Source of the DNA: Slackia sp.
GTDB taxonomy: Bacteria; Actinomycetota; Coriobacteriia; Anaerosomatales; Anaerosomataceae
Length of the DNA stretch: 64,000 nucleotides
NCBI GenBank assembly: GCA_020725885.1
Contig: DYEA01000014.1
Location: 1-64,000 of the forward strand
Reading direction: 5' to 3'
Position numbers and translations under genes: made by a program. Below the pieces are notes generated by a model that searched no databases, was not told where the DNA came from, and saw only the letters and a program-made list of their open reading frames with translations. This document shows, in pieces, positions 1 to 64,000 of the stretch. Numbering within the stretch: the first letter of the stretch is position 1; each line of letters starts with the position of its first letter.

Positions 1-32
1 GTCCCCTGCTCTACCAACTGAGCTACCTGGCC
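1..32 (-). tRNA. partial tRNA (5' half), probably tRNA-Lys
   Basis: Read on the minus strand, bases 32 to 1 form the acceptor 5' strand, the D arm and the 5' strand of an anticodon stem. The window edge cuts the gene just before the anticodon. The D arm and the anticodon-stem strand AGGGGAC match the complete tRNA-Lys(TTT) at 24455-24530, so tRNA-Lys (perhaps the CTT isoacceptor) is the best guess. The identity cannot be proven without the missing bases. Confidence 0.75.
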
Positions 33-47
33 GTGTCGCGCCATAGA

Positions 48-76
48 ACTATAGAGAACGCGCCGCGCGCTTTCAA
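48..76 (-). promoter_or_regulatory. sigma-70-type promoter of the edge tRNA
   Basis: On the minus strand TTGAAA (76-71) is followed by a 17-base spacer and TATAGT (53-48). This predicts a start near base 41, about nine bases before the mature tRNA 5' end at 32. The -35 box lies in the loop of the hairpin at 59-86. Confidence 0.7.
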
Positions 77-86
77 GAGCGGCGCG
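59..86 (-). terminator. hairpin downstream of the M20 peptidase gene
   Basis: Arms CGCGCCGC (59-66) and GCGGCGCG (79-86) form an 8-bp GC stem with a 12-base loop. It follows the stop of the minus-strand peptidase gene at 113. The trailing minus-strand sequence is TTCTCTATAG, not a clean U tract, so termination may be partial. Confidence 0.45.
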
Positions 87-112
87 CCACGCTGCCCGCT
101 TGGCGCCTGCGC

Positions 113-1465
113 TCAGCCGCGCGCCCTGCCCAATTCGGCCAGCAGCAGCGCCTCGGCGAGCGTCGCGCGCTCGAGCTCGGCGGCATCGACGCTCTCGTTG
201 GGCGCGTGGATGGCGCACGAGCCGTCCTCCGGGCCCCACAGCACGATCTCGGCATTCGGCAGCGCTTCGGCGAACGCGCTCACGAGCGGGATCGAGCCGC
301 CCGATCCGAGCGAGACCGGCGCGCGGCCGTACGCGGCTTGGAGCGCGGCCCTCGCCTTCTCGTACACCGGGCCGCTCTCGTCCGCGGCGAAGCCCTTGCC
401 CGTAGCGCCCGGCACAACACGCACCTTCGCGTTCCACGGCACGGCGCGCTCGAGGTGCTCGGCAAGCAGGCGCTGCGCGTCGGCCGGGTCGACGCCAGGC
501 GGCACGCGGAGGCTCACGCGGGCCCGCGCCTCGTGCACGAGCGCGTTGCGCGAGCCGGCGACCGGCGGGGCGTCGATGCCGATCACGTTCACGGACGGCC
601 GCGTCCAGAGCCGCTCGCCGAGCGTGCCGCGGCCGATGAGCGGCACGCCGTCGAGCACGCCGGCTTCGCGCCGCATGCCATCGACGTCCGGCTCGAGCCC
701 ATGCCACGGGCCGCCGTCGAGCCCTGCGACAGCGACCGCGCCGTCGTCGTCGAGCAGCGTGTCGAGCGCGCGGATCAGCGCCATGAGCGCGTCCGGGAAC
801 GGCCCGCCGTAGGTGCCGGAGTGCACGGGGCCGGCGAGCGTGCGGACTTCGATCACGCAGTCGGTGACGCCGCGAAGCGACGTGGTGAGCGTCGGCTCGC
901 CGGTCCGCCAGTTGCCCATGTCGCCCACGATGACGACGTCCGCGGCGTAGAGGTCGGCGTGCGCGAGCACGTGCTCTTCGAGCCCGCTGCGGCCGGTCTC
1001 CTCCTCGCCTTCGACGAGCACCTTCACGCCGACGCCCAGCTCGCCCGCGAGCGCCGCGAGCGCCGTGGCGTGCATCACGATGCCGGCCTTGTTGTCGGCG
1101 GCGCCGCGGCCGTACAGCCGCCCGTCACGCTCCGTAAGCTCGAACGGCGGCGAGAGCCACGCGTCCGCATCGCCTTCCGGCTGCACGTCGTAGTGGGCGT
1201 ACAGGAGGGCCGTCGGCGCCCCAGCAGGGCCCGGGATCTCCCCGAACACCGCAGGCGGCGCGTCCGGGATCTCGAGGAAGCGCACGGAGCACCCGGCCCG
1301 CTCGAGCACGGCGGCCGTCGCCTCTGCGGCTTCGAGCACCGGCGCTCGGTCGTAGCCGGGAAAGGCGATCGAGGGGATCGCGACGAGACGCCGCAAGTCC
1401 TCGACCGCTTGCGGCATCAGCGCCCGCACGCGCTCGCGCAGCCGCGCGACGCCGCTCTCACGCAT
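113..1465 (-). CDS. M20 family metallopeptidase (dipeptidase)
   Basis: Zinc-dependent exopeptidase of the M20/ArgE-DapE-CPG2 family; it probably cleaves cytosolic dipeptides, but the exact substrate is not readable. At 450 residues the length fits M20 dipeptidases. Visible motifs are the first metal-site block around H91-Y-D93, the bridging aspartate D124 in GAADNKAG, and the acidic block EGEEETG at 152-158 that carries the general base and a metal ligand. A dimerisation (lid) domain is expected at about 200-310. Its start overlaps the end of the tautomerase gene by 8 bases, so the two are probably co-transcribed. It is followed by a hairpin and a tRNA. ArgE/DapE-type deacylase activity is less likely given the dipeptidase-like length. 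Confidence 0.88.
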   Translation of the reverse strand: MRESGVARLRERVRALMPQAVEDLRRLVAIPSIAFPGYDRAPVLEAAEATAAVLERAGCSVRFLEIPDAPPAVFGEIPGPAGAPTALLYAHYDVQPEGDADAWLSPPFELTERDGRLYGRGAADNKAGIVMHATALAALAGELGVGVKVLVEGEEETGRSGLEEHVLAHADLYAADVVIVGDMGNWRTGEPTLTTSLRGVTDCVIEVRTLAGPVHSGTYGGPFPDALMALIRALDTLLDDDGAVAVAGLDGGPWHGLEPDVDGMRREAGVLDGVPLIGRGTLGERLWTRPSVNVIGIDAPPVAGSRNALVHEARARVSLRVPPGVDPADAQRLLAEHLERAVPWNAKVRVVPGATGKGFAADESGPVYEKARAALQAAYGRAPVSLGSGGSIPLVSAFAEALPNAEIVLWGPEDGSCAIHAPNESVDAAELERATLAEALLLAELGRARG

Positions 1466-1643
1466 CGCAGCCGAGCTTCCCGCCGTCGCCGTAGTCGTGC
1501 CGCGCCATGTCGTGGATGACGATGTGCACCGCCTCCGGCTTCGTGTCGACGGTCTCGACGATGGCTTCCGTCACGCGTTTGACGAGCTCCCGCTTCTGCT
1601 CGACGGTGCGCCCTTCGTACATGTGGATGTGGACGATCGGCAT
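1458..1643 (-). CDS. 4-oxalocrotonate tautomerase-family protein
   Basis: A 61-residue protein of the tautomerase superfamily. It begins MPIVHIHMYEGR, so processing would leave the catalytic Pro-1 at the amino terminus; the remainder (RTVEQKRELVKRVTEAI) is the typical first helix. These enzymes move protons between keto and enol forms using Pro-1 as general base. The length is that of the classical hexameric 4-OT subunit. The natural substrate cannot be deduced, and no aromatic meta-cleavage genes are nearby. It overlaps the M20 gene by 8 bases and lies 10 bases after the TipAS gene, suggesting one transcript. Confidence 0.85.
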   Translation of the reverse strand: MPIVHIHMYEGRTVEQKRELVKRVTEAIVETVDTKPEAVHIVIHDMARHDYGDGGKLGCDA

Positions 1644-1653
1644 CGCTACCTCC

Positions 1654-2079
1654 TTACGCCAGACGCCCCGAGTGTACCGCAGCGACGATGGCGTCGCGGA
1701 AGTACGCGGCGAGCCCCGGGCGGACGCTTTCGTAGTTGCGGGCGAACCGCGGGTCTGCCACGTACATCTCCGCCAGCCCGAGCGCGATCTCGGGCGTCAT
1801 CGTGTAGAAGTTGCGGTCGATCTGCTCCCACCACAGCCGTACAGCACGCGCCGCCTCCTCGCTGTCGGCCGGCTCGCCAGCGTCGAACGCGGCCGCCAGC
1901 GCTTCGACGGCCGCAGCGCCCTCCGCCTTGATGCGCTCCCAGTCCTCTTTCGTGTAGCGCGCGGTGCGGCGCGCCGATTCCCGATACGCGTCGGTGTCGC
2001 CCCAGCGCCGCCTGACCTCGTCTTCGTGCTCCGACGGGTCGAACCCGTCGAACACTTCCAGCATCTCCTCCGCGTCCAT
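1654..2079 (-). CDS. stand-alone TipAS-domain protein
   Basis: About 141 residues resembling the C-terminal drug-recognition (TipAS) domain of the MerR-family regulator TipA. Family-like segments are the opening MDAEEMLEVFDGFD, RWGDTDAYRES, RYTKEDWERIKAEG and the C-terminal YVADPRFARNYE. TipAS is an all-helical fold that binds thiopeptide antibiotics. No winged-helix DNA-binding domain is encoded in front of it. ATG at 2079 was chosen because GGAAGG sits about 8 bases upstream and the family consensus starts there; an upstream start at 2139 is possible but adds non-conserved sequence. It could sequester a ligand or act with a separate partner. Confidence 0.8.
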   Translation of the reverse strand: MDAEEMLEVFDGFDPSEHEDEVRRRWGDTDAYRESARRTARYTKEDWERIKAEGAAAVEALAAAFDAGEPADSEEAARAVRLWWEQIDRNFYTMTPEIALGLAEMYVADPRFARNYESVRPGLAAYFRDAIVAAVHSGRLA

Positions 2080-2199
2080 CGCCTTACCTTCCGTCTGGCC
2101 TGCCAGCGAAGCGTACACCTTCGCGCGACACGACGACACGGCGGCACTCCGCCGAGCGCCGTCCGCCTCGTTGCGCTAGATTGTTATAGGGAGGCCGAG

Positions 2200-2604
2200 A
2201 TGGACGACAGATTCGCGTGGGACGTTTCGCTCGAGACCGGCGTCGAGGCGGTCGACGCGCAGCACAAGCGGCTGTTCGCCCTGGCCCGCAACCTGAGCAC
2301 GTGCTCGCTCGACGAGAGCTGCGACGAGGACACGGTGACGGACGCGGTCTACGCGCTCACCGAATACGTCACCGAGCACTTCGCCGACGAAGAGGCGCTG
2401 ATGCGCGAGCGCTCGTACCCCGGCCTTGGGCCGCACAAGAGCCGCCACGAGCAGCTCGCCGCGGACACGATGCGCTTCGTCGCCCGCTTCTTCAACGGCG
2501 AGCGCGTCGCGGCCGAGGAGCTCGCCGGATTCCTCGTCGAGTGGCTCGCCACCCACATCGAGCGCGACGACAAGGCGCTTGCGGACTGGCTGCGCAGCGC
2601 GTAA
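2200..2604 (+). CDS. bacteriohemerythrin
   Basis: A single-domain 134-residue hemerythrin. Di-iron ligands are all visible: H22 (DAQHKRLF), H60 and E64 (TEHFADEE), H79 and H83 (PHKSRH), H119 and D124 (THIERDD). The family binds O2 reversibly and is used for oxygen sensing, delivery or detoxification. In an apparent anaerobe, scavenging oxygen near oxygen-sensitive enzymes is a reasonable role (inference). The start at ATG 2200 follows GGGAGG. It is divergent from the TipAS gene and convergent with the 2-oxoacid oxidoreductase operon, ending 3 bases before it. Confidence 0.93.
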   Translation: MDDRFAWDVSLETGVEAVDAQHKRLFALARNLSTCSLDESCDEDTVTDAVYALTEYVTEHFADEEALMRERSYPGLGPHKSRHEQLAADTMRFVARFFNGERVAAEELAGFLVEWLATHIERDDKALADWLRSA

Positions 2605-2607
2605 GCG

Positions 2608-3513
2608 TCAGCGGCCGCGCTCGTGCCGCTCGAGCGCCTCTACCCAACGCTCGTCGACCCACGCCTGGATCGCCGCGCGCGCCTCGGCGTCCAGCCCCTT
2701 GAAGCGGGACTGCGCGTCCAGGCACGCGTCCACGGGCTCGAGGGGCCGGCCCGCTTTGGCGAGCGCAGCGCTGCGGCCGGTCAGGCGGAACGCCCCGCGC
2801 TCGACCTCGTACAGGATCGCGAGCCCGCACTCGACGGCCATCTTGCCGAGCCGCACTGAAAGCGCAGGGTCGAAGCCCCAGCCGCTCGGACACGGCGTGT
2901 GCATGTGGAGGTAGCGCAGGCCGCGCATCTGCCGCGCTTTCGCGACCTTGTCGTACACGTCGGTCGGGAAGGCCGCGCTCGTGACCGCCACGTACGGCAC
3001 GCGGTGCGCCTCCATGATGCGCGGCACGTCTTTGGGGTTCTCGCGCTTGCCGCGCCAGGTCGTGGTCGTCCGGGCTCCGGCTGGGGTCGAGCCGGAGCGC
3101 TGCGTGCCGGTGTTCATGTACGCCTCGTTGTCGTAGCAGAGGTAGATGAGATCGTCGTTGCGCTCCGCCGCGCCCGACAGGGCCTGGATGCCGATGTCGG
3201 CCGTGCCGCCGTCGCCAGCCATCGCCAGCACCGTGAGCTCCTCGCTCCGGCCGGTGGCGCGCAGGCCGGCCGAGATGCCCGCCGCGACCGCCGCGGTGGA
3301 GGGGAACGCGCAGTTCACCCACGGCATCTGGACAGAGGTCACCGGATACATGCCGCCGAGCACCGTCAGGCAGCTCGCCGGCACCGTCATCACCGCACGC
3401 CCTTCGAGCGCCTTCAGGATCGCCCGCAGGCCGATGCCGAGCCCGCAGCCGGCGCATGCCCGGTTTCCCGGCAGCACCTGCTCCTCGACGGGAAGGTCCG
3501 TGATCCGCGTCAT
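2608..3513 (-). CDS. 2-oxoacid:ferredoxin oxidoreductase, beta subunit (TPP-binding)
   Basis: A 301-residue TPP-binding subunit of the pyruvate/2-oxoacid:ferredoxin oxidoreductase family. It carries the N-terminal cysteine block NRACAGCGLG, the TPP/Mg site AMAGDGGTADIG and a later NEAYMNTG segment typical of PorB. It binds TPP and an iron-sulfur cluster and decarboxylates a 2-oxoacid while making an acyl-CoA. The start at 3513 was chosen because GAGGAGG precedes it and its ATG overlaps the alpha-subunit stop (ATGA). It is last in the gamma-delta-alpha-beta order. The substrate (pyruvate, 2-oxoisovalerate or an aryl oxoacid) cannot be settled from sequence alone. Confidence 0.9.
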   Translation of the reverse strand: MTRITDLPVEEQVLPGNRACAGCGLGIGLRAILKALEGRAVMTVPASCLTVLGGMYPVTSVQMPWVNCAFPSTAAVAAGISAGLRATGRSEELTVLAMAGDGGTADIGIQALSGAAERNDDLIYLCYDNEAYMNTGTQRSGSTPAGARTTTTWRGKRENPKDVPRIMEAHRVPYVAVTSAAFPTDVYDKVAKARQMRGLRYLHMHTPCPSGWGFDPALSVRLGKMAVECGLAILYEVERGAFRLTGRSAALAKAGRPLEPVDACLDAQSRFKGLDAEARAAIQAWVDERWVEALERHERGR

Positions 3514-4730
3514 CGCGCCTCCTCGCGAGCCATGCGGCCGATCCACGCCAGCGGACGCTCCACTGCGCCGGCGCGTGCGTCTGCAAGCGCGGCGCGCGCG
3601 GCCTCAGCGAGGGCTTCGGGTGTGACGTCACGGCCCCCGAGGCCGCAGACGGCGCCGTAGACCGCCGGCGCGTCGGGCGTCCCGTAGAGCGCCGCGCGCA
3701 GATCCGTCGCGATCGGCCCCGCGTACCCGTACGACAGCGCCTTGTCGAGCACGAGGGCAGCCCGGACGCCGCGCAGCCGCTCGCGCACCGCGGCCGCTGG
3801 GAACGGCCGGCAGCACCGGATGCCGAGCACGCCGACGGGAAGGCCTTCTTCCCTGAGCAGGTCCGCCACGAGCGTCGACTGCGTGACGAGCGAGCCTGCC
3901 GCGACGAGCGCGATCTCCGCGTCGTCAAGACGGTGCTCTGCCACCAAGCCGCACCCGGGGCGGCCCGTCGCACGCGCCCACGCCTCGCCGACCTCCGGCA
4001 CGGCTTCAAGCGCCTCGAGCAGCGCCTCGTGATGCGCGGCGCGAAGCTCCAGGTACGCGCCTCGGAGCACCCCGTCCGCGTCGCGACGCGGGTCGGCCAT
4101 CACCACCGGTCCGATGTTGCGCGGGTCGGCCGGATCCACGATCTGCAGGGGCTGCGGCCGCGGCGGCAGGAAGGCATCGACGGCGGCCGCATCCGGCACC
4201 TCGACCGGCATCGCGGTGTGCGAGAGCAGGAAGCCGTCGTAGCACACCATGACCGGGACGTTCAGACGCTCGGCGATCCGGTATCCCTGCACGACCGTGT
4301 CGAGGACCTCCTGGTTGTCGCGGCAGTACAGCTGCACCCAGCCGGCGTCGCGCACGCTCATCGAGTCCTGCTGGTCGTTCAGCACGTTCCAGGGCGCCGC
4401 GAGCGAGCGGTTGGCGACGCACATCACGAGCGGCAGCCGGGCGCCGGCTGCCCACCAGATCTGCTCGGTCATGTACGCCAGGCCGTTCGACGACGTCGCC
4501 GTGAAGGCCCGCGCCCCGGCCGTGGCTGCGCCGATGCACACCGACATCGCCGAGTGCTCGGATTCCACCGCGATGAGCTCGGCTGGCATCTCGCCGGACT
4601 CGACCCATGCAGAGAGCGTCTCGACCACGGGGGACTGCGGCGTGATCGGATAGGCCGCGACCACTTGCACGCGCGCGAGACGCGCGCCCCACGCCGCGGC
4701 CTCGTTGCCGGTGATGATCCGCACCGTCAT
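3510..4730 (-). CDS. 2-oxoacid:ferredoxin oxidoreductase, alpha subunit
   Basis: A 406-residue alpha subunit. The amino end MTVRIITGNEAAAWGA leads into AYPITPQSPVVE, the signature of the pyrimidine-binding domain of PorA/VorB-type enzymes, followed by SEHSAMSVCIGA and TSSNGLAYM. The C-terminal half, with RCCRPFPA and LDKALSYGYAGP, matches the transketolase C-terminal-like domain. The start at 4730 overlaps the delta-subunit stop by four bases (ATGA). Together the subunits couple 2-oxoacid oxidation to ferredoxin reduction in the cytoplasm. The upstream acyl-CoA synthetase suggests amino-acid or aromatic-acid metabolism rather than only central pyruvate oxidation (inference). Confidence 0.9.
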   Translation of the reverse strand: MTVRIITGNEAAAWGARLARVQVVAAYPITPQSPVVETLSAWVESGEMPAELIAVESEHSAMSVCIGAATAGARAFTATSSNGLAYMTEQIWWAAGARLPLVMCVANRSLAAPWNVLNDQQDSMSVRDAGWVQLYCRDNQEVLDTVVQGYRIAERLNVPVMVCYDGFLLSHTAMPVEVPDAAAVDAFLPPRPQPLQIVDPADPRNIGPVVMADPRRDADGVLRGAYLELRAAHHEALLEALEAVPEVGEAWARATGRPGCGLVAEHRLDDAEIALVAAGSLVTQSTLVADLLREEGLPVGVLGIRCCRPFPAAAVRERLRGVRAALVLDKALSYGYAGPIATDLRAALYGTPDAPAVYGAVCGLGGRDVTPEALAEAARAALADARAGAVERPLAWIGRMAREEAR

Positions 4731-5041
4731 CGCGTCCCGCCTTCCGCCGCCTCGCACACGCCGTGCTCGGCTTCCGGAACCATCGCGATGGCGTGCGCCG
4801 GGCACACGTCCGCGCAGATCCCGCACCCCTTGCAGAACTCCAGGTCGACGGCGGGCGGTGCGCCCTGCTCGATGCACGCATCGGGACAGTGCGCCCAGCA
4901 GATCTGGCAGGTGACGCGGTCCTGCGTCGCTGCGATGCACGCGCTCGCGTCCACGACCGGGCGGGCGCTGCGCCAGTCGCCGGTCCGGCCCGCCTCGCCG
5001 CGGGCGGGCTTCGACATCGCGATCAGATCGGATGCGTCCAT
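4727..5041 (-). CDS. 2-oxoacid:ferredoxin oxidoreductase, delta (ferredoxin-like) subunit
   Basis: A 104-residue iron-sulfur subunit expected to hold two 4Fe-4S clusters. The second motif is canonical: C70, C73, C76 and C80 (CKGCGICADVCP). The first is incomplete: C45, C48 and C52 (CQICWAHCP) are present, but the position of the usual leading cysteine is R42; C35 or C56 could compensate. It starts at ATG 5041 and overlaps the alpha subunit by four bases. It passes electrons from the catalytic heterodimer to free ferredoxin. Confidence 0.87.
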   Translation of the reverse strand: MDASDLIAMSKPARGEAGRTGDWRSARPVVDASACIAATQDRVTCQICWAHCPDACIEQGAPPAVDLEFCKGCGICADVCPAHAIAMVPEAEHGVCEAAEGGTR

Positions 5042-5052
5042 GCTGCCTCGTC

Positions 5053-5607
5053 TCACTCTCGCACGCACTCGTACGCGATGCGCGCGGCTTCGATGTTGCG
5101 CTCGGCCGCCGAGCCCGAGAACGCGCCTGCGATCGCCTCGGCGATGGCCTCGAAGGTCACGAGACCCGTGGCTTTGGCGAACGCGCCGAGCACGGCGGTG
5201 TTGACGATCGGCTGGCCGCCGACCACCACGCCGGCCGCCTGCGCGGCCCCGGTGACGTCGGCACGCACGAGGCGGGCGCCTTCGGGAAGCGGCACCGCGA
5301 ACTCCGCGTCGACGGTGTTCACGATGACGGTCCCACCGGGTTTCAGGCCCGCCGCGACGTCCACCGCCGAGGTGAGCGAGTCGTCGAGCACCACCACCAC
5401 GTCCGGCGTCGTCACCTGCGAGAGCACGCGGATCGGCTCGTCCGCCATGCGCGTCGAGGCGGTCACCGGCGCGCCGCGGCGCTCGGCTCCGAACGAGGGC
5501 GCCGCAGTCACGCTCTCCCAACCGCTCAGGTACGCCGCCTGCGCGAGGACCTTCGCGGCCGTCACGGCACCTTGCCCGCCGCGGCCGTGCCAGCGCACCT
5601 CGACCAT
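5053..5607 (-). CDS. 2-oxoacid:ferredoxin oxidoreductase, gamma subunit
   Basis: A 184-residue gamma subunit. The start MVEVRWHGRGGQGAVTA is the hallmark of the family, followed by SFGAERRGAPV, which helps bind CoA. ATG 5607 gives the canonical N terminus. A GTG at 5619 would add four residues, overlap the acyl-CoA synthetase stop (GTGA) and sit behind GAGGGG, so it is a credible alternative start. It is first of the four oxidoreductase subunits in transcription order and follows the acyl-CoA synthetase directly, indicating one operon. Confidence 0.9.
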   Translation of the reverse strand: MVEVRWHGRGGQGAVTAAKVLAQAAYLSGWESVTAAPSFGAERRGAPVTASTRMADEPIRVLSQVTTPDVVVVLDDSLTSAVDVAAGLKPGGTVIVNTVDAEFAVPLPEGARLVRADVTGAAQAAGVVVGGQPIVNTAVLGAFAKATGLVTFEAIAEAIAGAFSGSAAERNIEAARIAYECVRE

Positions 5608-5615
5608 GCCGCCCG

Positions 5616-7316
5616 TCACGTCTGCTGCCCCTCGCCGACCGCAGCGCTCGGGTCGTTCTCGCCCGCGAACACGCCGATGCGGATGCCGAGCATCTCCTTG
5701 GCCATCTCCCGCAACTTGTACTTCTGGATCTTGCCGGACGCCGTCATCGGGAACTCGTCCACGAAGAACACGTATTTCGGCGCCTTGTAGCGCGCGATGC
5801 GCGCTTTGGCGTACTCCTGGACGTCCTCTTCGGTGATGTCCGCGCCCGGCGCTTTCTTGATGAACGCGCCGACCACCTCGCCGTACTTCGCGTCCGGCAC
5901 GCCCACCACCTGCACGTCCTGCACGCCGGGCATCGTGTAGAGGAACTCCTCGATCTCGCGCGGGTAGATGTTCTCGCCGCCGCGGATGATCATGTCCTTG
6001 ATGCGGCCGGTGATCCGGTAGTAGCCCTCCTCGTCCACCGTCCCGAGGTCGCCGGAGTGCAGCCACCCGTCGGCGTCGATGGCCGCGGCCGTGGCCTCGG
6101 GCATCTTGTAGTAGCCCTTCATCACGTTGTAGCCGCGGCAGCACAGCTCGCCCGGCACGCCCGGCGGGCACTCCTCGCCCGTCTCCGGGTCGACGACCTT
6201 GACCTCGATCTCCGGCAGCGCCCGCCCTACCGTCTCGACGCGCCGCTCGATGGGGTCGTCCGTCGAGGTCTGCGTGAAGACGGGCGACGCTTCAGTCAGC
6301 CCGTACGCGATGGTGATCTCCGGGCAGTGCATGCGTTCCATGACCTGCTTCATGGTCTCGATCGGGCAGGGCGAGCCCGCCATGATGCCCGTGCGCAGGC
6401 TCGACAGGTCGAACATGTCGAACATCGGGTGCGCCAGCTCGGCGATGAACATCGTCGGCACGCCGTAGACGGCCGTGCAACGCTCCTTCTGGATGGCCGC
6501 GAGCACCAGGAGCGGGTCGAAGCTTTCCACCATCACGAGCGTCCCGCCGTGCGTGAGCGTCGCGAGCACGCCCAGCACCAGCCCGAAGCAGTGGAAAAGC
6601 GGCACCGGCAGGCAGAGCCGGTCGTTCTCCGTGAACTTCTGACGCTCGCCGATGAAGAAGCCGTTGTTGAGGATGTTGCGATGGGTGAGCATGACGCCCT
6701 TCGGGAACCCCGTGGTCCCCGAGGTGTACTGCATGTTGATGACGTCCGTGTTCTCGGTCGACGCAATCGCCGCGCGAAGGGCCGCGTCGTCACCGTGCTC
6801 GCCCAAGAGCAGCAGCTCGGGCATCGAGTAGAAGCCGCGGTGCTTCTCCGGCCCCAGGTAGATGAGCGACTTGAGCATCGGGAACTCGGCGCTTTGCAGC
6901 CGCCCGCGCTCGTGCGTGCGCGACTCCGGCACGAGGTCGCGGATGATCTGCACGTAGTCGACGTCGCGGAAGGCGTCGATGATCGCGAGCGCCTTCATGT
7001 CGCTTTGCTTGATGACGTACGCCAACTCGTGCGACTTGTAGACCGGGTTCACCGTGACGAGCACCGCGCCGATCTTGGCGGTGGCGAACAGGAACGTCAG
7101 CCAGTCGGGCACGTTGCGCGCCCAGATGCCGACGTGGTCGCCCTTGCCGATGCCGATGGCGAGGAGTCCCTTCGCGAGCGCGTCCACGCGCTCGTTGAAC
7201 GCGGCGTAGCTCCAGCGAAGGTCGCGGTCCGGGTAGACGATGAAGTCCGCGTCGCCGCGCTCGGCGACCTTGCCCTCGAAGTACGCGCCGATCGTGAGCT
7301 CGGTGTGCAGCGCCAT
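5616..7316 (-). CDS. AMP-dependent acyl-CoA synthetase
   Basis: A 566-residue adenylate-forming enzyme that activates a carboxylic acid to its CoA thioester through an acyl-AMP. Visible signatures are the P-loop [11 protein letters not shown] at about 201-211, [18 protein letters not shown], the hinge [16 protein letters not shown] and the C-terminal catalytic lysine motif SGKIQK. The length matches medium- to long-chain fatty-acid or aryl acid ligases. The start follows AAGGGGG. It lies between a cupin regulator and the oxidoreductase genes on one strand with gaps of 8 to 12 bases, so both enzymes may act on the same acid family (inference). The substrate is unknown. Confidence 0.9.
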
Positions 7317-7328
7317 GTCCGCGCCCCC

Positions 7329-7904
7329 TTACAGCGGCGCGTACACGACGGCGAGGATGCGCGCGGGCGCGTCGCCTGCGGCCCTCACCTCGTGCGCGAC
7401 GATCGAGTCGTAGTAGATGCTGTCGCCCGGCCCGAGCCGGAAGACGTCCTTGCCGTACGCCACCTCGATCTCGCCTTCGAGCACGTAGATGAACTCCTCG
7501 CCCTCGTGCTGCGACGGCGCGTGCGTCGAAGCGCCGGCCGGGTTGACGTCGATCAGGAACGGCTCCATGTGCCGCGACGCCTTGCCTGCCGCGAGCGAGT
7601 AGAAGTCGAGCACGCCGGCATCGCTTGCGGTCTCGAGGCTCTTCAGGCGCGCGGTGCGCTTCGCGTCTTCGGCGCGGCAGACCACCGGGCCGACGTTCGT
7701 GTCGTCGTCGAGCAGCGTGCCGAGCCTGACGCCGAGCGCACGCGTGATCTTGATGAGCGGCGCGAGCGACGGGGCGAGCTCGCCCGATTCGAGCCGCTCG
7801 ACCACCGAGACGTCGCAGCCAGCGCGCTCTGCGAGCTCTTCGCGCGAAAGCCCGAGCGACTCGCGCACGGTGGCCATCTTCTTGCCGATGCGGTCCTCAG
7901 CCAT
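7329..7904 (-). CDS. XRE-family regulator with C-terminal cupin domain
   Basis: A 191-residue cytoplasmic regulator. Residues about 10-65 form a helix-turn-helix of the XRE/Cro type (SLGLSREELAERAGCDVSVVERLESGE). Residues about 115-185 form a cupin (HEGEEFIYVLEGEIEV, then GPGDSIYYDSIVAHEV). HTH-cupin proteins usually sense a small metabolite and control nearby genes. It is the first gene of the acyl-CoA synthetase and oxidoreductase operon, so autoregulated control of that pathway is likely (inference). A long inverted repeat at 7933-7971, just upstream of its start, is a candidate operator. Confidence 0.88.
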   Translation of the reverse strand: MAEDRIGKKMATVRESLGLSREELAERAGCDVSVVERLESGELAPSLAPLIKITRALGVRLGTLLDDDTNVGPVVCRAEDAKRTARLKSLETASDAGVLDFYSLAAGKASRHMEPFLIDVNPAGASTHAPSQHEGEEFIYVLEGEIEVAYGKDVFRLGPGDSIYYDSIVAHEVRAAGDAPARILAVVYAPL

Positions 7905-7932
7905 GTCACGCCCTCCGTCCCCGTGATACGCG

Positions 7933-7989
7933 GCATGCGACGCACGTGGGTTCCCATCGTGCGCCGCATGCGGTTTGGTGCATCATACG
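7933..7989 (-). promoter_or_regulatory. candidate promoter and operator of the HTH-cupin operon
   Basis: A -10-like TATGAT reads on the minus strand at 7989-7984. Directly downstream, 7933-7971 is a 39-base inverted repeat: left arm GCATGCGACGCACG, right arm CGTGCGCCGCATGC (one mismatch), with a central TGGG/CCCA pair. It lies between the predicted transcription start and the regulator's ATG at 7904. No convincing -35 was found. Confidence 0.45.
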
Positions 7990-8112
7990 ACAACGGAGAT
8001 GGATTGCGAGCATCAGCACGAGGATTCTCGGCAGCGCTCGCGGGCGGGCTCGCCCTGGTGAATGCAACAGGCCGAGCGGACCTTTCGTCGCACCCGGCCT
8101 GAAGACGGCGTC

Positions 8113-8189
8113 TGGCGGGATGTACGGGACTCGAACCCGCGACCTCTGGCTTGACAGGCCAGCGCTCTAACCGACTGAGCTAACACCCC
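8113..8189 (-). tRNA. tRNA-Asp (GTC)
   Basis: A full cloverleaf reads on the minus strand from 8189: acceptor GGGGTGT pairs with ACATCCC, and the anticodon loop CTGTCAA gives GTC. The T arm GGGTTCGAGTCCC is canonical. The 3' CCA is encoded at 8115-8113. Confidence 0.96.
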
Positions 8190-8220
8190 GTGCGCCCGCG
8201 CACGCGCGGACAGCGAACGG

Positions 8221-8249
8221 ATTGTAGCGAGCCGCGCGCGGGCTGTCTA
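8221..8249 (-). promoter_or_regulatory. sigma-70-type promoter of tRNA-Asp
   Basis: TAGACA (8249-8244), a 17-base spacer and TACAAT (8226-8221) on the minus strand. The predicted start is about 25 bases before the mature tRNA 5' end. Confidence 0.7.
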
Positions 8250-8259
8250 GATGCCCCGG

Positions 8260-8718
8260 CTACTTCGGCTTGCCGGGCACCGTGCCCGCTTCGTAGAGCT
8301 CCTCGACTAAGATCTCGGGCCCCGCCATGCGGATCGACATGCCCTCGAAGCGGCGCCCCACCGCGATCACGACGGAGCCCTCGAGGTCCCACAGCTTCTT
8401 CTCCCACGCGTCGGCGTTCGCGATGACGGCGACGACATCCGACGCGCCCTCCGCGGCGCCGTCGCTTCCGACGATCGCCCAGAAGCCGCCCTCGAGGTCG
8501 ATGCGCGCAAGCCGTCCGAGGGCCTGCACCCGCCCGTCGGGGAGGTCGGTGAGCCCCGGGCTGCGCGGCTCGGGCACTGCCGGCGGCATCGTCTTCGGAG
8601 GCATGCCGGAGGAGCCGCCACCGGTCGCGTCCGGCCGCTCCGCCGGGCCGCCGGCGCAACCCGTCACGCCCGCCACCAGCAGCAGCGCCGCCACCGCGAT
8701 CTTCGCTACGCGTCGCAC
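8260..8718 (-). CDS. hypothetical lipoprotein
   Basis: A 152-residue secreted lipoprotein. A GTG start at 8718 sits behind GGAAGGAAG. The N terminus RRVAKIAVAALLLVAGVTGC is a lipoprotein signal peptide with lipobox VTGC, so C21 would be lipidated. A Pro/Gly/Ser-rich linker (about 24-52) precedes a small globular part with LGRLARIDLEGGFWAIVG and ADAWEKKLWDLEGSVVIAVG, which looks like an OB-like beta domain. The family is not recognised. It diverges from ppcA and points toward tRNA-Asp. Confidence 0.7.
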   Translation of the reverse strand: MRRVAKIAVAALLLVAGVTGCAGGPAERPDATGGGSSGMPPKTMPPAVPEPRSPGLTDLPDGRVQALGRLARIDLEGGFWAIVGSDGAAEGASDVVAVIANADAWEKKLWDLEGSVVIAVGRRFEGMSIRMAGPEILVEELYEAGTVPGKPK

Positions 8719-8798
8719 CGCTCTTCCTTCCTTGCGCGCCTTCTGGGAATCTACCCCTGAGACGCACGTGCACCGCCCGCGGTTCCCAAGGAGGTCCG

Positions 8799-10259
8799 AT
8801 GACGCGCATCCCGCGCTGCATGAGCACCCAGCATCCCGACAACGCCTCGGTCCCGTTCTTCGCCTCGTCGCAAGTCCTCGCCGGCGAAGACGAGATCCGC
8901 GAGGCCTACTACGCGTACTCGCACCTGGGCTGCGACGAGCAGATGTGGGACGTCGAGGGCAAGGAGATCGACTCGTTCGTCGTCAAGAAGCTCTTGAGCT
9001 ACTTCGAGCCGTACTTCCGCACGCACACGCTCGGGGAAGAGGTGCGCCTCACGCTGCGCGTCCCGAACCCCGCCGTCGAAACGGCCGAGGCGAAGGTGCT
9101 TCTCGAGACGCTGGAGAGCATCCCGCGCTCGTACGACGCGGCGCGGCTGTTCTACGGACGCGACGTCGCGCCGATCTTCGAGGTCATCTTGCCGATGACG
9201 ACCTCTACGGCCGAGGTCGACCGCATCTTCCGTTACTACGCCGACTTCATCGTCGGCCGCCAGCACCAGCCGGTACGGCCCGGAGACGTCACCGTCGCGG
9301 AGTGGGTCGGACCCACCGCGCCGGAGCGCATCGAGGTCATCCCGCTGTTCGAGGACGTCGAGGGCATGTTCCGCGCAGCCGACGTCGTCGAGGAATACCT
9401 GCGCGACAAAGACGTCGCAGACCAGCGGGTGTTCCTCGCACGCTCGGACACCGCGATGAACTACGGGCTCGTGGCCGCTGCGCTCGCCAACAAGGTCGCG
9501 TTGCAGCGGCTCGCGGCGCTGTCTGAGCGCATCGGGGTGGGCATCCACCCGATCCTCGGCATGGGCTCGGCGCCGTTCCGCGGCGGGCTTCGGCCCGACA
9601 CCGCCGAGCGGGTGGGCAGGGAGTACCCGAGCGTCGTGACGTTCACGATCCAGTCGGCGTTCAAATACGACTTCCCGCCTGAGGAGGTGCAACGCGCGGT
9701 CGCGCACCTCAAGTCCCGCGAGATCGGCGCTCCGACGCCCATCGACGAGGAGCGCGTCCGCGACCTCATCGAACGCTACAGCGCGGCGTACCGCGAGCAG
9801 GTGACCGCGCTCGCACCGGCCATCAACCGCGCCGCGGCGTTCGTGCCGCGCAGACGCGCCCGCAAGCTCCACGTGGGGCTGTTCGGCTACGCGCGGCAGA
9901 TGGGAGCCGTCACGCTGCCGCGCGCCATCTCGTTCACCTGCGCCGGCTACTCGCTCGGCGCGCCGCCCGAGCTCCTCGGCATGGACGCGCTCACGGACGA
10001 AGACCTGCGGTTCGTGCGGGAGGCGTACCCGTCGTTCGACGCGAAGGTCGCGGAGGCTCTCGCGCACGCCGACTTGGGTTCGCCCTACTTCCCCGAGCCG
10101 ATCCGGCGGGCGCTCGTCCGCGCAGGCTATGACGTCGAGCCTGACGCCGCGCACCTCGAGCTCGTACGCCGCATCCGCGAGGCGCTCGCGGCCGGCCAAG
10201 ACGCGATGGTCCATGACCTCGTGCTGCAGGCGGCGCTCGCTCGGCGCTTCCTCGGGTGA
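8799..10259 (+). CDS. ppcA: phosphoenolpyruvate carboxylase, archaeal type
   Basis: A 486-residue protein recognised as the short, archaeal-type PEP carboxylase, which makes oxaloacetate from PEP and bicarbonate. The start MTRIPRCMSTQHPDNASVP is the family signature, and the length is about half that of the bacterial enzyme. Further blocks are DVEGKEIDSFVVKKL, LFEDVEGMF and the glycine-rich GMGSAPFRGGL. A strong AAGGAGGTC ribosome site fixes ATG 8799. Its role is anaplerotic supply of the TCA half-cycle. It is followed by a B12-binding protein after 53 bases on the same strand. The archaeal type is uncommon in bacteria but does occur in some anaerobes. Confidence 0.93.
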   Translation: MTRIPRCMSTQHPDNASVPFFASSQVLAGEDEIREAYYAYSHLGCDEQMWDVEGKEIDSFVVKKLLSYFEPYFRTHTLGEEVRLTLRVPNPAVETAEAKVLLETLESIPRSYDAARLFYGRDVAPIFEVILPMTTSTAEVDRIFRYYADFIVGRQHQPVRPGDVTVAEWVGPTAPERIEVIPLFEDVEGMFRAADVVEEYLRDKDVADQRVFLARSDTAMNYGLVAAALANKVALQRLAALSERIGVGIHPILGMGSAPFRGGLRPDTAERVGREYPSVVTFTIQSAFKYDFPPEEVQRAVAHLKSREIGAPTPIDEERVRDLIERYSAAYREQVTALAPAINRAAAFVPRRRARKLHVGLFGYARQMGAVTLPRAISFTCAGYSLGAPPELLGMDALTDEDLRFVREAYPSFDAKVAEALAHADLGSPYFPEPIRRALVRAGYDVEPDAAHLELVRRIREALAAGQDAMVHDLVLQAALARRFLG

Positions 10260-10312
10260 CGCGGCCCTCCGCGCGGGGTAGGAACATCCTGGAACCGACG
10301 AGCGGGGGCGCC

Positions 10313-10963
10313 ATGGACGACAACGCGGACCGCGCGGCCGTCGCGCGAGACCTGATGAAGGAGATCGACCGCCGCATCGGCGCCTACGACCGCGCTGGCG
10401 CCGTCGAGGCTGCGCTCCGGGCCGCCCGCGAGGGCGTCGTGAGCGTGCCCGAGCTGCACACACTCGTGCTCGCGCCCCTCATGGCGCTCGTCGGAGCGCG
10501 GTGGCAGGCAGGCGAGACCGAAGTCTGGCAGGAGCACCACGCGACGGGGATCGTCCGCACGATCGTCGAGTCCTTGGCGCCGCTCGTGCACGAGCAGGCT
10601 GCCCAGGTTCCACGCAACGGACGCACGGCCGTGCTCGCCTGCCCGCCGGAGGAGATGCACGACCTGGGGCTGCGGATGCTGCTCGACAGGTTCTTGCTGG
10701 CGGGCTGGAACGCGCACTTCCTCGGCGCCGACGTGCCCCAGGAGGAGATCGCGCTCGCCGTCCGAGCCCTTGAGGCCGACCTGCTCGTGCTCTCTGCGGC
10801 AACCCACTACCACCGGCTTCGGCTGCGCGCGCTCGTCGACGGGCTGCGCCAGGCTGCGCCCGGGCTGCGCGTCCTTGTCACCGGCTCGGCGTTCGCGCAC
10901 GGCCACGACGGCTGGGCAGACGACGAGGTGCTGGCGCCGGCCACGGACCTCCAGGAGCTGTGA
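10313..10963 (+). CDS. stand-alone cobalamin-binding protein with CarH-like adenosylcobalamin pocket
   Basis: A 216-residue protein made of a four-helix bundle (about 1-95) and a B12-binding Rossmann domain (about 103-216). The lower-ligand histidine is H116 in EMHDLG, followed by FLGADVP as in corrinoid and CarH-type domains. The helical part contains W64-x9-E74-H75, with V71 between them. This is the W-x9-EH pattern that caps the 5'-deoxyadenosyl group in CarH/LitR photoreceptors. The histidine that follows the tryptophan in CarH is Q65 here. No MerR DNA-binding domain is present. ATG 10313 follows GGGGG. It lies six bases before an ABC permease gene, suggesting co-transcription. It could instead be a methyltransferase-type corrinoid protein. 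Confidence 0.82.
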   Translation: MDDNADRAAVARDLMKEIDRRIGAYDRAGAVEAALRAAREGVVSVPELHTLVLAPLMALVGARWQAGETEVWQEHHATGIVRTIVESLAPLVHEQAAQVPRNGRTAVLACPPEEMHDLGLRMLLDRFLLAGWNAHFLGADVPQEEIALAVRALEADLLVLSAATHYHRLRLRALVDGLRQAAPGLRVLVTGSAFAHGHDGWADDEVLAPATDLQEL

Positions 10964-10969
10964 GCGGAG

Positions 10970-12109
10970 ATGCTGCCGCTCAAGATCGCGCTCAGGTTCC
11001 TGAAGACCTCGCCCGTGCAGTCCGCGCTCATCGCCGCGGGCATCTCCGTCGGTATCGCCACGCAAGTCTTCGTGGGGTCGCTGATCACGAGCCTCCAGGC
11101 GTCGCTCGTCGAGCAGACCATCGGCTCGACGCCGCACGTCACCATCCAGGCGCAGGAAGAGGGCGAGCCGGTCCGGATCGACGACCGGGTCTGGCGCGTC
11201 GTGAGAGAAGACGCGCGGATCGAGCCCGGCGCTGCGGTGGCGGTCCGCGTGACCAACGCGCTCGCGAGCGACGGCGAGCAAAGCGCGACGCTCCTGCTCA
11301 AAGGCGGCGACCTCGACGGCCTGGATGCGATCTACCGGCTTCGCGAGCGCGCCGTCTCAGGCACGCCGCGCCTGCGCTCCGACGACATCGTCATCGGCAC
11401 GGCGCTCGCGAAGAAGTTCTCGTTGGCGCCAGGCGACCCGCTCGCGCTCTCGCTTCCTGACGGCTCGCGCCGGACGCTCCGGGTCGCCGCGATCGTCGAC
11501 CTGGGGTCGGAGGCTGCCAACGAGCGGCAGGCGTTCGTGAACGCCGGGCTGCCGCGCTCGGTGCTCCGCTGGCGCGCGGACGAGTTCACCGCGCTTGAGG
11601 TGCAGCTGCTCGAGCCGTTCGATTCGGCGGCGGTAGCCGAGGACTGGCGGCGCCGCTTGCGGGAAACGAGCGTCGTCGAGTGGCAGGGCCAGAACGCCGA
11701 CCTGCTCACAGCGTTGCAGAGCCAGTCGTCGTCCTCGTACATGATCCAAGCGTTCGTGCTCGTCGCGGTCGCGCTCGGCATCGCAAGCACGCTCGCGATC
11801 TCCGCGGTGCAGAAGACGCGGCAGATCGGCATCCTCAAGGCGATGGGCATGGGCGATCGCCAAGCGAGCCGCATCTTCCTGTGGCAGGCGGCGGTGCTCG
11901 GGCTCGCAGGGACTGCGGGCGGCGTCGGGCTCGGCTTCCTGCTGCTGTGGGGGTTCTCGTTCGCGCCGGTGCAGTTCTCGATCTCGCCGGAGCCGACCTT
12001 CATCGCGCTTTCGGCGAGCATCGGCATCACTGTCTCGATGGCGTCCAGCATCATCCCGGCGAGGCGGACGAGCCGCGTCGACCCGATCGAGGTGATCCAG
12101 GGTGGCTGA
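10970..12109 (+). CDS. ABC transporter permease, FtsX/MacB/LolC family
   Basis: A 379-residue permease with the four-helix MacB/LolC topology. TM1 lies at about 18-40; a large extracytoplasmic domain fills about 45-250; TM2 to TM4 lie at about 255-280, 300-330 and 345-367. The segment KTRQIGILKAMGMGDRQ and the tail RRTSRVDPIEVIQGG are typical of the FtsX-like domain. Such transporters extrude lipoproteins, peptides or drugs, or act as mechanotransmitters. It overlaps the ATPase gene by 8 bases. No periplasmic adaptor gene is adjacent. Confidence 0.88.
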   Translation: MLPLKIALRFLKTSPVQSALIAAGISVGIATQVFVGSLITSLQASLVEQTIGSTPHVTIQAQEEGEPVRIDDRVWRVVREDARIEPGAAVAVRVTNALASDGEQSATLLLKGGDLDGLDAIYRLRERAVSGTPRLRSDDIVIGTALAKKFSLAPGDPLALSLPDGSRRTLRVAAIVDLGSEAANERQAFVNAGLPRSVLRWRADEFTALEVQLLEPFDSAAVAEDWRRRLRETSVVEWQGQNADLLTALQSQSSSSYMIQAFVLVAVALGIASTLAISAVQKTRQIGILKAMGMGDRQASRIFLWQAAVLGLAGTAGGVGLGFLLLWGFSFAPVQFSISPEPTFIALSASIGITVSMASSIIPARRTSRVDPIEVIQGG

Positions 12110-12836
12110 GACGGGGATCGGGCCAGCCTCCCGGCCGCTCGTCGAGGCGGTCGGGCTGACGCGCGTCTACGGCGAGGGCGAGACGGCGACCGTCGCCGTC
12201 GATGGCGCGACCTTCGCGATCGCCGAAGGCGAGTTCCTCGCGCTCATCGGACAGTCGGGCTCAGGCAAGTCCACGCTGCTCAACATGCTCGGCTTGCTCG
12301 ACACGCCGACGGCGGGCTCGCTGCGCTACCAAGGCGACGGCGTGAGCGGCCTGCCCAAGGCCGAGCGAGCGCAGCTGCGAAACCAGCTCATCGGCTTCGT
12401 CTTCCAGTTCCACCACCTGCTGCCGGAGTTCACCGTGCTCGAGAACGTGCTCATGCCGGCGCTCGTCGCGGGCGCCAGGCCGGCCGAGGTGCGAGACAGG
12501 GCCATCGAGACGCTCGAGCTGCTGGGCATCGTCGGGCTCGAAGACAAGAACGCCAACCAGCTCTCCGGCGGCCAGAAGCAGCGCGTGGCGATCGCGCGCG
12601 CCTTGCTCAACCGGCCGGCGATCGTGCTCGCCGACGAGCCGACGGGCAACCTGGACACGACGAACACGGAAGCGGTCTACGACCTCTTCCGCACCATCAA
12701 CCGCGAGCTGGGCACGGCGTTCCTCATCGTGACGCACGACCGCTCGGTCGCACAGCGCACCGACCGCATCATCGAGATCCGCGACGGCAAGATCATCGGC
12801 GACGTGCGCAACGAGTACCTGACCGGCGGATCCTGA
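12102..12836 (+). CDS. ABC transporter ATPase, MacB/LolD family
   Basis: A 244-residue ATPase partner of the preceding permease. Walker A is GQSGSGKS, the Q-loop region is FVFQFHHLLPEFTVLENV, the signature LSGGQKQR, Walker B IVLADEPTGNLD and the switch histidine lies in THDRS. This pattern is diagnostic of the LolD/MacB/FtsE group. Translation starts at GTG 12102, inside the permease reading frame, indicating coupling. It is the last gene of the ppcA, B12 protein and ABC run. Confidence 0.93.
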   Translation: MAETGIGPASRPLVEAVGLTRVYGEGETATVAVDGATFAIAEGEFLALIGQSGSGKSTLLNMLGLLDTPTAGSLRYQGDGVSGLPKAERAQLRNQLIGFVFQFHHLLPEFTVLENVLMPALVAGARPAEVRDRAIETLELLGIVGLEDKNANQLSGGQKQRVAIARALLNRPAIVLADEPTGNLDTTNTEAVYDLFRTINRELGTAFLIVTHDRSVAQRTDRIIEIRDGKIIGDVRNEYLTGGS

Positions 12837-12892
12837 GCTGCTCTTGTCTGCGGCTTGCGCCAGCCTGTCGCAACCGAAAGCATCGGCGCCGG

Positions 12893-12921
12893 TTGCCGAG
12901 CTGGGCGGTTCATGCTATATA
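12893..12921 (+). promoter_or_regulatory. sigma-70-type promoter with extended -10
   Basis: TTGCCG (12893-12898), a 17-base spacer and TATATA (12916-12921), with an extended -10 TGC just before it. It lies 32 bases before the ATG of the desulfidase-like gene and probably drives that gene plus the two ABC genes. Confidence 0.72.
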
Positions 12922-12953
12922 GGCTTTACTGATGTGAGCCATAAGGAGCCGCA

Positions 12954-13469
12954 ATGCCATCTCTTCCCCGGCGCTTCGCTCTGGTCGCGCACTGCCTGCT
13001 CGACCCGTTGGCCAAGGTCCGCGGCATCACCAACAGCGATGACGGCGTACAGACGGTGGCCGCACTGATCGGCGAGGGCGTCGCGCTGGTCCAGCTTCCC
13101 TGCCCCGAAATCACCTATCTCGGCGCTCGCCGCTGGGGAATGACGTACGAGCAGTACGACGTGCCGGCATTCCGCAAGCACTGCCGGGACCTGCTGCAGC
13201 CGATCGTCGACACCGTCGCTGCGCTGATCGACGGTGGCGCCGTCATAGACCGCCTCGTCGGCATCGACGGCAGCCCGAGCTGCGGCGTCTCGAAGACCTG
13301 CCGGGGCTACTCCGGCGGTGAGCCGGAAGCGGTTTACGGGGCGACTGAAACCGCCCAGCACGCGCAGATCTCAGCAGGGCCGGGCGTGTTCGTCGAAGTG
13401 CTGCTCGACATGCTCAGAGAGCGAGGCGTCGAACCTCCCATCTCCGGAGTCCCAGAGGATTCTCTGTGA
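12954..13469 (+). CDS. TudS/DUF523-related putative desulfidase
   Basis: A 171-residue protein resembling the TudS-related (DUF523-like) desulfidases, which use a 4Fe-4S cluster held by three cysteines to remove sulfur from a substrate. Candidate ligands are C14 (VAHCLLDP), C50 (QLPCPE) and C110 (IDGSPSCGVS); C77 and C116 are extra. The start at ATG 12954 follows AAGGAG. It opens an operon with an amino-acid-type ABC importer, so it may process an imported sulfur compound (inference). The substrate is unknown. Confidence 0.75.
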   Translation: MPSLPRRFALVAHCLLDPLAKVRGITNSDDGVQTVAALIGEGVALVQLPCPEITYLGARRWGMTYEQYDVPAFRKHCRDLLQPIVDTVAALIDGGAVIDRLVGIDGSPSCGVSKTCRGYSGGEPEAVYGATETAQHAQISAGPGVFVEVLLDMLRERGVEPPISGVPEDSL

Positions 13470-13503
13470 CGTGCGGACCAGGAGCGACCAGAAAGGAGCA
13501 GGA

Positions 13504-14334
13504 ATGAGGAACTTCACGACCGCGGTGCTAGCGTTGATGTTGGCGCTGGCGCTGCCTCTGGCAGGATGCGCCTCCAAAGCGCCCGAGCAATCCGGCGGCA
13601 CCAGCGAAAGCACCCAGCAGGACGCTTCGCTGCAGACGGTCCTCGACCGCGGCGAGATCATCGTCGGCCTCGCGCCCTTCTACGCGCCGTTCGAGTCGAC
13701 GAACGAGCAGACGAAGGAGATCGAGGGCTTCGACGTCGACCTGATGAACGCGATCGCTGAGAAGATGGGCGTCAGGGCGACGTTCAAGCCTGCTGAGTGG
13801 CAGGCGCTGCTCGGCGGGCTCGGCAAAGGCGATTACGATCTGATCTTCTCTGCGATGTCGAAGAAGGAAGCTGCCGAGGCAAATGTGGAGTTCTCAGACG
13901 TCTACTACCTCCTTCCTGACGTGATCATCGTGGCAAAGGGGAACCCGAAGGCGATCGCGTCGAAGGACGACCTGAAGGACAAGGTCGTCGGCGTGCAGCT
14001 GGGCTCCGGCAGCGAGCAGCTGGCCGACAAGCTCACCACCGAAGTCGGCTTCAAGGAGCTCAAGAAGTACAAGCTCACCCAAGACGCGATGAACGATCTG
14101 AAGGCCGGGCGCATCGACGCGGTGATCGCTGGGTACACCTTCGCCCTTGAGCAGGCGAAGGTCGACCCGAGCTTCGAGGTGTCAAGCGAGCCTCTGGAGA
14201 CCGCGGAGCTCGTCGGCGTCTTCCGCAAAGGCTCGACCACGCTGGTTGAAGCCTTCAACCAGGCGCTTGCCGACGTGAAGGCAGACGGCACGTACGACGC
14301 GCTCGTCAAGAAGTGGCTCACGATCGAGCAGTGA
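13504..14334 (+). CDS. amino-acid ABC transporter substrate-binding lipoprotein
   Basis: A 276-residue family-3 solute-binding protein. The signal peptide MRNFTTAVLALMLALALPLAGC has lipobox LAGC, so C22 would be lipidated. The mature part shows IIVGLAPFYAPFE, EIEGFDVDLMNAIAEKMG and a later VGVQLGSGSEQ, all typical of polar amino-acid binding proteins. AAGGAG upstream fixes the start. It captures a ligand outside the membrane and hands it to the permease encoded 69 bases downstream. The ligand is unknown; linkage to a desulfidase and to the cysK/isc genes suggests a sulfur amino acid (inference). Confidence 0.9.
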   Translation: MRNFTTAVLALMLALALPLAGCASKAPEQSGGTSESTQQDASLQTVLDRGEIIVGLAPFYAPFESTNEQTKEIEGFDVDLMNAIAEKMGVRATFKPAEWQALLGGLGKGDYDLIFSAMSKKEAAEANVEFSDVYYLLPDVIIVAKGNPKAIASKDDLKDKVVGVQLGSGSEQLADKLTTEVGFKELKKYKLTQDAMNDLKAGRIDAVIAGYTFALEQAKVDPSFEVSSEPLETAELVGVFRKGSTTLVEAFNQALADVKADGTYDALVKKWLTIEQ

Positions 14335-14354
14335 CACGCGAGGTACGGCTCACA

Positions 14355-14390
14355 GCGAGGCGGGGCGGCGAAGCGGCGGCCCCGCCTCGC
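14355..14390 (+). promoter_or_regulatory. intercistronic hairpin between binding protein and permease
   Basis: Arms GCGAGGCGGGGC (14355-14366) and GCCCCGCCTCGC (14379-14390) form a perfect 12-bp stem with a 12-base loop. No U tract follows. Such hairpins often stabilise or partly terminate the message so that the binding protein is made in excess over the permease. Confidence 0.55.
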
Positions 14391-14403
14391 CGCAGGAGGC
14401 AGC

Positions 14404-15066
14404 ATGGGTAGCGCGCTCCAGTGGCGCATCATCCTGAATTGGGTCCCGGACTTGATCGACGCAGCAGGGCTTACGCTGCGGATCACAACGATGTCGTTCG
14501 CCGTCGCGCTCGCTATCGGGCTGTTGGTCGGCATCGTCCGGAGCAGGCCCCATCGGCTGAATGCCCTGGTAGCCGCGTACGTCGAGTTCTTCCGAGGCAC
14601 GCCGCTGCTCGTCCAGTTGTTCTTCATCTACTACGGCTTGGCCCAGGTCGGCATCGTGATGAACGCCATGACAGCGGCCGTCGTCGGTCTCGGGTTGAAC
14701 GGAGGGGCCTACATCTCCGAGATCATACGGGGCGCGCTAGCCGGCATCGAGAAGGGCCAGTACGATGCCGCCCATGCGCTCGGCATGTCCCGGCTGTCCA
14801 CGTTGAACAGCGTTATCCTGCCCCAAGCGCTGCGCATGGCGACGCCTCCGCTCGTCAACGCGTTCTCTGCCATGCTGAAGGACACCTCTCTCGTATCGCT
14901 GTTGGCGATCACCGAGATGATGAACATCGCCAATCAGATCTACTCGCGAACGTTCCGCGCGTTCGAAATCTTCGCCGTCGTCGCGCTGACGTACTTCGTG
15001 CTGACCTTCGCGTTCTCTCTGCTGAGCCGAGCTCTGGAGCGCCGGCTGGCTATCGGGCAGGCGTAG
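14404..15066 (+). CDS. amino-acid ABC transporter permease (HisM/GlnP family)
   Basis: A 220-residue permease of the polar amino-acid importer family, with about five membrane helices. The opening segment LTLRITTMSFAVALAIGLLVG, FRGTPLLVQLFFIYYG and the cytoplasmic EAA-type loop (IEKGQYDAAHALGMS) are diagnostic. It follows the binding-protein gene. No ATPase gene follows; the next gene lies on the opposite strand 4 bases after its stop, so the ATPase must be supplied from elsewhere. Confidence 0.9.
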   Translation: MGSALQWRIILNWVPDLIDAAGLTLRITTMSFAVALAIGLLVGIVRSRPHRLNALVAAYVEFFRGTPLLVQLFFIYYGLAQVGIVMNAMTAAVVGLGLNGGAYISEIIRGALAGIEKGQYDAAHALGMSRLSTLNSVILPQALRMATPPLVNAFSAMLKDTSLVSLLAITEMMNIANQIYSRTFRAFEIFAVVALTYFVLTFAFSLLSRALERRLAIGQA

Positions 15067-15070
15067 CCGG

Positions 15071-16026
<956 letters not shown>

Positions 16027-16030
<4 letters not shown>

Positions 16031-17079
16031 GGCTCCCACCTCTCAAGCACGCCGCCGCCGAGGACGGCGTCGTCTTCGTACAGCACAACCGACTGGCCTG
16101 GCGCCGTCGCCTCGTGCGGCTCGTCCAGCGTCACCATGACAGCGCCGCCCTCGGACCGTGCCTCGCACGGAAGAGGCCGTGCCCGGTAGCGAAGCACGGC
16201 AGAGCACCGCGCTGTCGCGTCTGAAGCGCGCCACACCGCGTCTCGGAGCACGAACCGCCGGGCGAGCAGGCTCTCCGGCGAGCCGACGACCACGACGTTG
16301 CGCGCCGCGTCGAGGGCGATCACACGCCACGGTCCGCCCGGGCCGCCGATACCGAGCCCCTTGCGCTGCCCGACCGTGTACCTCGCGATGCCCGCGTGGC
16401 TCCCGACGCGCTCGCCTGCGCGCGTCTCGATCGGGCCCGGCCGCACCGCGTCCGGCCGCCTCGCCGCCACGAGCGCGACGTGGTCGTCCGCGAAGCAGAC
16501 CTCCTGGCTCTCGGCGCGCTCCGCGACGGGAAGACCGAGCGCTCCGGCGCGCGCCCGCACCTCAGGCTTGCGCATCCCGCCGAGGGGAAAGAGCGTGCGC
16601 GCGAGCGCGTCGTCGGACAGCCGGTACAGGAAGTACGACTGGTCTTTCCCGCGGTCTGCTGCGCGTGCGACCAGACGGCTTCCCGCAGGCGTCGTCACGA
16701 CCCGGGCGTAGTGGCCAGTCGCGACGAAATCGCACCCGAGCGCATCCGCCCGCGCGAGCAGCGCGGCGAACTTCACCCGCTCGTTGCACACGACGCACGG
16801 GTTCGGCGTGCGGCCGGTCGCGTACTCCTCCACGAACGGCGTCACCACCTCGCGCTCGAACGCCTCGGCCACATCCACGACGGTGTGCTGGACGCCGAGC
16901 AGTCCCGCCACCCGTCGCGCTTCGGCGACGCCGTCCTCCCCGCAGCACGGCCTCCCGTGGATCTCCGCGATCCCGAGGCGCAGCGTCGCGCCGACGACCT
17001 CGTGTCCCTGCTCGAGGAGCAAGGCGACGGCGACCGATGAGTCGACGCCTCCGCTCATCCCGACGAGCACGCGCGCCAC
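16027..17079 (-). CDS. mnmA: tRNA-specific 2-thiouridylase
   Basis: A 350-residue enzyme that makes 2-thiouridine at position 34 of Lys, Glu and Gln tRNAs. The PP-loop SGGVDSS (9-15) binds ATP. The catalytic cysteines are C98 (NPCVVCNERVKF) and C195 (SQEVCFADD). Other family blocks are ATGHYAR and KDQSYFLY. The sulfur donor is expected to be the cysteine desulfurase encoded two genes upstream. The C terminus is slightly short but ends with the usual GGGVLE strand. Confidence 0.95.
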
Positions 17080-17085
17080 CGGTCG

Positions 17086-17526
17086 TCACACCTCGCCGTC
17101 GTCCTCGTGCGGATCGAAGTGCGGGTCGTCCGACACGATCGGCCCTCCGATCGGCTCGCGGCCGTGCTTGACCAGGTAGTCGTCGACCGCGCGCTTCAGC
17201 CCGTCGGTTGCGAGCACTGAGCAGTGCATCTTCGCCGGCGGCAGGCCGCCAAGCTCGTCGGCGACCTGCTGCTTGGTTATCGCGACGGCTTCTTCAAGCG
17301 TCATGCCCTTGGCCATCTCCGTGACGATCGACGAGGTGGCGATCGCCGCGCCGCACCCGAGCGTCTGGAACTTGATGTCCTCGATCCGGTCCTCAGCGAC
17401 CTTGATGGTGATCTTCATCACGTCGCCGCAGACGGGGTTGCCGACCTCGCCGACGCCGTCGGCGTCTTCGATCACACCGACGTTGCGGGGATTGGCGAAG
17501 TGATCCATGACCTTCTCGCTGTACAT
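17086..17526 (-). CDS. iscU: iron-sulfur cluster scaffold protein, IscU/NifU N-terminal type
   Basis: A 146-residue scaffold on which 2Fe-2S clusters are assembled with sulfur from the neighbouring desulfurase. Cluster-ligand cysteines are C33 (NPVCGD), C58 (TLGCGAAIA) and C102 (KMHCSVLA). The start MYSEKVMDHFANPRNVG is the family consensus. An acidic, histidine-containing tail (DDPHFDPHEDDGEV) extends beyond the usual end. It starts 11 bases after iscS and is followed by mnmA after 6 bases. Confidence 0.94.
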   Translation of the reverse strand: MYSEKVMDHFANPRNVGVIEDADGVGEVGNPVCGDVMKITIKVAEDRIEDIKFQTLGCGAAIATSSIVTEMAKGMTLEEAVAITKQQVADELGGLPPAKMHCSVLATDGLKRAVDDYLVKHGREPIGGPIVSDDPHFDPHEDDGEV

Positions 17527-17537
17527 CTGCGCCTCCG

Positions 17538-18734
17538 TCACGCGCCGCGCTCGAGCGCAGCGATGGTCTTCTCGTACAAGGGGTTCATCGATCGCAGCTT
17601 CTCCACGATCGGCGTGAGCGCGTCGATGAACGCATCGACGTCGGCCTCGGTGCTCCACCGCCCTAAGCTCACGCGGAGCGAACCGTGCGCCAGTTCCGGC
17701 GGCAGGCCGATCGACAGCAGCACGTGGCTCGGCTTGAGCGAGCCGGAGCTGCACGCCGAACCGGTCGAGACCGCGAAGCCCGCCGCATCCAAGTGCAAGA
17801 GCATCGCCTCGCCCTCACAACCCGGGATGATGAAGTTCGCGATGTGCGGGAGCCGCTCCGGCGCGTCGGCTGCGTTCAGACGCGCGTGCTCGACGCGGGC
17901 GAGCAGCCGCTCGACCAGGCGGTCGCGCAGCGCCGCCAGACGCGGCGCTTCGGTCGGCCGCTCTTCGTCCATGATCTCGAGCGCGCGGGCGAAGGCCACG
18001 GCTCCCGCCACGTTCTGCGTGCCGCTGCGCCGGCGGGCCTCCTGGCCGCCGCCGAGCATCTGCGGCGCGAACGGCGTCCCGCGCTTGAGGTACAGCACGC
18101 CGACGCCCTTCGGAGCGTAGATCTTGTGACCAGAGAAGCTCATCGCGTCCACGCCGAGCGCCTGCACGTCGATGTCGACCTTGCCGAGGGTCTGCGCCGC
18201 ATCCGAGTGGAACGCCGCGCCGCGCGCGTGCGCCACGCGGGCCAGCTCGGATATCGGCTGCAGCGTGCCGATCTCGTTGTTGCCGTGCATGATCGACACG
18301 AGCACCGTGTCGTCGCGCATCACGGCTTCGAGGTCCTCCGGATAGACCGTCCCGTCGGGACGCGGCTTGAGCTCCGTCACCTCGAACCCGCGCTTGGCGA
18401 GCGCGTGCGCCGGCTCGAGCACCGCGTGGTGCTCGAACGCGCTCACGACGACGTGCCCGCGGTCGCGGCCGTTCGCGGTGGTGATGCCGAAGATCGCCGC
18501 GTTGTCCGACTCGGTCCCGCACCCCATGAAGACGACCTCGCTCGCAGCCGCGGCGTTGATGCTTCGCGCCACGCGCTCGCGAGCGTCCTCGAGCGCCGCG
18601 TGAGCCTCGCGGCCGAGCCGGTACAGGCTGTTCGGGTTCCCGAACCGCTCGGTGAGGTACGGGAGCATCGCCTCGACGACGCGCGGATCCACCGGCGTCG
18701 TGGCCGAGTAGTCGAGGTAGGTCGTGCCGTCCAT
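17538..18734 (-). CDS. iscS: cysteine desulfurase
   Basis: A 398-residue PLP enzyme that releases sulfur from cysteine for Fe-S clusters and tRNA thiolation. The start reads MDGTTYLDYSATTPVDPRVV. The PLP lysine lies in SFSGHKIYAPKGVG and the catalytic cysteine in STGSACSSGSLKPSHVL. The short loop around the cysteine fits the NifS/IscS group. ATG 18734 has AAGGG at a good distance; ATG 18743 overlaps the regulator stop but leaves no room for a ribosome site. Confidence 0.95.
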   Translation of the reverse strand: MDGTTYLDYSATTPVDPRVVEAMLPYLTERFGNPNSLYRLGREAHAALEDARERVARSINAAAASEVVFMGCGTESDNAAIFGITTANGRDRGHVVVSAFEHHAVLEPAHALAKRGFEVTELKPRPDGTVYPEDLEAVMRDDTVLVSIMHGNNEIGTLQPISELARVAHARGAAFHSDAAQTLGKVDIDVQALGVDAMSFSGHKIYAPKGVGVLYLKRGTPFAPQMLGGGQEARRRSGTQNVAGAVAFARALEIMDEERPTEAPRLAALRDRLVERLLARVEHARLNAADAPERLPHIANFIIPGCEGEAMLLHLDAAGFAVSTGSACSSGSLKPSHVLLSIGLPPELAHGSLRVSLGRWSTEADVDAFIDALTPIVEKLRSMNPLYEKTIAALERGA

Positions 18735-18739
18735 GCCTA

Positions 18740-19165
18740 TCATCCCTTCGTATGGACTCGGTGCGCGCAGTCGTGCGCTACGAGCTCCGAGAGCGTGAAC
18801 GACGCGAGCGCTTCGCGCATCGCGGCGGTGACGCGGTCCCACACGGGCACTGCCGGGCACACGCCGCTCGATGGGCACGCGGGCGCGTCGCACGTCGTCG
18901 GCCGCACGGGGCCCTCGACCGCCTCGACCACGTCGAGCGCGGTCAGCTCGTCCGGCGGCCGGGTCAGCAGGTAGCCGCCGCGCGCACCACGCACCGCGCG
19001 CACGATCCCGGCGCCCTTCAGCGCGGTGAACACCTGCTCCAAGAACGGCTCGGGCAGCGAGCGCTCTTGCGCGATGCGCTTCAGGCTCACCGGAACGCCG
19101 TCGCTCCGCTCGGCAAGCTCGATGAGCGCAAGCAGGGCGTACTCGCTCTTCGTCGTCAGCTGCAC
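18740..19165 (-). CDS. iscR: Rrf2-family regulator, IscR-like
   Basis: A 141-residue winged-helix regulator. The N terminus VQLTTKSEYALLALIELAE and the wing GARGGYLLTRPPDEL are Rrf2 hallmarks. C92, C97 and C103 (CDAPACPSSGVC) match the cluster-binding cysteines of IscR, so it probably senses Fe-S status and controls the downstream operon (inference from family). Translation appears to begin at GTG 19165; no ATG is available near the conserved start. It is first of the isc-mnmA-cysK operon. Confidence 0.9.
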   Translation of the reverse strand: MQLTTKSEYALLALIELAERSDGVPVSLKRIAQERSLPEPFLEQVFTALKGAGIVRAVRGARGGYLLTRPPDELTALDVVEAVEGPVRPTTCDAPACPSSGVCPAVPVWDRVTAAMREALASFTLSELVAHDCAHRVHTKG

Positions 19166-19183
19166 CTGATCTCGCCCCGATTT

Positions 19184-19212
19184 CCTATATTGCCTACCGG
19201 ATTTACTGAGAA
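19184..19212 (-). promoter_or_regulatory. candidate promoter of the isc operon
   Basis: TTCTCA (19212-19207), a 17-base spacer and TATAGG (19189-19184) on the minus strand, 19 bases before the regulator's GTG start. The spacer is AT-richer than its surroundings and could hold the regulator's own site. Confidence 0.45.
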
Positions 19213-19250
19213 CATACGCCCGCCGCGCTGCGGCGTCAACCGTCGAACGC

Positions 19251-20201
19251 TCACACGCCCAGGTCGAGCTGCTGCGAGCCCGCGTTACCGGAGCCGTACG
19301 GCTCGACGCGCAGCATCTCCGCGATCTCCCGGGCGTTGCGCGGGGCGTAGTCGTGCTTGCAGTTGTTGAACATGACCCACACGGTCTGCGCCTGGCCGGC
19401 CAGCTCCCGCACCTTCGGCACCCACTCTGCGAGCTCGTCTGCCGTGTACAGATAGTGGAACCGGTCCGCGGCGCTCGCGTGCTTCCCGTAGTACGCCTCG
19501 CGGTTGCGCCCGTGCATGCGGACGTACGCCCAGTCGGTCGTCGCGGCCGCAAGCGGCGGCATCGTGGATGCGTCCGGGAACTGCGGCGCGTCGACGCTCA
19601 CGTACGCCATGCCTCGATCGGCCAAGAATCGCATCGTCTGCGCTTGCTGTCGGCCGGAGACCCACGACGGATGCCGGAACTCGACGAGGAGCCGCACGCC
19701 TTCGAGCCGCTCGGCGGCGTATTCGAGCCGCTCCAGGGTCTCGTGAGCACGGTGCTTGTCTGTTGCCGCAACCCACGGTGGAAGCTGCATGAGCACGCCG
19801 CCCATCTTGCCAGCCACGACGAGCGGCTCCAGGAACGTCCGGAACTCCTCGAACACCGCGTCCAGCAGCTCCGAAGACGGGTCCCGCACCCGGCCGCGCG
19901 CGTCCACGTGCGTGACGAGCTCGCGGAGGTCGGCCGACAAGCGCTGCTCCTCGACGGAATGGCCGGTCAGCAACCCGAACGCTTTGACGTGGAACACGAA
20001 CCCGTCAGGGGTGCGCTCCGCCCACGCCTGGGCCACCGAAGACCGCGGGATCGCGTAGAACGGCGAGTCTGCCTCGACGGTGTCGAACCGCGCGGCGTAG
20101 TACCGCAGGCGCTGCTCGGCACTGCGGACGCTCGGCGGGTACCACGCGGCCACCATGGTCTTGTCGGTCCACGAGCACGTCCCGACGCGGATCGCTCCCA
20201 C
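19251..20201 (-). CDS. DUF72-family protein
   Basis: A 316-residue TIM-barrel-like protein of the DUF72 (YecE) family, whose biochemical role is not established. Recognisable blocks are IRVGTCSWTDKT, YYAARFDTVEADSPFYAIP, LLVEFRHPSWV, WAYVRMHGRNREAYYG and the final VWVMFNNCKHDYAPRNA. Translation begins at GTG 20201 behind GAGAGGAGG. That ribosome site lies in a small hairpin (20209-20224). It is downstream of the hydrolase gene on the same strand. Confidence 0.88.
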   Translation of the reverse strand: MGAIRVGTCSWTDKTMVAAWYPPSVRSAEQRLRYYAARFDTVEADSPFYAIPRSSVAQAWAERTPDGFVFHVKAFGLLTGHSVEEQRLSADLRELVTHVDARGRVRDPSSELLDAVFEEFRTFLEPLVVAGKMGGVLMQLPPWVAATDKHRAHETLERLEYAAERLEGVRLLVEFRHPSWVSGRQQAQTMRFLADRGMAYVSVDAPQFPDASTMPPLAAATTDWAYVRMHGRNREAYYGKHASAADRFHYLYTADELAEWVPKVRELAGQAQTVWVMFNNCKHDYAPRNAREIAEMLRVEPYGSGNAGSQQLDLGV

Positions 20202-20208
20202 GACGCCT

Positions 20209-20224
20209 CCTCTCACGGGAGAGG
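20209..20224 (-). promoter_or_regulatory. hairpin overlapping the DUF72 ribosome site
   Basis: Arms CCTCTC and GAGAGG with a 4-base loop. On the minus strand the 3' arm is part of the Shine-Dalgarno sequence for the GTG at 20201, so folding could limit initiation. It could also be a weak terminator for the upstream hydrolase gene. Confidence 0.4.
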
Positions 20225-20241
20225 ATACCCGGCCGCGCGGT

Positions 20242-21108
20242 TTAGAGGTCGAACTCGAGCAGCGCGCGGTGATCGCGGTCGTAGTCGGCGAGCGCAAGCG
20301 GCTTCGGCGGCGCGTGGTACGGCCAGTCCCACACGACTTCCTCCACACGCGCGAACTGCGCGTGCACGAAGCGGCGGCTCGTCTCGAAGTCGAGCAGAGG
20401 GTCGTTGCGGGACATGCCGAACAGGCACGGCGCCTCGAAGGGGCCCGCGAGGTCTTCCACCGACGTGGTCAGCACCTCGCGCACCTGGGCGAGGAAGACG
20501 TCGAGCGTCGAGGCAGTGAACCCGCGCAGCCTCGCCGAGAGGTCGGCCGACGTCTCGAACCCGCCTACGGAGCGCATGTACCAGTCCACGACGGCGACTG
20601 TGGCCGGGTTGCGCAGCACCGCGAGCATCCCGAGACGCGCGAACTCCGGCTCAAGGGCGGCGACGGTCGCGCGCAGCATGGCGGTCTCGGCACCGGAGCG
20701 CTTGAGGCCGTCGCTGCCGACGAACGGCGAGAGCAGCGCGACGCGCCGGACGCGGTGTTGTGCGCGCTGGAGCGTCCTCAGCGCGAGCAGGCCGCCGAAC
20801 GAGAAGCCGACGAGCGTGAACGTCTCCGCGCCGAATGCGTCAGCGACCTCGAGCACGGTCTGCGCGACCAGCCCGCTCGAGAACGGCCCGACGTACGGCC
20901 GGCTCTCGCCGTGGCCGGGAAGCTCGAAGAACACCGCCTGGAACCGGCGGCCGACGAAGCGCGTCATCGCCTCCCAGTCCTCGACGAGCGAGATGGTGGC
21001 GGGGACGATGACGGCGAGCTCGCCGTCGCCTGCCATACCGACTCGAAGCGTCGTGCTCGGCAGCGGAAGCGAGGCGATCTCGAGCGGTGGCGCGTCAGTC
21101 GGCGGCAA
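20242..21108 (-). CDS. alpha/beta hydrolase
   Basis: A 288-residue alpha/beta-hydrolase-fold protein. The nucleophile elbow is GFSFGG, the oxyanion/strand region is FFELPGHGESRP, the likely acid is in SRNDPLLD, and the likely catalytic histidine in WDWPYHAPP. The apparent start is TTG 21108, which overlaps the cytochrome gene end by 14 bases; an internal ATG at residue 25 would remove the first strand, so TTG is preferred. The substrate is unknown; esterase or C-C hydrolase activity is possible. Confidence 0.8.
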   Translation of the reverse strand: MPPTDAPPLEIASLPLPSTTLRVGMAGDGELAVIVPATISLVEDWEAMTRFVGRRFQAVFFELPGHGESRPYVGPFSSGLVAQTVLEVADAFGAETFTLVGFSFGGLLALRTLQRAQHRVRRVALLSPFVGSDGLKRSGAETAMLRATVAALEPEFARLGMLAVLRNPATVAVVDWYMRSVGGFETSADLSARLRGFTASTLDVFLAQVREVLTTSVEDLAGPFEAPCLFGMSRNDPLLDFETSRRFVHAQFARVEEVVWDWPYHAPPKPLALADYDRDHRALLEFDL

Positions 21109-21379
21109 GGTGCTCCACCAGCGCCGCCTTCTCCTCCTCGGTGAGGCGAGCGCCCTTCGCGACCATGCGGTCGATCACCGCCGTCCAGCCGGCCGCGTCG
21201 TACGAAGCCGCGTCGATGCGCCCGCGGTCGTGGCACTGCGTGCAACGCGACTCGATCAGCTGCTCGGGCGTCAACGCTTCTGACGGCGCCGCGGGCTCAG
21301 GCTGCCGAGCGCACCCCGCGGCCGCAAGAAACGCGGCCGCAAGAAGCGCGCTTGCAGCCAGCCGCTGCATCCACGACAT
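21095..21379 (-). CDS. small monohaem c-type cytochrome lipoprotein
   Basis: A 94-residue exported protein. Signal peptide with lipobox AAGC puts the lipidated cysteine at C23. One haem-binding motif CTQCH (C46, C49, H50) follows, then a helix AAGWTAVIDRMVAKGA with a candidate axial methionine, as in small class I cytochromes. ATG 21379 follows GAGGAGG. It probably shuttles electrons outside the membrane. The 12-haem cytochrome at 22979 may be a partner (inference). Confidence 0.85.
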   Translation of the reverse strand: MSWMQRLAASALLAAAFLAAAGCARQPEPAAPSEALTPEQLIESRCTQCHDRGRIDAASYDAAGWTAVIDRMVAKGARLTEEEKAALVEHLAAD

Positions 21380-21484
21380 GGTGCCTCCTCGTTCCGGTCT
21401 GCGCGTGGCCCTCTTTCGACATCCTACCCGGCGCGCCCTTGGTCGGCTACCATTGTCCGGCACACCTCGGACACAGGAGGCCGC

Positions 21485-22402
21485 ATGGCAACCGGCGAAT
21501 CCAAGACCGCCGTCGTGGCAGCGATCGTGGGCAACCTCGTCATCGCCGCCGGCAAGTTCGCAGCAGCGACGATCACGGGCTCCTCTGCGATGATCGCCGA
21601 AGGCATCCACTCGCTCGTCGACACCGGGAACGGCGGGCTGCTGCTCCTCGGCATCAAGCGCTCGACGCGACCGCCCGACGAGGAGCACCCGTTCGGGCAC
21701 GGGAAGGCGCTCTACTTCTGGAGCCTGATCGTCGCGATGAGCATCTTCGGAATCGGCGGCGGCATGTCGGTGTACGAGGGCATCACGCACATCCAGCATC
21801 CGAGCCCGCTCGAGAACCCGACGTGGAACTACGTCGTGTTGGGCTTCGCCCTCGTCGTCGAGACGATATCGTTCCGGGTCGCCATCAGAGAGTTCAACAA
21901 GGCGCGCAGAGGCGTGCGCCCCTTCGAGTTCATCCGCCGCTCGAAAGACCCGAGCCTGTTCACGGTGGTGTTCGAGGACGCGGCGGCGATGCTCGGCCTG
22001 ATCGTCGCCTTCCTCGGGGTCTTCTTCGGCCACCTGTTCGAGAACCCGTACTTCGACGGCGCAGCCTCGATCGTCATCGGCCTCATCCTCATGGGCGTCG
22101 CGTGGCTGCTCGCCGTCGAGACGAAGGGACTGCTGCTCGGAGAGAGCGCCGATCCGGAAGTCCGACGGCGCATCAGGAAGATCGTCGAGGCCGACGAGGC
22201 CGTCGAGCGGGTCACCGATCTCCTCACGATGTACATGGGGCCGCACGACCTGCTGGTCAACGTCGGCGTCCAGTTCCGCCGCGGCCTGCACGCGGAGACG
22301 GTGCATCGCGCCATCCACCGCATCGAGGAGCGGCTGCGCGCCGAGTTCCCGGAGATCACGCGCGTGTACATGGAGGTCGAGTCGCTCCGGGTCGCCGAGT
22401 AG
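21485..22402 (+). CDS. cation diffusion facilitator transporter
   Basis: A 305-residue metal/proton antiporter of the CDF family, closest by eye to the ZnT9-like group. Metal-site residues are in HSLVDTGN on TM2 and FEDAAAMLG on TM5. The conserved block RPPDEEHPFGHGKALYFWSLI lies between TM2 and TM3. A C-terminal cytoplasmic domain (about 215-305) regulates transport. It likely exports Zn, Mn, Fe or a similar divalent cation. The gene diverges from the cytochrome lipoprotein gene. Confidence 0.93.
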   Translation: MATGESKTAVVAAIVGNLVIAAGKFAAATITGSSAMIAEGIHSLVDTGNGGLLLLGIKRSTRPPDEEHPFGHGKALYFWSLIVAMSIFGIGGGMSVYEGITHIQHPSPLENPTWNYVVLGFALVVETISFRVAIREFNKARRGVRPFEFIRRSKDPSLFTVVFEDAAAMLGLIVAFLGVFFGHLFENPYFDGAASIVIGLILMGVAWLLAVETKGLLLGESADPEVRRRIRKIVEADEAVERVTDLLTMYMGPHDLLVNVGVQFRRGLHAETVHRAIHRIEERLRAEFPEITRVYMEVESLRVAE

Positions 22403-22426
22403 GTTCGAGCCCCGTCAGGTCGGCCC

Positions 22427-22813
22427 TCAGGCCCCCACGGCGTCGCCGTCGAGGAGCGCGCTGTCTGCGCGCACGCGGGCCTCTTCCACGATGCGCATGA
22501 CCGCGGCGATCGTCTCGCTCCGGCCGGCGCCGTGACGTCGCAGCCTGTCAGCGTGGGCCGCGATGCGACGCGTGTCGTCAAGCCCAAGCTTGCTGAAATG
22601 CATCTGCTCCCACTGGTCGCGCGTGACGCTCGCCCACAGCTCGCCCGCGATGAAGGCGAGATTCGCTACGTCGTCTCTGCTCAGCAGGTTCCAGTCGGCC
22701 TTCAGCCCCCGCCGCCACCGCTCGAGCGACCGCTCGACCGCCCGCTGCCGGTTGACCAGATACCGCCTCCGACCCAAAGATTCGTCGTCCGTCTGGATGC
22801 CGAAATCCAACAT
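22427..22813 (-). CDS. hypothetical protein
   Basis: A 128-residue soluble protein with no recognised family. It is helical and basic in its first half (LGRRRYLVNRQRAVERSLERWRRGLKADW), followed by NLAFIAGELWASVTRDQWEQMHFSKLGLDDTRR. No signal peptide or membrane helix is seen. ATG 22813 follows GGGGGA. It is convergent with the CDF gene and divergent from the cytochrome gene. Confidence 0.65.
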   Translation of the reverse strand: MLDFGIQTDDESLGRRRYLVNRQRAVERSLERWRRGLKADWNLLSRDDVANLAFIAGELWASVTRDQWEQMHFSKLGLDDTRRIAAHADRLRRHGAGRSETIAAVMRIVEEARVRADSALLDGDAVGA

Positions 22814-22978
22814 GCGTCCCCCAGAGTCTCGCTGCCGTCCGGATCCCCTCGCGGCAGGCAGTTCGTCCCGGTCGGGGCCGTTCCTGCACGTCTGAACGAA
22901 CATCCAGAAGCATGAGCGAGGCTTGGTGCCGGCGTTCGCCGAATGCGCTACACTGGAGCGCGTCGAGGGGGCTGCCTC

Positions 22979-24136
22979 ATGCATCGGTCGGCGCGAGAGG
23001 GCACAGACACCGCAGCGCGCGCACGGCGCGTCGTGTTGGTCGGCGTCGGCGCAATCGCTGCAGTCGTCGCAGCCGTGGTCGCGACCGTCGGCACCTCGAC
23101 GAACTGGTTCTGCACGCAGCCGTGCCACGTCGTGCACGCCGACAACACGAAGACCTTCGTAGCGGGCTCCCATTCCCGCGTCTCGTGCGTCGCCTGCCAC
23201 GAACCCGTGAACGCCTCGCCCATCGTGTTCGTGTTCAAGAAGATCGAGGTCGCCCCCGACCTGTTCACGACGATCGCCGGCACGTTCGAGATGCCGCTGA
23301 ATCCGTCGAGCGCAGTCGCGATCGAGACGCCGGACGAGGTCTGCACGCAGTGCCACGACCTGGGCACGCGTCAGGTCACTCCGAGCTCCGGCATCTTCAT
23401 CGACCACGACGCTCACACGAAACGCGGCATCACGTGCGCCACCTGCCATAACCGCGCCGCACACCCGGAAGCCGGGATCACGTACGAGCTGCCGGGGAAC
23501 CGCAAGCACGAGGACTGGCTCTCGATGTCAGCCTGCTTCCGCTGCCATGCCCTCGAGAGGCCACTGCCGACCCCTGAGTTCGAGGCGCCCGGAGCCTGCG
23601 AGGCCTGCCACACCGAGGGATTCGACCTCGTTCCCGCGAGCCACGACGCGCCTGACTGGTACAACCGGTTCGGCGAGTCTGGAGGCCACGCCGCCGCATA
23701 CCGCGCTGAGGCGTCCCGGACAGCCGAGGCCAGCGCGGCCGCTCCTGCTGTCGAGCACCCAGCCGGCCCGGTCCTCCGACCCGCCGCGGCCGTCAACGCG
23801 TGCTACACCTGCCACACGCGGGGGTACTGCACTGATTGTCACGGACTCGAGATGCCGCACCCGCCGGGTTTCGCGAAGTCGCACGGCGCTGCAGGGATCG
23901 CATCGCCAGCGACGTGCGCTCGCTGCCACGCCCGCAGCGAGGCGGAGGCACAGGGGCGCGGATTCTGCACCGCGTGCCACCATCCGCAGAGCACGCCGGG
24001 CAGGGCGTGGCGGACCCAGCACGACGAGGTCGTCGCGAAGTCCGGAGCCACGGCGTGCTTCGGATGCCACGAGCCGCCGTACTGTGCTGCCTGCCACGTG
24101 CGCGGGCCGCAAGCGGCTGAGGCTCTGCTTCGCTGA
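22979..24136 (+). CDS. membrane-anchored dodecahaem cytochrome c
   Basis: A 385-residue protein with an N-terminal membrane anchor (about 18-40) and twelve haem-binding motifs outside the membrane. In order they are CTQPCH, CVACH, CTQCH, CATCH, CFRCH, CEACH, CYTCH, CTDCH, CARCH, CTACH, CFGCH and CAACH. The first is a CX3CH variant. The anchor plus leading haems resembles NapC/NirT quinol dehydrogenases, so it may pass electrons from menaquinol outward (inference). ATG 22979 with GAGGGG upstream is preferred over 22943. No partner reductase gene is adjacent. Confidence 0.9.
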   Translation: MHRSAREGTDTAARARRVVLVGVGAIAAVVAAVVATVGTSTNWFCTQPCHVVHADNTKTFVAGSHSRVSCVACHEPVNASPIVFVFKKIEVAPDLFTTIAGTFEMPLNPSSAVAIETPDEVCTQCHDLGTRQVTPSSGIFIDHDAHTKRGITCATCHNRAAHPEAGITYELPGNRKHEDWLSMSACFRCHALERPLPTPEFEAPGACEACHTEGFDLVPASHDAPDWYNRFGESGGHAAAYRAEASRTAEASAAAPAVEHPAGPVLRPAAAVNACYTCHTRGYCTDCHGLEMPHPPGFAKSHGAAGIASPATCARCHARSEAEAQGRGFCTACHHPQSTPGRAWRTQHDEVVAKSGATACFGCHEPPYCAACHVRGPQAAEALLR

Positions 24137-24183
24137 GACGGATACGAGGCGACGCACGTCCTCCCGCACGGAAAGCGAAGAGA

Positions 24184-24258
24184 TGGTGGGCGGTGAGGGA
24201 TTCGAACCCCCGGCTTCCTCCTTGTAAGGGAGGCACTCTCCCACTGAGTTAACCGCCC
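24184..24258 (-). tRNA. tRNA-Val (TAC)
   Basis: Minus-strand cloverleaf from 24258: acceptor GGGCGGT pairs with ACCGCCC, anticodon loop TTACAAG gives TAC, T arm GGGGTTCGAATCCC. CCA is encoded at 24186-24184. Confidence 0.96.
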
Positions 24259-24277
24259 ACGGCGCTGACGCATCAGC

Positions 24278-24306
24278 ATTCTAGCAGGGCTGCCGCAGTC
24301 GACAGA
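24278..24306 (-). promoter_or_regulatory. candidate promoter of tRNA-Val
   Basis: TCTGTC (24306-24301), a 17-base spacer and TAGAAT (24283-24278) with an extended TGC in front. It lies about 20 bases before the tRNA 5' end. Confidence 0.55.
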
Positions 24307-24332
24307 GCAGGACACGGGTACCCGCACGTGAA

Positions 24333-24358
24333 AGGCGCCCCGCGTACGCGGGACGCCT
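24333..24358 (-). terminator. terminator-like hairpin after tRNA-Glu
   Basis: On the minus strand AGGCGTCCCGCG and CGCGGGGCGCCT pair over 12 bp with one G-U wobble and a minimal loop, then TTTC. It follows the tRNA-Lys and tRNA-Glu genes. Confidence 0.55.
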
Positions 24359-24367
24359 CGTCATTTC

Positions 24368-24443
24368 TGGTGCCCCCAAGGGAATTCGAATCCCTGTTGC
24401 CGCCTTGAAAGGGCGGAGTCCTTGGCCGCTAGACGATGGGGGC
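24368..24443 (-). tRNA. tRNA-Glu (TTC)
   Basis: Minus-strand cloverleaf from 24443: acceptor GCCCCCA pairs with TGGGGGC, anticodon in CCTTTCAAG gives TTC, T arm GGGATTCGAATTCCC. CCA is encoded at 24370-24368. It is co-oriented with tRNA-Lys 11 bases upstream. Confidence 0.96.
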
Positions 24444-24454
24444 CCGTATGCACC

Positions 24455-24530
24455 TGGTGGGCCGTGCAGGTCTCGAACCTGCGACCTTGGGATTAAAAGT
24501 CCCCTGCTCTGCCAACTGAGCTAACGGCCC
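24455..24530 (-). tRNA. tRNA-Lys (TTT)
   Basis: Minus-strand cloverleaf from 24530: acceptor GGGCCGT pairs with ACGGCCC, anticodon loop CTTTTAA gives TTT, T arm CAGGTTCGAGACCTG. CCA is encoded at 24457-24455. Its promoter is at 24570-24598. Confidence 0.96.
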
Positions 24531-24569
24531 GCGACCCGAGCCGGCCGACCGGCCCGAAGCGCAAGCGGT

Positions 24570-24598
24570 AGTCTAGCGGCTGAGCAGGCCAGGGTCAA
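24570..24598 (-). promoter_or_regulatory. promoter of the tRNA-Lys/tRNA-Glu operon
   Basis: TTGACC (24598-24593), a 17-base spacer and TAGACT (24575-24570) on the minus strand, about 40 bases before tRNA-Lys. Confidence 0.68.
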
Positions 24599-24686
24599 AC
24601 CTGCGCCGGTGCCATCAGGCGCTCCGCGGCGCCGCTCGGCCGGGCGACCGAAGAAGCGCTACCATTGCATCGGGCAAGGAGGAGCC

Positions 24687-25712
24687 ATGACCGTGCTCGG
24701 CGCTACGTGGGAACAGATCGGCCTGCTCGCGGCTCACGTCGCGGGCGGCGCCGCGATCGGGGCCGCAGTGCAGGCCGTGGCGCACCGGCCGCTCCGAGCG
24801 CTCGTGCGCAAGACCGGCGGCCGCGCTGGCGCCGCGGTGCTCGAGGGGCTTCTCGGCATGCCCGCATGGTGGCTCGCCATCGCTGCCGGACTGCTGCGGC
24901 TGCGGGCAGAGCCTCTGCCGCCCGCCGCCGACGTGCTGTTCTCGAAGGTGCTGCTCGTGGCGGGCGGCATCACACTGACGGTGGCCGCGATGCGGGTGGC
25001 CGTCGGGCTCGTGCGCGAGTACGCGGTCTCGCCCGACGGGCCGCTCCCGTCGACGAGCATCTTCGTCAACCTCACTCGCATCGCCGTCGTCGCGCTCGGC
25101 GCGCTGCTCGTCTTGAACGCGCTCGGCATCTCCGTGACGCCGGTGCTCACCGCGCTCGGCGTGGGCGGCCTGGCCGTCGCGCTCGCGCTGCAAGACACCC
25201 TGTCGAACCTCTTCGCCGGACTGCAGCTCCTTGCTTCCAAGCAGATCCACCCGGGCGACCACCTCACGCTGGACTCGGGCCAGGAAGGCGTCGTGCAGGA
25301 CGTCACCTGGCGGTACACCACGCTCCTCGCGCAGGGCGGCAACCTGATCGTGGTGCCGAACGCCAAGCTCGCGCAGGCGATCGTCACGAACCACGCCCTG
25401 CCCGAGCAGCCGCTCGCGGTGCCGGTGGAGTTCACGGTCGCGTACGGGAGCGACCTGGATCTCGTCGAGCGGGTGGTTTCGGAGGTCGCGGCGGGCACGG
25501 TTGCCGACCTGGCCCCGGCGCTCACAGACTACGAGCCCATCGTCCGGTTCCGCGCGCTGCTCGACTCCGGCGTCGGCGTCACCGCCATCTTGCGGGCCCC
25601 GACCTACGGCGAGCAGTTCGCCATCCGAAGCGAGTTCATCCGGCGCCTGCTGCCCGCGCTCGCTGAGCACGGCATCGAGGTGCCGTACCCGCACGTCGTC
25701 GTCGTGAAGTGA
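24687..25712 (+). CDS. MscS-type mechanosensitive channel
   Basis: A 341-residue small-conductance mechanosensitive channel that releases solutes during osmotic downshock. Four membrane helices are predicted in the first 175 residues. The pore-lining TM3 and start of the beta domain are seen in LGVGGLAVALALQDTLSNLFAG and KQIHPGDHLTLDSGQEGVV, then NLIVVPNAKL. ATG 24687 follows AAGGAGG; an upstream in-frame start at 24609 lacks a ribosome site. It is convergent with the chemoreceptor gene. Confidence 0.93.
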   Translation: MTVLGATWEQIGLLAAHVAGGAAIGAAVQAVAHRPLRALVRKTGGRAGAAVLEGLLGMPAWWLAIAAGLLRLRAEPLPPAADVLFSKVLLVAGGITLTVAAMRVAVGLVREYAVSPDGPLPSTSIFVNLTRIAVVALGALLVLNALGISVTPVLTALGVGGLAVALALQDTLSNLFAGLQLLASKQIHPGDHLTLDSGQEGVVQDVTWRYTTLLAQGGNLIVVPNAKLAQAIVTNHALPEQPLAVPVEFTVAYGSDLDLVERVVSEVAAGTVADLAPALTDYEPIVRFRALLDSGVGVTAILRAPTYGEQFAIRSEFIRRLLPALAEHGIEVPYPHVVVVK

Positions 25713-25727
25713 CGGCGGACGGCGCCA

Positions 25728-27698
25728 CTATTGCGTCTTGAACCGGCTGATGCTCGCGATCAAGCGCTCGGTCTCAGCGTCGACCGCGCCCGCGGAGTCC
25801 GCGAGCTGCTCCGCCGCGGCGGCGGTCTCCTGCGAGCTCACGCTCACCTGCTGCATGGCCTGCACGACCTGGTCGGCCGCACGGTTCTGCTGAGCAGCCG
25901 CCTCCGCGATCTGCCGAGCGGCGAGCGCGGTGTCTTGCATCTGGCGCACGATCTGGTCGAACGCTTCGCGCGACGCGTGGCTCTCGCCCACGGCGCGCTC
26001 CGTGAGCTCGGCCTGCGCCGCCGCGAGCTGCTCGAGCCGCCGGATCGCCGCCTCGATGTTCGAGACGAGCTCGTCGATGTGGCCCGCCGACTGGTTCACG
26101 GACTCGGCGAGCCCACGGATCTCGGACGAGACCACCGCGAAACCTTTGCCGGCCTCCCCTGCACGCGCCGCCTCGATCGCGGCGTTGAGCGCGAGGATCT
26201 TCGTCCTGCCCGCGATATTCGTGATGATCGAGGTCATCTCCTCGATGTCGTGCGCGACGGCCGCCATCGCGCTTGCCGCCTCGGCGGTCTGGCGAGCGCT
26301 CGAGGCAAGCTCGTCCATCACCTGCGCGGTGCCGCCCACGTGCGCCGCCCCGTCCTGGGCCGACTCCAACGCGTCCTCGGCGATCTGGAGCACGTGCTTA
26401 GCGCCCGCGCTCACCGACTCGAAGCTGCGCACGAGCTCCTCGAGGGCCGCGGTCGACTGCGCGACCGACGAGGCCTGCAGCGACGCATGCTCGGCCGAGG
26501 ACCTCGAGGCCGCCGTGATCTCGCCGGCGACGGCGCGCAACTGCATCACCGCAGACTCCACCTGCGAGATGATGCTGCGAAGTCCGCTCGTCATGGCGTT
26601 GAACGAGCCGGCGAGCGTCTCGACCTCGCGGTAGCCAGTCGACGGGACCTGCACCGTGAGGTCCCCGGTCGCCACACGGCCCGCCGCGTCGCTCACCGCT
26701 GCAAGCGGCTTGGACATCACGCGGCTGACGTTGAATGCGAGCAGCACCACGACGGCGGCGGCCACAAGCGCCGCCAGGCCCATCGTGACGGCGAAGGAGC
26801 GCGTCGCTCGCGCATACGGCGTCTTGTCGACGCCGACGTAGATCATGCCGACGACGTCGCCCGCGCTGTTCTTGAGCGGCTCGTAGACGGCGAGGTACGT
26901 CTTGTTCACCACGAACGCCTCGCCGCGGTACGCCTTGCGCTCCGAGAGCACGGTCTTGCGCACCGCATCCGACACGACCGTGCCGATCGCGCGCTCGCCT
27001 GCGTCGTTGGTCACCGTCGTGGCGACTCGGACGCCCCGCTGGAAGATGGTCGAGGTGCCCCCCACCTTCGCGACGACCGAATCGACGAGCGAGTAGTCCT
27101 TGACGAACGTCTTGACCGCGACCAGGCGCTTGCTTTGCATCGGCACGACCGCCACGATCGACAGCGCGCCCTCGTTCTCACCGGGCACCACGGTGCCGTT
27201 CGGCGTCTCCTTCACCGGAATCGCAAGCGCGCCTTTGAGCCCGAGTTTCTCCAGCTCAGCGCCGGGCACGATCTCGATCGACACCGTCGGCTGATCGGAC
27301 TCGAGGCCCCGCACGAGGTAAGTCCACGACGTGTGGAACGGCTTGGTGCCCATGCTGGTGCCGGCGACGGTGCCGTCAGGCTCGACGACAGCCGCGTACG
27401 TCAGACCGAGCAGCCCGCTTTGGCGCGCCAGCGCCGCCCCGAGCGCGCCGTGCGCTTTCGGCGCCGCCTCGCTCACCGCAGGGTCGCGGGCGATGACGCG
27501 CGCGGCCGCCTCGACCGACTCCATCTGATCGGCGAGCAGGTCCCGGGCGACTTGGATGTGGATGTCGGCCGCTTGCTGCCCCTGGTCCTCCATGACGCGG
27601 GAGAACCGGTCGGCACCGACGTATCCGGCGATCGCGAGCACCAGCACGACCGCTGGCACGAGGCTCACCAGCAGTCTCGCCCGGAACGACAGCTTCAT
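25728..27698 (-). CDS. methyl-accepting chemotaxis protein with Cache-type sensor
   Basis: A 656-residue membrane chemoreceptor. TM1 spans about 8-28 and TM2 about 300-325. The extracytoplasmic part (about 30-298) resembles Cache domains and ends in the typical VGMIYVGVDKTPY. A HAMP domain follows (SKPLAAVSDAAGRVATGDLTVQVP). The signalling hairpin tip is ILALNAAIEAARAGEAGKGFAVVSSEIRGLAESV. It signals to CheA through CheW. No other chemotaxis genes are in the window, so its ligand and partners are unknown. Confidence 0.93.
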   Translation of the reverse strand: MKLSFRARLLVSLVPAVVLVLAIAGYVGADRFSRVMEDQGQQAADIHIQVARDLLADQMESVEAAARVIARDPAVSEAAPKAHGALGAALARQSGLLGLTYAAVVEPDGTVAGTSMGTKPFHTSWTYLVRGLESDQPTVSIEIVPGAELEKLGLKGALAIPVKETPNGTVVPGENEGALSIVAVVPMQSKRLVAVKTFVKDYSLVDSVVAKVGGTSTIFQRGVRVATTVTNDAGERAIGTVVSDAVRKTVLSERKAYRGEAFVVNKTYLAVYEPLKNSAGDVVGMIYVGVDKTPYARATRSFAVTMGLAALVAAAVVVLLAFNVSRVMSKPLAAVSDAAGRVATGDLTVQVPSTGYREVETLAGSFNAMTSGLRSIISQVESAVMQLRAVAGEITAASRSSAEHASLQASSVAQSTAALEELVRSFESVSAGAKHVLQIAEDALESAQDGAAHVGGTAQVMDELASSARQTAEAASAMAAVAHDIEEMTSIITNIAGRTKILALNAAIEAARAGEAGKGFAVVSSEIRGLAESVNQSAGHIDELVSNIEAAIRRLEQLAAAQAELTERAVGESHASREAFDQIVRQMQDTALAARQIAEAAAQQNRAADQVVQAMQQVSVSSQETAAAAEQLADSAGAVDAETERLIASISRFKTQ

Positions 27699-27748
27699 CC
27701 GGAGGCCCTTTCTCTTGCAGGCGGTTGCGTGAGCAGAAACGACTGTAA

Positions 27749-27762
27749 TACCCGCGCGGGTA
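27749..27762 (-). terminator. small palindromic hairpin after purH
   Basis: The perfect palindrome TACCCGCGCGGGTA lies 5 bases beyond the purH stop; minus-strand TTACAGTCGTTT follows. It is short, so it is a weak terminator candidate. Confidence 0.4.
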
Positions 27763-27767
27763 CTGCG

Positions 27768-29327
27768 CTAGTGCCTGAAGTGCCGGACGCCCGTGAAGAC
27801 CATCGCCACGCCGAGCTCGTCGGCGCGAGCGACGCACTCCTCGTCCCGGATCGAGCCGCCGGGCTGGATGAGCGCCGTGACGCCCGCGGCCGCCACCACC
27901 TCGAGCGTGTCCGGGAACGGCAGGAACGCGTCGCTCGCCGCGACGGCGCCGCGCGCCTTCTCTCCGGCCGCCTCCACCGCGATGCGCGCCGAGTTCACGC
28001 GGTTCATCTGCCCCGCGCCGACGCCGACGGTCACGAAGTCGCGCGCGAGCACGATCGCGTTGCTCTTGACGCTCTTTGCGACCTTCCACGCGAACAGCAG
28101 CTGCCGCATCTCGTCCTCCGTCGGCCGGCGCTTGGTCACCACGCGGAAGCCCGCGGGGTCCTCGGTCACCGCGTCCGACGTCTGCACGAGCATGCCGCCT
28201 TCGACGGCGCGCGACTCGTAGTGGCCGCCGGTCGGGCGGACGCCGCCCGTGCGCAGCACGCGCAGGTTCGGCTTGGCCGCGAGCAGCTCGAGCGCCGCAG
28301 GCTCGTAGTCCGGCGCGACCATCACCTCGACGAACTGCTTGTTCGCGGAGATCGCTTCGATGAGCGCGGCCGGCACCGTCCGGTTGAACGCCATCACGCC
28401 GCCGTAGGCCGACACCGGATCGGCCTCGTGCGCGCGCTTGTACGCCTCGACGACGTCGCCGGCCACCGCCACGCCGCACGGGTTCGTGTGCTTGACGATG
28501 ACGCACGCCGGCTCGTCGAACTCGCGCACCGCAGTCCAGCACGCGTCCGTGTCCAAGATGTTGTTGTACGAGAGCTCCTTGCCCTGCAGCTGCTCGGCGC
28601 GCGCGAGCGTGTGCTCGGACGCGTCCACGAACCGGTAGAACGCCGCCTGCTGGTGCGGGTTCTCCCCGTACCGAAGGTCCTGGACCTTCTCGAGCCGGAA
28701 GCGGGCCTCGTGCGGGAAGAGCGTCTGCCGGTAGCCCGACAGGTACATCCAGATCGCGCTGTCGTACGCGCTCGTGAGCCGGAACACCTCAGTCGCATAC
28801 GCGCGCCGGGTCGCAAGCGTCGTGCAGCCGCCGTTGGCGCGCAGCTCGTCGAGGAGCGACGGGTAGCACGCAGGGTCGGTGACCACGCACACGCTCGCGA
28901 AGTTCTTGGCGGCTGACCTAAGCATGCTCGGGCCGCCGATGTCGATGTTCTCGATCGCTTCCTCTTCGGTGACGCCCTCGCGCGCGACCGTCTTCTCGAA
29001 GGCGTACAGGTTCACGATGACGAGGTCGATCATCCCGATGCCGTGCTCCTCGGCCTGCCGCATGTGCTCGTCAGAGTCGCGCCGGGCGAGCAGCCCGCCG
29101 TGGACCTTGGGGTGCAAGGTCTTGACGCGCCCGTCCATCATCTCCGGAAATCCCGTGAGGTCCTCGATCGGACGGACCGGGACGCCCGCCTCCACCAGCG
29201 CCTTCGCCGTGCCGCCCGTCGAGACGATCTCCACGCCGAACTCGTCTGCGAGCGCCCGCGCGAGGTCCACCACGCCGGTCTTGTCGGTGACCGAGATGAG
29301 CGCGCGCCTGACCTTGACCAGATCCAT
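27768..29327 (-). CDS. purH: bifunctional AICAR transformylase/IMP cyclohydrolase
   Basis: A 519-residue enzyme for the last two steps of IMP synthesis. The N-terminal cyclohydrolase domain shows ALISVTDKTGVVDLARAL, VSTGGTA and GRVKTLHPKVHGGLL. The C-terminal transformylase domain (from about 200) shows LRYGENPHQQAAFY, GKELSYNNILDTDACW and the catalytic VKHTNPCGVA. The length is normal. It is separate from the main purine operon and from purMN but on the same strand. Confidence 0.97.
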   Translation of the reverse strand: MDLVKVRRALISVTDKTGVVDLARALADEFGVEIVSTGGTAKALVEAGVPVRPIEDLTGFPEMMDGRVKTLHPKVHGGLLARRDSDEHMRQAEEHGIGMIDLVIVNLYAFEKTVAREGVTEEEAIENIDIGGPSMLRSAAKNFASVCVVTDPACYPSLLDELRANGGCTTLATRRAYATEVFRLTSAYDSAIWMYLSGYRQTLFPHEARFRLEKVQDLRYGENPHQQAAFYRFVDASEHTLARAEQLQGKELSYNNILDTDACWTAVREFDEPACVIVKHTNPCGVAVAGDVVEAYKRAHEADPVSAYGGVMAFNRTVPAALIEAISANKQFVEVMVAPDYEPAALELLAAKPNLRVLRTGGVRPTGGHYESRAVEGGMLVQTSDAVTEDPAGFRVVTKRRPTEDEMRQLLFAWKVAKSVKSNAIVLARDFVTVGVGAGQMNRVNSARIAVEAAGEKARGAVAASDAFLPFPDTLEVVAAAGVTALIQPGGSIRDEECVARADELGVAMVFTGVRHFRH

Positions 29328-29376
29328 GCCGGAGCCACCCCTTCGTACGCCTGCCGTGTGCCGCCTATTGTGCCAA

Positions 29377-29404
29377 ACGGCCCCGGCGCGTGCACCGGGG
29401 CCGT
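29377..29404 (-). terminator. terminator hairpin after the LivK-like gene
   Basis: Arms ACGGCCCCGG and CCGGGGCCGT form a perfect 10-bp stem with an 8-base loop; on the minus strand TTTGG follows. It lies between the binding-protein stop (29427) and the purH start (29327). Confidence 0.65.
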
Positions 29405-29426
29405 GGCTGGAATCCTGTGAGAACCG

Positions 29427-30590
29427 CTACTGGTCGAGCAGCTGCTTCCACGCGCCGCCCTCGACCCGGTAGGCAGAGATCACCTGGTTGCGGGTGTCGC
29501 CGTTCTCATCGAACGAGGTCGTCCCCGTCACGCCATCGTACGAGATCCCGCGGATCGCCTTCGCGACCGCAGCGCGATCCGCGCCCGCCTCCAAGACCGC
29601 CTCGACGATGATCCACGCCGAGTCGTACGCGTACGAGTCGTAGGCCTCGGGAGCCTCGCCGTAGCGCTTCTCGTACGCCGCCTTGAACTCGGCGCCCCTG
29701 GGCTGCTGCTCGAGCGGGAGACCGAGGCTCGTGCAGATGTCGCCGTCAGCGTTCTCGGCCCTGGCGATCGAGATGTACTCGGCGGAGTACAGCATGTCGC
29801 CGCCGATGACCGGCACGCGAAGACCGCTTTCCTTGGCCTGCTTCGACAGCAGCGCGCCCTCGGTGTGCGCGCCGCCGTAGTAGATCGCCTCAGGCTTCGC
29901 GGACTTGATGCGCGTCACGAGCGCCGAGAAGTCGACGTCTTTGGCCTGCACCTTCTCCTGCAGCACGACGGTGCCGCCCTTCTCGGCGAACCGCTTCACG
30001 AACTCGGCAGCAAGCCCGCTACCGTACGGCGTGGAGTCGTCGAGCACTGCGACCTTTCGCAGCCCGAGCCGGTCGTACACCAGGTCTGCGGCGTATGAGC
30101 CCTGCGTGTCGTCCTTCGCGACGATCCGGTTCACGATGTCGAATCCTTGCGCTGTCAGCTGCGGGTTGGAGGACACCGACACCATCGCGAGCCCCGCCTG
30201 CTGGTAGACGGCCGAAGCCGGGATCGAGCACCCGGAGTTGAAGTGGCCGACGACGCCGACGACCGCTGGGTCGCCCGAAAGCAGCGTCGCGACGTTCACG
30301 GCCTGCTTCGGATCGCCCTGGTCGTCTTGCGCCGCGAGCTCGAACTTCAGGCCGGCGGCCTTGACGCGCTCGCTCGCGTTGGCTTCGTCGATCGCCATCT
30401 GTGCGGCGCGCTGCATGCCCCTGCCGTACACGGCGTTGTCGCCCGTCAGCGGAGCGGCGAACCCGATCTTGACGGTCTTCGCCTGCCGTGCGTCCGGCTT
30501 CTCAGCGGCGGAGCCGCCGCATCCGGCCAACGACCCTGCGACCAACGCGACCACGGCGGCAGCCGCCCACCGCTTCCGTGCATTCCTCAT
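29427..30590 (-). CDS. branched-chain amino-acid-type ABC substrate-binding lipoprotein
   Basis: A 387-residue periplasmic-binding protein of the LivJ/LivK type. The signal peptide has lipobox LAGC (C24). The mature part opens with KTVKIGFAAPLTGDNAVYGRGMQRAAQMAI, then VGVVGHFNSGCSIPASAVYQ, which are family blocks. ATG 30590 follows GGGAGG. No permease or ATPase of the liv system is adjacent; the ABC genes just upstream belong to an exporter family. It may serve a transporter elsewhere or act as a sensor. Confidence 0.9.
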   Translation of the reverse strand: MRNARKRWAAAAVVALVAGSLAGCGGSAAEKPDARQAKTVKIGFAAPLTGDNAVYGRGMQRAAQMAIDEANASERVKAAGLKFELAAQDDQGDPKQAVNVATLLSGDPAVVGVVGHFNSGCSIPASAVYQQAGLAMVSVSSNPQLTAQGFDIVNRIVAKDDTQGSYAADLVYDRLGLRKVAVLDDSTPYGSGLAAEFVKRFAEKGGTVVLQEKVQAKDVDFSALVTRIKSAKPEAIYYGGAHTEGALLSKQAKESGLRVPVIGGDMLYSAEYISIARAENADGDICTSLGLPLEQQPRGAEFKAAYEKRYGEAPEAYDSYAYDSAWIIVEAVLEAGADRAAVAKAIRGISYDGVTGTTSFDENGDTRNQVISAYRVEGGAWKQLLDQ

Positions 30591-30689
30591 AGCAAAGACC
30601 TCCCGATTCCATCCTCGTGCATAGAGATTGGTTGCCCTCGCATCAGCAAGCATCCGGCGATGCATGATAGCAGACCCGAAGCGACGCGC

Positions 30690-31754
30690 TCAGCGCGCGG
30701 CCGCCTGGATCCGCATGCGTCTGCCGAGCACGCCCGCGAGCACGCCGAGGGCGGCTGTGATCCCGGCAGCGACCGCCAGCTCCGAGACGATCTCGGGAAG
30801 ATGTCCGCCGAGCACAGCGACGCGCCAGATCGGGTCGATGATCCAGTACAACGGGAACAACCTCGCGATCCACTGCGGCCAATCCGGAAACACGTAGAAC
30901 GCCACGGGAGCGAACAGGAGGATGCCCGATCCTTTCACGATGCCGAACATCGTCTGCGAATCCGGAGCGAACGCTCCGATGACGACCCCAAGCACAGATG
31001 ACAGCATCGCCGCAGCGGCTACGACGACCAAGACCTCCGGCCAGTTCGGGCCAAGCGCCCGGTTGAGCACGAGCGTCACGATCGACATCACGCTCGCCAA
31101 GACGACTCCCAAGAGCCACTTCGCCACCAGCACGTCGGCTACTCTTGCCGGAGTGACGAGCAGCGCCTTGAGCGTGCCGGTCTCCTTTTCTTCGACGAGG
31201 CTCGATCCCGGGACGAACAGCCCAGCCATCACAAGCGCGTAGAAGACGATCACGGGAACCAGGCGAACCGACATCGGAAGCCCAGCCTCGCCGACGCCCG
31301 CCAACCGCACCTCGACGGGCGGTTCTTTGCCTTCAAGGCCCCGCAGAAGGTCGATGGTGGTCACAGCGAGCACGATGCGGTTCACGGCGTAGCTCTGTCC
31401 GCTGATCCAGAACGTCAGCCGCGGCCGCTCGCCCGAAGCGACGGCCGCGTCGAACCCGCGCGGGAGCACGATGCCCGCGTCCACGTCGTTGGCCTCGACC
31501 GCTGCTCGCAGCGCCTCTGCCCCGCTGAACGCGGTGACGCGGATCCCCTCCATCGCACGCACTTCGCGCGCGATGCGCGACCCGCCCTCGTCGACGATGC
31601 CGAGCCGCGGCTTCGGCTGGAACAGCGTCCCGAACGCTACTTGCAGCACCAGCGTGATGGCAAGCGGCAGCACAAGCGCCCACAGGAACACCGTGGAGCG
31701 CGGGCCGAGCGCGAAGTCCTTCTTGAGGATCGTCATCACCGATCGCGGGCTCAC
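30690..31754 (-). CDS. ABC-2 type transporter permease (second subunit)
   Basis: A 354-residue ABC-2 permease. One N-terminal helix (FLWALVLPLAITLVLQVAF) is followed by an extracytoplasmic domain (about 45-165) and five or so helices. The conserved FVPGSSLVEEKETGTLKALLVTPA precedes them. GTG 31754 overlaps the preceding permease stop (GTGA). With its paralogue and the ATPase it forms a NatAB/YhaP-like exporter. The substrate is unknown; a drug, ion or lipid are all possible. Confidence 0.86.
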   Translation of the reverse strand: MSPRSVMTILKKDFALGPRSTVFLWALVLPLAITLVLQVAFGTLFQPKPRLGIVDEGGSRIAREVRAMEGIRVTAFSGAEALRAAVEANDVDAGIVLPRGFDAAVASGERPRLTFWISGQSYAVNRIVLAVTTIDLLRGLEGKEPPVEVRLAGVGEAGLPMSVRLVPVIVFYALVMAGLFVPGSSLVEEKETGTLKALLVTPARVADVLVAKWLLGVVLASVMSIVTLVLNRALGPNWPEVLVVVAAAAMLSSVLGVVIGAFAPDSQTMFGIVKGSGILLFAPVAFYVFPDWPQWIARLFPLYWIIDPIWRVAVLGGHLPEIVSELAVAAGITAALGVLAGVLGRRMRIQAAAR

Positions 31755-32995
31755 AGCGATGCCACCTTCCGCTTCAGCACCACGACACCAGCCCCGAACA
31801 GCACCGCCAGCCACACCGCCGCGTACGCGAGCGACCCGGCGGATCCGCTCCAGCCGCCGCCGTACACCGTCGCTTTCACGAGAACATCGATGATCGGGTA
31901 CGTCGGGAGGATCCGCACCCACGGGGCCACGGAGCCGGGGAACAGCACTGCGAACGCGGGGATGAGCATGGGGACCGTGAACAGCATCGCGTAGAACAGC
32001 TGGCCCATGAAGTCCTTGCCTGCCGCGCCGACGAGCAGCGCGATGCCCGTGAACATCACGGCGCCCACGAGCAGCACCGTGAGCATGAGCGACCAGTTCT
32101 GGGACGTCACTCCGCCGATCAGCGCCAGCACGAACAGCGCCTGCGTGAGCGACACCAGCGTCCCGAAGATGGTCTTGGCTGCGATGAAGTCCGACGCTTT
32201 CGCCGGCGTGACGAGCACCGCCGTGACCGTGCGCTCCAGGACCTCGGTCGACACGAGCGATGCCATCGAGAACGTCTCCATCATGAGCACGATGAAGAGC
32301 AGCATCGGACGCATCTTCTCGCGGAGCGAGACCTGATTGCCGAGGCGGTCCACGCCCACGACGACGTCCTTCTCGTCGGGGAACTGCACCGGCAGCCCCT
32401 CTCCGGCCACCTGGAACGCGGCCTCGCGCACGAAGCTCGTCACCGCGTGCCTGAGCTCGGGCGGCGCGGACGCGTGCGTGTAGACGGTCACCTGCAGCCT
32501 GCGGGCGCTTGTGGCGAGGTCGGCTAGGAATCGCTCCGGGAACGCGACGCCGATCTGCACGTCGACGCGCTTCGCGCCCTTCGGCCGCTTCTCGCCGGCG
32601 GCCGTATCGATGAAGACGGTCTTGCCCTCGCGCGTCCGCCAGACCTGCAGCGAGCCCTCGATGGCCGCACGCAACTGCTTCTCGTCCTCGAACTCGACGA
32701 GCTCGAGTCCCTCTTGCTTCGTGAGATCCGCCTCGCGCAGGCGCGCGATGTCCGCCTCGGACGCGCCGAGCGCACGGAGCGCCTCGGCAGAGCCTTCGAG
32801 CAGCCGGCTCACCGGCGGGCACACGGCAAGCACGAGGTCTTCCTCGACCCGGTCGGGCAGCGCCCGGAACAGCAGCGGCGTCGCGATGAGGACCACGAGC
32901 GTGAGCGCCAGGTACACCGTGTCCCTCGCGTACGAGACGAGCTCCTTCTTGAGCAGCGCCCGGACGATCGCGGCTCTGGAAACCGTCCGCTTCAT
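31751..32995 (-). CDS. ABC-2 type transporter permease (first subunit)
   Basis: A 414-residue ABC-2 permease paralogous to the next gene. TM1 (TVYLALTLVVLIATPLLF) leads into a long soluble domain (about 50-230) and a C-terminal helix block beginning near RPMLLFIVLMMETFSMASLVS. The motif TEVLERTVTAVLVTPAKASDFI is the family equivalent of the coupling region. It overlaps the ATPase gene by four bases (ATGA). Confidence 0.86.
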   Translation of the reverse strand: MKRTVSRAAIVRALLKKELVSYARDTVYLALTLVVLIATPLLFRALPDRVEEDLVLAVCPPVSRLLEGSAEALRALGASEADIARLREADLTKQEGLELVEFEDEKQLRAAIEGSLQVWRTREGKTVFIDTAAGEKRPKGAKRVDVQIGVAFPERFLADLATSARRLQVTVYTHASAPPELRHAVTSFVREAAFQVAGEGLPVQFPDEKDVVVGVDRLGNQVSLREKMRPMLLFIVLMMETFSMASLVSTEVLERTVTAVLVTPAKASDFIAAKTIFGTLVSLTQALFVLALIGGVTSQNWSLMLTVLLVGAVMFTGIALLVGAAGKDFMGQLFYAMLFTVPMLIPAFAVLFPGSVAPWVRILPTYPIIDVLVKATVYGGGWSGSAGSLAYAAVWLAVLFGAGVVVLKRKVASL

Positions 32996-33864
32996 CCCGC
33001 AAGCCCCCTGCCGGTGAGCTTGATGAAGATCTGCTCGAGCGTCGCTTCCTCGGTGTGGATGGTGAGCAGGTCGGGAGAGGCGGCCAGCTCGGCGAGCCGC
33101 TTCGTCGCCGCTTCGTCTCCGAGCGGCAGGACTTCTTCCGCGACGCCGTCCCCGTCCCGCAAGCGGACGCGCACGGCCCGCGTCCCGTGCTTGATCTTCA
33201 GGTTCTCCGGCGTGTCGAGCGCGACGATGACGCCCTCGTTGATGAATGCGACCCTGTCCGAGAGCTCGTCGGCCTCGAACATGTCGTGGGTCGTCAGGAG
33301 CACCGCGGCGCCGCGCGCAGCCTCCTCTTTGATGGTCGCGCGGATAGCGGCAGCGGTCACGGGATCGAGGCCGTCGGTCGGCTCGTCCAAGAACAGCACG
33401 TCCGGCCTGTTGATGAACGCACGGGCGATCATCATGCGCTGCCGCATGCCTTTCGAGAACGTCTTGACGCGGTCGTCCGCTCGGTCAGCGAGCCCGACGC
33501 GACGGAGCGCTCCGTCGACGTCCGCGTCCTTGACGCCGTACAGCGCCGCGAAGAACTCGAGGTTCTCGCGCGCCGTCATGTTCAAGTAGAGGTTCTTCTC
33601 CTCGAAGCACACGCCGATGCGCGCCTGCAGCCCCGGATCGTCGAGCGCGACGTCGGTACCGAGGACGGTGGCCCGGCCGCCTTGCGGCGGGAGCAGCCCG
33701 ATGAGCATCTTGATCGTCGTGGACTTGCCTGCGCCGTTCGGACCTAAGAACCCCAGGATCTCGCCCGGCATCACCTCGAACGAGATCCCTTTGACGGCCT
33801 CGATCTCTCCGTACGAGAAGCGCAGGTCTTCGACGCGGATCGCCGGCTCACGCACCTCAGCCAT
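32992..33864 (-). CDS. ABC transporter ATPase (ABC-2/NatA type)
   Basis: A 290-residue ATPase energising the two downstream permeases. Walker A GPNGAGKST, signature FSKGMRQRMMIARAF, Walker B VLFLDEPTDGLDP and switch histidine TTHDMFE are present. The C-terminal extension fits drug or sodium exporters of the ABC-2 class. ATG 33864 follows GGGAGG; an upstream start adds only non-conserved residues. The three genes are translationally coupled. Confidence 0.93.
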   Translation of the reverse strand: MAEVREPAIRVEDLRFSYGEIEAVKGISFEVMPGEILGFLGPNGAGKSTTIKMLIGLLPPQGGRATVLGTDVALDDPGLQARIGVCFEEKNLYLNMTARENLEFFAALYGVKDADVDGALRRVGLADRADDRVKTFSKGMRQRMMIARAFINRPDVLFLDEPTDGLDPVTAAAIRATIKEEAARGAAVLLTTHDMFEADELSDRVAFINEGVIVALDTPENLKIKHGTRAVRVRLRDGDGVAEEVLPLGDEAATKRLAELAASPDLLTIHTEEATLEQIFIKLTGRGLAG

Positions 33865-33919
33865 CGGAACCTCCCGTCCCTGGAGCGCTCGGCCCCGGCC
33901 AAAGGCAACCTCTTCCATC

Positions 33920-34672
33920 CTACCCCTTCGGGGGCAGCCACAGACGGTCGAGCTCCCGCTGGATGGCGCGAGCCAGAGAGGAGTCCTTCTGGGCGTCAGC
34001 GCGGGCTCCTCCGTAGGCGTTGAGGTACACGACCTCGTCGGCTTCCTCGAGGTCTGAGAGCCGCACCTCCGCCTCGACGATGGTCACGCCGAAGCAGCCC
34101 GCGTTCTCGATGAGCCACGCCCGCGCGACGCCGGCGATGGCGGGCGGAGAAGGAGGCGTGAGCACCGTCTCGCCACGTCTGACGAGCACCGTCGCCGTGC
34201 CGCCGTCGAGCACGAGCGCGTCGGGCGACACCAGGATCGCCTGGTGGCCGCCGGCTGCAGCGGCTTGCCGCTGCGCGTCGTCCCAGAACGCCCGGTCGGC
34301 GGGCTTGGCGCCGCCGGGCGGGAGTTCGGGCGCCCGGTCGACGACGACCGGAACCCCGACGACTCCCGAGGGCGCGTCCAGCGAGCTCAGCCGCCGCTGC
34401 ACGACGACAGAGACGCCCCGGCTCGGGTCGACGAGCACGGTGAGCCTCGTCCGGGACGGTATCCGTCGCGGCAGGTGGTCGAGCGCCTGCTCGATGGCGC
34501 TTTCGACCGCCTCAAGGACTGCGGCCCCGCACCCCCCGTTCTGCAGACGGCGCCTGTGATAGGGCCACAGCGGCACCGTCCGGTCGTGCGCGACACGGCA
34601 CGTCTCCCGGAGCGCGATCGGCGGCCAGCCCGCGCCGATCGCAGAGCGCGGCAGGTCGACCCGGACGTTCAC
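33920..34672 (-). CDS. class IV aminotransferase-like protein (PabC/IlvE family)
   Basis: A 250-residue PLP-fold protein. The C-terminal half carries HQAILVSPDALVLDGGTATVLVRRG, LTPPSPPAIAGVARAWLIENA and VRLSDLEEADEVVYLNAYGG, matching aminodeoxychorismate lyases and branched-chain aminotransferases. A lysine in GGAKPADRAFWDDA is the likely PLP anchor. The N-terminal half is divergent. GTG 34672 with AAAGGA upstream was chosen. No pabA or pabB is nearby, so 4-aminobenzoate synthesis is only one possibility; D-amino acid transamination is another. Confidence 0.68.
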   Translation of the reverse strand: MNVRVDLPRSAIGAGWPPIALRETCRVAHDRTVPLWPYHRRRLQNGGCGAAVLEAVESAIEQALDHLPRRIPSRTRLTVLVDPSRGVSVVVQRRLSSLDAPSGVVGVPVVVDRAPELPPGGAKPADRAFWDDAQRQAAAAGGHQAILVSPDALVLDGGTATVLVRRGETVLTPPSPPAIAGVARAWLIENAGCFGVTIVEAEVRLSDLEEADEVVYLNAYGGARADAQKDSSLARAIQRELDRLWLPPKG

Positions 34673-34778
34673 GTGCTCGAGTCCTTTGCCGCAAAGAAGG
34701 AAGGGACGGCCGTCGCGCCCCCTCTCGCTACGACACGTCCCCGGCTCTGCAAGCGTGGCACGCGCATCTAAACAGAAT

Positions 34779-35471
34779 CTAAACGCCGTCAGTGACGGGA
34801 AGCACACGGACTTTCCGACCCTCGATCACGAGCCGGCCCTGCTCGAACAGACGGACCGCCTCGACGATGAGCCGGTGCTCCACTTCATGGATCTTCGCCT
34901 CGAGGGACTCCAGCGTATCGCCCTCTTCGACGCGAACCGGCTCCTGGCAGATGATCGGGCCGTGGTCGAGGTGCTCGTCTGCGAAGTGCACCGTGACGCC
35001 AGTGACCTTCACGCCGTACTCGAACGCATCGCGGATGCCGGACGCACCCGCGAAAGCCGGCAAGAGCGACGGGTGCAGGTTCATCACGCGCTCGGGAAAC
35101 GCCTCGAGGACCTCTTTGCCGAGCAAGCGCATGTACCCGGCCATCACCACGAGCTGGACGCCGTGCTCCTGCAGCACCTCGGCGATCGCGCGGTTGTACG
35201 CGGAGACGGTCTCGTACCGCGCACGGTCCACGAACACCGCAGGCACGCCCGCGCGCCGGGCACGCTCAAGCCCGAAGGCGTCCTCCTTGTTCGAGACGAC
35301 CACCGCGACGACGGCGTTCAGCGCGCCCGAGGCGCACGCGTCGATGAGCGCCTGCAGGTTCGTGCCGCTCCCCGAGATCAGCACGCCCAGGCGAAGCTTG
35401 CTCAGCTCGCCTTCGAACGGCGAGAACAGCGCTTCTTCGTCGAGCACAGGTTCGTCTGCGAGCTCAGGCAT
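34779..35471 (-). CDS. purN: phosphoribosylglycinamide formyltransferase
   Basis: A 230-residue GAR transformylase using 10-formyl-tetrahydrofolate. The start of the core is LRLGVLISGSGTNLQAL; the active-site region has NLHPSLLPAFAGASG with the catalytic histidine, and the catalytic aspartate is in HLDHGPII. About 27 extra residues precede the core. ATG 35471 overlaps the purM end; GTG 35480 is an alternative start. The tail ends soon after GRLVIEGRKVRVLP as in the family. Confidence 0.95.
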   Translation of the reverse strand: MPELADEPVLDEEALFSPFEGELSKLRLGVLISGSGTNLQALIDACASGALNAVVAVVVSNKEDAFGLERARRAGVPAVFVDRARYETVSAYNRAIAEVLQEHGVQLVVMAGYMRLLGKEVLEAFPERVMNLHPSLLPAFAGASGIRDAFEYGVKVTGVTVHFADEHLDHGPIICQEPVRVEEGDTLESLEAKIHEVEHRLIVEAVRLFEQGRLVIEGRKVRVLPVTDGV

Positions 35472-36519
35472 ACCGGACACCGCCTTCCCCTTCGACGATG
35501 GTCCCGATCTCGAACACCCGCTCCCCGGCGGCAGTCAGGCGCGCAGCCACCTCGGCGGCCGAGCGCGCCTCGCACACCAGCACGAAGCCGATGCCCATGT
35601 TGAAGGTGCGGAGCATCTCGTCGTCGGGCAGCGCCGCCTCGCGCTGCACGAGCGCGAAGATCGGCGGCACCCGCCACGAGCCGAGGGCGATGCGCGCCTC
35701 GCGCCCCTCGGGCAGCACGCGCGCGAGGTTCTCGGTGATGCCGCCCCCCGTGATGTGCGCCATGCCGTGGACGCCACCCACGACACGGAGCGCACCCAGG
35801 ACGGGCCGCACGTAGATGCGCGTCGGCTCCAGGAGCACGTCGCCCAGCGTCGCGCCGCCGAGCACGGTGTTCGGCAGACCGAGCGCATCTTCTCTGCCCT
35901 CCACGAGGGCCTTGCGGACGAGCGAGTAGCCGTTCGAGTGCAGACCGCTCGACGCGAGCCCGAGCACCACGTCCCCGGGCGCGATGCTCTCGCCCGTCAC
36001 CGCCTTCGCCCGGTCGACGACGCCGACGCAGAAGCCAGAGAGGTCGTAGTCTTCGGGAGCCATCGTCCCGGGATGCTCGGCCATCTCGCCGCCGATGAGC
36101 GAGCAGCCCGCCTGACGGCACCCCTCGGCGATGCCGCGAACGATCGCCTCGACCTTCTCCGCCCGAAGCGACCCGATGGCGACGTAGTCGAGGAAGAACA
36201 GCGGCTCGGCGCCGGTGACGAGCACGTCGTTCGCGCACATCGCCACGAGGTCGATCCCGACCGTGTCGTGCCGGTCGAGCAGCTGCGCCACCTTGAGCTT
36301 CGTCCCGACGCCGTCGGTGCTGCTGACGAGCACCGGCTCGTCCATGTCCTTGAGCGCCGCTGCCGAGAACAGACCGCCGAAGCCGCCGATGTCGCCGACG
36401 ACTTCGGGCCGGTACGTCGAACGGACGTGCTCGCGGATGCGCTCGACCGCACGCGCACCCTCGTCGATGTCGACGCCGGCGTCGCGGTAGGTGATGGGGC
36501 GCTTGTCCTCCCCGGCCAT
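35464..36519 (-). CDS. purM: phosphoribosylformylglycinamidine cyclo-ligase
   Basis: A 351-residue AIR synthetase. Signatures are ITYRDAGVDIDEGARAV, IGGFGGLFS, VSSTDGVGTKLKVAQ, GIDLVAMCANDVLVTGAEPLFF and HITGGGITENL. It closes the imidazole ring of the purine precursor using ATP. It overlaps purN by eight bases, so the two are translationally coupled. The ribosome site GGAGGG precedes ATG 36519. Confidence 0.96.
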   Translation of the reverse strand: MAGEDKRPITYRDAGVDIDEGARAVERIREHVRSTYRPEVVGDIGGFGGLFSAAALKDMDEPVLVSSTDGVGTKLKVAQLLDRHDTVGIDLVAMCANDVLVTGAEPLFFLDYVAIGSLRAEKVEAIVRGIAEGCRQAGCSLIGGEMAEHPGTMAPEDYDLSGFCVGVVDRAKAVTGESIAPGDVVLGLASSGLHSNGYSLVRKALVEGREDALGLPNTVLGGATLGDVLLEPTRIYVRPVLGALRVVGGVHGMAHITGGGITENLARVLPEGREARIALGSWRVPPIFALVQREAALPDDEMLRTFNMGIGFVLVCEARSAAEVAARLTAAGERVFEIGTIVEGEGGVRYA

Positions 36520-36596
36520 CGGCCCTCCTTCGAACCTGGGACGACCATTCTACCCGAGCGCGACGGCTAGCGCCGCACGCCGGGCCGCACAAGGAC

Positions 36597-36624
36597 GCGG
36601 GGGCCGGCTCGCGCCGACCCCCGC
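36597..36624 (-). terminator. terminator-like hairpin after the subtilase gene
   Basis: On the minus strand GCGGGGGTCGGC pairs with GCCGGCCCCCGC over 12 bp with one G-U wobble and a GCGA loop. No clear U tract follows. It separates the surface protease from purM. Confidence 0.5.
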
Positions 36625-36646
36625 TCACAGCTCCGCTTTGCGAAGC

Positions 36647-39600
36647 CTACAGGCTCATCATGATGTCCACCAGGTAGGAGTGGACGTCGTCGCTCACTGC
36701 GCCCGGACCGCCGAGCAGGTCGATCTTGCCGATGTCGCCGACGTGCATGAACAGCGCGTTCTCGGTCTCGGGGCTGAGCCATGCGGGATCGGTCAGCAGC
36801 ATGACGCCGCCCGCCTTCCCGACCATCGGGCCGCCGGCCAGCGCATCCGGGAAGTTCCGGCCGCTCGCGATGCCGACGCGCTCGAACGACGCCCACCCGG
36901 CTTCGCACGCGTATTCAGCAGCCGACGCCGCTGTCTCGTACCGGTTCAGGCCCGCCAAACGCGTGGCGTCGGGGAACCCGAGCCACTCAGGCACCATGTC
37001 GTCGACCACGCCCGGGCCGCCCACCACGTACAAGTCGGTGACGTTGTCCGCAATGAACGCTTCCACAGCCGGCGACACGTCGTACCTGTCGACGAGCAGC
37101 ACCGGCATCTTCTGGGACCACGCGTACGGCGCCGCAGCGAGCGGATCGGCGAAGCTCCGGCCGTTGGCGATGAACGCTCCGCCCTTGAACGCGGCGCCGA
37201 GCTTCGTCTTGACCCGCTGCGCGACAAGCGCGGAGGTCTCGTACCGGTTGCGGCCGCCGATGCGCTCGACGGCAAGTCCGGCCGGGAGCGCGTTCTTCAC
37301 GGCGTCGGACACAGCGCCCGTGCCGCCGACGATGATCACGCGCGTCGCGCCCAGCCGCGTGATCTCTTCAGCGACGCCAGCGGTCAGCCTCGTCGGCTCC
37401 GTCAGCAGGATCGGCGCCTCGTACGCGCCAGCGAGCGCAGAGGCGCTCATCGCATCAGGGAACACCGCGCCAGAGACAAGGACTACGGTCTCGGCCGAGT
37501 CGAACGACGCCCGTGAGATCTCGATGGCCGTCAGGTACCGGGTGTCGCCGAACCGCCGCACGACGCCCTCGTCCGGGGTGGTCATCACGACATCCGATGC
37601 CGCGCTCTCGTGACCGACGCCGTCGACCGCCGTCACCTTGAAGCAGTGCTCGACGCCCGCCTCGAGGCCGCCCACGAAGTACTCCGGCTCGGGCACCGGT
37701 CCTTCCTCGGTCGCACACGCCCACGGACCTGCGGCGTCGGTGGCCACGTACACGTTCCAGCCGACCACGGACTCGTCGTCCGGCAGATCCCACGTAAGCC
37801 GTGCGCCGTAGTTCGCGTTGAACGCCTGCACGCCGACCGGCGCATCCGGGACTCGCTTGTCGTAGTAGACGGTGCCGTAGAGGTCCAGCAGGTTCCCGGC
37901 TTCGTCGCGGTACAGCGCAGACACGATCGTCGGCCCGTCGACGTCCGGCAACCGGTACGGCTTGGACGCCGCGTAGGGCTCCCAGTCGCCCCAGCCCTCA
38001 CCGAAGTCGAACCGCATCTCGCTCGCGCCCTCGACATTCGAAGCCACAACGATGTCGCGCGAGGCGGTGAAGAACATCGGCTCGCCCGTCACGGCGCTGA
38101 TCTGTTCCTCGAGTCCCTGGAACCCGAGCGTGCCAGTCGGCGGCTCGGTGTCGACCACGATGCTGGTCGCGGCCGGATCCGAGACGTTCATCGACGCGTC
38201 GTACGCGAACACCGCGTAGTACGCGCGCGTCCCGGTCGGCAGCAGACCCGCGTCGAAGTCCCACGCGACCGCGCCGGAGCCGTCGAACACGCACACCGCG
38301 TCCGGGTCGTCGAACGCCGTCGGCGTCATGTCGGTGCGACGCAGGACCCTCACGCCGGCGGCCTGCCACTCTGGCGGATTCATCCAGGAGAGCACGACCG
38401 CGCCGTCGCGCATCTGCGCTTCGAGGAACTGCACCGGCTCGGGTGCGGTGCCGTCGGTCACTGTGACTGCGGTGAACGCGCCGTCGGACCAGTTGCAGTT
38501 CTCGTCGACGGCGAACGCCGCATAATGCACCTCGGTGCCGTCGGTGATGCCGACGTCGTGGAACTCGCCATCGCGTCCTTCGTAGACCACGGTCGCATCC
38601 GGGTCGTCAGGCCCAGCAGGATCCACACCCTCCTTGCGCAGCAACCGCGTGTAGTCGAAGTCCGGGTCGGACGGGTCCGTCCAGGTCACGAAGGCATCAC
38701 CGTCGCCGCCGTCCACCGCTTGCAGGTCCGCCGGCGCTGCCGGGGCGGCGAAGTCTGAGGTGATCCGCACTCCGCGCACGTAGGCCCATCCGGACGAGAC
38801 GCCGTCGAGGTTCGCGCGGACGCGGAACCGCGCATCGCGGGTGTCGACGTCCGGAACGGTGAACGCCAACGACGTCTCGCCCGCTTCGGCAACACCGAGC
38901 GGCGTGTAGTCGTGGCTGGTGATGCGGAAATCGTCGAGCGCGACGTAGTCGGCGTCCGTGTCGGGCGCCTCATAGTCCATGGTGTAGTACACGACGACGC
39001 GATGTTCGCCCGGGGGCAGCGTGATCGAGCCCCGCATCCATCCTTCGCCAGGATAGACGTCTGACCAGTACATGTCGTCGACGATGACGCCGGCGTACAC
39101 ACCGTCTGTCGCCATACCCCACCACGACAGCTCGCCGCCGTCTGAGGGTACCGTCACCGTGGTCGCGATCCCTCCGTACTCGTCAGGCGCGAGGTCGCCG
39201 GTCCAAGCCGCGTACGAACCTGAGTACGCGGCATCAGTCGTCTCCCACGAGCGGCCTGCTTCGGTCGTCCAGCCGTCGAGGTCCCCGTCCTCGAAACCGT
39301 CCTCCCACGTCAGAACAGGAAGACCGATCTCAGCTTCGAACGTCGCCTCCGCTGAACCGCCCGCCGCGGGCGTCCAGCGCACCTCGGAGTCGGCGCCTGC
39401 CCGCAAGACGTCCCCCGCCTTCGGGGCGACGATGGCGGGTCGACCTGGATACGCGTCGAAGACCCTGGCGAGGTTCAGCCGGCCGCCGGAGACGACGACG
39501 CCATTGAGGGACGCCAGCGGATCCACGGTGTTCTCGATGCGCGCCTTGACCTCATCGGCGGGCGTGTCAGGAGCCGCAGCGAGGATGTGCGCGGCTGCGC

Positions 39601-41512
39601 CTGCGACGTGCGGCGTGGCCATCGAGGTCCCGCTCAGGGGGCCGTAGCCGCCCATCTCGAATATGACCTGGGCGACGTCGTCCGCCGGCATGATGGGATC
39701 GCTCCCCGTCGGCCACAGACCTTCGTACCAGGTCGTATACCGGTCGTTCAGAACACCGCTGATGCCCGCGAACGGAGTGCCCGGCCTGCCGCGGAGCGTG
39801 GAGGCCCATGTCGCCCAGTTGATCGGGTAGGCATGCAGGTATTGATACATCCACTCCGGCGCGAAGAAGTACAGGTCGACGCCAGCATCGCCGCTCGCAA
39901 GCAGCAAGCGGCCGCCGTTGTCGAGGTACCGGCCGAGCGTTTGCCTGTCAGCGGTATCGAGGATCGTCGCCGAATCCCAACCGGAAGGCACCGCGCCCGT
40001 GAACCACACCACGACTTTGCCCTGCAGCGTGCTGGCCGGTGGCGTGCCCCGCTCGTCCGTCGACCACGTGCTCACCGAGGTGTAGCCCGCGTCCGCGAGC
40101 GCATCGGTGTAGAACGAGAGCCGCTCGCCTGGCGTCTCGCCCATCCACGACGGCCGGCTGTCGTCGACCACGAGGATCCGGGTTGACGTCGTAGCGCCAA
40201 GACGCGTAAGCGAGGCGAGCAGCGCCTGCCGAGCAGCCGAAGCGGGCTCGATCGCCTCGAGGCAGAACGCCAGATACGCGACCCTGAATGGCATTTCGTT
40301 CACGAACACGCCGACCGGCTCGTACGGAAGCGTGGACGTGACCTCTTCGCCCGGAGCCGCGACCTCCACCGTCTCATCGCCGAAGTTGGAGAACCAAGAG
40401 AGGTCGTCGTTGTGGTCTGTCGACGCGACCGTGATGACGCACGTGGCGTCTGACGAGGCTGGATAGACCCACTCACGGTTCTCGTCCACGTCGGTCGAGT
40501 CGTTGCCCGCAGCGACCGCCACGACCACGCCGTGCTCCGCCGCGTACTGCAACGCCTGCTCGATGACCTCGGAATACGGCCCGCCCCACGAGCAGTTGAT
40601 GACGTCGGCGCCGTTGTCTACCGCGTAGATGATCGCCTCGGCGCCTTCGTATTCGCCACCGCCCATCGGGCCGAGGAACTTCACGGGCATGATGGTGACG
40701 TCGTGGTTCACGCCCGCGATGCCGATGCCGTTGTCTCCGACGGCTCCGATGATGCCGGCGACGTGCGTGCCGTGCTGGTCGCCGTCCTCTTGATCGTAGA
40801 CGGTCGAGTCGTACATCCAGAAGTCGAAGCCGTTGACGTCGTCAACGTACCCGTTGCGGTCGTCGTCACGGCCGTTGCCTGCGATTTCGCCAGGATTCCG
40901 CCAGATGTTGTCCATCAGGTCTTCGTGGCCGATGTACACGCCGGTGTCCACTATCGCGACCACGACGTCGGAAGACCCCGTGCCGCCAGACAGCCACGCC
41001 TCGGGCGCGTCGATGTCCGCGTCGTACGTGCCGCCCGTCTGTCCCACGTTGTCCAACGCCCACTGCTGCGGGAACAGCGGGTCGTCGGGCAACAGGGCCA
41101 GCGGCACGCTGGGCCGGAAGATCCGCTCTGCCCTGGCTCGAACCGCCAGCCTCGTCTTCGTAAGCGTCGAAGCCAGCTCCTCTGGCGAGAAGCCGTCCCG
41201 CGTCGGCTCGACGAGCGCCCATCCGAGCTTCCTCGACTCGCGGACGACCTTGAAGCCGATCTTCCGGCCTGCCGCCACGATCTGCTCGCGTTGCACGCCG
41301 GGCGTCCAGCGAGCCACCACCCGCTTCGGCTCGGCAAGCTTCGTCGGGCCGGCGATGCCTTTCACAGCGTGGTCTGCCGTGCGCGAGTACCGCGAAGACG
41401 GCGCGCTTCGCGCCGGCTTGCCTCCTGCGACGCCGGGCGGCAGCATGGCCGCCAGGAGCGTGATCGCCGCGAGGACGCGGATCGCGCGCGATGAGCGTGA
41501 AGCACTCATCAT
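36647..41512 (-). CDS. cell-wall-bound subtilisin-like (S8) protease with CWB2 repeats
   Basis: A 1621-residue exported multidomain protein. A signal peptide (about 1-30) precedes a propeptide-like region and the S8 catalytic domain with D189 (AIVDTGVY), H247 (QHGTHVAG) and S630 (SGTSMATPHVAG); the oxyanion asparagine region is AVAAGNDS. H247 and S630 lie 383 residues apart, against about 157 in subtilisin, because a Rossmann-like insert (about 400-620) splits the domain. Jelly-roll-like and fibronectin-III-like modules follow (about 700-1320). The C terminus holds three cell-wall-binding type 2 repeats at about 1318-1621, with RFGDTRYLTAIEIS, RIGGRNRYETSALVA and RLAGLNRYETAASAA. It should sit on the cell surface and degrade external protein. 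Confidence 0.93.
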   Translation of the reverse strand: MMSASRSSRAIRVLAAITLLAAMLPPGVAGGKPARSAPSSRYSRTADHAVKGIAGPTKLAEPKRVVARWTPGVQREQIVAAGRKIGFKVVRESRKLGWALVEPTRDGFSPEELASTLTKTRLAVRARAERIFRPSVPLALLPDDPLFPQQWALDNVGQTGGTYDADIDAPEAWLSGGTGSSDVVVAIVDTGVYIGHEDLMDNIWRNPGEIAGNGRDDDRNGYVDDVNGFDFWMYDSTVYDQEDGDQHGTHVAGIIGAVGDNGIGIAGVNHDVTIMPVKFLGPMGGGEYEGAEAIIYAVDNGADVINCSWGGPYSEVIEQALQYAAEHGVVVAVAAGNDSTDVDENREWVYPASSDATCVITVASTDHNDDLSWFSNFGDETVEVAAPGEEVTSTLPYEPVGVFVNEMPFRVAYLAFCLEAIEPASAARQALLASLTRLGATTSTRILVVDDSRPSWMGETPGERLSFYTDALADAGYTSVSTWSTDERGTPPASTLQGKVVVWFTGAVPSGWDSATILDTADRQTLGRYLDNGGRLLLASGDAGVDLYFFAPEWMYQYLHAYPINWATWASTLRGRPGTPFAGISGVLNDRYTTWYEGLWPTGSDPIMPADDVAQVIFEMGGYGPLSGTSMATPHVAGAAAHILAAAPDTPADEVKARIENTVDPLASLNGVVVSGGRLNLARVFDAYPGRPAIVAPKAGDVLRAGADSEVRWTPAAGGSAEATFEAEIGLPVLTWEDGFEDGDLDGWTTEAGRSWETTDAAYSGSYAAWTGDLAPDEYGGIATTVTVPSDGGELSWWGMATDGVYAGVIVDDMYWSDVYPGEGWMRGSITLPPGEHRVVVYYTMDYEAPDTDADYVALDDFRITSHDYTPLGVAEAGETSLAFTVPDVDTRDARFRVRANLDGVSSGWAYVRGVRITSDFAAPAAPADLQAVDGGDGDAFVTWTDPSDPDFDYTRLLRKEGVDPAGPDDPDATVVYEGRDGEFHDVGITDGTEVHYAAFAVDENCNWSDGAFTAVTVTDGTAPEPVQFLEAQMRDGAVVLSWMNPPEWQAAGVRVLRRTDMTPTAFDDPDAVCVFDGSGAVAWDFDAGLLPTGTRAYYAVFAYDASMNVSDPAATSIVVDTEPPTGTLGFQGLEEQISAVTGEPMFFTASRDIVVASNVEGASEMRFDFGEGWGDWEPYAASKPYRLPDVDGPTIVSALYRDEAGNLLDLYGTVYYDKRVPDAPVGVQAFNANYGARLTWDLPDDESVVGWNVYVATDAAGPWACATEEGPVPEPEYFVGGLEAGVEHCFKVTAVDGVGHESAASDVVMTTPDEGVVRRFGDTRYLTAIEISRASFDSAETVVLVSGAVFPDAMSASALAGAYEAPILLTEPTRLTAGVAEEITRLGATRVIIVGGTGAVSDAVKNALPAGLAVERIGGRNRYETSALVAQRVKTKLGAAFKGGAFIANGRSFADPLAAAPYAWSQKMPVLLVDRYDVSPAVEAFIADNVTDLYVVGGPGVVDDMVPEWLGFPDATRLAGLNRYETAASAAEYACEAGWASFERVGIASGRNFPDALAGGPMVGKAGGVMLLTDPAWLSPETENALFMHVGDIGKIDLLGGPGAVSDDVHSYLVDIMMSL

Positions 41513-41532
41513 CGGACCCCCTCTCTTCGGAC

Positions 41533-41573
41533 GTGATACGCGTGTTACATTCCCCTCAGACGCAGCGTATCAC
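41533..41573 (-). promoter_or_regulatory. spaced inverted repeat upstream of the subtilase gene
   Basis: Perfect 9-bp arms GTGATACGC (41533-41541) and GCGTATCAC (41565-41573), centres 32 bp apart, about three helical turns. It lies just before the protease ATG at 41512 and is a candidate operator pair or leader hairpin. Confidence 0.4.
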
Positions 41574-41620
41574 CGTCGAGTTCTCGACGCCTCCGCGCAT
41601 TCCTGCACATCCTCGCCGAC

Positions 41621-41636
41621 GAGCGCGATCGCGCTC
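41621..41636 (-). terminator. palindromic hairpin at the end of the purine operon
   Basis: The perfect palindrome GAGCGCGATCGCGCTC lies 17 bases after the stop of the last gene of the purine operon. It can fold as a 6-bp stem with a 4-base loop; no U tract follows. Confidence 0.35.
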
Positions 41637-41652
41637 ACAGCTCCCGCGGCCC

Positions 41653-42081
41653 TCACCAAGTCATCGACGCCGAGATGGCCGCGATGGCAGTCGCAGTCGC
41701 GACCCCGATCATCAGGGCCGCAAGGCGGGCGGTGCCGAAGATGACCCTGCGGCCGACGGTCACCCCTACTGCAGCCGGCACTGCGTAGCCGATGCACAGC
41801 CCCCCGATCGCCCACGTCGCGACCTGCGCCGCTGCCACGAGACCCGGGCCGGACAGCTGACCCGCGGACGCGAGCGCCCCGGCCAACGCCGGCCCATCGC
41901 CAAGAAGCCAACAGGCGACGACCGCCGCGGCTGCCGAGCGCGCCTGGACGCGCGATGCGCGGGGCGCGCCGGCAAGCAGCCCGGCTGAAGCGGCGGCAGC
42001 GACCCCTGCGACGGGATTGAACTCGAGCGCGAGGCGCGCGCCTTGCGCGAGCGCGCCCGCCAGGGCCTGCGCGTCGCTCAT
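41653..42081 (-). CDS. hypothetical membrane protein downstream of purF
   Basis: A 142-residue, Ala/Gly-rich protein with about four hydrophobic stretches: FNPVAGVAAAASAGLLAGA, SAAAAVVACWLLG, VAAAQVATWAIGGLCIGYAV and LAALMIGVATATAIAAIS. No family recognised. Its ATG overlaps the purF stop (ATGA), so it is translated with purF. A transport role for a purine-pathway compound is conceivable but unsupported. Confidence 0.68.
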   Translation of the reverse strand: MSDAQALAGALAQGARLALEFNPVAGVAAAASAGLLAGAPRASRVQARSAAAAVVACWLLGDGPALAGALASAGQLSGPGLVAAAQVATWAIGGLCIGYAVPAAVGVTVGRRVIFGTARLAALMIGVATATAIAAISASMTW

Positions 42082-43538
42082 GCGACGGGCGCCTCCAGGC
42101 GGAACTTGCCGCGCTTGACCGACTCCGGGATGTCGATGGGGTACTCGCCCGTGAAGCACGCGAGGCAGTACTCGTCGGCTTCGCGGCCGGTCGCGGCCAC
42201 CATGTCCTCGACCGACAGGTACGCGAGCGAGTCCGCCCCGATGTGCTCGCGGATCTCCTCGACCGTGTGGTCGGAGGCTATGAGCTGCTCTTGCGTGTCC
42301 GTGTCGATGCCGTAGAAGCACGGCCACTTCACCGGCGGCGAGGTGATCCGCATGTGCACCTCGGTCGCACCGGCGTCCTTGAGCAACGCCACGAGCTGGC
42401 GCGTCGTGTTGCCGCGCACGATGGAGTCGTCCACGACGACGAGCCGCTTGCCGGCGATGACGTGCTTCAGCGGGTTGAGTTTGAGCCGGATGCCCTGCTG
42501 GCGGAGCGATTGCGTCGGCGAGATGAAGGTCCTGCCCACGTAGCGGTTCTTCACCAGACCTTCGGCGTAGGGGATGCCGCTCGCGTTCGCGAACCCGACC
42601 GCTGCGGGGCCGCCGGTGTCCGGGACGCCGATGACGAGGTCGGCCTCGACAGGTGCCGTGCGCGCCATCGCTTCGCCCATCCGCATCCGGGCCTCATAGA
42701 GCGAGCAGTCGTTGAGCACGCTGTCCGGCCTGGCGAAGTAGACGAACTCGAAGATGCACAGCGCGTGCCGGTCCTCGGGAACAGCCTGCTCGGACTCCAG
42801 GCCGTTCGGCCCGATCTTGATCATCTCTCCCGGAACCACGTCCCGAACGTAGCGAGCGCCCACGATGTCGAGCGCGCACGTCTCGGAGGCAACCACCCAC
42901 CCGCCGTTCTGCGTCATGCCGAGCACGAGAGGGCGCACGCCGTGCGGGTCACGGAAGGCGTAGAGCGCTTCCTCGGTCATCAAGACCACCGAGTACGCAC
43001 CCGTGATGAGCCGCATCGTCTCGCGTATGCCGCCCCGGATCGAGTTGTGCAGCTGCGTGAAGTGATCGACGAGCGAGGCAATGACCTCCGAGTCGGTGGT
43101 GGAGCGGAACCGGAAGCCCGCGCCTTTGAGCTGCTGCCTGAGCTCGAGGGTGTTCACCAGGTTGCCGTTGTGCGCGAGCGCGATGGTGTTGGGGCCGATG
43201 GAGGATAGCATCGGCTGGGCGTTCTCCCACCGCGAGCTCGCGCCGGTCGTGGAATAGCGCGTGTGACCGATGCCGAGGTGGCCCTGCAGCGTCGCAAGAT
43301 CGCTTTCTTTGAAGACCTGCGGCACGAGGCCGAGGTTCTTCACGACGGTGAGCGTGTGCCCGTCGGCAACGGCGATGCCCGCAGACTCCTGGCCACGGTG
43401 TTGCAGCGCGTGCAGCCCGAAGTAGATGAGGCGCGCCACATCCTCGCCCGGCGCGTACACGCCGAAGACTCCGCACGCCTCTTCTGGGCGGTCGGGATGC
43501 TCGGTCGTCAGAGGGGTGGACGCCACGCGGTCGGTCAT
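42078..43538 (-). CDS. purF: amidophosphoribosyltransferase
   Basis: A 486-residue enzyme for the committed step of purine synthesis, making phosphoribosylamine from PRPP and glutamine. The nucleophile C22 (EEACGVFGVY) follows a 21-residue propeptide that is normally cleaved. Glutaminase motifs are LHALQHRGQESAGI and HNGNLVNTLEL; the PRPP loop is KRLVVVDDSIVRGNTTRQLV. ATG 43538 is the preferred start; ATG 43580 would add 14 residues. It follows purL after 67 bases. Confidence 0.96.
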   Translation of the reverse strand: MTDRVASTPLTTEHPDRPEEACGVFGVYAPGEDVARLIYFGLHALQHRGQESAGIAVADGHTLTVVKNLGLVPQVFKESDLATLQGHLGIGHTRYSTTGASSRWENAQPMLSSIGPNTIALAHNGNLVNTLELRQQLKGAGFRFRSTTDSEVIASLVDHFTQLHNSIRGGIRETMRLITGAYSVVLMTEEALYAFRDPHGVRPLVLGMTQNGGWVVASETCALDIVGARYVRDVVPGEMIKIGPNGLESEQAVPEDRHALCIFEFVYFARPDSVLNDCSLYEARMRMGEAMARTAPVEADLVIGVPDTGGPAAVGFANASGIPYAEGLVKNRYVGRTFISPTQSLRQQGIRLKLNPLKHVIAGKRLVVVDDSIVRGNTTRQLVALLKDAGATEVHMRITSPPVKWPCFYGIDTDTQEQLIASDHTVEEIREHIGADSLAYLSVEDMVAATGREADEYCLACFTGEYPIDIPESVKRGKFRLEAPVA

Positions 43539-43605
43539 GTGCTCTCGGTCCTCGTCACCCGGGCTGAACGCGCGTAGCATATCACGCTCCACGCTTCCGG
43601 ACGGC

Positions 43606-45875
<2,270 letters not shown>

Positions 45876-45879
<4 letters not shown>

Positions 45880-46268
45880 GAACCCTCCTCCATCCCGTCG
45901 CCGACCGACGCCGCCGCGCTGCCCGGCGACGGCGCGACAGGAGCGTCCGCCGCCGCAAGCTCGCCCGGCGGCTCCTCGCCGCGCGTCGCAGGCGGGAACA
46001 CGACGCGCAGCAGGTACGCGACGTCGACCACGATGGCGACGACGTACGAGATGCCAAAGACAGTCTTGACAGCGTCGTTGCCGCGCACGATGAACAGCGC
46101 CGCGAACGCCACGACGTACTCGGCCGCAAGCGTCACCCACACCCACCGGCTCCACGGCCGCTTCCACCGCTCGACGCGCCTGCCGAGCGCGTGCACGATC
46201 ACGAACAGCGACCCGAGCACGAGCGCGAACGCGAGCCCTTCCAGGAACAGCGCGAGCGGCCCCGTCAT
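45876..46268 (-). CDS. hypothetical membrane protein between purQ and purL
   Basis: A 130-residue protein with three hydrophobic segments: ALFLEGLAFALVLGSLFVIVHALG, WVWVTLAAEYVVAFAALFIV and VFGISYVVAIVVDVAYLLRVVF, then a Pro/Ala/Glu-rich cytosolic-looking tail. The family is not recognised. It overlaps purL by four bases and follows purQ after 13. ATG 46268 is used; GTG 46280 would add four residues. Confidence 0.68.
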
Positions 46269-46281
46269 CGTCCCGGCCACG

Positions 46282-46980
46282 TCAGCCCCCGATCTCCGCC
46301 ATGCGGCGCACGACGGACTCGAAGACCACGCGGCCGTCGGTGCGGCCCGTCACCGGATCGACGGCGCGCTCGGGGTGCGGCATCAACCCGAACACGTTCC
46401 CGCGCTCGTTGCAGATGCCCGCGATGTCGTCGAGGGCGCCGTTCGGAGCGCTGCCGCCGGGCGCCCGCGTGCCGTCCGGCTCGCAGTAGCGGAGCACGAC
46501 CTGGCCGTTGGCCTCCATGCGCGCGAGCGTCTCGGCGTCGCAGTAGTAGTTGCCTTCGTTGTGGTTGATGGGGATGCGCAGGACCGTGCCCGGCTCGGCG
46601 TCCATCCACGCGCAGACGCTCCGCTCCACGCGAAGCGGCACCTCCTTGCAGATGAACTTGAGCCCGCGGTTTCGCAGAAGCGCGCCCGGCAGCAGGTGCG
46701 CCTCGGTGAGGATCTGGAACCCGTTGCAGATGCCGAGCACCGGCCCCCCGCGCTCGGCGAAGCGCACGACCTCGCTCATCACCGGCGAGAAGCGCGCCAC
46801 CGCGCCGCACCGGATGTAGTCGCCGTACGAGAAGCCGCCAGGCAAGACGACCGCGTCCAGCCCGCCTAAGTCCTGCTCGCCGTGCCACACGTAGCGCGAC
46901 TCGAAGCCGAGCAGGTCGAGCGCGTGCTTGACGTCCTGCTCGCAGTTGGAGCCCGGGAAGACGACGATGCCGAAGCGCAC
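46282..46980 (-). CDS. purQ: phosphoribosylformylglycinamidine synthase subunit PurQ
   Basis: A 232-residue class I glutamine amidotransferase that supplies ammonia to PurL. The start is MRFGIVVFPGSNCEQDV; the nucleophile lies in GPVLGICNGFQIL and the His/Glu pair in LMPHPERA. PGGFSYGDYIRCGA is also diagnostic. It follows purS after 3 bases. Confidence 0.96.
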   Translation of the reverse strand: MRFGIVVFPGSNCEQDVKHALDLLGFESRYVWHGEQDLGGLDAVVLPGGFSYGDYIRCGAVARFSPVMSEVVRFAERGGPVLGICNGFQILTEAHLLPGALLRNRGLKFICKEVPLRVERSVCAWMDAEPGTVLRIPINHNEGNYYCDAETLARMEANGQVVLRYCEPDGTRAPGGSAPNGALDDIAGICNERGNVFGLMPHPERAVDPVTGRTDGRVVFESVVRRMAEIGG

Positions 46981-46983
46981 GCC

Positions 46984-47226
46984 TCACGCCTCCTCGACGC
47001 GCACGATGCGGAAGTCCTCGATGACGGGGTTCGCGAGCAGCTTCTCGCACATGGCACGCACGCGGTCCTCGCTCGTGCCGTCTGCGACCTCGAGCTGGAC
47101 GTACTTGCCGATGCGCACCGACCGGACCTCGTCGTATCCGAGGTGCTGCAACGCCCGCTCGGCCGTTGCGCCCGGAGGGTCGAAGATGCCCTTCTTGTAC
47201 GTCACGTACACGTCGAACCTGGCCAC
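46984..47226 (-). CDS. purS: phosphoribosylformylglycinamidine synthase subunit PurS
   Basis: An 80-residue small subunit that bridges PurL and PurQ. ARFDVYVTYKKGIFDPPGATAERALQHLGYDEV is split into the typical first strand and helix, and MCEKLLANPVIEDFRIVRVE closes the fold. Length and position before purQ agree. Confidence 0.93.
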   Translation of the reverse strand: MARFDVYVTYKKGIFDPPGATAERALQHLGYDEVRSVRIGKYVQLEVADGTSEDRVRAMCEKLLANPVIEDFRIVRVEEA

Positions 47227-47238
47227 AACCGCTCCCCT

Positions 47239-47532
47239 TCAGTCGAGGTCGACCCGCGCGGCGTCCGCAAGTTCCTGCTTGCGCTTGCGGGCAGCCGCGT
47301 CCACCTGCCGCCTGCCGTACCACGTGATGACGAGCCCCGCCACCCACGCGAGAATCGCCGTGTACGCGCCCCACGGGATGTCGTGGTGCACGCCGATGGC
47401 CCAGCGCGACGGACCCGCCACGTCGTTGAACGACAGGAAGAACCCCAGGATGCCGAGCGCAGAGAGGCCCATGCCGAACCACGTCAGGTACACGTGCGCC
47501 CGCACGTGCGGGGGCAGGTGCTTCAGGCTCAC
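47239..47532 (-). CDS. hypothetical two-helix membrane protein
   Basis: A 97-residue protein with helices at about 14-36 (VYLTWFGMGLSALGILGFFL) and 53-72 (IPWGAYTAILAWVAGLVITWY), then a basic tail. GTG 47532 overlaps the stop of the upstream gene (GTGA). No family recognised. It sits between purC and purS in the purine operon. Confidence 0.66.
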   Translation of the reverse strand: MSLKHLPPHVRAHVYLTWFGMGLSALGILGFFLSFNDVAGPSRWAIGVHHDIPWGAYTAILAWVAGLVITWYGRRQVDAAARKRKQELADAARVDLD

Positions 47533-47942
47533 TTCCCGTCCTTCTTCTCGCGCTTCTGCTGCTTGATGAGGTCGTTGCGCAGGCGGCGGATGACCACGAT
47601 CTCGATGTACATCGCAGGGAAGAACGCCGCAGTGAGCACCGCCATGCCGATGCGCTGAGCCGTTATGTTGTCGCGGAGCGCGGGGATGTAGCTCGTCGCC
47701 GCCGTCACAACCATCACCGCGACGAGCGCCCACCACACCCGGCGCCAGCGCTTGATCTCAGGGGACGTGGGCAGCGTCAGGGGCGCGCGCTTCTTGTCGG
47801 CCGCCTGCTTCGGCTTGTTCGCTGGCGCGCTCGCGGCGGAACCCGCCTCGCGCTTCGGCTTGAATGACGAGGCGCTCCGCTTCGTCGAGCCGACCTTCGC
47901 GTGCTTCTGGTACCGCGGGTTGAGCGGGCTCCTGCGCGCCAT
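47529..47942 (-). CDS. hypothetical membrane protein with basic N terminus
   Basis: A 137-residue protein. Residues 1-62 are Lys/Arg/Ser-rich and probably disordered, with similarity only in composition to nucleic-acid- or lipid-binding tails. Two helices follow (WWALVAVMVVTAATSYIP and IGMAVLTAAFFPAMYIEIVVI), then a charged RRLRNDLIKQQKREKK tail. It starts 2 bases after purC and overlaps the next gene by four bases. Confidence 0.66.
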   Translation of the reverse strand: MARRSPLNPRYQKHAKVGSTKRSASSFKPKREAGSAASAPANKPKQAADKKRAPLTLPTSPEIKRWRRVWWALVAVMVVTAATSYIPALRDNITAQRIGMAVLTAAFFPAMYIEIVVIRRLRNDLIKQQKREKKDGK

Positions 47943-47944
47943 GG

Positions 47945-48829
47945 CTACTCGTTCTCGGGGACGAACGGCTCGCCCGTGATGGCTTCGTACGCCTCGACGT
48001 ACTTCTCAGCGGTCATCACGATGACGTCTTCGGGCAGCGACGGGGCCGGCGGCCGCTTGTCCCAGCCGCTCGACTCCAGCCAGTCGCGCACGAACTGCTT
48101 GTCGAAGCTCGGCTGGCCGTGGCCCGGCTCGTACGAGTCCGCCGGCCAGAACCGCGAGGAGTCGGGCGTGAGGACCTCGTCGATGAGGGTCACCTCGCCG
48201 TCCACGAGGCCGAACTCGAACTTCGTGTCGGCGATGATGATGCCTCGCGAGCGGGCGTGCTCGGCCGCGCGCGTGTACAGCTCGAGCGACACGTCCCGAA
48301 GCCGCTTGGCGTGGTCCTCGCCGATGATCTCGCACATGCGCTCGAACGAGATGTTCTCGTCGTGCTCGCCGATGACGGCCTTGGTCGACGGCGTGAAGAT
48401 CGGCTCGGGCAGACGGTCGGACTCGACGAGCCCAGGCGGGAGCTTCTGGCCGCACACGGTCCCGTGCTCGCGGTACTCGTTCCAGCCGGAGCCGGCGAGG
48501 TAGCCGCGCACGATGCACTCGACCGGGAAGACCTGCGCCTTGCGCACCAGCATCATCCGGCCCTTGAGCGCGTCCGCGTACTCCGCGTACTGCTCCGGCA
48601 GGTCGCGCACGTCGGCGGAGATGAGGTGGTTCGGCACAACGTCTGCAAGGTGGTCGAACCAGAAGAGCGAGATCTTCGTGAGGACCTCGCCTTTGTAAGG
48701 GATCGGGTCTGGCAGCACGACGTCGAACGCGCTGATGCGGTCGGTGGCGACGATGAGCAGGCGGTCGCCCAGATCGAAGATGTCGCGGACCTTGCCTTGT
48801 GCGTCGGGAGTGAGACCCGGCAGCTGCAT
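47945..48829 (-). CDS. purC: SAICAR synthetase
   Basis: A 294-residue phosphoribosylaminoimidazole-succinocarboxamide synthase. Motifs are GKVRDIFDLGDRLLIVATDRISAFD in two blocks, ECIVRGYLAGSGWNEY and IIADTKFEFGLVDGEVTLIDEVLTPDSSRFW. It is the first gene of the purine operon. ATG 48829 follows AAGGGG. A -10-like TACAAT lies upstream at 48877-48882. Confidence 0.96.
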   Translation of the reverse strand: MQLPGLTPDAQGKVRDIFDLGDRLLIVATDRISAFDVVLPDPIPYKGEVLTKISLFWFDHLADVVPNHLISADVRDLPEQYAEYADALKGRMMLVRKAQVFPVECIVRGYLAGSGWNEYREHGTVCGQKLPPGLVESDRLPEPIFTPSTKAVIGEHDENISFERMCEIIGEDHAKRLRDVSLELYTRAAEHARSRGIIIADTKFEFGLVDGEVTLIDEVLTPDSSRFWPADSYEPGHGQPSFDKQFVRDWLESSGWDKRPPAPSLPEDVIVMTAEKYVEAYEAITGEPFVPENE

Positions 48830-48876
48830 GGTGCCCCTTTCGGACGCCAACGGTGAGCGCGCGTCGCGCACTGCGT

Positions 48877-48882
48877 ATTGTA
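48877..48882 (-). promoter_or_regulatory. candidate -10 box of the purine operon
   Basis: TACAAT reads on the minus strand, giving a leader of about 40 bases before purC. No good -35 hexamer is seen, and no purine riboswitch fold was recognised. Confidence 0.35.
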
Positions 48883-48943
48883 GGGCAATCCGAGCACAGG
48901 CGTGAGACGCGGCCCTGCATTCGCGCGCTGATCCGACGGGACG

Positions 48944-49159
48944 TCAGCCGATCACGCCGAGGAACGCCAGCCCCGCGATCGCGTGTCCGACGGTGCCAGC
49001 CGCCAGCACATACGCGACCGCCTTGTGGACTTTGAGATGCGTCCGTCCTTTGAAGCGGATGACCCGGAGCCCTTGGAGCACTTGGAACGTCACGAGCAGC
49101 GCCAGGAACGCGCCGCCCGCGATCAGCATCTGGGGCTGGATCTCGATCCCGAACAGCAT
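48944..49159 (-). CDS. small two-helix membrane protein
   Basis: A 71-residue protein with helices at about 11-31 (LIAGGAFLALLVTFQVLQGL) and 46-68 (AVAYVLAAGTVGHAIAGLAFLG). Histidines H41 and H45 border the second helix and H59 lies within it. The loop is basic (RVIRFKGRTHLKVHK). The pattern resembles half of a haem-binding membrane cytochrome, but the family is not identified. It is a single gene between purC and the selenium-type cluster. Confidence 0.6.
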   Translation of the reverse strand: MLFGIEIQPQMLIAGGAFLALLVTFQVLQGLRVIRFKGRTHLKVHKAVAYVLAAGTVGHAIAGLAFLGVIG

Positions 49160-49214
49160 GCGCCCTCCCGCATCGGCATGGTCTTACCGTGATGATGCGC
49201 GAACGCACCCGGGG

Positions 49215-50114
49215 CTAAACCGCTTCCGTCGCTGCGCAGGCGCCGCTCCACGTGCAGAGGTTCTCGCGCAGCACCTCCGGAAGCGCCGCGACGAGGTCGC
49301 GCGCTCGCATAGCGGGCGTCGCACGCATCGCTCGCCCCGCCTCGCGGTTGGCGCGGGCCGCGCACACCGCGGCGTCGACCGTCGGGAACCCCGCCGCGAG
49401 GAACGCCGAGGCGAGCCCGGTGAGCGTGTCGCCCGTGCCGCCGATCGCCTCGAGCGCCGGGACCACGGGTTCCGCCACGCGGGCGACGACCTCGCCCTCG
49501 CGGACGATGCAGTCGACCTCGCCCTTCACGATCAGGGTCCGCGCCGCTCCGCCGCGCTCGTGAGCGAGCCGCGCGAGCTCGGCGGGATCGAACCCGCCGG
49601 TGCCGAACAGGTACCGCGAGACGTACGCGGGATGGGTGACTTCCGGGTCCGCGAGGAACCCCACCTCCCCGACGTCGGGCGTCATGAGCTCGAAGCGCGG
49701 CGCGAGACCGGCGGCCTTCGCCGCGTACATGCCGCCAGCGTCGGCGACCAGCGTCGCGTGCGGCACAAGCCGCTCGACCGTCGCGACGGCCTCGCGCATC
49801 AGCGCCATGATCGGCTGCAGGTAGTGGAAGGCGACGACGGACGGCTGCACGCGTTCCAAAGCATCTGGGAGCGCTGCGAAGACCGCACGGGTGCCGTCCC
49901 CGCGCCCTACATCGCCGGCCACGAGCGCCCATGGCTGCTCGCAGCCGAGGTGCCGCAGCGCGGCGCAGGCGGCCCCGAGCATCGCCGCCGTCCCTTGGGC
50001 GTGCGGGACCGGCGCCCCGCCGACGAAGAGATCGCCGTCGGCAGCAAGCGTCGCCGGCCCGAGCAGGACCGGCCCGCCCACCACAGGGTACGTCGCCACC
50101 ACGAGCAGCGTCAT
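49215..50114 (-). CDS. ribokinase-fold protein (NAD(P)HX dehydratase/sugar-kinase-like)
   Basis: A 299-residue protein of the ribokinase superfamily. The anion hole and catalytic aspartate are in AIGGTGDTLTGLASAFLAAG; FELMTPDVGEVGFLAD resembles the nucleotide-domain strand of NAD(P)H-hydrate dehydratases. About 130 N-terminal residues precede the usual core strands. ATG 50114 overlaps the upstream gene stop (ATGA). Being coupled to DUF3343, tusA and yedE suggests a role in that module rather than general sugar metabolism. The substrate is unknown. Confidence 0.72.
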   Translation of the reverse strand: MTLLVVATYPVVGGPVLLGPATLAADGDLFVGGAPVPHAQGTAAMLGAACAALRHLGCEQPWALVAGDVGRGDGTRAVFAALPDALERVQPSVVAFHYLQPIMALMREAVATVERLVPHATLVADAGGMYAAKAAGLAPRFELMTPDVGEVGFLADPEVTHPAYVSRYLFGTGGFDPAELARLAHERGGAARTLIVKGEVDCIVREGEVVARVAEPVVPALEAIGGTGDTLTGLASAFLAAGFPTVDAAVCAARANREAGRAMRATPAMRARDLVAALPEVLRENLCTWSGACAATEAV

Positions 50115-50659
50115 CGCTCCCCCACCCCCAGCAGCGCGCACGCTTCTTCGAACGCGCGGTCCAGCATCAAGCCGCACAGTGTGTACCCGAGCGCTTTCGG
50201 CCGAGGCGCCTCGTCAAGCCGCTTGCCCACGAGCTCGACGTTCAGGTACGGGATGTCGGGGCACCCGCCACCCGAAGTGTTCACGATCGTGCGCGTGACC
50301 TTGTCGACGGCGATCTTCATGTTCCCGGCGCGCACCATCAGGTGCTCGCCGAAGTCGACGACGGTCACCAGGTCTGTGGGACGAGAGGCCGACCCGGGAT
50401 CGTCGACCCAGCCGCGCACCGGCACGCCTGCCTCCTCCAGCGCGCGCGCCGCCCCTACTTGCTCGACGCGCGGGACCGCCACCGCCAAGTCGCAGCCGGC
50501 GCGCAGGTGGTGCGGCGGGGCGACGAGCGCGTGCTCGTAGCCGGCAGCCTTCAGCACGCGCTCCGCCCAGAGCGCGTCGGGCACCTGGTCGAACAGGAAG
50601 AGCCCGGACGCCTCCTCGGCGCCCGGGTCCGCCTCGCGCTTCTTCTTACGGAAGATCAT
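50111..50659 (-). CDS. DUF3343 protein, putative Se/S carrier-like
   Basis: A 182-residue protein. The first part (GLFLFDQVPDALWAERVLKAAGYEHALVAPPHHLRAGCDLAVAV) resembles the DUF3343 putative selenium/sulfur carriers, with C56 as candidate reactive residue. A second part (about 95-182) contains FGEHLMVRAGNMKIAVDKV, TSGGGCPDIPYLNVELVG and KALGYTLCGLMLDRAFEEA, not recognised. The function is unproven; the genomic association with YedE and TusA-like proteins supports Se/S handling. Confidence 0.75.
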   Translation of the reverse strand: MIFRKKKREADPGAEEASGLFLFDQVPDALWAERVLKAAGYEHALVAPPHHLRAGCDLAVAVPRVEQVGAARALEEAGVPVRGWVDDPGSASRPTDLVTVVDFGEHLMVRAGNMKIAVDKVTRTIVNTSGGGCPDIPYLNVELVGKRLDEAPRPKALGYTLCGLMLDRAFEEACALLGVGER

Positions 50660-50865
50660 GCCTTCTTGCCCACGATCGTCCAGCCGTCAGGAGTCTCGTC
50701 CACGGCCACATCGTACGAGCTGTCCTTGAGGAGGTTCACCGCATTCGCTTTGGCCGTACCGCTGTCGACGAGCACCCTGATTTCGGCGGGATCGCCTTCG
50801 AGCGCTTTCTTCGTGCGCATGAGCGGCACGGGACACGAGAACCCTCGCACATCGACTTCGAGCAT
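50656..50865 (-). CDS. TusA/SirA-like sulfur (selenium) carrier
   Basis: A 69-residue protein with the TusA signature: VDVRGFSCPVPLMRTKKAL, where the cysteine of the CPxP motif would carry persulfide or selenide. The C-terminal half lacks extra domains, so it is a single-domain version rather than a YedF fusion. It overlaps the DUF3343 gene by four bases and follows yedE after 14. Confidence 0.88.
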   Translation of the reverse strand: MLEVDVRGFSCPVPLMRTKKALEGDPAEIRVLVDSGTAKANAVNLLKDSSYDVAVDETPDGWTIVGKKA

Positions 50866-50879
50866 CGACGACCCCTTCC

Positions 50880-52142
50880 TTATGCCGTGCGCTCGCGCTT
50901 GATGAGCGCGATCGCGACAAGCACTGCAGCCATGACCCCGAGCGCCGGCCAGCCGAGCGGCGAGAGCCCCTTCGGCGAGGACGCGATGCCCTGCCAGTGG
51001 GCGACGAACGCGCCAGCCATCATGCCGAGCACGGCGGCGAAGGCGTCCACGTCGCCCTCACCCGACATGATGACCTGCCGGAACGGACAGCCGCCGAGCA
51101 TGACTGCCGCAAGCCCCGCGACGGCCATCGCCGCGAAGTTGCCGAGCGCGTCGGTGTGCGCGACCGGCTGGTTCTCGAAGCCCATGCTGAACTGCCCGAG
51201 CGCCACGTTCGCGACGAACGCGCCCACGAGCAGGCCGATCACGCCGAAGAGCAGGTCGAACCGGCGCACGAGCACCACGTCGCGGATGCCGCCGATCGAG
51301 CAGAACCGGCTGCGCTGAGCCACGACGCCGAGCACGAGGCCTGCCACGAGCGCGATCGCCAGCGGCGCCCGCTTGCCGCCGGGTTGCGGCTTGGCTTTGG
51401 CCACGGCCTCGGCCGAGGCGACGACCGCGCCGTCCGCCCCGACGATCGAGCCGTCGGGTGCAAGCGCCGCGCCCTCGGGCTTCAAGACGGCCGCCGGCTT
51501 GCCGCCAGCGCCCTTCAGGAACACCGCAGGCGGCGTGGTCCCGGTAGCGAACGCCTTGGCCTTGGTCACCGTGAAGCCGTTGGGCGCCGTACCGGAGGCC
51601 GACGCCAGCGCGAGCGCGAGCAGTGCGACCGCGAGCGCAACGCCAAGCCACGCGGCCGGAGCCGGCAGATGCTTCGCGCGGCCGAGGTTGTAGCCGCCTT
51701 TGAGGAAGAGCGCTCCGATGCTCACGCCGACGACGATGCCGAGCACGCCCCAGAGCGCGTTCAGGTCGCCGCCCCCGAGCCGGAGCCACGCTCGGACGGT
51801 GCAGCCCAAGAAGATGAGCGCAGAGGTCATGAAGATGAAGCCGAGCACGAAGCGGAGAAGCGTGCTGGAGCCGCCGCGCGGGCGGAACTCTTTCGTCGCG
51901 AACGATGCGGCGGCGGCGCCCAACACGAGCCCGATGATCTCCGGCCGGACGTAGGCGACCGCACCCATGTTCGCCTTCGCGCCGCCGAAGAACCCGACGG
52001 TGTCGCGCAGGAAACACGCGATGCACAGGCCCATGTTGCCGGGGTTCCCTTGGCTCACGAGCCACGCAGCCACGACCCCGATGAACGCCCCCGCCGCGCC
52101 GAAGATCCACGCGGACGGCCCGACAAGACGCTTCCCTGACAT
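50880..52142 (-). CDS. yedE: YedE-family putative selenium transporter
   Basis: A 420-residue membrane protein of the YeeE/YedE family. Two repeats of helices carry conserved cysteines: GLCIACFLRDTVG and IFLGCTVRAW in the first half, and AQRSRFCSIGGIRD and VMLGGCPFRQVI in the second. YedE is predicted to import selenium or sulfur compounds. A loop of about 65 Ala/Gly/Pro-rich residues (about 190-255) separates the halves. With tusA-like, DUF3343 and the kinase-like gene it forms one operon, driven by the promoter at 52181-52208. Confidence 0.87.
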   Translation of the reverse strand: MSGKRLVGPSAWIFGAAGAFIGVVAAWLVSQGNPGNMGLCIACFLRDTVGFFGGAKANMGAVAYVRPEIIGLVLGAAAASFATKEFRPRGGSSTLLRFVLGFIFMTSALIFLGCTVRAWLRLGGGDLNALWGVLGIVVGVSIGALFLKGGYNLGRAKHLPAPAAWLGVALAVALLALALASASGTAPNGFTVTKAKAFATGTTPPAVFLKGAGGKPAAVLKPEGAALAPDGSIVGADGAVVASAEAVAKAKPQPGGKRAPLAIALVAGLVLGVVAQRSRFCSIGGIRDVVLVRRFDLLFGVIGLLVGAFVANVALGQFSMGFENQPVAHTDALGNFAAMAVAGLAAVMLGGCPFRQVIMSGEGDVDAFAAVLGMMAGAFVAHWQGIASSPKGLSPLGWPALGVMAAVLVAIALIKRERTA

Positions 52143-52180
52143 GGCATCACCCCGTTGCTTCGTTCACTGGATCTGGCGAT

Positions 52181-52208
52181 ACCATATATCAGGCGCACTG
52201 ATAGTCAA
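52181..52208 (-). promoter_or_regulatory. promoter of the yedE operon with operator in the spacer
   Basis: TTGACT (52208-52203), a 16-base spacer and TATGGT (52186-52181) on the minus strand. The spacer holds a perfect inverted repeat, TATCAG-N5-CTGATA (52187-52203), a plausible repressor site. The region is the most AT-rich part of its neighbourhood. Confidence 0.65.
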
Positions 52209-52236
52209 TATCCTTTCTGGCTTATAGCCGGAGAAT

Positions 52237-53820
52237 TCACGGTTCCGGGAACCCCAGAGCGCCGACGAACGCGTCGCGGAACCCGGAGTGCGCGGCGAGG
52301 TCGATGGGCTCGATCACGCTGGCAAGCCGCTCGGCCTCGGCGCGCGCGGCGCTCGAAACGAGCACAGCGCGGGCCCCATCGAGCGCGGCGTTGCCGACGA
52401 CCCGCACGCGGTCGGCCCACGCAGTCGGGATGACGCCGAGCCGGGCAAGGACGCGCCCCTCGAGCCGTCTGCCGAAGCCGCCGGCCACAAGCACCTCCTT
52501 GACGGCGCTCGCCTCGAGCCCGGCCTCGGCCAACAGCACGCCGATGGCTGCCTGAACCGCTCCCTTCGCCAGCTGGATGGCGCGCACGTCCTTCTGCGTG
52601 AATGTGACCGGCCCGTCGTCCTCGAGCACGAGCACCCGCTGGTCATCGCGGTCGACGATGCGAGCAGGCGGAGGCGGGGAATCCGCGAGGCGCCCGTCTG
52701 GCGCGACTGCACCCGCTTCGAGCAGCGCGGCCGTCAGCGACAGTGCTCCGGAGCCGCAGAGCCCGACCGGCGGCAGACTTCCGATCGTATCGAGACGCAG
52801 CGCGCCGTCCTCGTATCTGACGTCTTCGACGGCGCCGGGAACCGCCCGCATCCCGCTCGACAAGCCGGCCCCCTCGAGCGCCGGGCCGGCCGCGGCGGAT
52901 GTGGCCAGGAGCCGGCTCCCCGTCCACAGGACGATCTCGGCATTCGTGCCGAGATCGACGAACAAGCGTGGCGTGCCGCCGCTGGCGAACCGCGCGGCCA
53001 CCAGTCCGGCGATCGCATCGGCGCCCACGAACACCGATGCGCACGGCGGCACGTATACGGCGGCCGCATCGAGCGTCCTCAGGCCGAGCGTCGAGGCGAC
53101 GGTCTGGACGGGCTCCGGCGGGACGCCTTCGTACGGCGCCGCGCCCAACGGGGTGACGTCCTGGCCGAGGAAGAAGCCGCGCATGGCCGTGTTCCCGACC
53201 GCGACCAGCTGCGATACGGCACGAACCTCGGCGCCCGCACGCTGTACCGCTTCTTCCGCGAGCGCCTCCGCCTGTTCCACGAGCGGCCGGCGCAGCACAT
53301 CGAGCCCGTCGCGCCGCACAGCGGCGATCCTCGACAGCACGTCCGCGCCCCACGGGTGCTGCGGGTTGATCGCGCTCGCGGTGCTGAGGACGTCTCCTGT
53401 GCGCAAGTCCACCAGTGCGGCCGCCAGAGTGGTGGTACCAAGGTCGAGTGCAAGCCCGAGCCCACCGGCGCTTGCCGGGAAGTCAGGCTCCCACGGGAGC
53501 CCGAGCTCGCCGCGGAGCACGGTGTGCGGCTCCCCGGACGAAGACGCCGCCAGGACAGATACGTCGCCCAGCGCGCGCGCCCGGCACGCCAGCCGCCAGC
53601 CCGCCTCGATCGCGGCCTCGCCGAGCGCCGCCACTTCCTCCTCGGACGGCGCGGACAACGCGCCGCTCGCCTGCACGCGGCACCGCCCGCACGTCCCAAG
53701 CCCGGCGCACACGGCGTCGACTGCGACGCCTGCGCGCCGCGCCGCCTCGAGCAGCGTGGTCCCGGCAGGGACGTGGACCGAACCGGCTCCCTCGAAGTGC
53801 GCTTCGACCGTACGCGGCAT
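52237..53820 (-). CDS. ASKHA-domain corrinoid-activation-like protein with N-terminal 2Fe-2S ferredoxin
   Basis: A 527-residue protein of the RACo (DUF4445) family. An N-terminal 2Fe-2S domain has C38, C44, C47 and C79 (AVCAGLGTCGRCRV). A linker leads to the ASKHA ATPase core with LGLALDLGTTTLAAALVDL, FVDLGTNAEIVLW, VGLCGSGALSLTAALLEAG and LVAGGFGRRLEG. Such proteins use ATP to reduce inactive Co(II) corrinoid proteins. No methyltransferase or corrinoid protein is adjacent; the B12 protein at 10313 is of another type. It diverges from a histidine kinase gene. Confidence 0.88.
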   Translation of the reverse strand: MPRTVEAHFEGAGSVHVPAGTTLLEAARRAGVAVDAVCAGLGTCGRCRVQASGALSAPSEEEVAALGEAAIEAGWRLACRARALGDVSVLAASSSGEPHTVLRGELGLPWEPDFPASAGGLGLALDLGTTTLAAALVDLRTGDVLSTASAINPQHPWGADVLSRIAAVRRDGLDVLRRPLVEQAEALAEEAVQRAGAEVRAVSQLVAVGNTAMRGFFLGQDVTPLGAAPYEGVPPEPVQTVASTLGLRTLDAAAVYVPPCASVFVGADAIAGLVAARFASGGTPRLFVDLGTNAEIVLWTGSRLLATSAAAGPALEGAGLSSGMRAVPGAVEDVRYEDGALRLDTIGSLPPVGLCGSGALSLTAALLEAGAVAPDGRLADSPPPPARIVDRDDQRVLVLEDDGPVTFTQKDVRAIQLAKGAVQAAIGVLLAEAGLEASAVKEVLVAGGFGRRLEGRVLARLGVIPTAWADRVRVVGNAALDGARAVLVSSAARAEAERLASVIEPIDLAAHSGFRDAFVGALGFPEP

Positions 53821-53840
53821 CTGGCTCCCGTCACAGCTCT

Positions 53841-53979
53841 CATGCGCATGATACGCCCTCTGGGCCCAGCGCCCGTGGTGGTACGTAGCAGAGGAGCGTA
53901 TAGTCGTTCAGGGAGCTTCGGCAGCGAGGAACGGACTCGGGTGCGCGGGAAGTCTCGAAACGATACGCACATGCGCATG
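53841..53979. promoter_or_regulatory. divergent control region with repeated palindrome
   Basis: The 10-bp palindrome CATGCGCATG occurs twice, at 53841-53850 and 53970-53979, each next to an ATACGC element. A minus-strand TATCAT (53853-53848) overlaps the first copy and could serve the ASKHA gene. A plus-strand TATAGT (53899-53904) could serve the kinase gene. Neither has a clear -35. Confidence 0.35.
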
Positions 53980-56355
53980 CGTCCGCCCGCTTGGTTGTGG
54001 GGTGCGGTGGCGGCTGCGGTTGTCGCCACCCTGGCTGGCGGCGTCTTCTTCCTCAGAGCCGAGGGGCAGCAGCAGCGCGCAGAAGCGCAGGCTGAGATGT
54101 CGTTGATAGCGCACAACTTCGCGACGCAAGTCGCGGACGAGTGCGAGAAGGCTGCGCTCTCGCTCGAGCTCATCTCTAGCGCCACCCCCATCCGGGCGGC
54201 CGCAGCACGGATCGCTTCAGGCACCCAGACCGACGCCGACGCTCGTCTGGTAGCCGAACGGCTTCGGGCGCTGGCGGGCGTGTACGGCTACAGCGAGGTA
54301 TGGCTCCTGGATGCCAGCGGGCGGCGGCTTTTCGCGGTCAACGACACCGAACCGAAGTCGACCCCAGCGCTTACCGACTCTGTTCGCGCGGCGCTGGAGA
54401 CGAACGAGATCGTGATGTCCGACCTTCACAGACCCAAGCCCGGCGCGAGCCCGCACGTGCACGTTGCGGCGCCTCTTCCCATCGAGCGCAGTGCACCCGC
54501 CGCGGCAGCTATCGTCGTGACGGTCGACGCGTACCCGCTCTTGTACCACCGCCTCTCAGAATGGCCGCGCTCCCACGAGACCGGCGAGGCGCTTCTCCTG
54601 CGACGACAGCTCGACGGGTCGGTGTTGATCTCGTCACCGACCCGGCTTAGCGATGACCCGCCGCTCACGCGCTCGCTCCCTGCGAAGAGCACGGCCGTGG
54701 AGGTGCAAGCGTTCCACTCCGCCGGATCCTCGCTCGAAGGCGTCGACTACCGCGGAGAGCGCGTGCTGGCCCATGCCGTTCCGGTTTCCGGCACTCCGTG
54801 GGTGCTCCTCGCGAAGGTGGACTCGAGCGAGGCGCTCGCCGCATGGCGCTCGCAGGAGTTCTTCGCGCTCGTCGCGCTTGCCCTCGTGGAGACGGGCATC
54901 GTCGGCGGCGCCGCGTACGGCTGGACGCGCTACTCCGCGGCGCAGCGGCGGCGCGAAGCGGAGCGGCTCGCAGCGACTCTCGAAGTGCTGCGCTCGAAGC
55001 CCCAGTCGCCGCACGACCTCATCGTGCGGTTGGCGCGAGAGGTCATGGAAGCCACCGGGAGCGGCGCGTGCGCCGTCTACCGATATCACGCGGAAAGCGA
55101 CGAACTTGCGGTAGACGTCCGCCTGAGCGGCGATCTCGCCCAGGTGGGGCCGTCGCTTGCAAGCGCAAGCCAGCGCATCGCCAGCGACGCAGTCGGTGCA
55201 TGGTCCGAGCCGATCCGTACGCGACGCCCGCTTCTCGTCCCGCGCCACGCCGAGCGCGTGCTGGCGGGGATGGGGTATCCGCAGCACCACATGCGGATCG
55301 AGTCCTTCCTCGCGGTGCCTGTCATCGTCGACGGAGCGCCGGTCGCCGTCGTCGGCCTCGCGAATGCGCCTGACGGCTACGACGAACGCGATGCCGCCGA
55401 GGTCTCGATGGTGTTCGAAGCCGCCTGGCACGAGGTCGAGCGACTCACGCTGCTCGAAGAGCTCGAAGCGCGGGTGGAAGAGCGCACGCAGGAACTCGCG
55501 GAAGCGAACGAGGAACTGCAAGCGCAATCTGAAGAACTTGCCACCGTCAACGAAGAGCTCCTCTCGACCAACGAAGAACTCAACGCCGCGAACGCTGAGC
55601 TGGCAAGACAAGCGGAGGCGCTGGCCGAGCAGGCTGCCGAGCTCGAGGCGCGCACGCGCGAGCTCGCGGCCGCCAACGAAGCGAAGACCAAGTTCCTGCG
55701 CACGATGAGCCACGAGCTGCGCACGCCCCTGAACTCGGTCATCGGCTTCACGCAGCTGATGCTGCAAGGACTCGCCGGGCCGCTGACCGAAGAGCAGCGC
55801 AAGCAGCTCGATATGGTGAACGCCTCAGGGCACCACCTGCTGTCCCTCGTGAACGACCTCCTCGACCTGTCGCGCATCGAGGCAGGAGCGGTGGAGTACG
55901 AGCACGCGCCTATCGACGTCGCTGCTCTGGCAGCGGAGGTGCTCGATTCGGTGCGCGCGGTGGCGGGCGCGAAGGGGCTCGCGCTCGAGATGGAGGTGCC
56001 AGACCCTGCGCCCCCTCTGGTCTCAGACTGCAAGCGCGTCCGGCAGATCCTGCTCAACCTGCTCTCGAACGCCGTCAAGTACACCGAGCGCGGCAGGGTG
56101 CGGCTGACGGTTTCGGCGGACGGCCACCGCACCGTCTCGTTCGCGGTGAGCGACACCGGGCCGGGCATCCCGGCCGACGACCTCGACCGCGTCTTCGACG
56201 AGTTCGTGCAGCTCGGCGAACGCGCGCAGGGCAACGGCACGGGGCTCGGGCTGCCCATCGCGCGGCATCTCGCCAGCGCCCTCGGCGGCTCGCTTACGGT
56301 GAAGAGCGAAGTCGGCGCCGGTTCGACCTTCACCCTCACGCTGCCGCAAGAGTAG
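53971..56355 (+). CDS. membrane sensor histidine kinase with GAF domain
   Basis: A 794-residue sensor kinase. TM1 lies at about 8-28, a Cache-like extracytoplasmic domain at about 30-275 and TM2 at about 285-305. A GAF domain (about 335-485) is followed by a long coiled coil of Glu/Ala/Asn repeats (about 493-574). The phosphoacceptor is H581 in MSHELRTPLNSVIGF; ATP-binding boxes are LLNLLSNAVKYTERG, SDTGPGIP and GNGTGLGLPIAR. GTG 53941 with GAGGA upstream would add ten residues. No response regulator gene is adjacent, so its partner is elsewhere. Confidence 0.92.
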   Translation: MRMRPPAWLWGAVAAAVVATLAGGVFFLRAEGQQQRAEAQAEMSLIAHNFATQVADECEKAALSLELISSATPIRAAAARIASGTQTDADARLVAERLRALAGVYGYSEVWLLDASGRRLFAVNDTEPKSTPALTDSVRAALETNEIVMSDLHRPKPGASPHVHVAAPLPIERSAPAAAAIVVTVDAYPLLYHRLSEWPRSHETGEALLLRRQLDGSVLISSPTRLSDDPPLTRSLPAKSTAVEVQAFHSAGSSLEGVDYRGERVLAHAVPVSGTPWVLLAKVDSSEALAAWRSQEFFALVALALVETGIVGGAAYGWTRYSAAQRRREAERLAATLEVLRSKPQSPHDLIVRLAREVMEATGSGACAVYRYHAESDELAVDVRLSGDLAQVGPSLASASQRIASDAVGAWSEPIRTRRPLLVPRHAERVLAGMGYPQHHMRIESFLAVPVIVDGAPVAVVGLANAPDGYDERDAAEVSMVFEAAWHEVERLTLLEELEARVEERTQELAEANEELQAQSEELATVNEELLSTNEELNAANAELARQAEALAEQAAELEARTRELAAANEAKTKFLRTMSHELRTPLNSVIGFTQLMLQGLAGPLTEEQRKQLDMVNASGHHLLSLVNDLLDLSRIEAGAVEYEHAPIDVAALAAEVLDSVRAVAGAKGLALEMEVPDPAPPLVSDCKRVRQILLNLLSNAVKYTERGRVRLTVSADGHRTVSFAVSDTGPGIPADDLDRVFDEFVQLGERAQGNGTGLGLPIARHLASALGGSLTVKSEVGAGSTFTLTLPQE

Positions 56356-56380
56356 CGGGGCGACTGCTGCGCCGCCCCGC
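56355..56380. terminator. GC hairpin between converging kinase and copA genes
   Basis: Arms GCGGGGCG (56355-56362) and CGCCCCGC (56373-56380) form an 8-bp stem overlapping the kinase stop codon. It could serve both converging genes, but no U tract is present. Confidence 0.4.
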
Positions 56381-56392
56381 CTGTCCTCGCCG

Positions 56393-58972
56393 CTACCGTG
56401 CGCTCGGCTTGAATCGCTTGAGCAGAAGCGAGCTCGTCACCACGCTCACGCTGGAAAGCGCCATCGCCGCGCCGGCGATCTCGGGCTTCAGAAGCCCCAG
56501 CGCCGCCACGGGGATGCCGAGGGTGTTGTACCCGAGCGCCCAGAAGAAGTTCTGACGGATCTTGCGCATCGTCGCCCGCGAGAGCTCGACCGCGGCAACG
56601 ACGTCCGCTAAGTCGTTGCGTACGAGCACCACATCGCCCGCCTCGACCGCCACGTCCGTCCCGGCGCCCATCGCGATGCCGACGTCGGCCTGCGCGAGCG
56701 CCGGCGTGTCGTTGATGCCGTCGCCGACCATCGCCACCTTCCGGCCTTCAGCCTGCAGACGCGCCACCTCCGCTGCCTTCCGCTCCGGCAGCACCTCCGC
56801 GAGCACGCGTTCCGGGGCGATGCCAGCTTGAGCGGCCACGGCCGCCGCCGTGCGAGCGTTGTCGCCGGTGAGCATGTAGACCGCCACGCCCATGCGCTCA
56901 AGACGCTCGACAGCCGACCGGCTCGTGGGCTTGATGGTGTCGGCCACCGCGACGAGCCCGGCCACGCGGTCGCCAGACGCGACCAGCATGACCGTCTTGC
57001 CCTGCGACTCGAGCTCGGCGACCGTCGCCTCCACCGACGCGACGTCGATACCGAGCGCGGCCATGAGCCCGCGGTTGCCCACGGCTGCGTCAACGCCGTC
57101 GAGCACGCCTCGCACGCCCTTGCCGGGCACCGCCTCGAAGCCCGAGACCGCGGCGCTCTCGACTCCGCGCTCGCGCGCGTACGCCACGACCGCCTCCGCG
57201 AGCGGGTGCTCCGACGCGCGCTCCAGCGCGAACGCGACGCGCAGCACTTCGGTCTCGTCGCCTTCGGCCGGCACCACGTCGGTCACGACCGGCCGCCCGT
57301 GCGTGAGCGTCCCGGTCTTGTCGAACACCACGGCGTCGACGGCGTGCAGCGTCTCGAGCGCTTCGGCGTTCTTAAACAGCACGCCGATCTCGGCTCCCTT
57401 GCCGGTCCCGACCATGATCGCGGTCGGCGTCGCGAGACCCAGCGCGCACGGGCACGCGATGACGACGACAGCCGTCCCGGCGAGCAGCGCTTTCACGAAC
57501 GGCGTGACGTGCGCGTACGTCGCTGGGTCGGCGAACCGCGGCACCACCAGCAGCCACACGAGGAAGGTGGCCGCGGCTGCGGCGAGCACCGCCGGCACGA
57601 ACACGGCGGAGATGCGGTCGGCGAACCGCTGCACGGGCGCCTTCGAGCCCTGGGCCTGCTCGACCATCCGGACGATCTGCGCGAGCATGGTGTCGCGGCC
57701 GACCTTCGTTGCGCGCATGGTGAACGTGCCCAGCTTGTTCACCGTAGCGCCTACGACTGCGTCGCCCGGGCCCTTCTCGACGGGAATCGGCTCGCCGGTG
57801 AGCATCGACTCGTCAACCGACGACCGGCCTTCGAGCACCACGCCGTCCACCGGGACCTTCTCGCCAGGACGCACGACGATGGTGTCGCCTGCGACCACCT
57901 GCTCCACGGGAAGGTCGACCTCGACGCCCCCGCGGACGACCCGCGCCGTCTTCGGCGCCAACCCCATCAGTTTGCGGATCGCGTCGCCCGTGCGGCCTTT
58001 CGCACGCGCCTCCAGCGTCTTGCCAAGCAGCACGAAGGTGATGAGCAGCGCAGCTGTCTCGTAGAAGACCGGCTCGTGCATCAGCGCCGGCACGAACGTC
58101 GCCGCCACTGAGTACAGGTAGGCCGCGCTGGTGCCGACGGCGATGAGGGTGTCCATGTTGCCGGTGCGCCGCTTGAGCGCGTGCCAGAACCCGCGGTAGA
58201 AGGGCCGCCCAGCAACGACCTGCACGGGCGTCGCGAGCGCGAACCCGAGCAGCTTGCCGAGTTGCATCGGCTCGATCGTCACGCCAAAGGCCGCCAGCCA
58301 CCTCGCAAGCGCCATCGGCACGGACTCCATCAGCGGCGGCAGCATGGTGATGGCGGTCAGCGGCACCGACAGTGCAGCGGCGAAAACGAGCAGCCCGAGC
58401 TGCCGCCGCTCGTGCGCGCGCTGCGCCGCACGCTGCGCGTCGTCGCCGTCGGAGGCGAGCGCCTCCTCTGGCTTGACCGTCGCTTCGTATCCGCCGCGGC
58501 GGACTGCCGCCAGCAGGTCGTCGACGCCGACCTGCTGCGGGTCGAACGCGACCTGGGCCGTCTCGGATGCCAGGTTGACGCTGACGTTGGACACACCGTC
58601 GAGCCGGCCGACCACCTTCTCGATCACGGCGGCGCACGACGCGCACGTCATGCCGGTGATGGCCAGGGTCAAGCGAGCTTCTTCAGCTGGGGCGGCGGTC
58701 ACGGCATGTTCCTCGATCGGCATCGCACCGTAGCCCGCGCGCTCTACCGCCGCGACGATGTCGGCGACCTTCACCACAGCCGGGTCGAACGACGCCCGCA
58801 TCTTCTCGCTCGCCAGGTTGACGGCGACCTCCTCGACGCCGTCGAGCTTTCCCACCACCTTCTCAATCACGGCGGCGCACGAGGCGCACGTCATGCCGGT
58901 GACCGCGAGGGTCGCCTCTTCGATAGCCTCAGCTCGCGCGGGGGTTTCCTGCGCCGTGCTGTCCGTATCCAC
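56393..58972 (-). CDS. copA: copper-exporting P-type ATPase with two HMA domains
   Basis: An 859-residue P1B-type ATPase that pumps Cu(I) out of the cytoplasm. Two heavy-metal-associated domains carry GMTCASC motifs (C29/C32 and C110/C113). The membrane metal site is the CPC motif C507-P508-C509; the phosphorylated aspartate is D551 in [29 protein letters not shown] forms the ATP hinge. The GTG start at 58972 follows AAGGAGG. It is the last gene of a run with a TauE-cupredoxin protein, a Cys-rich membrane protein and panD. Confidence 0.96.
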
Positions 58973-59000
58973 TTCGTCCTCCTTGCACGCGGCTTCGCCG

Positions 59001-60431
59001 CTATCGCACTGCTATCTTCCCGAACACCATGCGCATCCCGCACGAGAACTCGATCTCTCCGGGCTGAAGCGCTGGGAGCCGCACGGTCACAGGCCCGCGC
59101 GTGAGGTCCTCGCTGATGCCGAGCGCGGGAATCTCGACGACGGCCAAGCACCCGCTCGCTTGCGAGAACGTGATCTCGGCGGGGATGCCCGCTTTCAGCA
59201 CCACGACGTCAGGCACGTAGCGGCCCGACGACGCATCGACCAAGATGCGCTGGACGCCGCCCTCGACCGTGGCGGTCCCGGTCACCGACGGCCCGGCTGC
59301 CGCACCCCCGCCGCAGCAAGCGCAGGAGTACCCGTCGGCGCCACCGGGCGCCGCGGTGCTCGACTTGGCTCGGATGCCGCTCGGCGCGGGGCTCGCGGCG
59401 CCGCTCCTGTCAGCCGGCACCGCGCGAATCTCGCCGTCCATCATGCCCATGCCGCAGGTGAGGGTGTAGCGCCCTTCCGGCAGCGCTGGGATCTCGACGG
59501 TCGTCGTGCCGAACGGCGTGAGGTCGGCGAGCACCCCGGCCTGGGGCACCGCCAGCTGCGCCGAGCACGCGTTGTCCTCAAGGCGGTCGACGATAAGACG
59601 CACCGGCGTGCCTGCCGGCACCTCGATCACGCGCGGCTGGAACTCGACGTTCTCGATGGTCAGCCGGACCTCTGCGACACCATCTTCGGCGTACGCGAAC
59701 TCAGCCGCGCCCGCATCGCCGGGGATGATCCCCCGCACGATGCTCTGAGCTGTCACGGGCGAGCCGACGAGCGCTAGCCCGCGGTTGAACATCACGAGGC
59801 CGAGCACGGCGACGAGCACGGCCGATGCGGCCATCATCCGCTTCTTGAGCGGGGCGCTCAGCATGCCGGAGACCGTTCCGAACCCGAGCATGAGCGGCAT
59901 CGTCCCGAGCCCGAACCCGAGCATCGCGATGGCGCCGGAGACCGGAGAGCCGGTGCCGGCGGCAGCGATCTGCGCCGCGATCAGCGGCCCGCACGGCATG
60001 AAGCCCGTGAGCAACCCGAACGCGACCGGCGTCGCGAGTCCGCGATCGTGCCCGTCGGCGCTGGACTTCCTGAGCCGCCCGAGCGCACGCACGAGGGGCT
60101 TCGGGGTCCGCGGCATCAGCCGCGAGAGCGCGGGAACGCGGCCCGTCATCTGCAAGCCGACGGCGACCATCGCCACGCCGGCAGCCAGCGTGACCCAGCC
60201 CCGCGCGCCGCTCAGGTCGACGAGCGAACCGATCCAGCCGAGCAGCAAGCCGACAGTCACGTAGCTGACGAGCTTCGCCGCTTGGTACGCAACGTGTGGC
60301 ACGGCTTGCTGAAGCACGCCACCCTCACGTGCGCCCTTCACGGCGTAGGTCACGACGAGCGGGCCGCACATTGCGACGCAGTGCACGCTCGTCACGAGAC
60401 CGATGGCAAGCATCGGAAAGAACAGGTCCAT
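59001..60431 (-). CDS. TauE/SafE-like membrane protein fused to two cupredoxin-like domains
   Basis: A 476-residue fusion. The N-terminal half is a sulfite-exporter TauE/SafE-like (UreH-type) membrane domain with HCVAMCGPL (H17, C18, C22) and about six helices, including [18 protein letters not shown]. The C-terminal half holds two cupredoxin-like beta domains, ending [14 protein letters not shown] and [14 protein letters not shown], each with Cys-Gly-Met-x-Met that could bind copper. A Cys-rich linker (SCACCGGG) joins them. The HCxxxCGP block also resembles metal-transport proteins linked to cytochrome oxidase assembly. With copA 28 bases downstream, copper trafficking is likely. Confidence 0.88.
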
Positions 60432-60503
60432 GAGACTTCTCCTCCGTTTCAAGGCGAAAGCCGAACAGCCGGGAGCGCCTCCCGGCTTCGAAGGAGAAGC
60501 CGA

Positions 60504-60902
60504 TCAGATCACGAGCCTGCCGAAGAGCGGGTCGGGAGGCGGAGCAGGCGGCGCTTTGCCGTCAGCGAGCGGCGCCTGGACGGCGCTGACGCCCGCATCG
60601 GCAGGCGTCGCGGCGGCCAGAGCGACCGCGGCGGCCTGCGTGCCAGCAGCCTCGTGAGTGGCAGGCGGAGCCGCCGGATCCTCGTGCCGCATCACGACAC
60701 CGCCGCACGAACCGCCGTCCTGCTCAGGAGCTTCGTGGCCGCATGCGCTCGTGAAACGCGAGCGCTCAGGCACCGGATGCCCACACACCGCGCCTCCGCC
60801 GCACGCGGGCATGCGGCAGACGGGCGCGAGCGCAGCAGCAACCACCACGGCGACGATTGCGGCCGCGATCAGACGAACAGGCGTTGTCAGACGGTATGCC
60901 AT
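60504..60902 (-). CDS. Cys-rich membrane-anchored protein in the copper operon
   Basis: A 132-residue protein. One N-terminal helix (LIAAAIVAVVVAAALAPV) precedes a Cys/His-rich segment (CRMPACGGGAVCGHPVPE, then TSACGHEAPEQDGGSCGGVVMRHE). An Ala/Pro-rich low-complexity tail follows. Cys, His and Met in the middle could bind Cu(I). ATG 60902 is used, although its ribosome site is weak; TTG 60932 is an alternative. The family is not recognised. Confidence 0.6.
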   Translation of the reverse strand: MAYRLTTPVRLIAAAIVAVVVAAALAPVCRMPACGGGAVCGHPVPERSRFTSACGHEAPEQDGGSCGGVVMRHEDPAAPPATHEAAGTQAAAVALAAATPADAGVSAVQAPLADGKAPPAPPPDPLFGRLVI

Positions 60903-60941
60903 CGCCCCGATGATCGGCAAACGCCGTGCCAACCGCTTCGC

Positions 60942-61328
60942 TCACCCGACCGGCGAGGCAGCCGCCCGTTCGCGTCGCACCTCGCGGATGCGGTTCCCCT
61001 CGTCCACGAAGACCACGCGCGGCTCCCACGTGCGCGCATCGCAGTCGTCGATCTGCACGAAGCTCGCAACGATGACGAGGTCGCCCGCACGCGCGTGATG
61101 CGCAGCAGAGCCGTTGACGCACACGACGCCCGAGCCCGCCTCGCCACGGAGAGCGTACGTGCGGAGGCGGGCCCCGTTCGTGACGTTCCAGACGTCGACG
61201 GACTCGTGCTCGAGGATGCCGGCGGCATCCAGAAGGGTCCCGTCGATGGTGATGCTGCCCTCGTAGTCGAGACGCGCGTCCGTCACGGTCGCGCGATGGA
61301 TCTTCCCGCCGAGCATGGTGCGCAACAT
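60942..61328 (-). CDS. panD: aspartate 1-decarboxylase
   Basis: A 128-residue pyruvoyl enzyme making beta-alanine for pantothenate and CoA. The self-cleavage site is in RLDYEGSIT, giving S25 as the pyruvoyl precursor. Other blocks are [14 protein letters not shown] and [14 protein letters not shown]-like [22 protein letters not shown] 61328 follows AAGGAG. It is the first of the minus-strand run leading to copA, an unusual neighbour for a CoA gene. Confidence 0.94.
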
Positions 61329-61380
61329 CTCCGCTCCTTCCGAGTGCCCGCCTGATGGGTCGAGCCTCTGCTTTGACGCG

Positions 61381-61400
61381 GCGGCGTGGCGCCACGCCGC
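61381..61400. promoter_or_regulatory. perfect 20-bp palindrome between panD and the SDR gene
   Basis: GCGGCGTGGC followed at once by GCCACGCCGC. It lies in the divergent promoter region, with TTGACG (61373-61378) and TAGACT (61410-61415) on either side on the plus strand, spaced too far apart for a normal promoter. Candidate operator. Confidence 0.4.
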
Positions 61401-61490
61401 TGGACGGCATAGACTAGCCCGTGAGGCGCCGGCCGGCAAGCACGCGGGCTTCGGCCAGCGCAGCGCGACAGCGGACAGAAGGGGGTTCCG

Positions 61491-62303
61491 ATGAAGCTTT
61501 CCGGCAAGACGGTGGCGGTCACTGGCGGCGGCAACGGCATCGGACGCGAGCTCGTGCTCGAGCTCCTGCGCCGAGGCGCTCGGGCAGCCGCGCTCGACAT
61601 CAGCCAAGAAGGGCTCGACGAGACGAAACGGCTCGCTGGCGATGCCGCCGACCGGCTGTCGACCCACGCGGTCAACATCGCCGACCGTGCGGCCGTCGAA
61701 GCGCTGCCCGATGCGATCCTCGCAGAGCACGGGCAGATCGACGGCGTCATCAACTGCGCTGGCATCATCCAGCCGTTCGTGAAGGTGAAAGACCTCGACT
61801 ACGCCGCGATCGAGCGCGTGATGAACGTGAACTTCTGGGGCGTGGTGCACGTGACGAAGACGTTCCTGCCGCACCTGCTCGCACGCCCCGAGGCGCACGT
61901 CGTCAACATCTCGAGCATGGGCGGGTTCGTGCCCGTGCCGGGCCAGACGATATACGGCGCGTCGAAAGCAGCCGTGAAACTGTTCACCGAGGGACTCCGC
62001 TCAGAGCTCGCCGACACGGGCGTGCGCGTGACGGTCGTGTTCCCGGGTGCGGTTGCGACCGACATCACGAAGAACTCCGGCGTTGAAGTGGCGAACGCGC
62101 AGGCCGCCAGCGAGCAGGCCAAGAGCTTCCCGACGACGAGCCCGACCGACGCCGCCCGCATCATCCTCGACGGGATGGAGGCGGACGCCTACCGCGTGCT
62201 CGTCGGCAAGGACGCGAAGATGATGGACCGGCTCTCGCGGCTGTCGCCCGAGAAGGCCGCCGACATCATCTACAAGCAGATGAAGAGCCTGCTGGCGGAT
62301 TAA
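61491..62303 (+). CDS. short-chain dehydrogenase/reductase
   Basis: A 270-residue classical SDR that would oxidise or reduce a hydroxyl/keto substrate with NAD(P). The cofactor motif is TGGGNGIG (11-18), the structural block INCAGI, the helix NVNFWG, and the catalytic S-Y-K set is in NISSMGGF and [12 protein letters not shown] longer C terminus contains [25 protein letters not shown] 61491 follows AAGGGG. The substrate is unknown. Confidence 0.92.
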
Positions 62304-62372
62304 GGACGCACCCGTGCTGTACGCGGCCGCGCCCGTAAGCGCACGCACGAGAACCCGAATGGAAGACCGCCC

Positions 62373-63932
62373 ATGCTCCGGGTGATCGTCTTCGCGTGCG
62401 GCGCCGCCCTCATGGGGCTGGAAATCGTCGCCACACGGGTGCTCGCGCCCTACCTCGGCAACTCGATCTACGTGTGGGGCGCGGTCATCTCGGTCGTGAT
62501 GGTCGCGCTCTCGCTCGGGTATTGGGCCGGAGGACAGATCGCCGACCGGTTCGGCGCCGCGCGGGCGTTGCCGCCTGTCATCGCGGCCGCCGGCGTCGCG
62601 ACGGTGCTCGCCCCGCCGCTCGCCACGCTCGTCCTCCCGCTCGCAAGCACGCTCGGCGCACGCGCGGGCTCGCTCGCAGCGGCTACGGCCGTCTTCTTCG
62701 TGCCGTCGCTGCTGCTCGCAATGGTCTCCCCGCTCGGCGTGCGGCTCGCTGCACGCTCGGGCCTCGAGCGCATCGGGCGCTCGGCTGGGACGCTCTACGC
62801 GGTGTCGACCGCGGGCAGCATCGCAGGCACGCTCGCGACGTCGTTCTGGCTCATCCCGCTCCTCTCGCTCGAGCCGCTCATCGTGTGGACCGGCGCCGCG
62901 CTGCTCGCGACGGCGCTGCTCGCCTTCACGCTCGACGGCGCGCCCGCCGCCGCCGACCCTGCGGCAGACGATGCGACGGTTCGCCGCCGTTCGCGCGCAG
63001 CCACGGTCGCCCTCTGCATCGCGGGCTGCGTCGTCGGCGCGGCGGTGCTCGCCGGGTCCGGTCGCCCTGCCGCCACCAACGAGCGCGGCGAGACGGTGCT
63101 CTTCCGGGCCGACACGCAGTACCACCGCATCACCGTCACGGAAGACGCCGAGGCGCGACACCTCCGGTTCGACCGCAGCCATCAGTCCGCGCTGCGGCTC
63201 GACGACCCGTACGCGAGCGTCATCCGCTACCCCGACTACATGCACCTCGCGCTCGGGCTCAAGCCGGACGCGCGCCGGGTGCTCGTCTGCGGACTGGGTG
63301 GGGGCGCGATCACGAAGCGGTTCTGGCGCGACTACCCCGAGGTGCGCGTCGACACGGTCGAGATCGACCCGGTCGTCGTCGACGTCGCGCGCCGCTACTT
63401 CTGGCTGCCCGAGGACGAGCGGCTCCGGGTGTTCGTCGACGACGCACGCCGGTACGTGCAGCGCACGCGAGAGACCTACGACGTCGTCATCGTGGACGCC
63501 TACTACGCCGACGCGCTGCCGGCCCACCTGACGACCGAGGAGTTCTTCCGCGAGGTCAAGGCCGCGATGTCGCCGGACGGCGTGCTCGCCTACAACGTCA
63601 TCTCGGCGCCCGCCGGTCCGCGAAGCGAGCTGTTCCGGAGCATGTACCGCACCGTGAGCGGCGTGTGGGGAAGCGTGTGGGTCTTCCCCATCGGCTACGG
63701 CGATGACGGCGACGCTGAACGCCTCCGCAACATCATCGTGCTCGCCACCGATACACGCCTGTCAGAGACGGAGATGCGCGCACGCATCGCCGATCGCCTC
63801 GGCGGCCGCGTGACTGTCCCGGGATTCGAGCGCATGGCCGACGACTTGTACGCCGAACCGGTGCCGCTCGCTGACGTGCCGGTCCTGACCGACAGCCACG
63901 CGCCGACGGACGCCCTCATCGAGGTGCAGTAG
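62373..63932 (+). CDS. membrane-anchored spermidine-synthase-like protein
   Basis: A 519-residue fusion of a multi-helix membrane domain (about 1-235, seven or eight helices) and a SpeE-like methyltransferase-fold domain (about 240-519). The SAM-fold shows VLVCGLGGGAITKRFW, DTVEIDPVVVDVARRYF, VFVDDARRYV and YDVVIVDAYYADALPAHLTTEEFF. The C-terminal TDSHAPTDAL is also typical of this group. Whether it makes polyamines or another aminopropyl product is not known. The ribosome site is weak (GGAAG). Confidence 0.9.
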   Translation: MLRVIVFACGAALMGLEIVATRVLAPYLGNSIYVWGAVISVVMVALSLGYWAGGQIADRFGAARALPPVIAAAGVATVLAPPLATLVLPLASTLGARAGSLAAATAVFFVPSLLLAMVSPLGVRLAARSGLERIGRSAGTLYAVSTAGSIAGTLATSFWLIPLLSLEPLIVWTGAALLATALLAFTLDGAPAAADPAADDATVRRRSRAATVALCIAGCVVGAAVLAGSGRPAATNERGETVLFRADTQYHRITVTEDAEARHLRFDRSHQSALRLDDPYASVIRYPDYMHLALGLKPDARRVLVCGLGGGAITKRFWRDYPEVRVDTVEIDPVVVDVARRYFWLPEDERLRVFVDDARRYVQRTRETYDVVIVDAYYADALPAHLTTEEFFREVKAAMSPDGVLAYNVISAPAGPRSELFRSMYRTVSGVWGSVWVFPIGYGDDGDAERLRNIIVLATDTRLSETEMRARIADRLGGRVTVPGFERMADDLYAEPVPLADVPVLTDSHAPTDALIEVQ

Positions 63933-64000
63933 AGACGTCAGGAGAGCAACACGGGAGCGGCCGAACCCCGTTCGCCTTCACTCCGCCTTCACTCTATCCA
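63933..64000. other. window end, no gene seen
   Basis: Short AT-poorer tail after the last stop. The 11-mer CGCCTTCACTC appears twice in tandem (63973-63983 and 63984-63994). Nothing else is recognised. Confidence 0.3.

Follow-up and report, generated by a model that had tools for sequence, protein, structure and literature searches.

Slackia sp. encodes a predicted stand-alone B12-binding protein which we assign to the light-responsive domains of the CarH/photocobilin type and not to the methyltransferase corrinoid proteins, on the grounds of sequence comparison, a high-confidence structure model and a phylogenetic tree. Its gene opens a conserved unit and is immediately followed by the genes of a type VII ABC transporter. 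The unit lies in the window, by which we mean the whole stretch of 64,000 nucleotides that was analysed, from a genome assembly of 1.83 Mb. In our judgement there is an even chance that this cobalamin-binding domain (CBD) serves as a dedicated cytoplasmic, cobalamin-state-sensing regulatory partner of the transporter. The features of the unit are listed in Table 1.

Table 1. Genes of the unit in the window and signature residues of its B12-binding protein.
Feature	Position	Strand	Description	Basis
B12-binding protein gene	10313..10963	+	Stand-alone CarH/photocobilin-type, predicted helical bundle and Rossmann fold; gene heads the unit	
G61-A-R-W64-Q65	10493..10507	+	GxxW signature covering the upper (adenosyl) face; Q65 aligns with His132 of CarH	alignment
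V71-W72-Q73-E74-H75	10523..10537	+	EH signature and transporter-clade-specific W72	alignment
H116 in E114-x-H-D-L-G	10658..10660	+	Predicted lower axial Co ligand	
G138-A-D-V-P142	10724..10738	+	GxxxP signature	alignment
Permease, LolCE/MacB-type (type VII ABC)	10970..12109	+	MacB_PCD and FtsX; model matches LolE best	Pfam, structure model
LolD-like ABC ATPase	12102..12836	+	Walker A GQSGSGKST, LSGGQ and Walker B LADEP, all intact	

The first gene encodes a protein of 216 aa, in which the Pfam families B12-binding (E 6.4e-14) and B12-binding_2 (E 1.7e-8) both matched above their cut-offs; thus, the B12 motif is not a chance match. A preliminary description of this gene had placed W64, Q65, V71, E74, H75 and H116 in the protein, with a W-x9-EH spacing, and had counted six bases before the permease gene. 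These positions agree with the sequence, where the stop ends at 10963 and the permease ATG stands at 10970. The Pfam domain search confirmed that the MerR DNA-binding domain is missing, and detected only the CBD in the 216 aa, with no further domain. The central proposal of that description, a CarH-type adenosylcobalamin (AdoCbl) pocket in a stand-alone protein, gained support from sequence scores, the tree and the structure model. When structure prediction and alignment were run, placement among the methyltransferase corrinoid subunits did not result.

The top NCBIfam match of the protein was CarH at 45 bits, below the cut-off (400 for NF052513), and the methyltransferase corrinoid families reached at most 28 bits. 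Among PDB sequences, the best matches were CtMerR (E 1.6e-21), the photocobilins (5e-9) and CarH (8.5e-8), while methyltransferase-type sequences gave E 1e-4 or worse and AerR matched weakly (E 0.023). An AlphaFold2 model built on a 23-sequence alignment had a mean pLDDT of 94.8 and a pTM of 0.90. Its top match in VIA-align was the photocobilin SasPcob (Z 24.3, rmsd 2.0 over 200 residues), and AbDPcob (22.7), CtMerR (20.9), CarH (20.3), MetH (19.8), AerR (18.3) and MttC (15.6) had lower Z values. In a maximum-likelihood tree of 75 domains, the window's CBD was split from MetH and the 220-aa corrinoid proteins (support 100/97) and from the MerR/CarH-type proteins (99/95), and grouped with the photoglobin/photocobilin-type CBDs (95/91). 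All transporter-linked CBDs formed one clade (99/97).

The pocket residues of CarH (W131, V138, E141, H142 and H177) align with W64, V71, E74, H75 and H116. The 23 aligned orthologues show no variation at G61, W64, W72, E74, H75, P111, E114, H116, G138 and P142 and hardly any at V71, and H116 is kept in 89/89 transporter-linked homologues. The light-response signature published for CBDs with SignatureFinder comprises GxxW, EH, GxxH and GxxxP (PMC11796333). The window's protein contains GARW, EH and GADVP, and its motif at H116 reads EEMH, with Glu at the Gly of GxxH. Likewise, the Anaerosomatales clade keeps GxxW, EH and GxxxP, and its lower-ligand His stands mostly in ExH, not GxxH. W72, T83 and E86 are specific to the clade, being found in 85-99% of transporter-linked CBDs and in 0% of 39 outgroup CBDs, a sequence pattern which suggests a dedicated interface.

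Residue 65 varies among the orthologues (Q in 23, S in 3, K, H and A in 2 each, R in 1). At this position, which is His132 in CarH, SasPcob has Gln, CtMerR has Arg and AbDPcob has Tyr, and all three photolyse AdoCbl under green light (PMC11796333). The H132A variant of TtCarH still bound and photolysed AdoCbl, but remained largely tetrameric (PMC10442372). The absence of the bis-His residue had been taken earlier as a sign of an altered or missing light response. Since the light-responsive SasPcob has Gln there, Q65 is no anomaly and no argument against light chemistry.

The genome of the window encodes a BtuR/CobO-type adenosyltransferase, and we found no PduO-type adenosyltransferase in it. 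Together with the invariant adenosyl-facing residues, the BtuR/CobO enzyme makes AdoCbl a plausible ligand. A search of the same genome for CarH found none at E <= 1e-30. We also observed a 355-aa protein with a phycobilisome-type globin and a B12-binding domain (G000:C15:105254-105802; L068:7826-8893), a photoglobin/photocobilin candidate whose gene sits just upstream of a GatC/GatA/GatB-like gene set.

Compared with known B12 photoreceptors, the photocobilins and photoglobins (SasPcob, 8J2W; AbDPcob, 8J2Y) have the nearest fold, their CBDs are sister sequences of the window's CBD, and SasPcob shares the Gln of Q65. Unlike them, the window's protein has no bilin-binding globin-like domain in the Pfam domain search, carries W72, T83 and E86, and is linked to an ABC transporter, whereas their partners are GGDEF or kinase domains. 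With the MerR-family photoreceptors CarH and CtMerR it shares the W/V/E/H residues of the AdoCbl pocket and the lower His, but it lacks both the MerR domain and His132. AerR of Rhodobacter capsulatus is also a stand-alone B12-binding protein without a DNA-binding domain. However, the similarity to AerR is weak, no CrtJ/PpsR gene was recognised alongside, and the N-terminal His that is the upper Co ligand in AerR (LAerR) is absent from the window's protein, where the first His is H49.

The two genes behind the CBD encode a permease and an ATPase, and the end of the first overlaps the beginning of the second by 8 bp. The permease model (pLDDT 82.8, pTM 0.63) matched LolE (Z 32.1), a non-canonical ABC transporter of Streptococcus (23.6), MacB (21.2) and HrtBA (19.5), the last being a type VII heme exporter of the MacB type. 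A LolE-type permease fold with a LolD-like ATPase resembles LolCDE and LolDF. Neither protein reached the curated NCBIfam cut-offs for LolCDE (117 bits vs 362 for the permease; 258-260 vs 308-360 for the ATPase). LolCDE has a LolC/LolE heterodimer, whereas a single permease gene is present here and the system is accessory, not universal; in MacAB the ATPase of MacB is fused to the permease, whereas here the two are separate genes. Because the LolCDE cut-offs failed, only one permease gene is present and half of the relatives lack the system, we regard it as a type VII accessory transporter and not as LolCDE. Type VII machines use cytoplasmic ATP hydrolysis to do work outside the membrane (PMC5985334). 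Searches of open-access PMC papers turned up no description of a MacB/Lol-type transporter with a B12-binding partner, be it LolCDE/LolDF, MacB, YknXYZ or HrtBA.

To the preliminary description the transporter was an unexpected partner, but our neighbour survey showed that it is a conserved one across three phyla. In this survey, genes were called with a simple ORF caller; many of the genomes are MAGs, and record titles may be mislabelled. Within Anaerosomatales, 34 orthologues of the CBD (41-71% identity, from many families) have a member of the same permease family as the next gene, in the same orientation, and then one of the same ATPase family where the contig reaches, while the genes upstream are unrelated or variable. 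In almost every one of these units, CBD and permease are separated by about -8 to +6 bp. A contig scan located the arrangement at L083-L116; L103 and L117 are cut by a contig end, and in genome G068 the contig ends inside the permease. The closest named relative with the unit is Coriobacteriaceae bacterium EMTCatB1, and the other named carriers include an Anaerosomatales MAG; judged by these neighbours, the window's genome probably belongs to the order Anaerosomatales of Coriobacteriia. No CBD-permease fusion was seen among the surveyed loci, and no relatives of the unit were found in viral contigs. Four plasmid matches were inspected and proved to be photoglobin-length CBD proteins, not the three-gene unit.

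To describe co-occurrence, we counted both genes in 71 genomes. Permease and CBD occur together in 35 genomes, the permease without the CBD in two (G065 and G069), the CBD without the permease in none, and neither in 34, including two of the same genus (Fisher p 3e-18, a descriptive value that ignores kinship). Permease-ATPase pairs without an adjoining B12 gene were found at G065:C30, at G069:C7 and as a second copy in G037 (G037:C175), and these three pairs indicate that the transporter can exist alone. In tree distances, the CBD follows the permease with a correlation close to that between permease and ATPase (r 0.83 vs 0.74, and 0.64 vs 0.67). Two neighbouring genes were observed beside the unit in the window. 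An archaeal-type PEP carboxylase gene (PEPcase_2, E 9e-181; 8799-10259) lies directly upstream, only here and in a sister genome. A putative desulfidase gene related to TudS (CD3072 family, above the NCBIfam cut-off; 12954-13469) lies downstream. We judged the latter coincidental and not a member of the unit, as its occurrence is confined to two sister genomes, and what stands there elsewhere is a different protein, chiefly in two clostridia.

The CBD-permease-ATPase trio was also found in Clostridiaceae and Tissierellaceae MAGs, in a Mesoaciditoga MAG and in Athalassotoga saccharophila NAS-01. A profile search identified stand-alone high-scoring CBDs in 21/103 Thermotogota, in many Tissierellales and in some other Clostridia. 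The permease adjoins at the 20 Thermotogota loci fetched, and the whole trio is present at these and at most of the Clostridia/Tissierellales loci. Across Bacillota such CBDs are rare, with matches at E <= 1e-40 in 9/398 genomes, some of them photoglobin-length frames; the photoglobin-length CBD proteins examined (300-390 aa) have no such permease alongside. In most Thermotogota and Clostridia units, the reading frames overlap at their ends, CBD and permease by 4 bp and permease and ATPase by 8 bp. In Tissierellales a gene for an HlyD/MacA-like adaptor often lies directly upstream of the B12 gene (L119 and most of L209-L222), which results in four-gene units.

With the loss of W64 in the Thermotogota/Clostridia branch, the ligand of these CBDs may be a form other than AdoCbl; EH, the lower His and GxxxP are kept in 55/55 sequences. 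In the segment aligned to residues 58-71 of the window's protein, near the predicted upper face of Co, these CBDs (L164-L183, L184-L199 and L209-L230) have two cysteines in 38 cases, none in 17 and never one. Cysteine occurs in this segment in 0/39 outgroup CBDs and 1/34 Anaerosomatales CBDs. Judged from the alignment, this all-or-none cysteine pair hints at a possible redox function in this branch. The B12 gene of A. saccharophila NAS-01 (L165, contig ~1508321-1508926; L124:4959-5489) has one in-frame TAA in a complete genome, and its frame is intact in two close relatives; the TAA may be recoded, reflect a sequencing error or mark a broken copy.

Co-inheritance, tight gene coupling and the clade-specific W72, T83 and E86 are together best explained by a dedicated regulatory partner, although conservation of the operon would also fit a role in a shared pathway without contact. 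In the mechanism we propose, the CBD would bind AdoCbl base-off/His-on, with H116 below Co and W64, V71, E74 and H75 around the adenosyl group. The state read out would be the presence of AdoCbl as against loss of the Co-C bond through depletion, oxidation or light. This state may change the conformation or oligomer of the CBD, which in turn would switch the ATPase or permease through a presumed contact, in a direction of control that could be either. The transporter would then act mechanically on a substrate outside the cytoplasm, in the manner of MacB/LolCDE-type machines. The natural signal is more likely AdoCbl availability or redox state than light. More tentatively, the unit may define an undescribed class of ABC transporters set by a cobalamin-sensing subunit, in which one branch would read AdoCbl through a CarH-like pocket and the Thermotogota/Clostridia branch would read redox through the cysteine pair at the upper face of Co.

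A light-gated transporter, in which green light photolyses CBD-bound AdoCbl and the loss of adenosine switches transport on or off, for example in protection against photo-oxidation, would agree with much of the pocket: the Anaerosomatales CBDs keep three of the published light motifs (GxxW, EH and GxxxP), photocobilins (Z 24.3) and CtMerR/CarH are the closest in fold, Gln at position 65 is shared with SasPcob, and the genome also encodes the phycobilisome-type globin and B12 protein. We nevertheless consider this reading unlikely. Both cultured Anaerosomatales come from the subsurface and are obligate anaerobes (PMC9686372), EMTCatB1 comes from a thermophilic biocathode (PMC7943316), and completion of the CarH photocycle requires O2 (PMC10442372). 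A. saccharophila is an anaerobic thermoacidophile (PMC7163026). With carriers that are for the most part anaerobes, and with an operon that persists without W64 in the Thermotogota/Clostridia part of the clade, light sensing by this CBD family in nature is doubtful. B12 binding beside a transporter might more simply point to the substrate, with the transporter moving or extracting corrinoids or another tetrapyrrole and the CBD as a cytoplasmic cobamide carrier or chaperone, and the match of the permease model to HrtBA (Z 19.5) offers a type VII precedent for tetrapyrroles. But the permease is far closer to LolE (Z 32), type VII machines work on extracytoplasmic substrates, and the conserved adenosyl-capping residues suit sensing more than carriage. 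Moreover, neither the window, where Rfam matched tRNAs only, nor 40 homologous loci showed a cobalamin riboswitch or another Rfam element near the unit, and none of the recurring neighbours was recognised as a gene for corrinoid synthesis or uptake, which makes corrinoid handling quite improbable.

AerR, a stand-alone B12-binding co-regulator of CrtJ (PMC9144470), provides a model in which the CBD would act in trans on a transcription factor and control its own operon without touching the transporter. We give this little credence, because no regulator gene recurs beside the unit in the neighbour survey, AerR is only weakly related in sequence and fold (E 0.023; Z 18.3), and across phyla the CBD follows the transporter and not a regulator. 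It is barely conceivable that the protein is a methyltransferase corrinoid subunit sitting by chance before a transporter. The B12-binding and B12-binding_2 domains are common to both groups and weak MtgC and pyl_corrinoid matches were obtained, but the tree keeps the protein apart from MetH and the 220-aa corrinoid proteins. In addition, no methyltransferase gene was noticed beside the window's B12 gene or among the recurring neighbours, and the DxHxxG motif of methyltransferase subunits and MetH is altered by E114, its first position being E in 89/89 transporter-linked CBDs vs D in 12/12 methyltransferase-type domains.

B12 domains are familiar in two settings, as modules of enzymes and in sensors whose output is transcription, GGDEF activity or a kinase. 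If the CBD is a regulatory partner of the type VII ABC transporter with which it is so consistently paired, membrane transport would join the processes controlled by B12. The carriers belong largely to anaerobic lineages, in which a light switch dependent on O2 is unlikely to be the main role of the sensor. The three genes of the unit and their natural variants, with W64 kept or lost and the cysteine pair present or absent, may offer a way to ask what CarH-type domains sense besides light.
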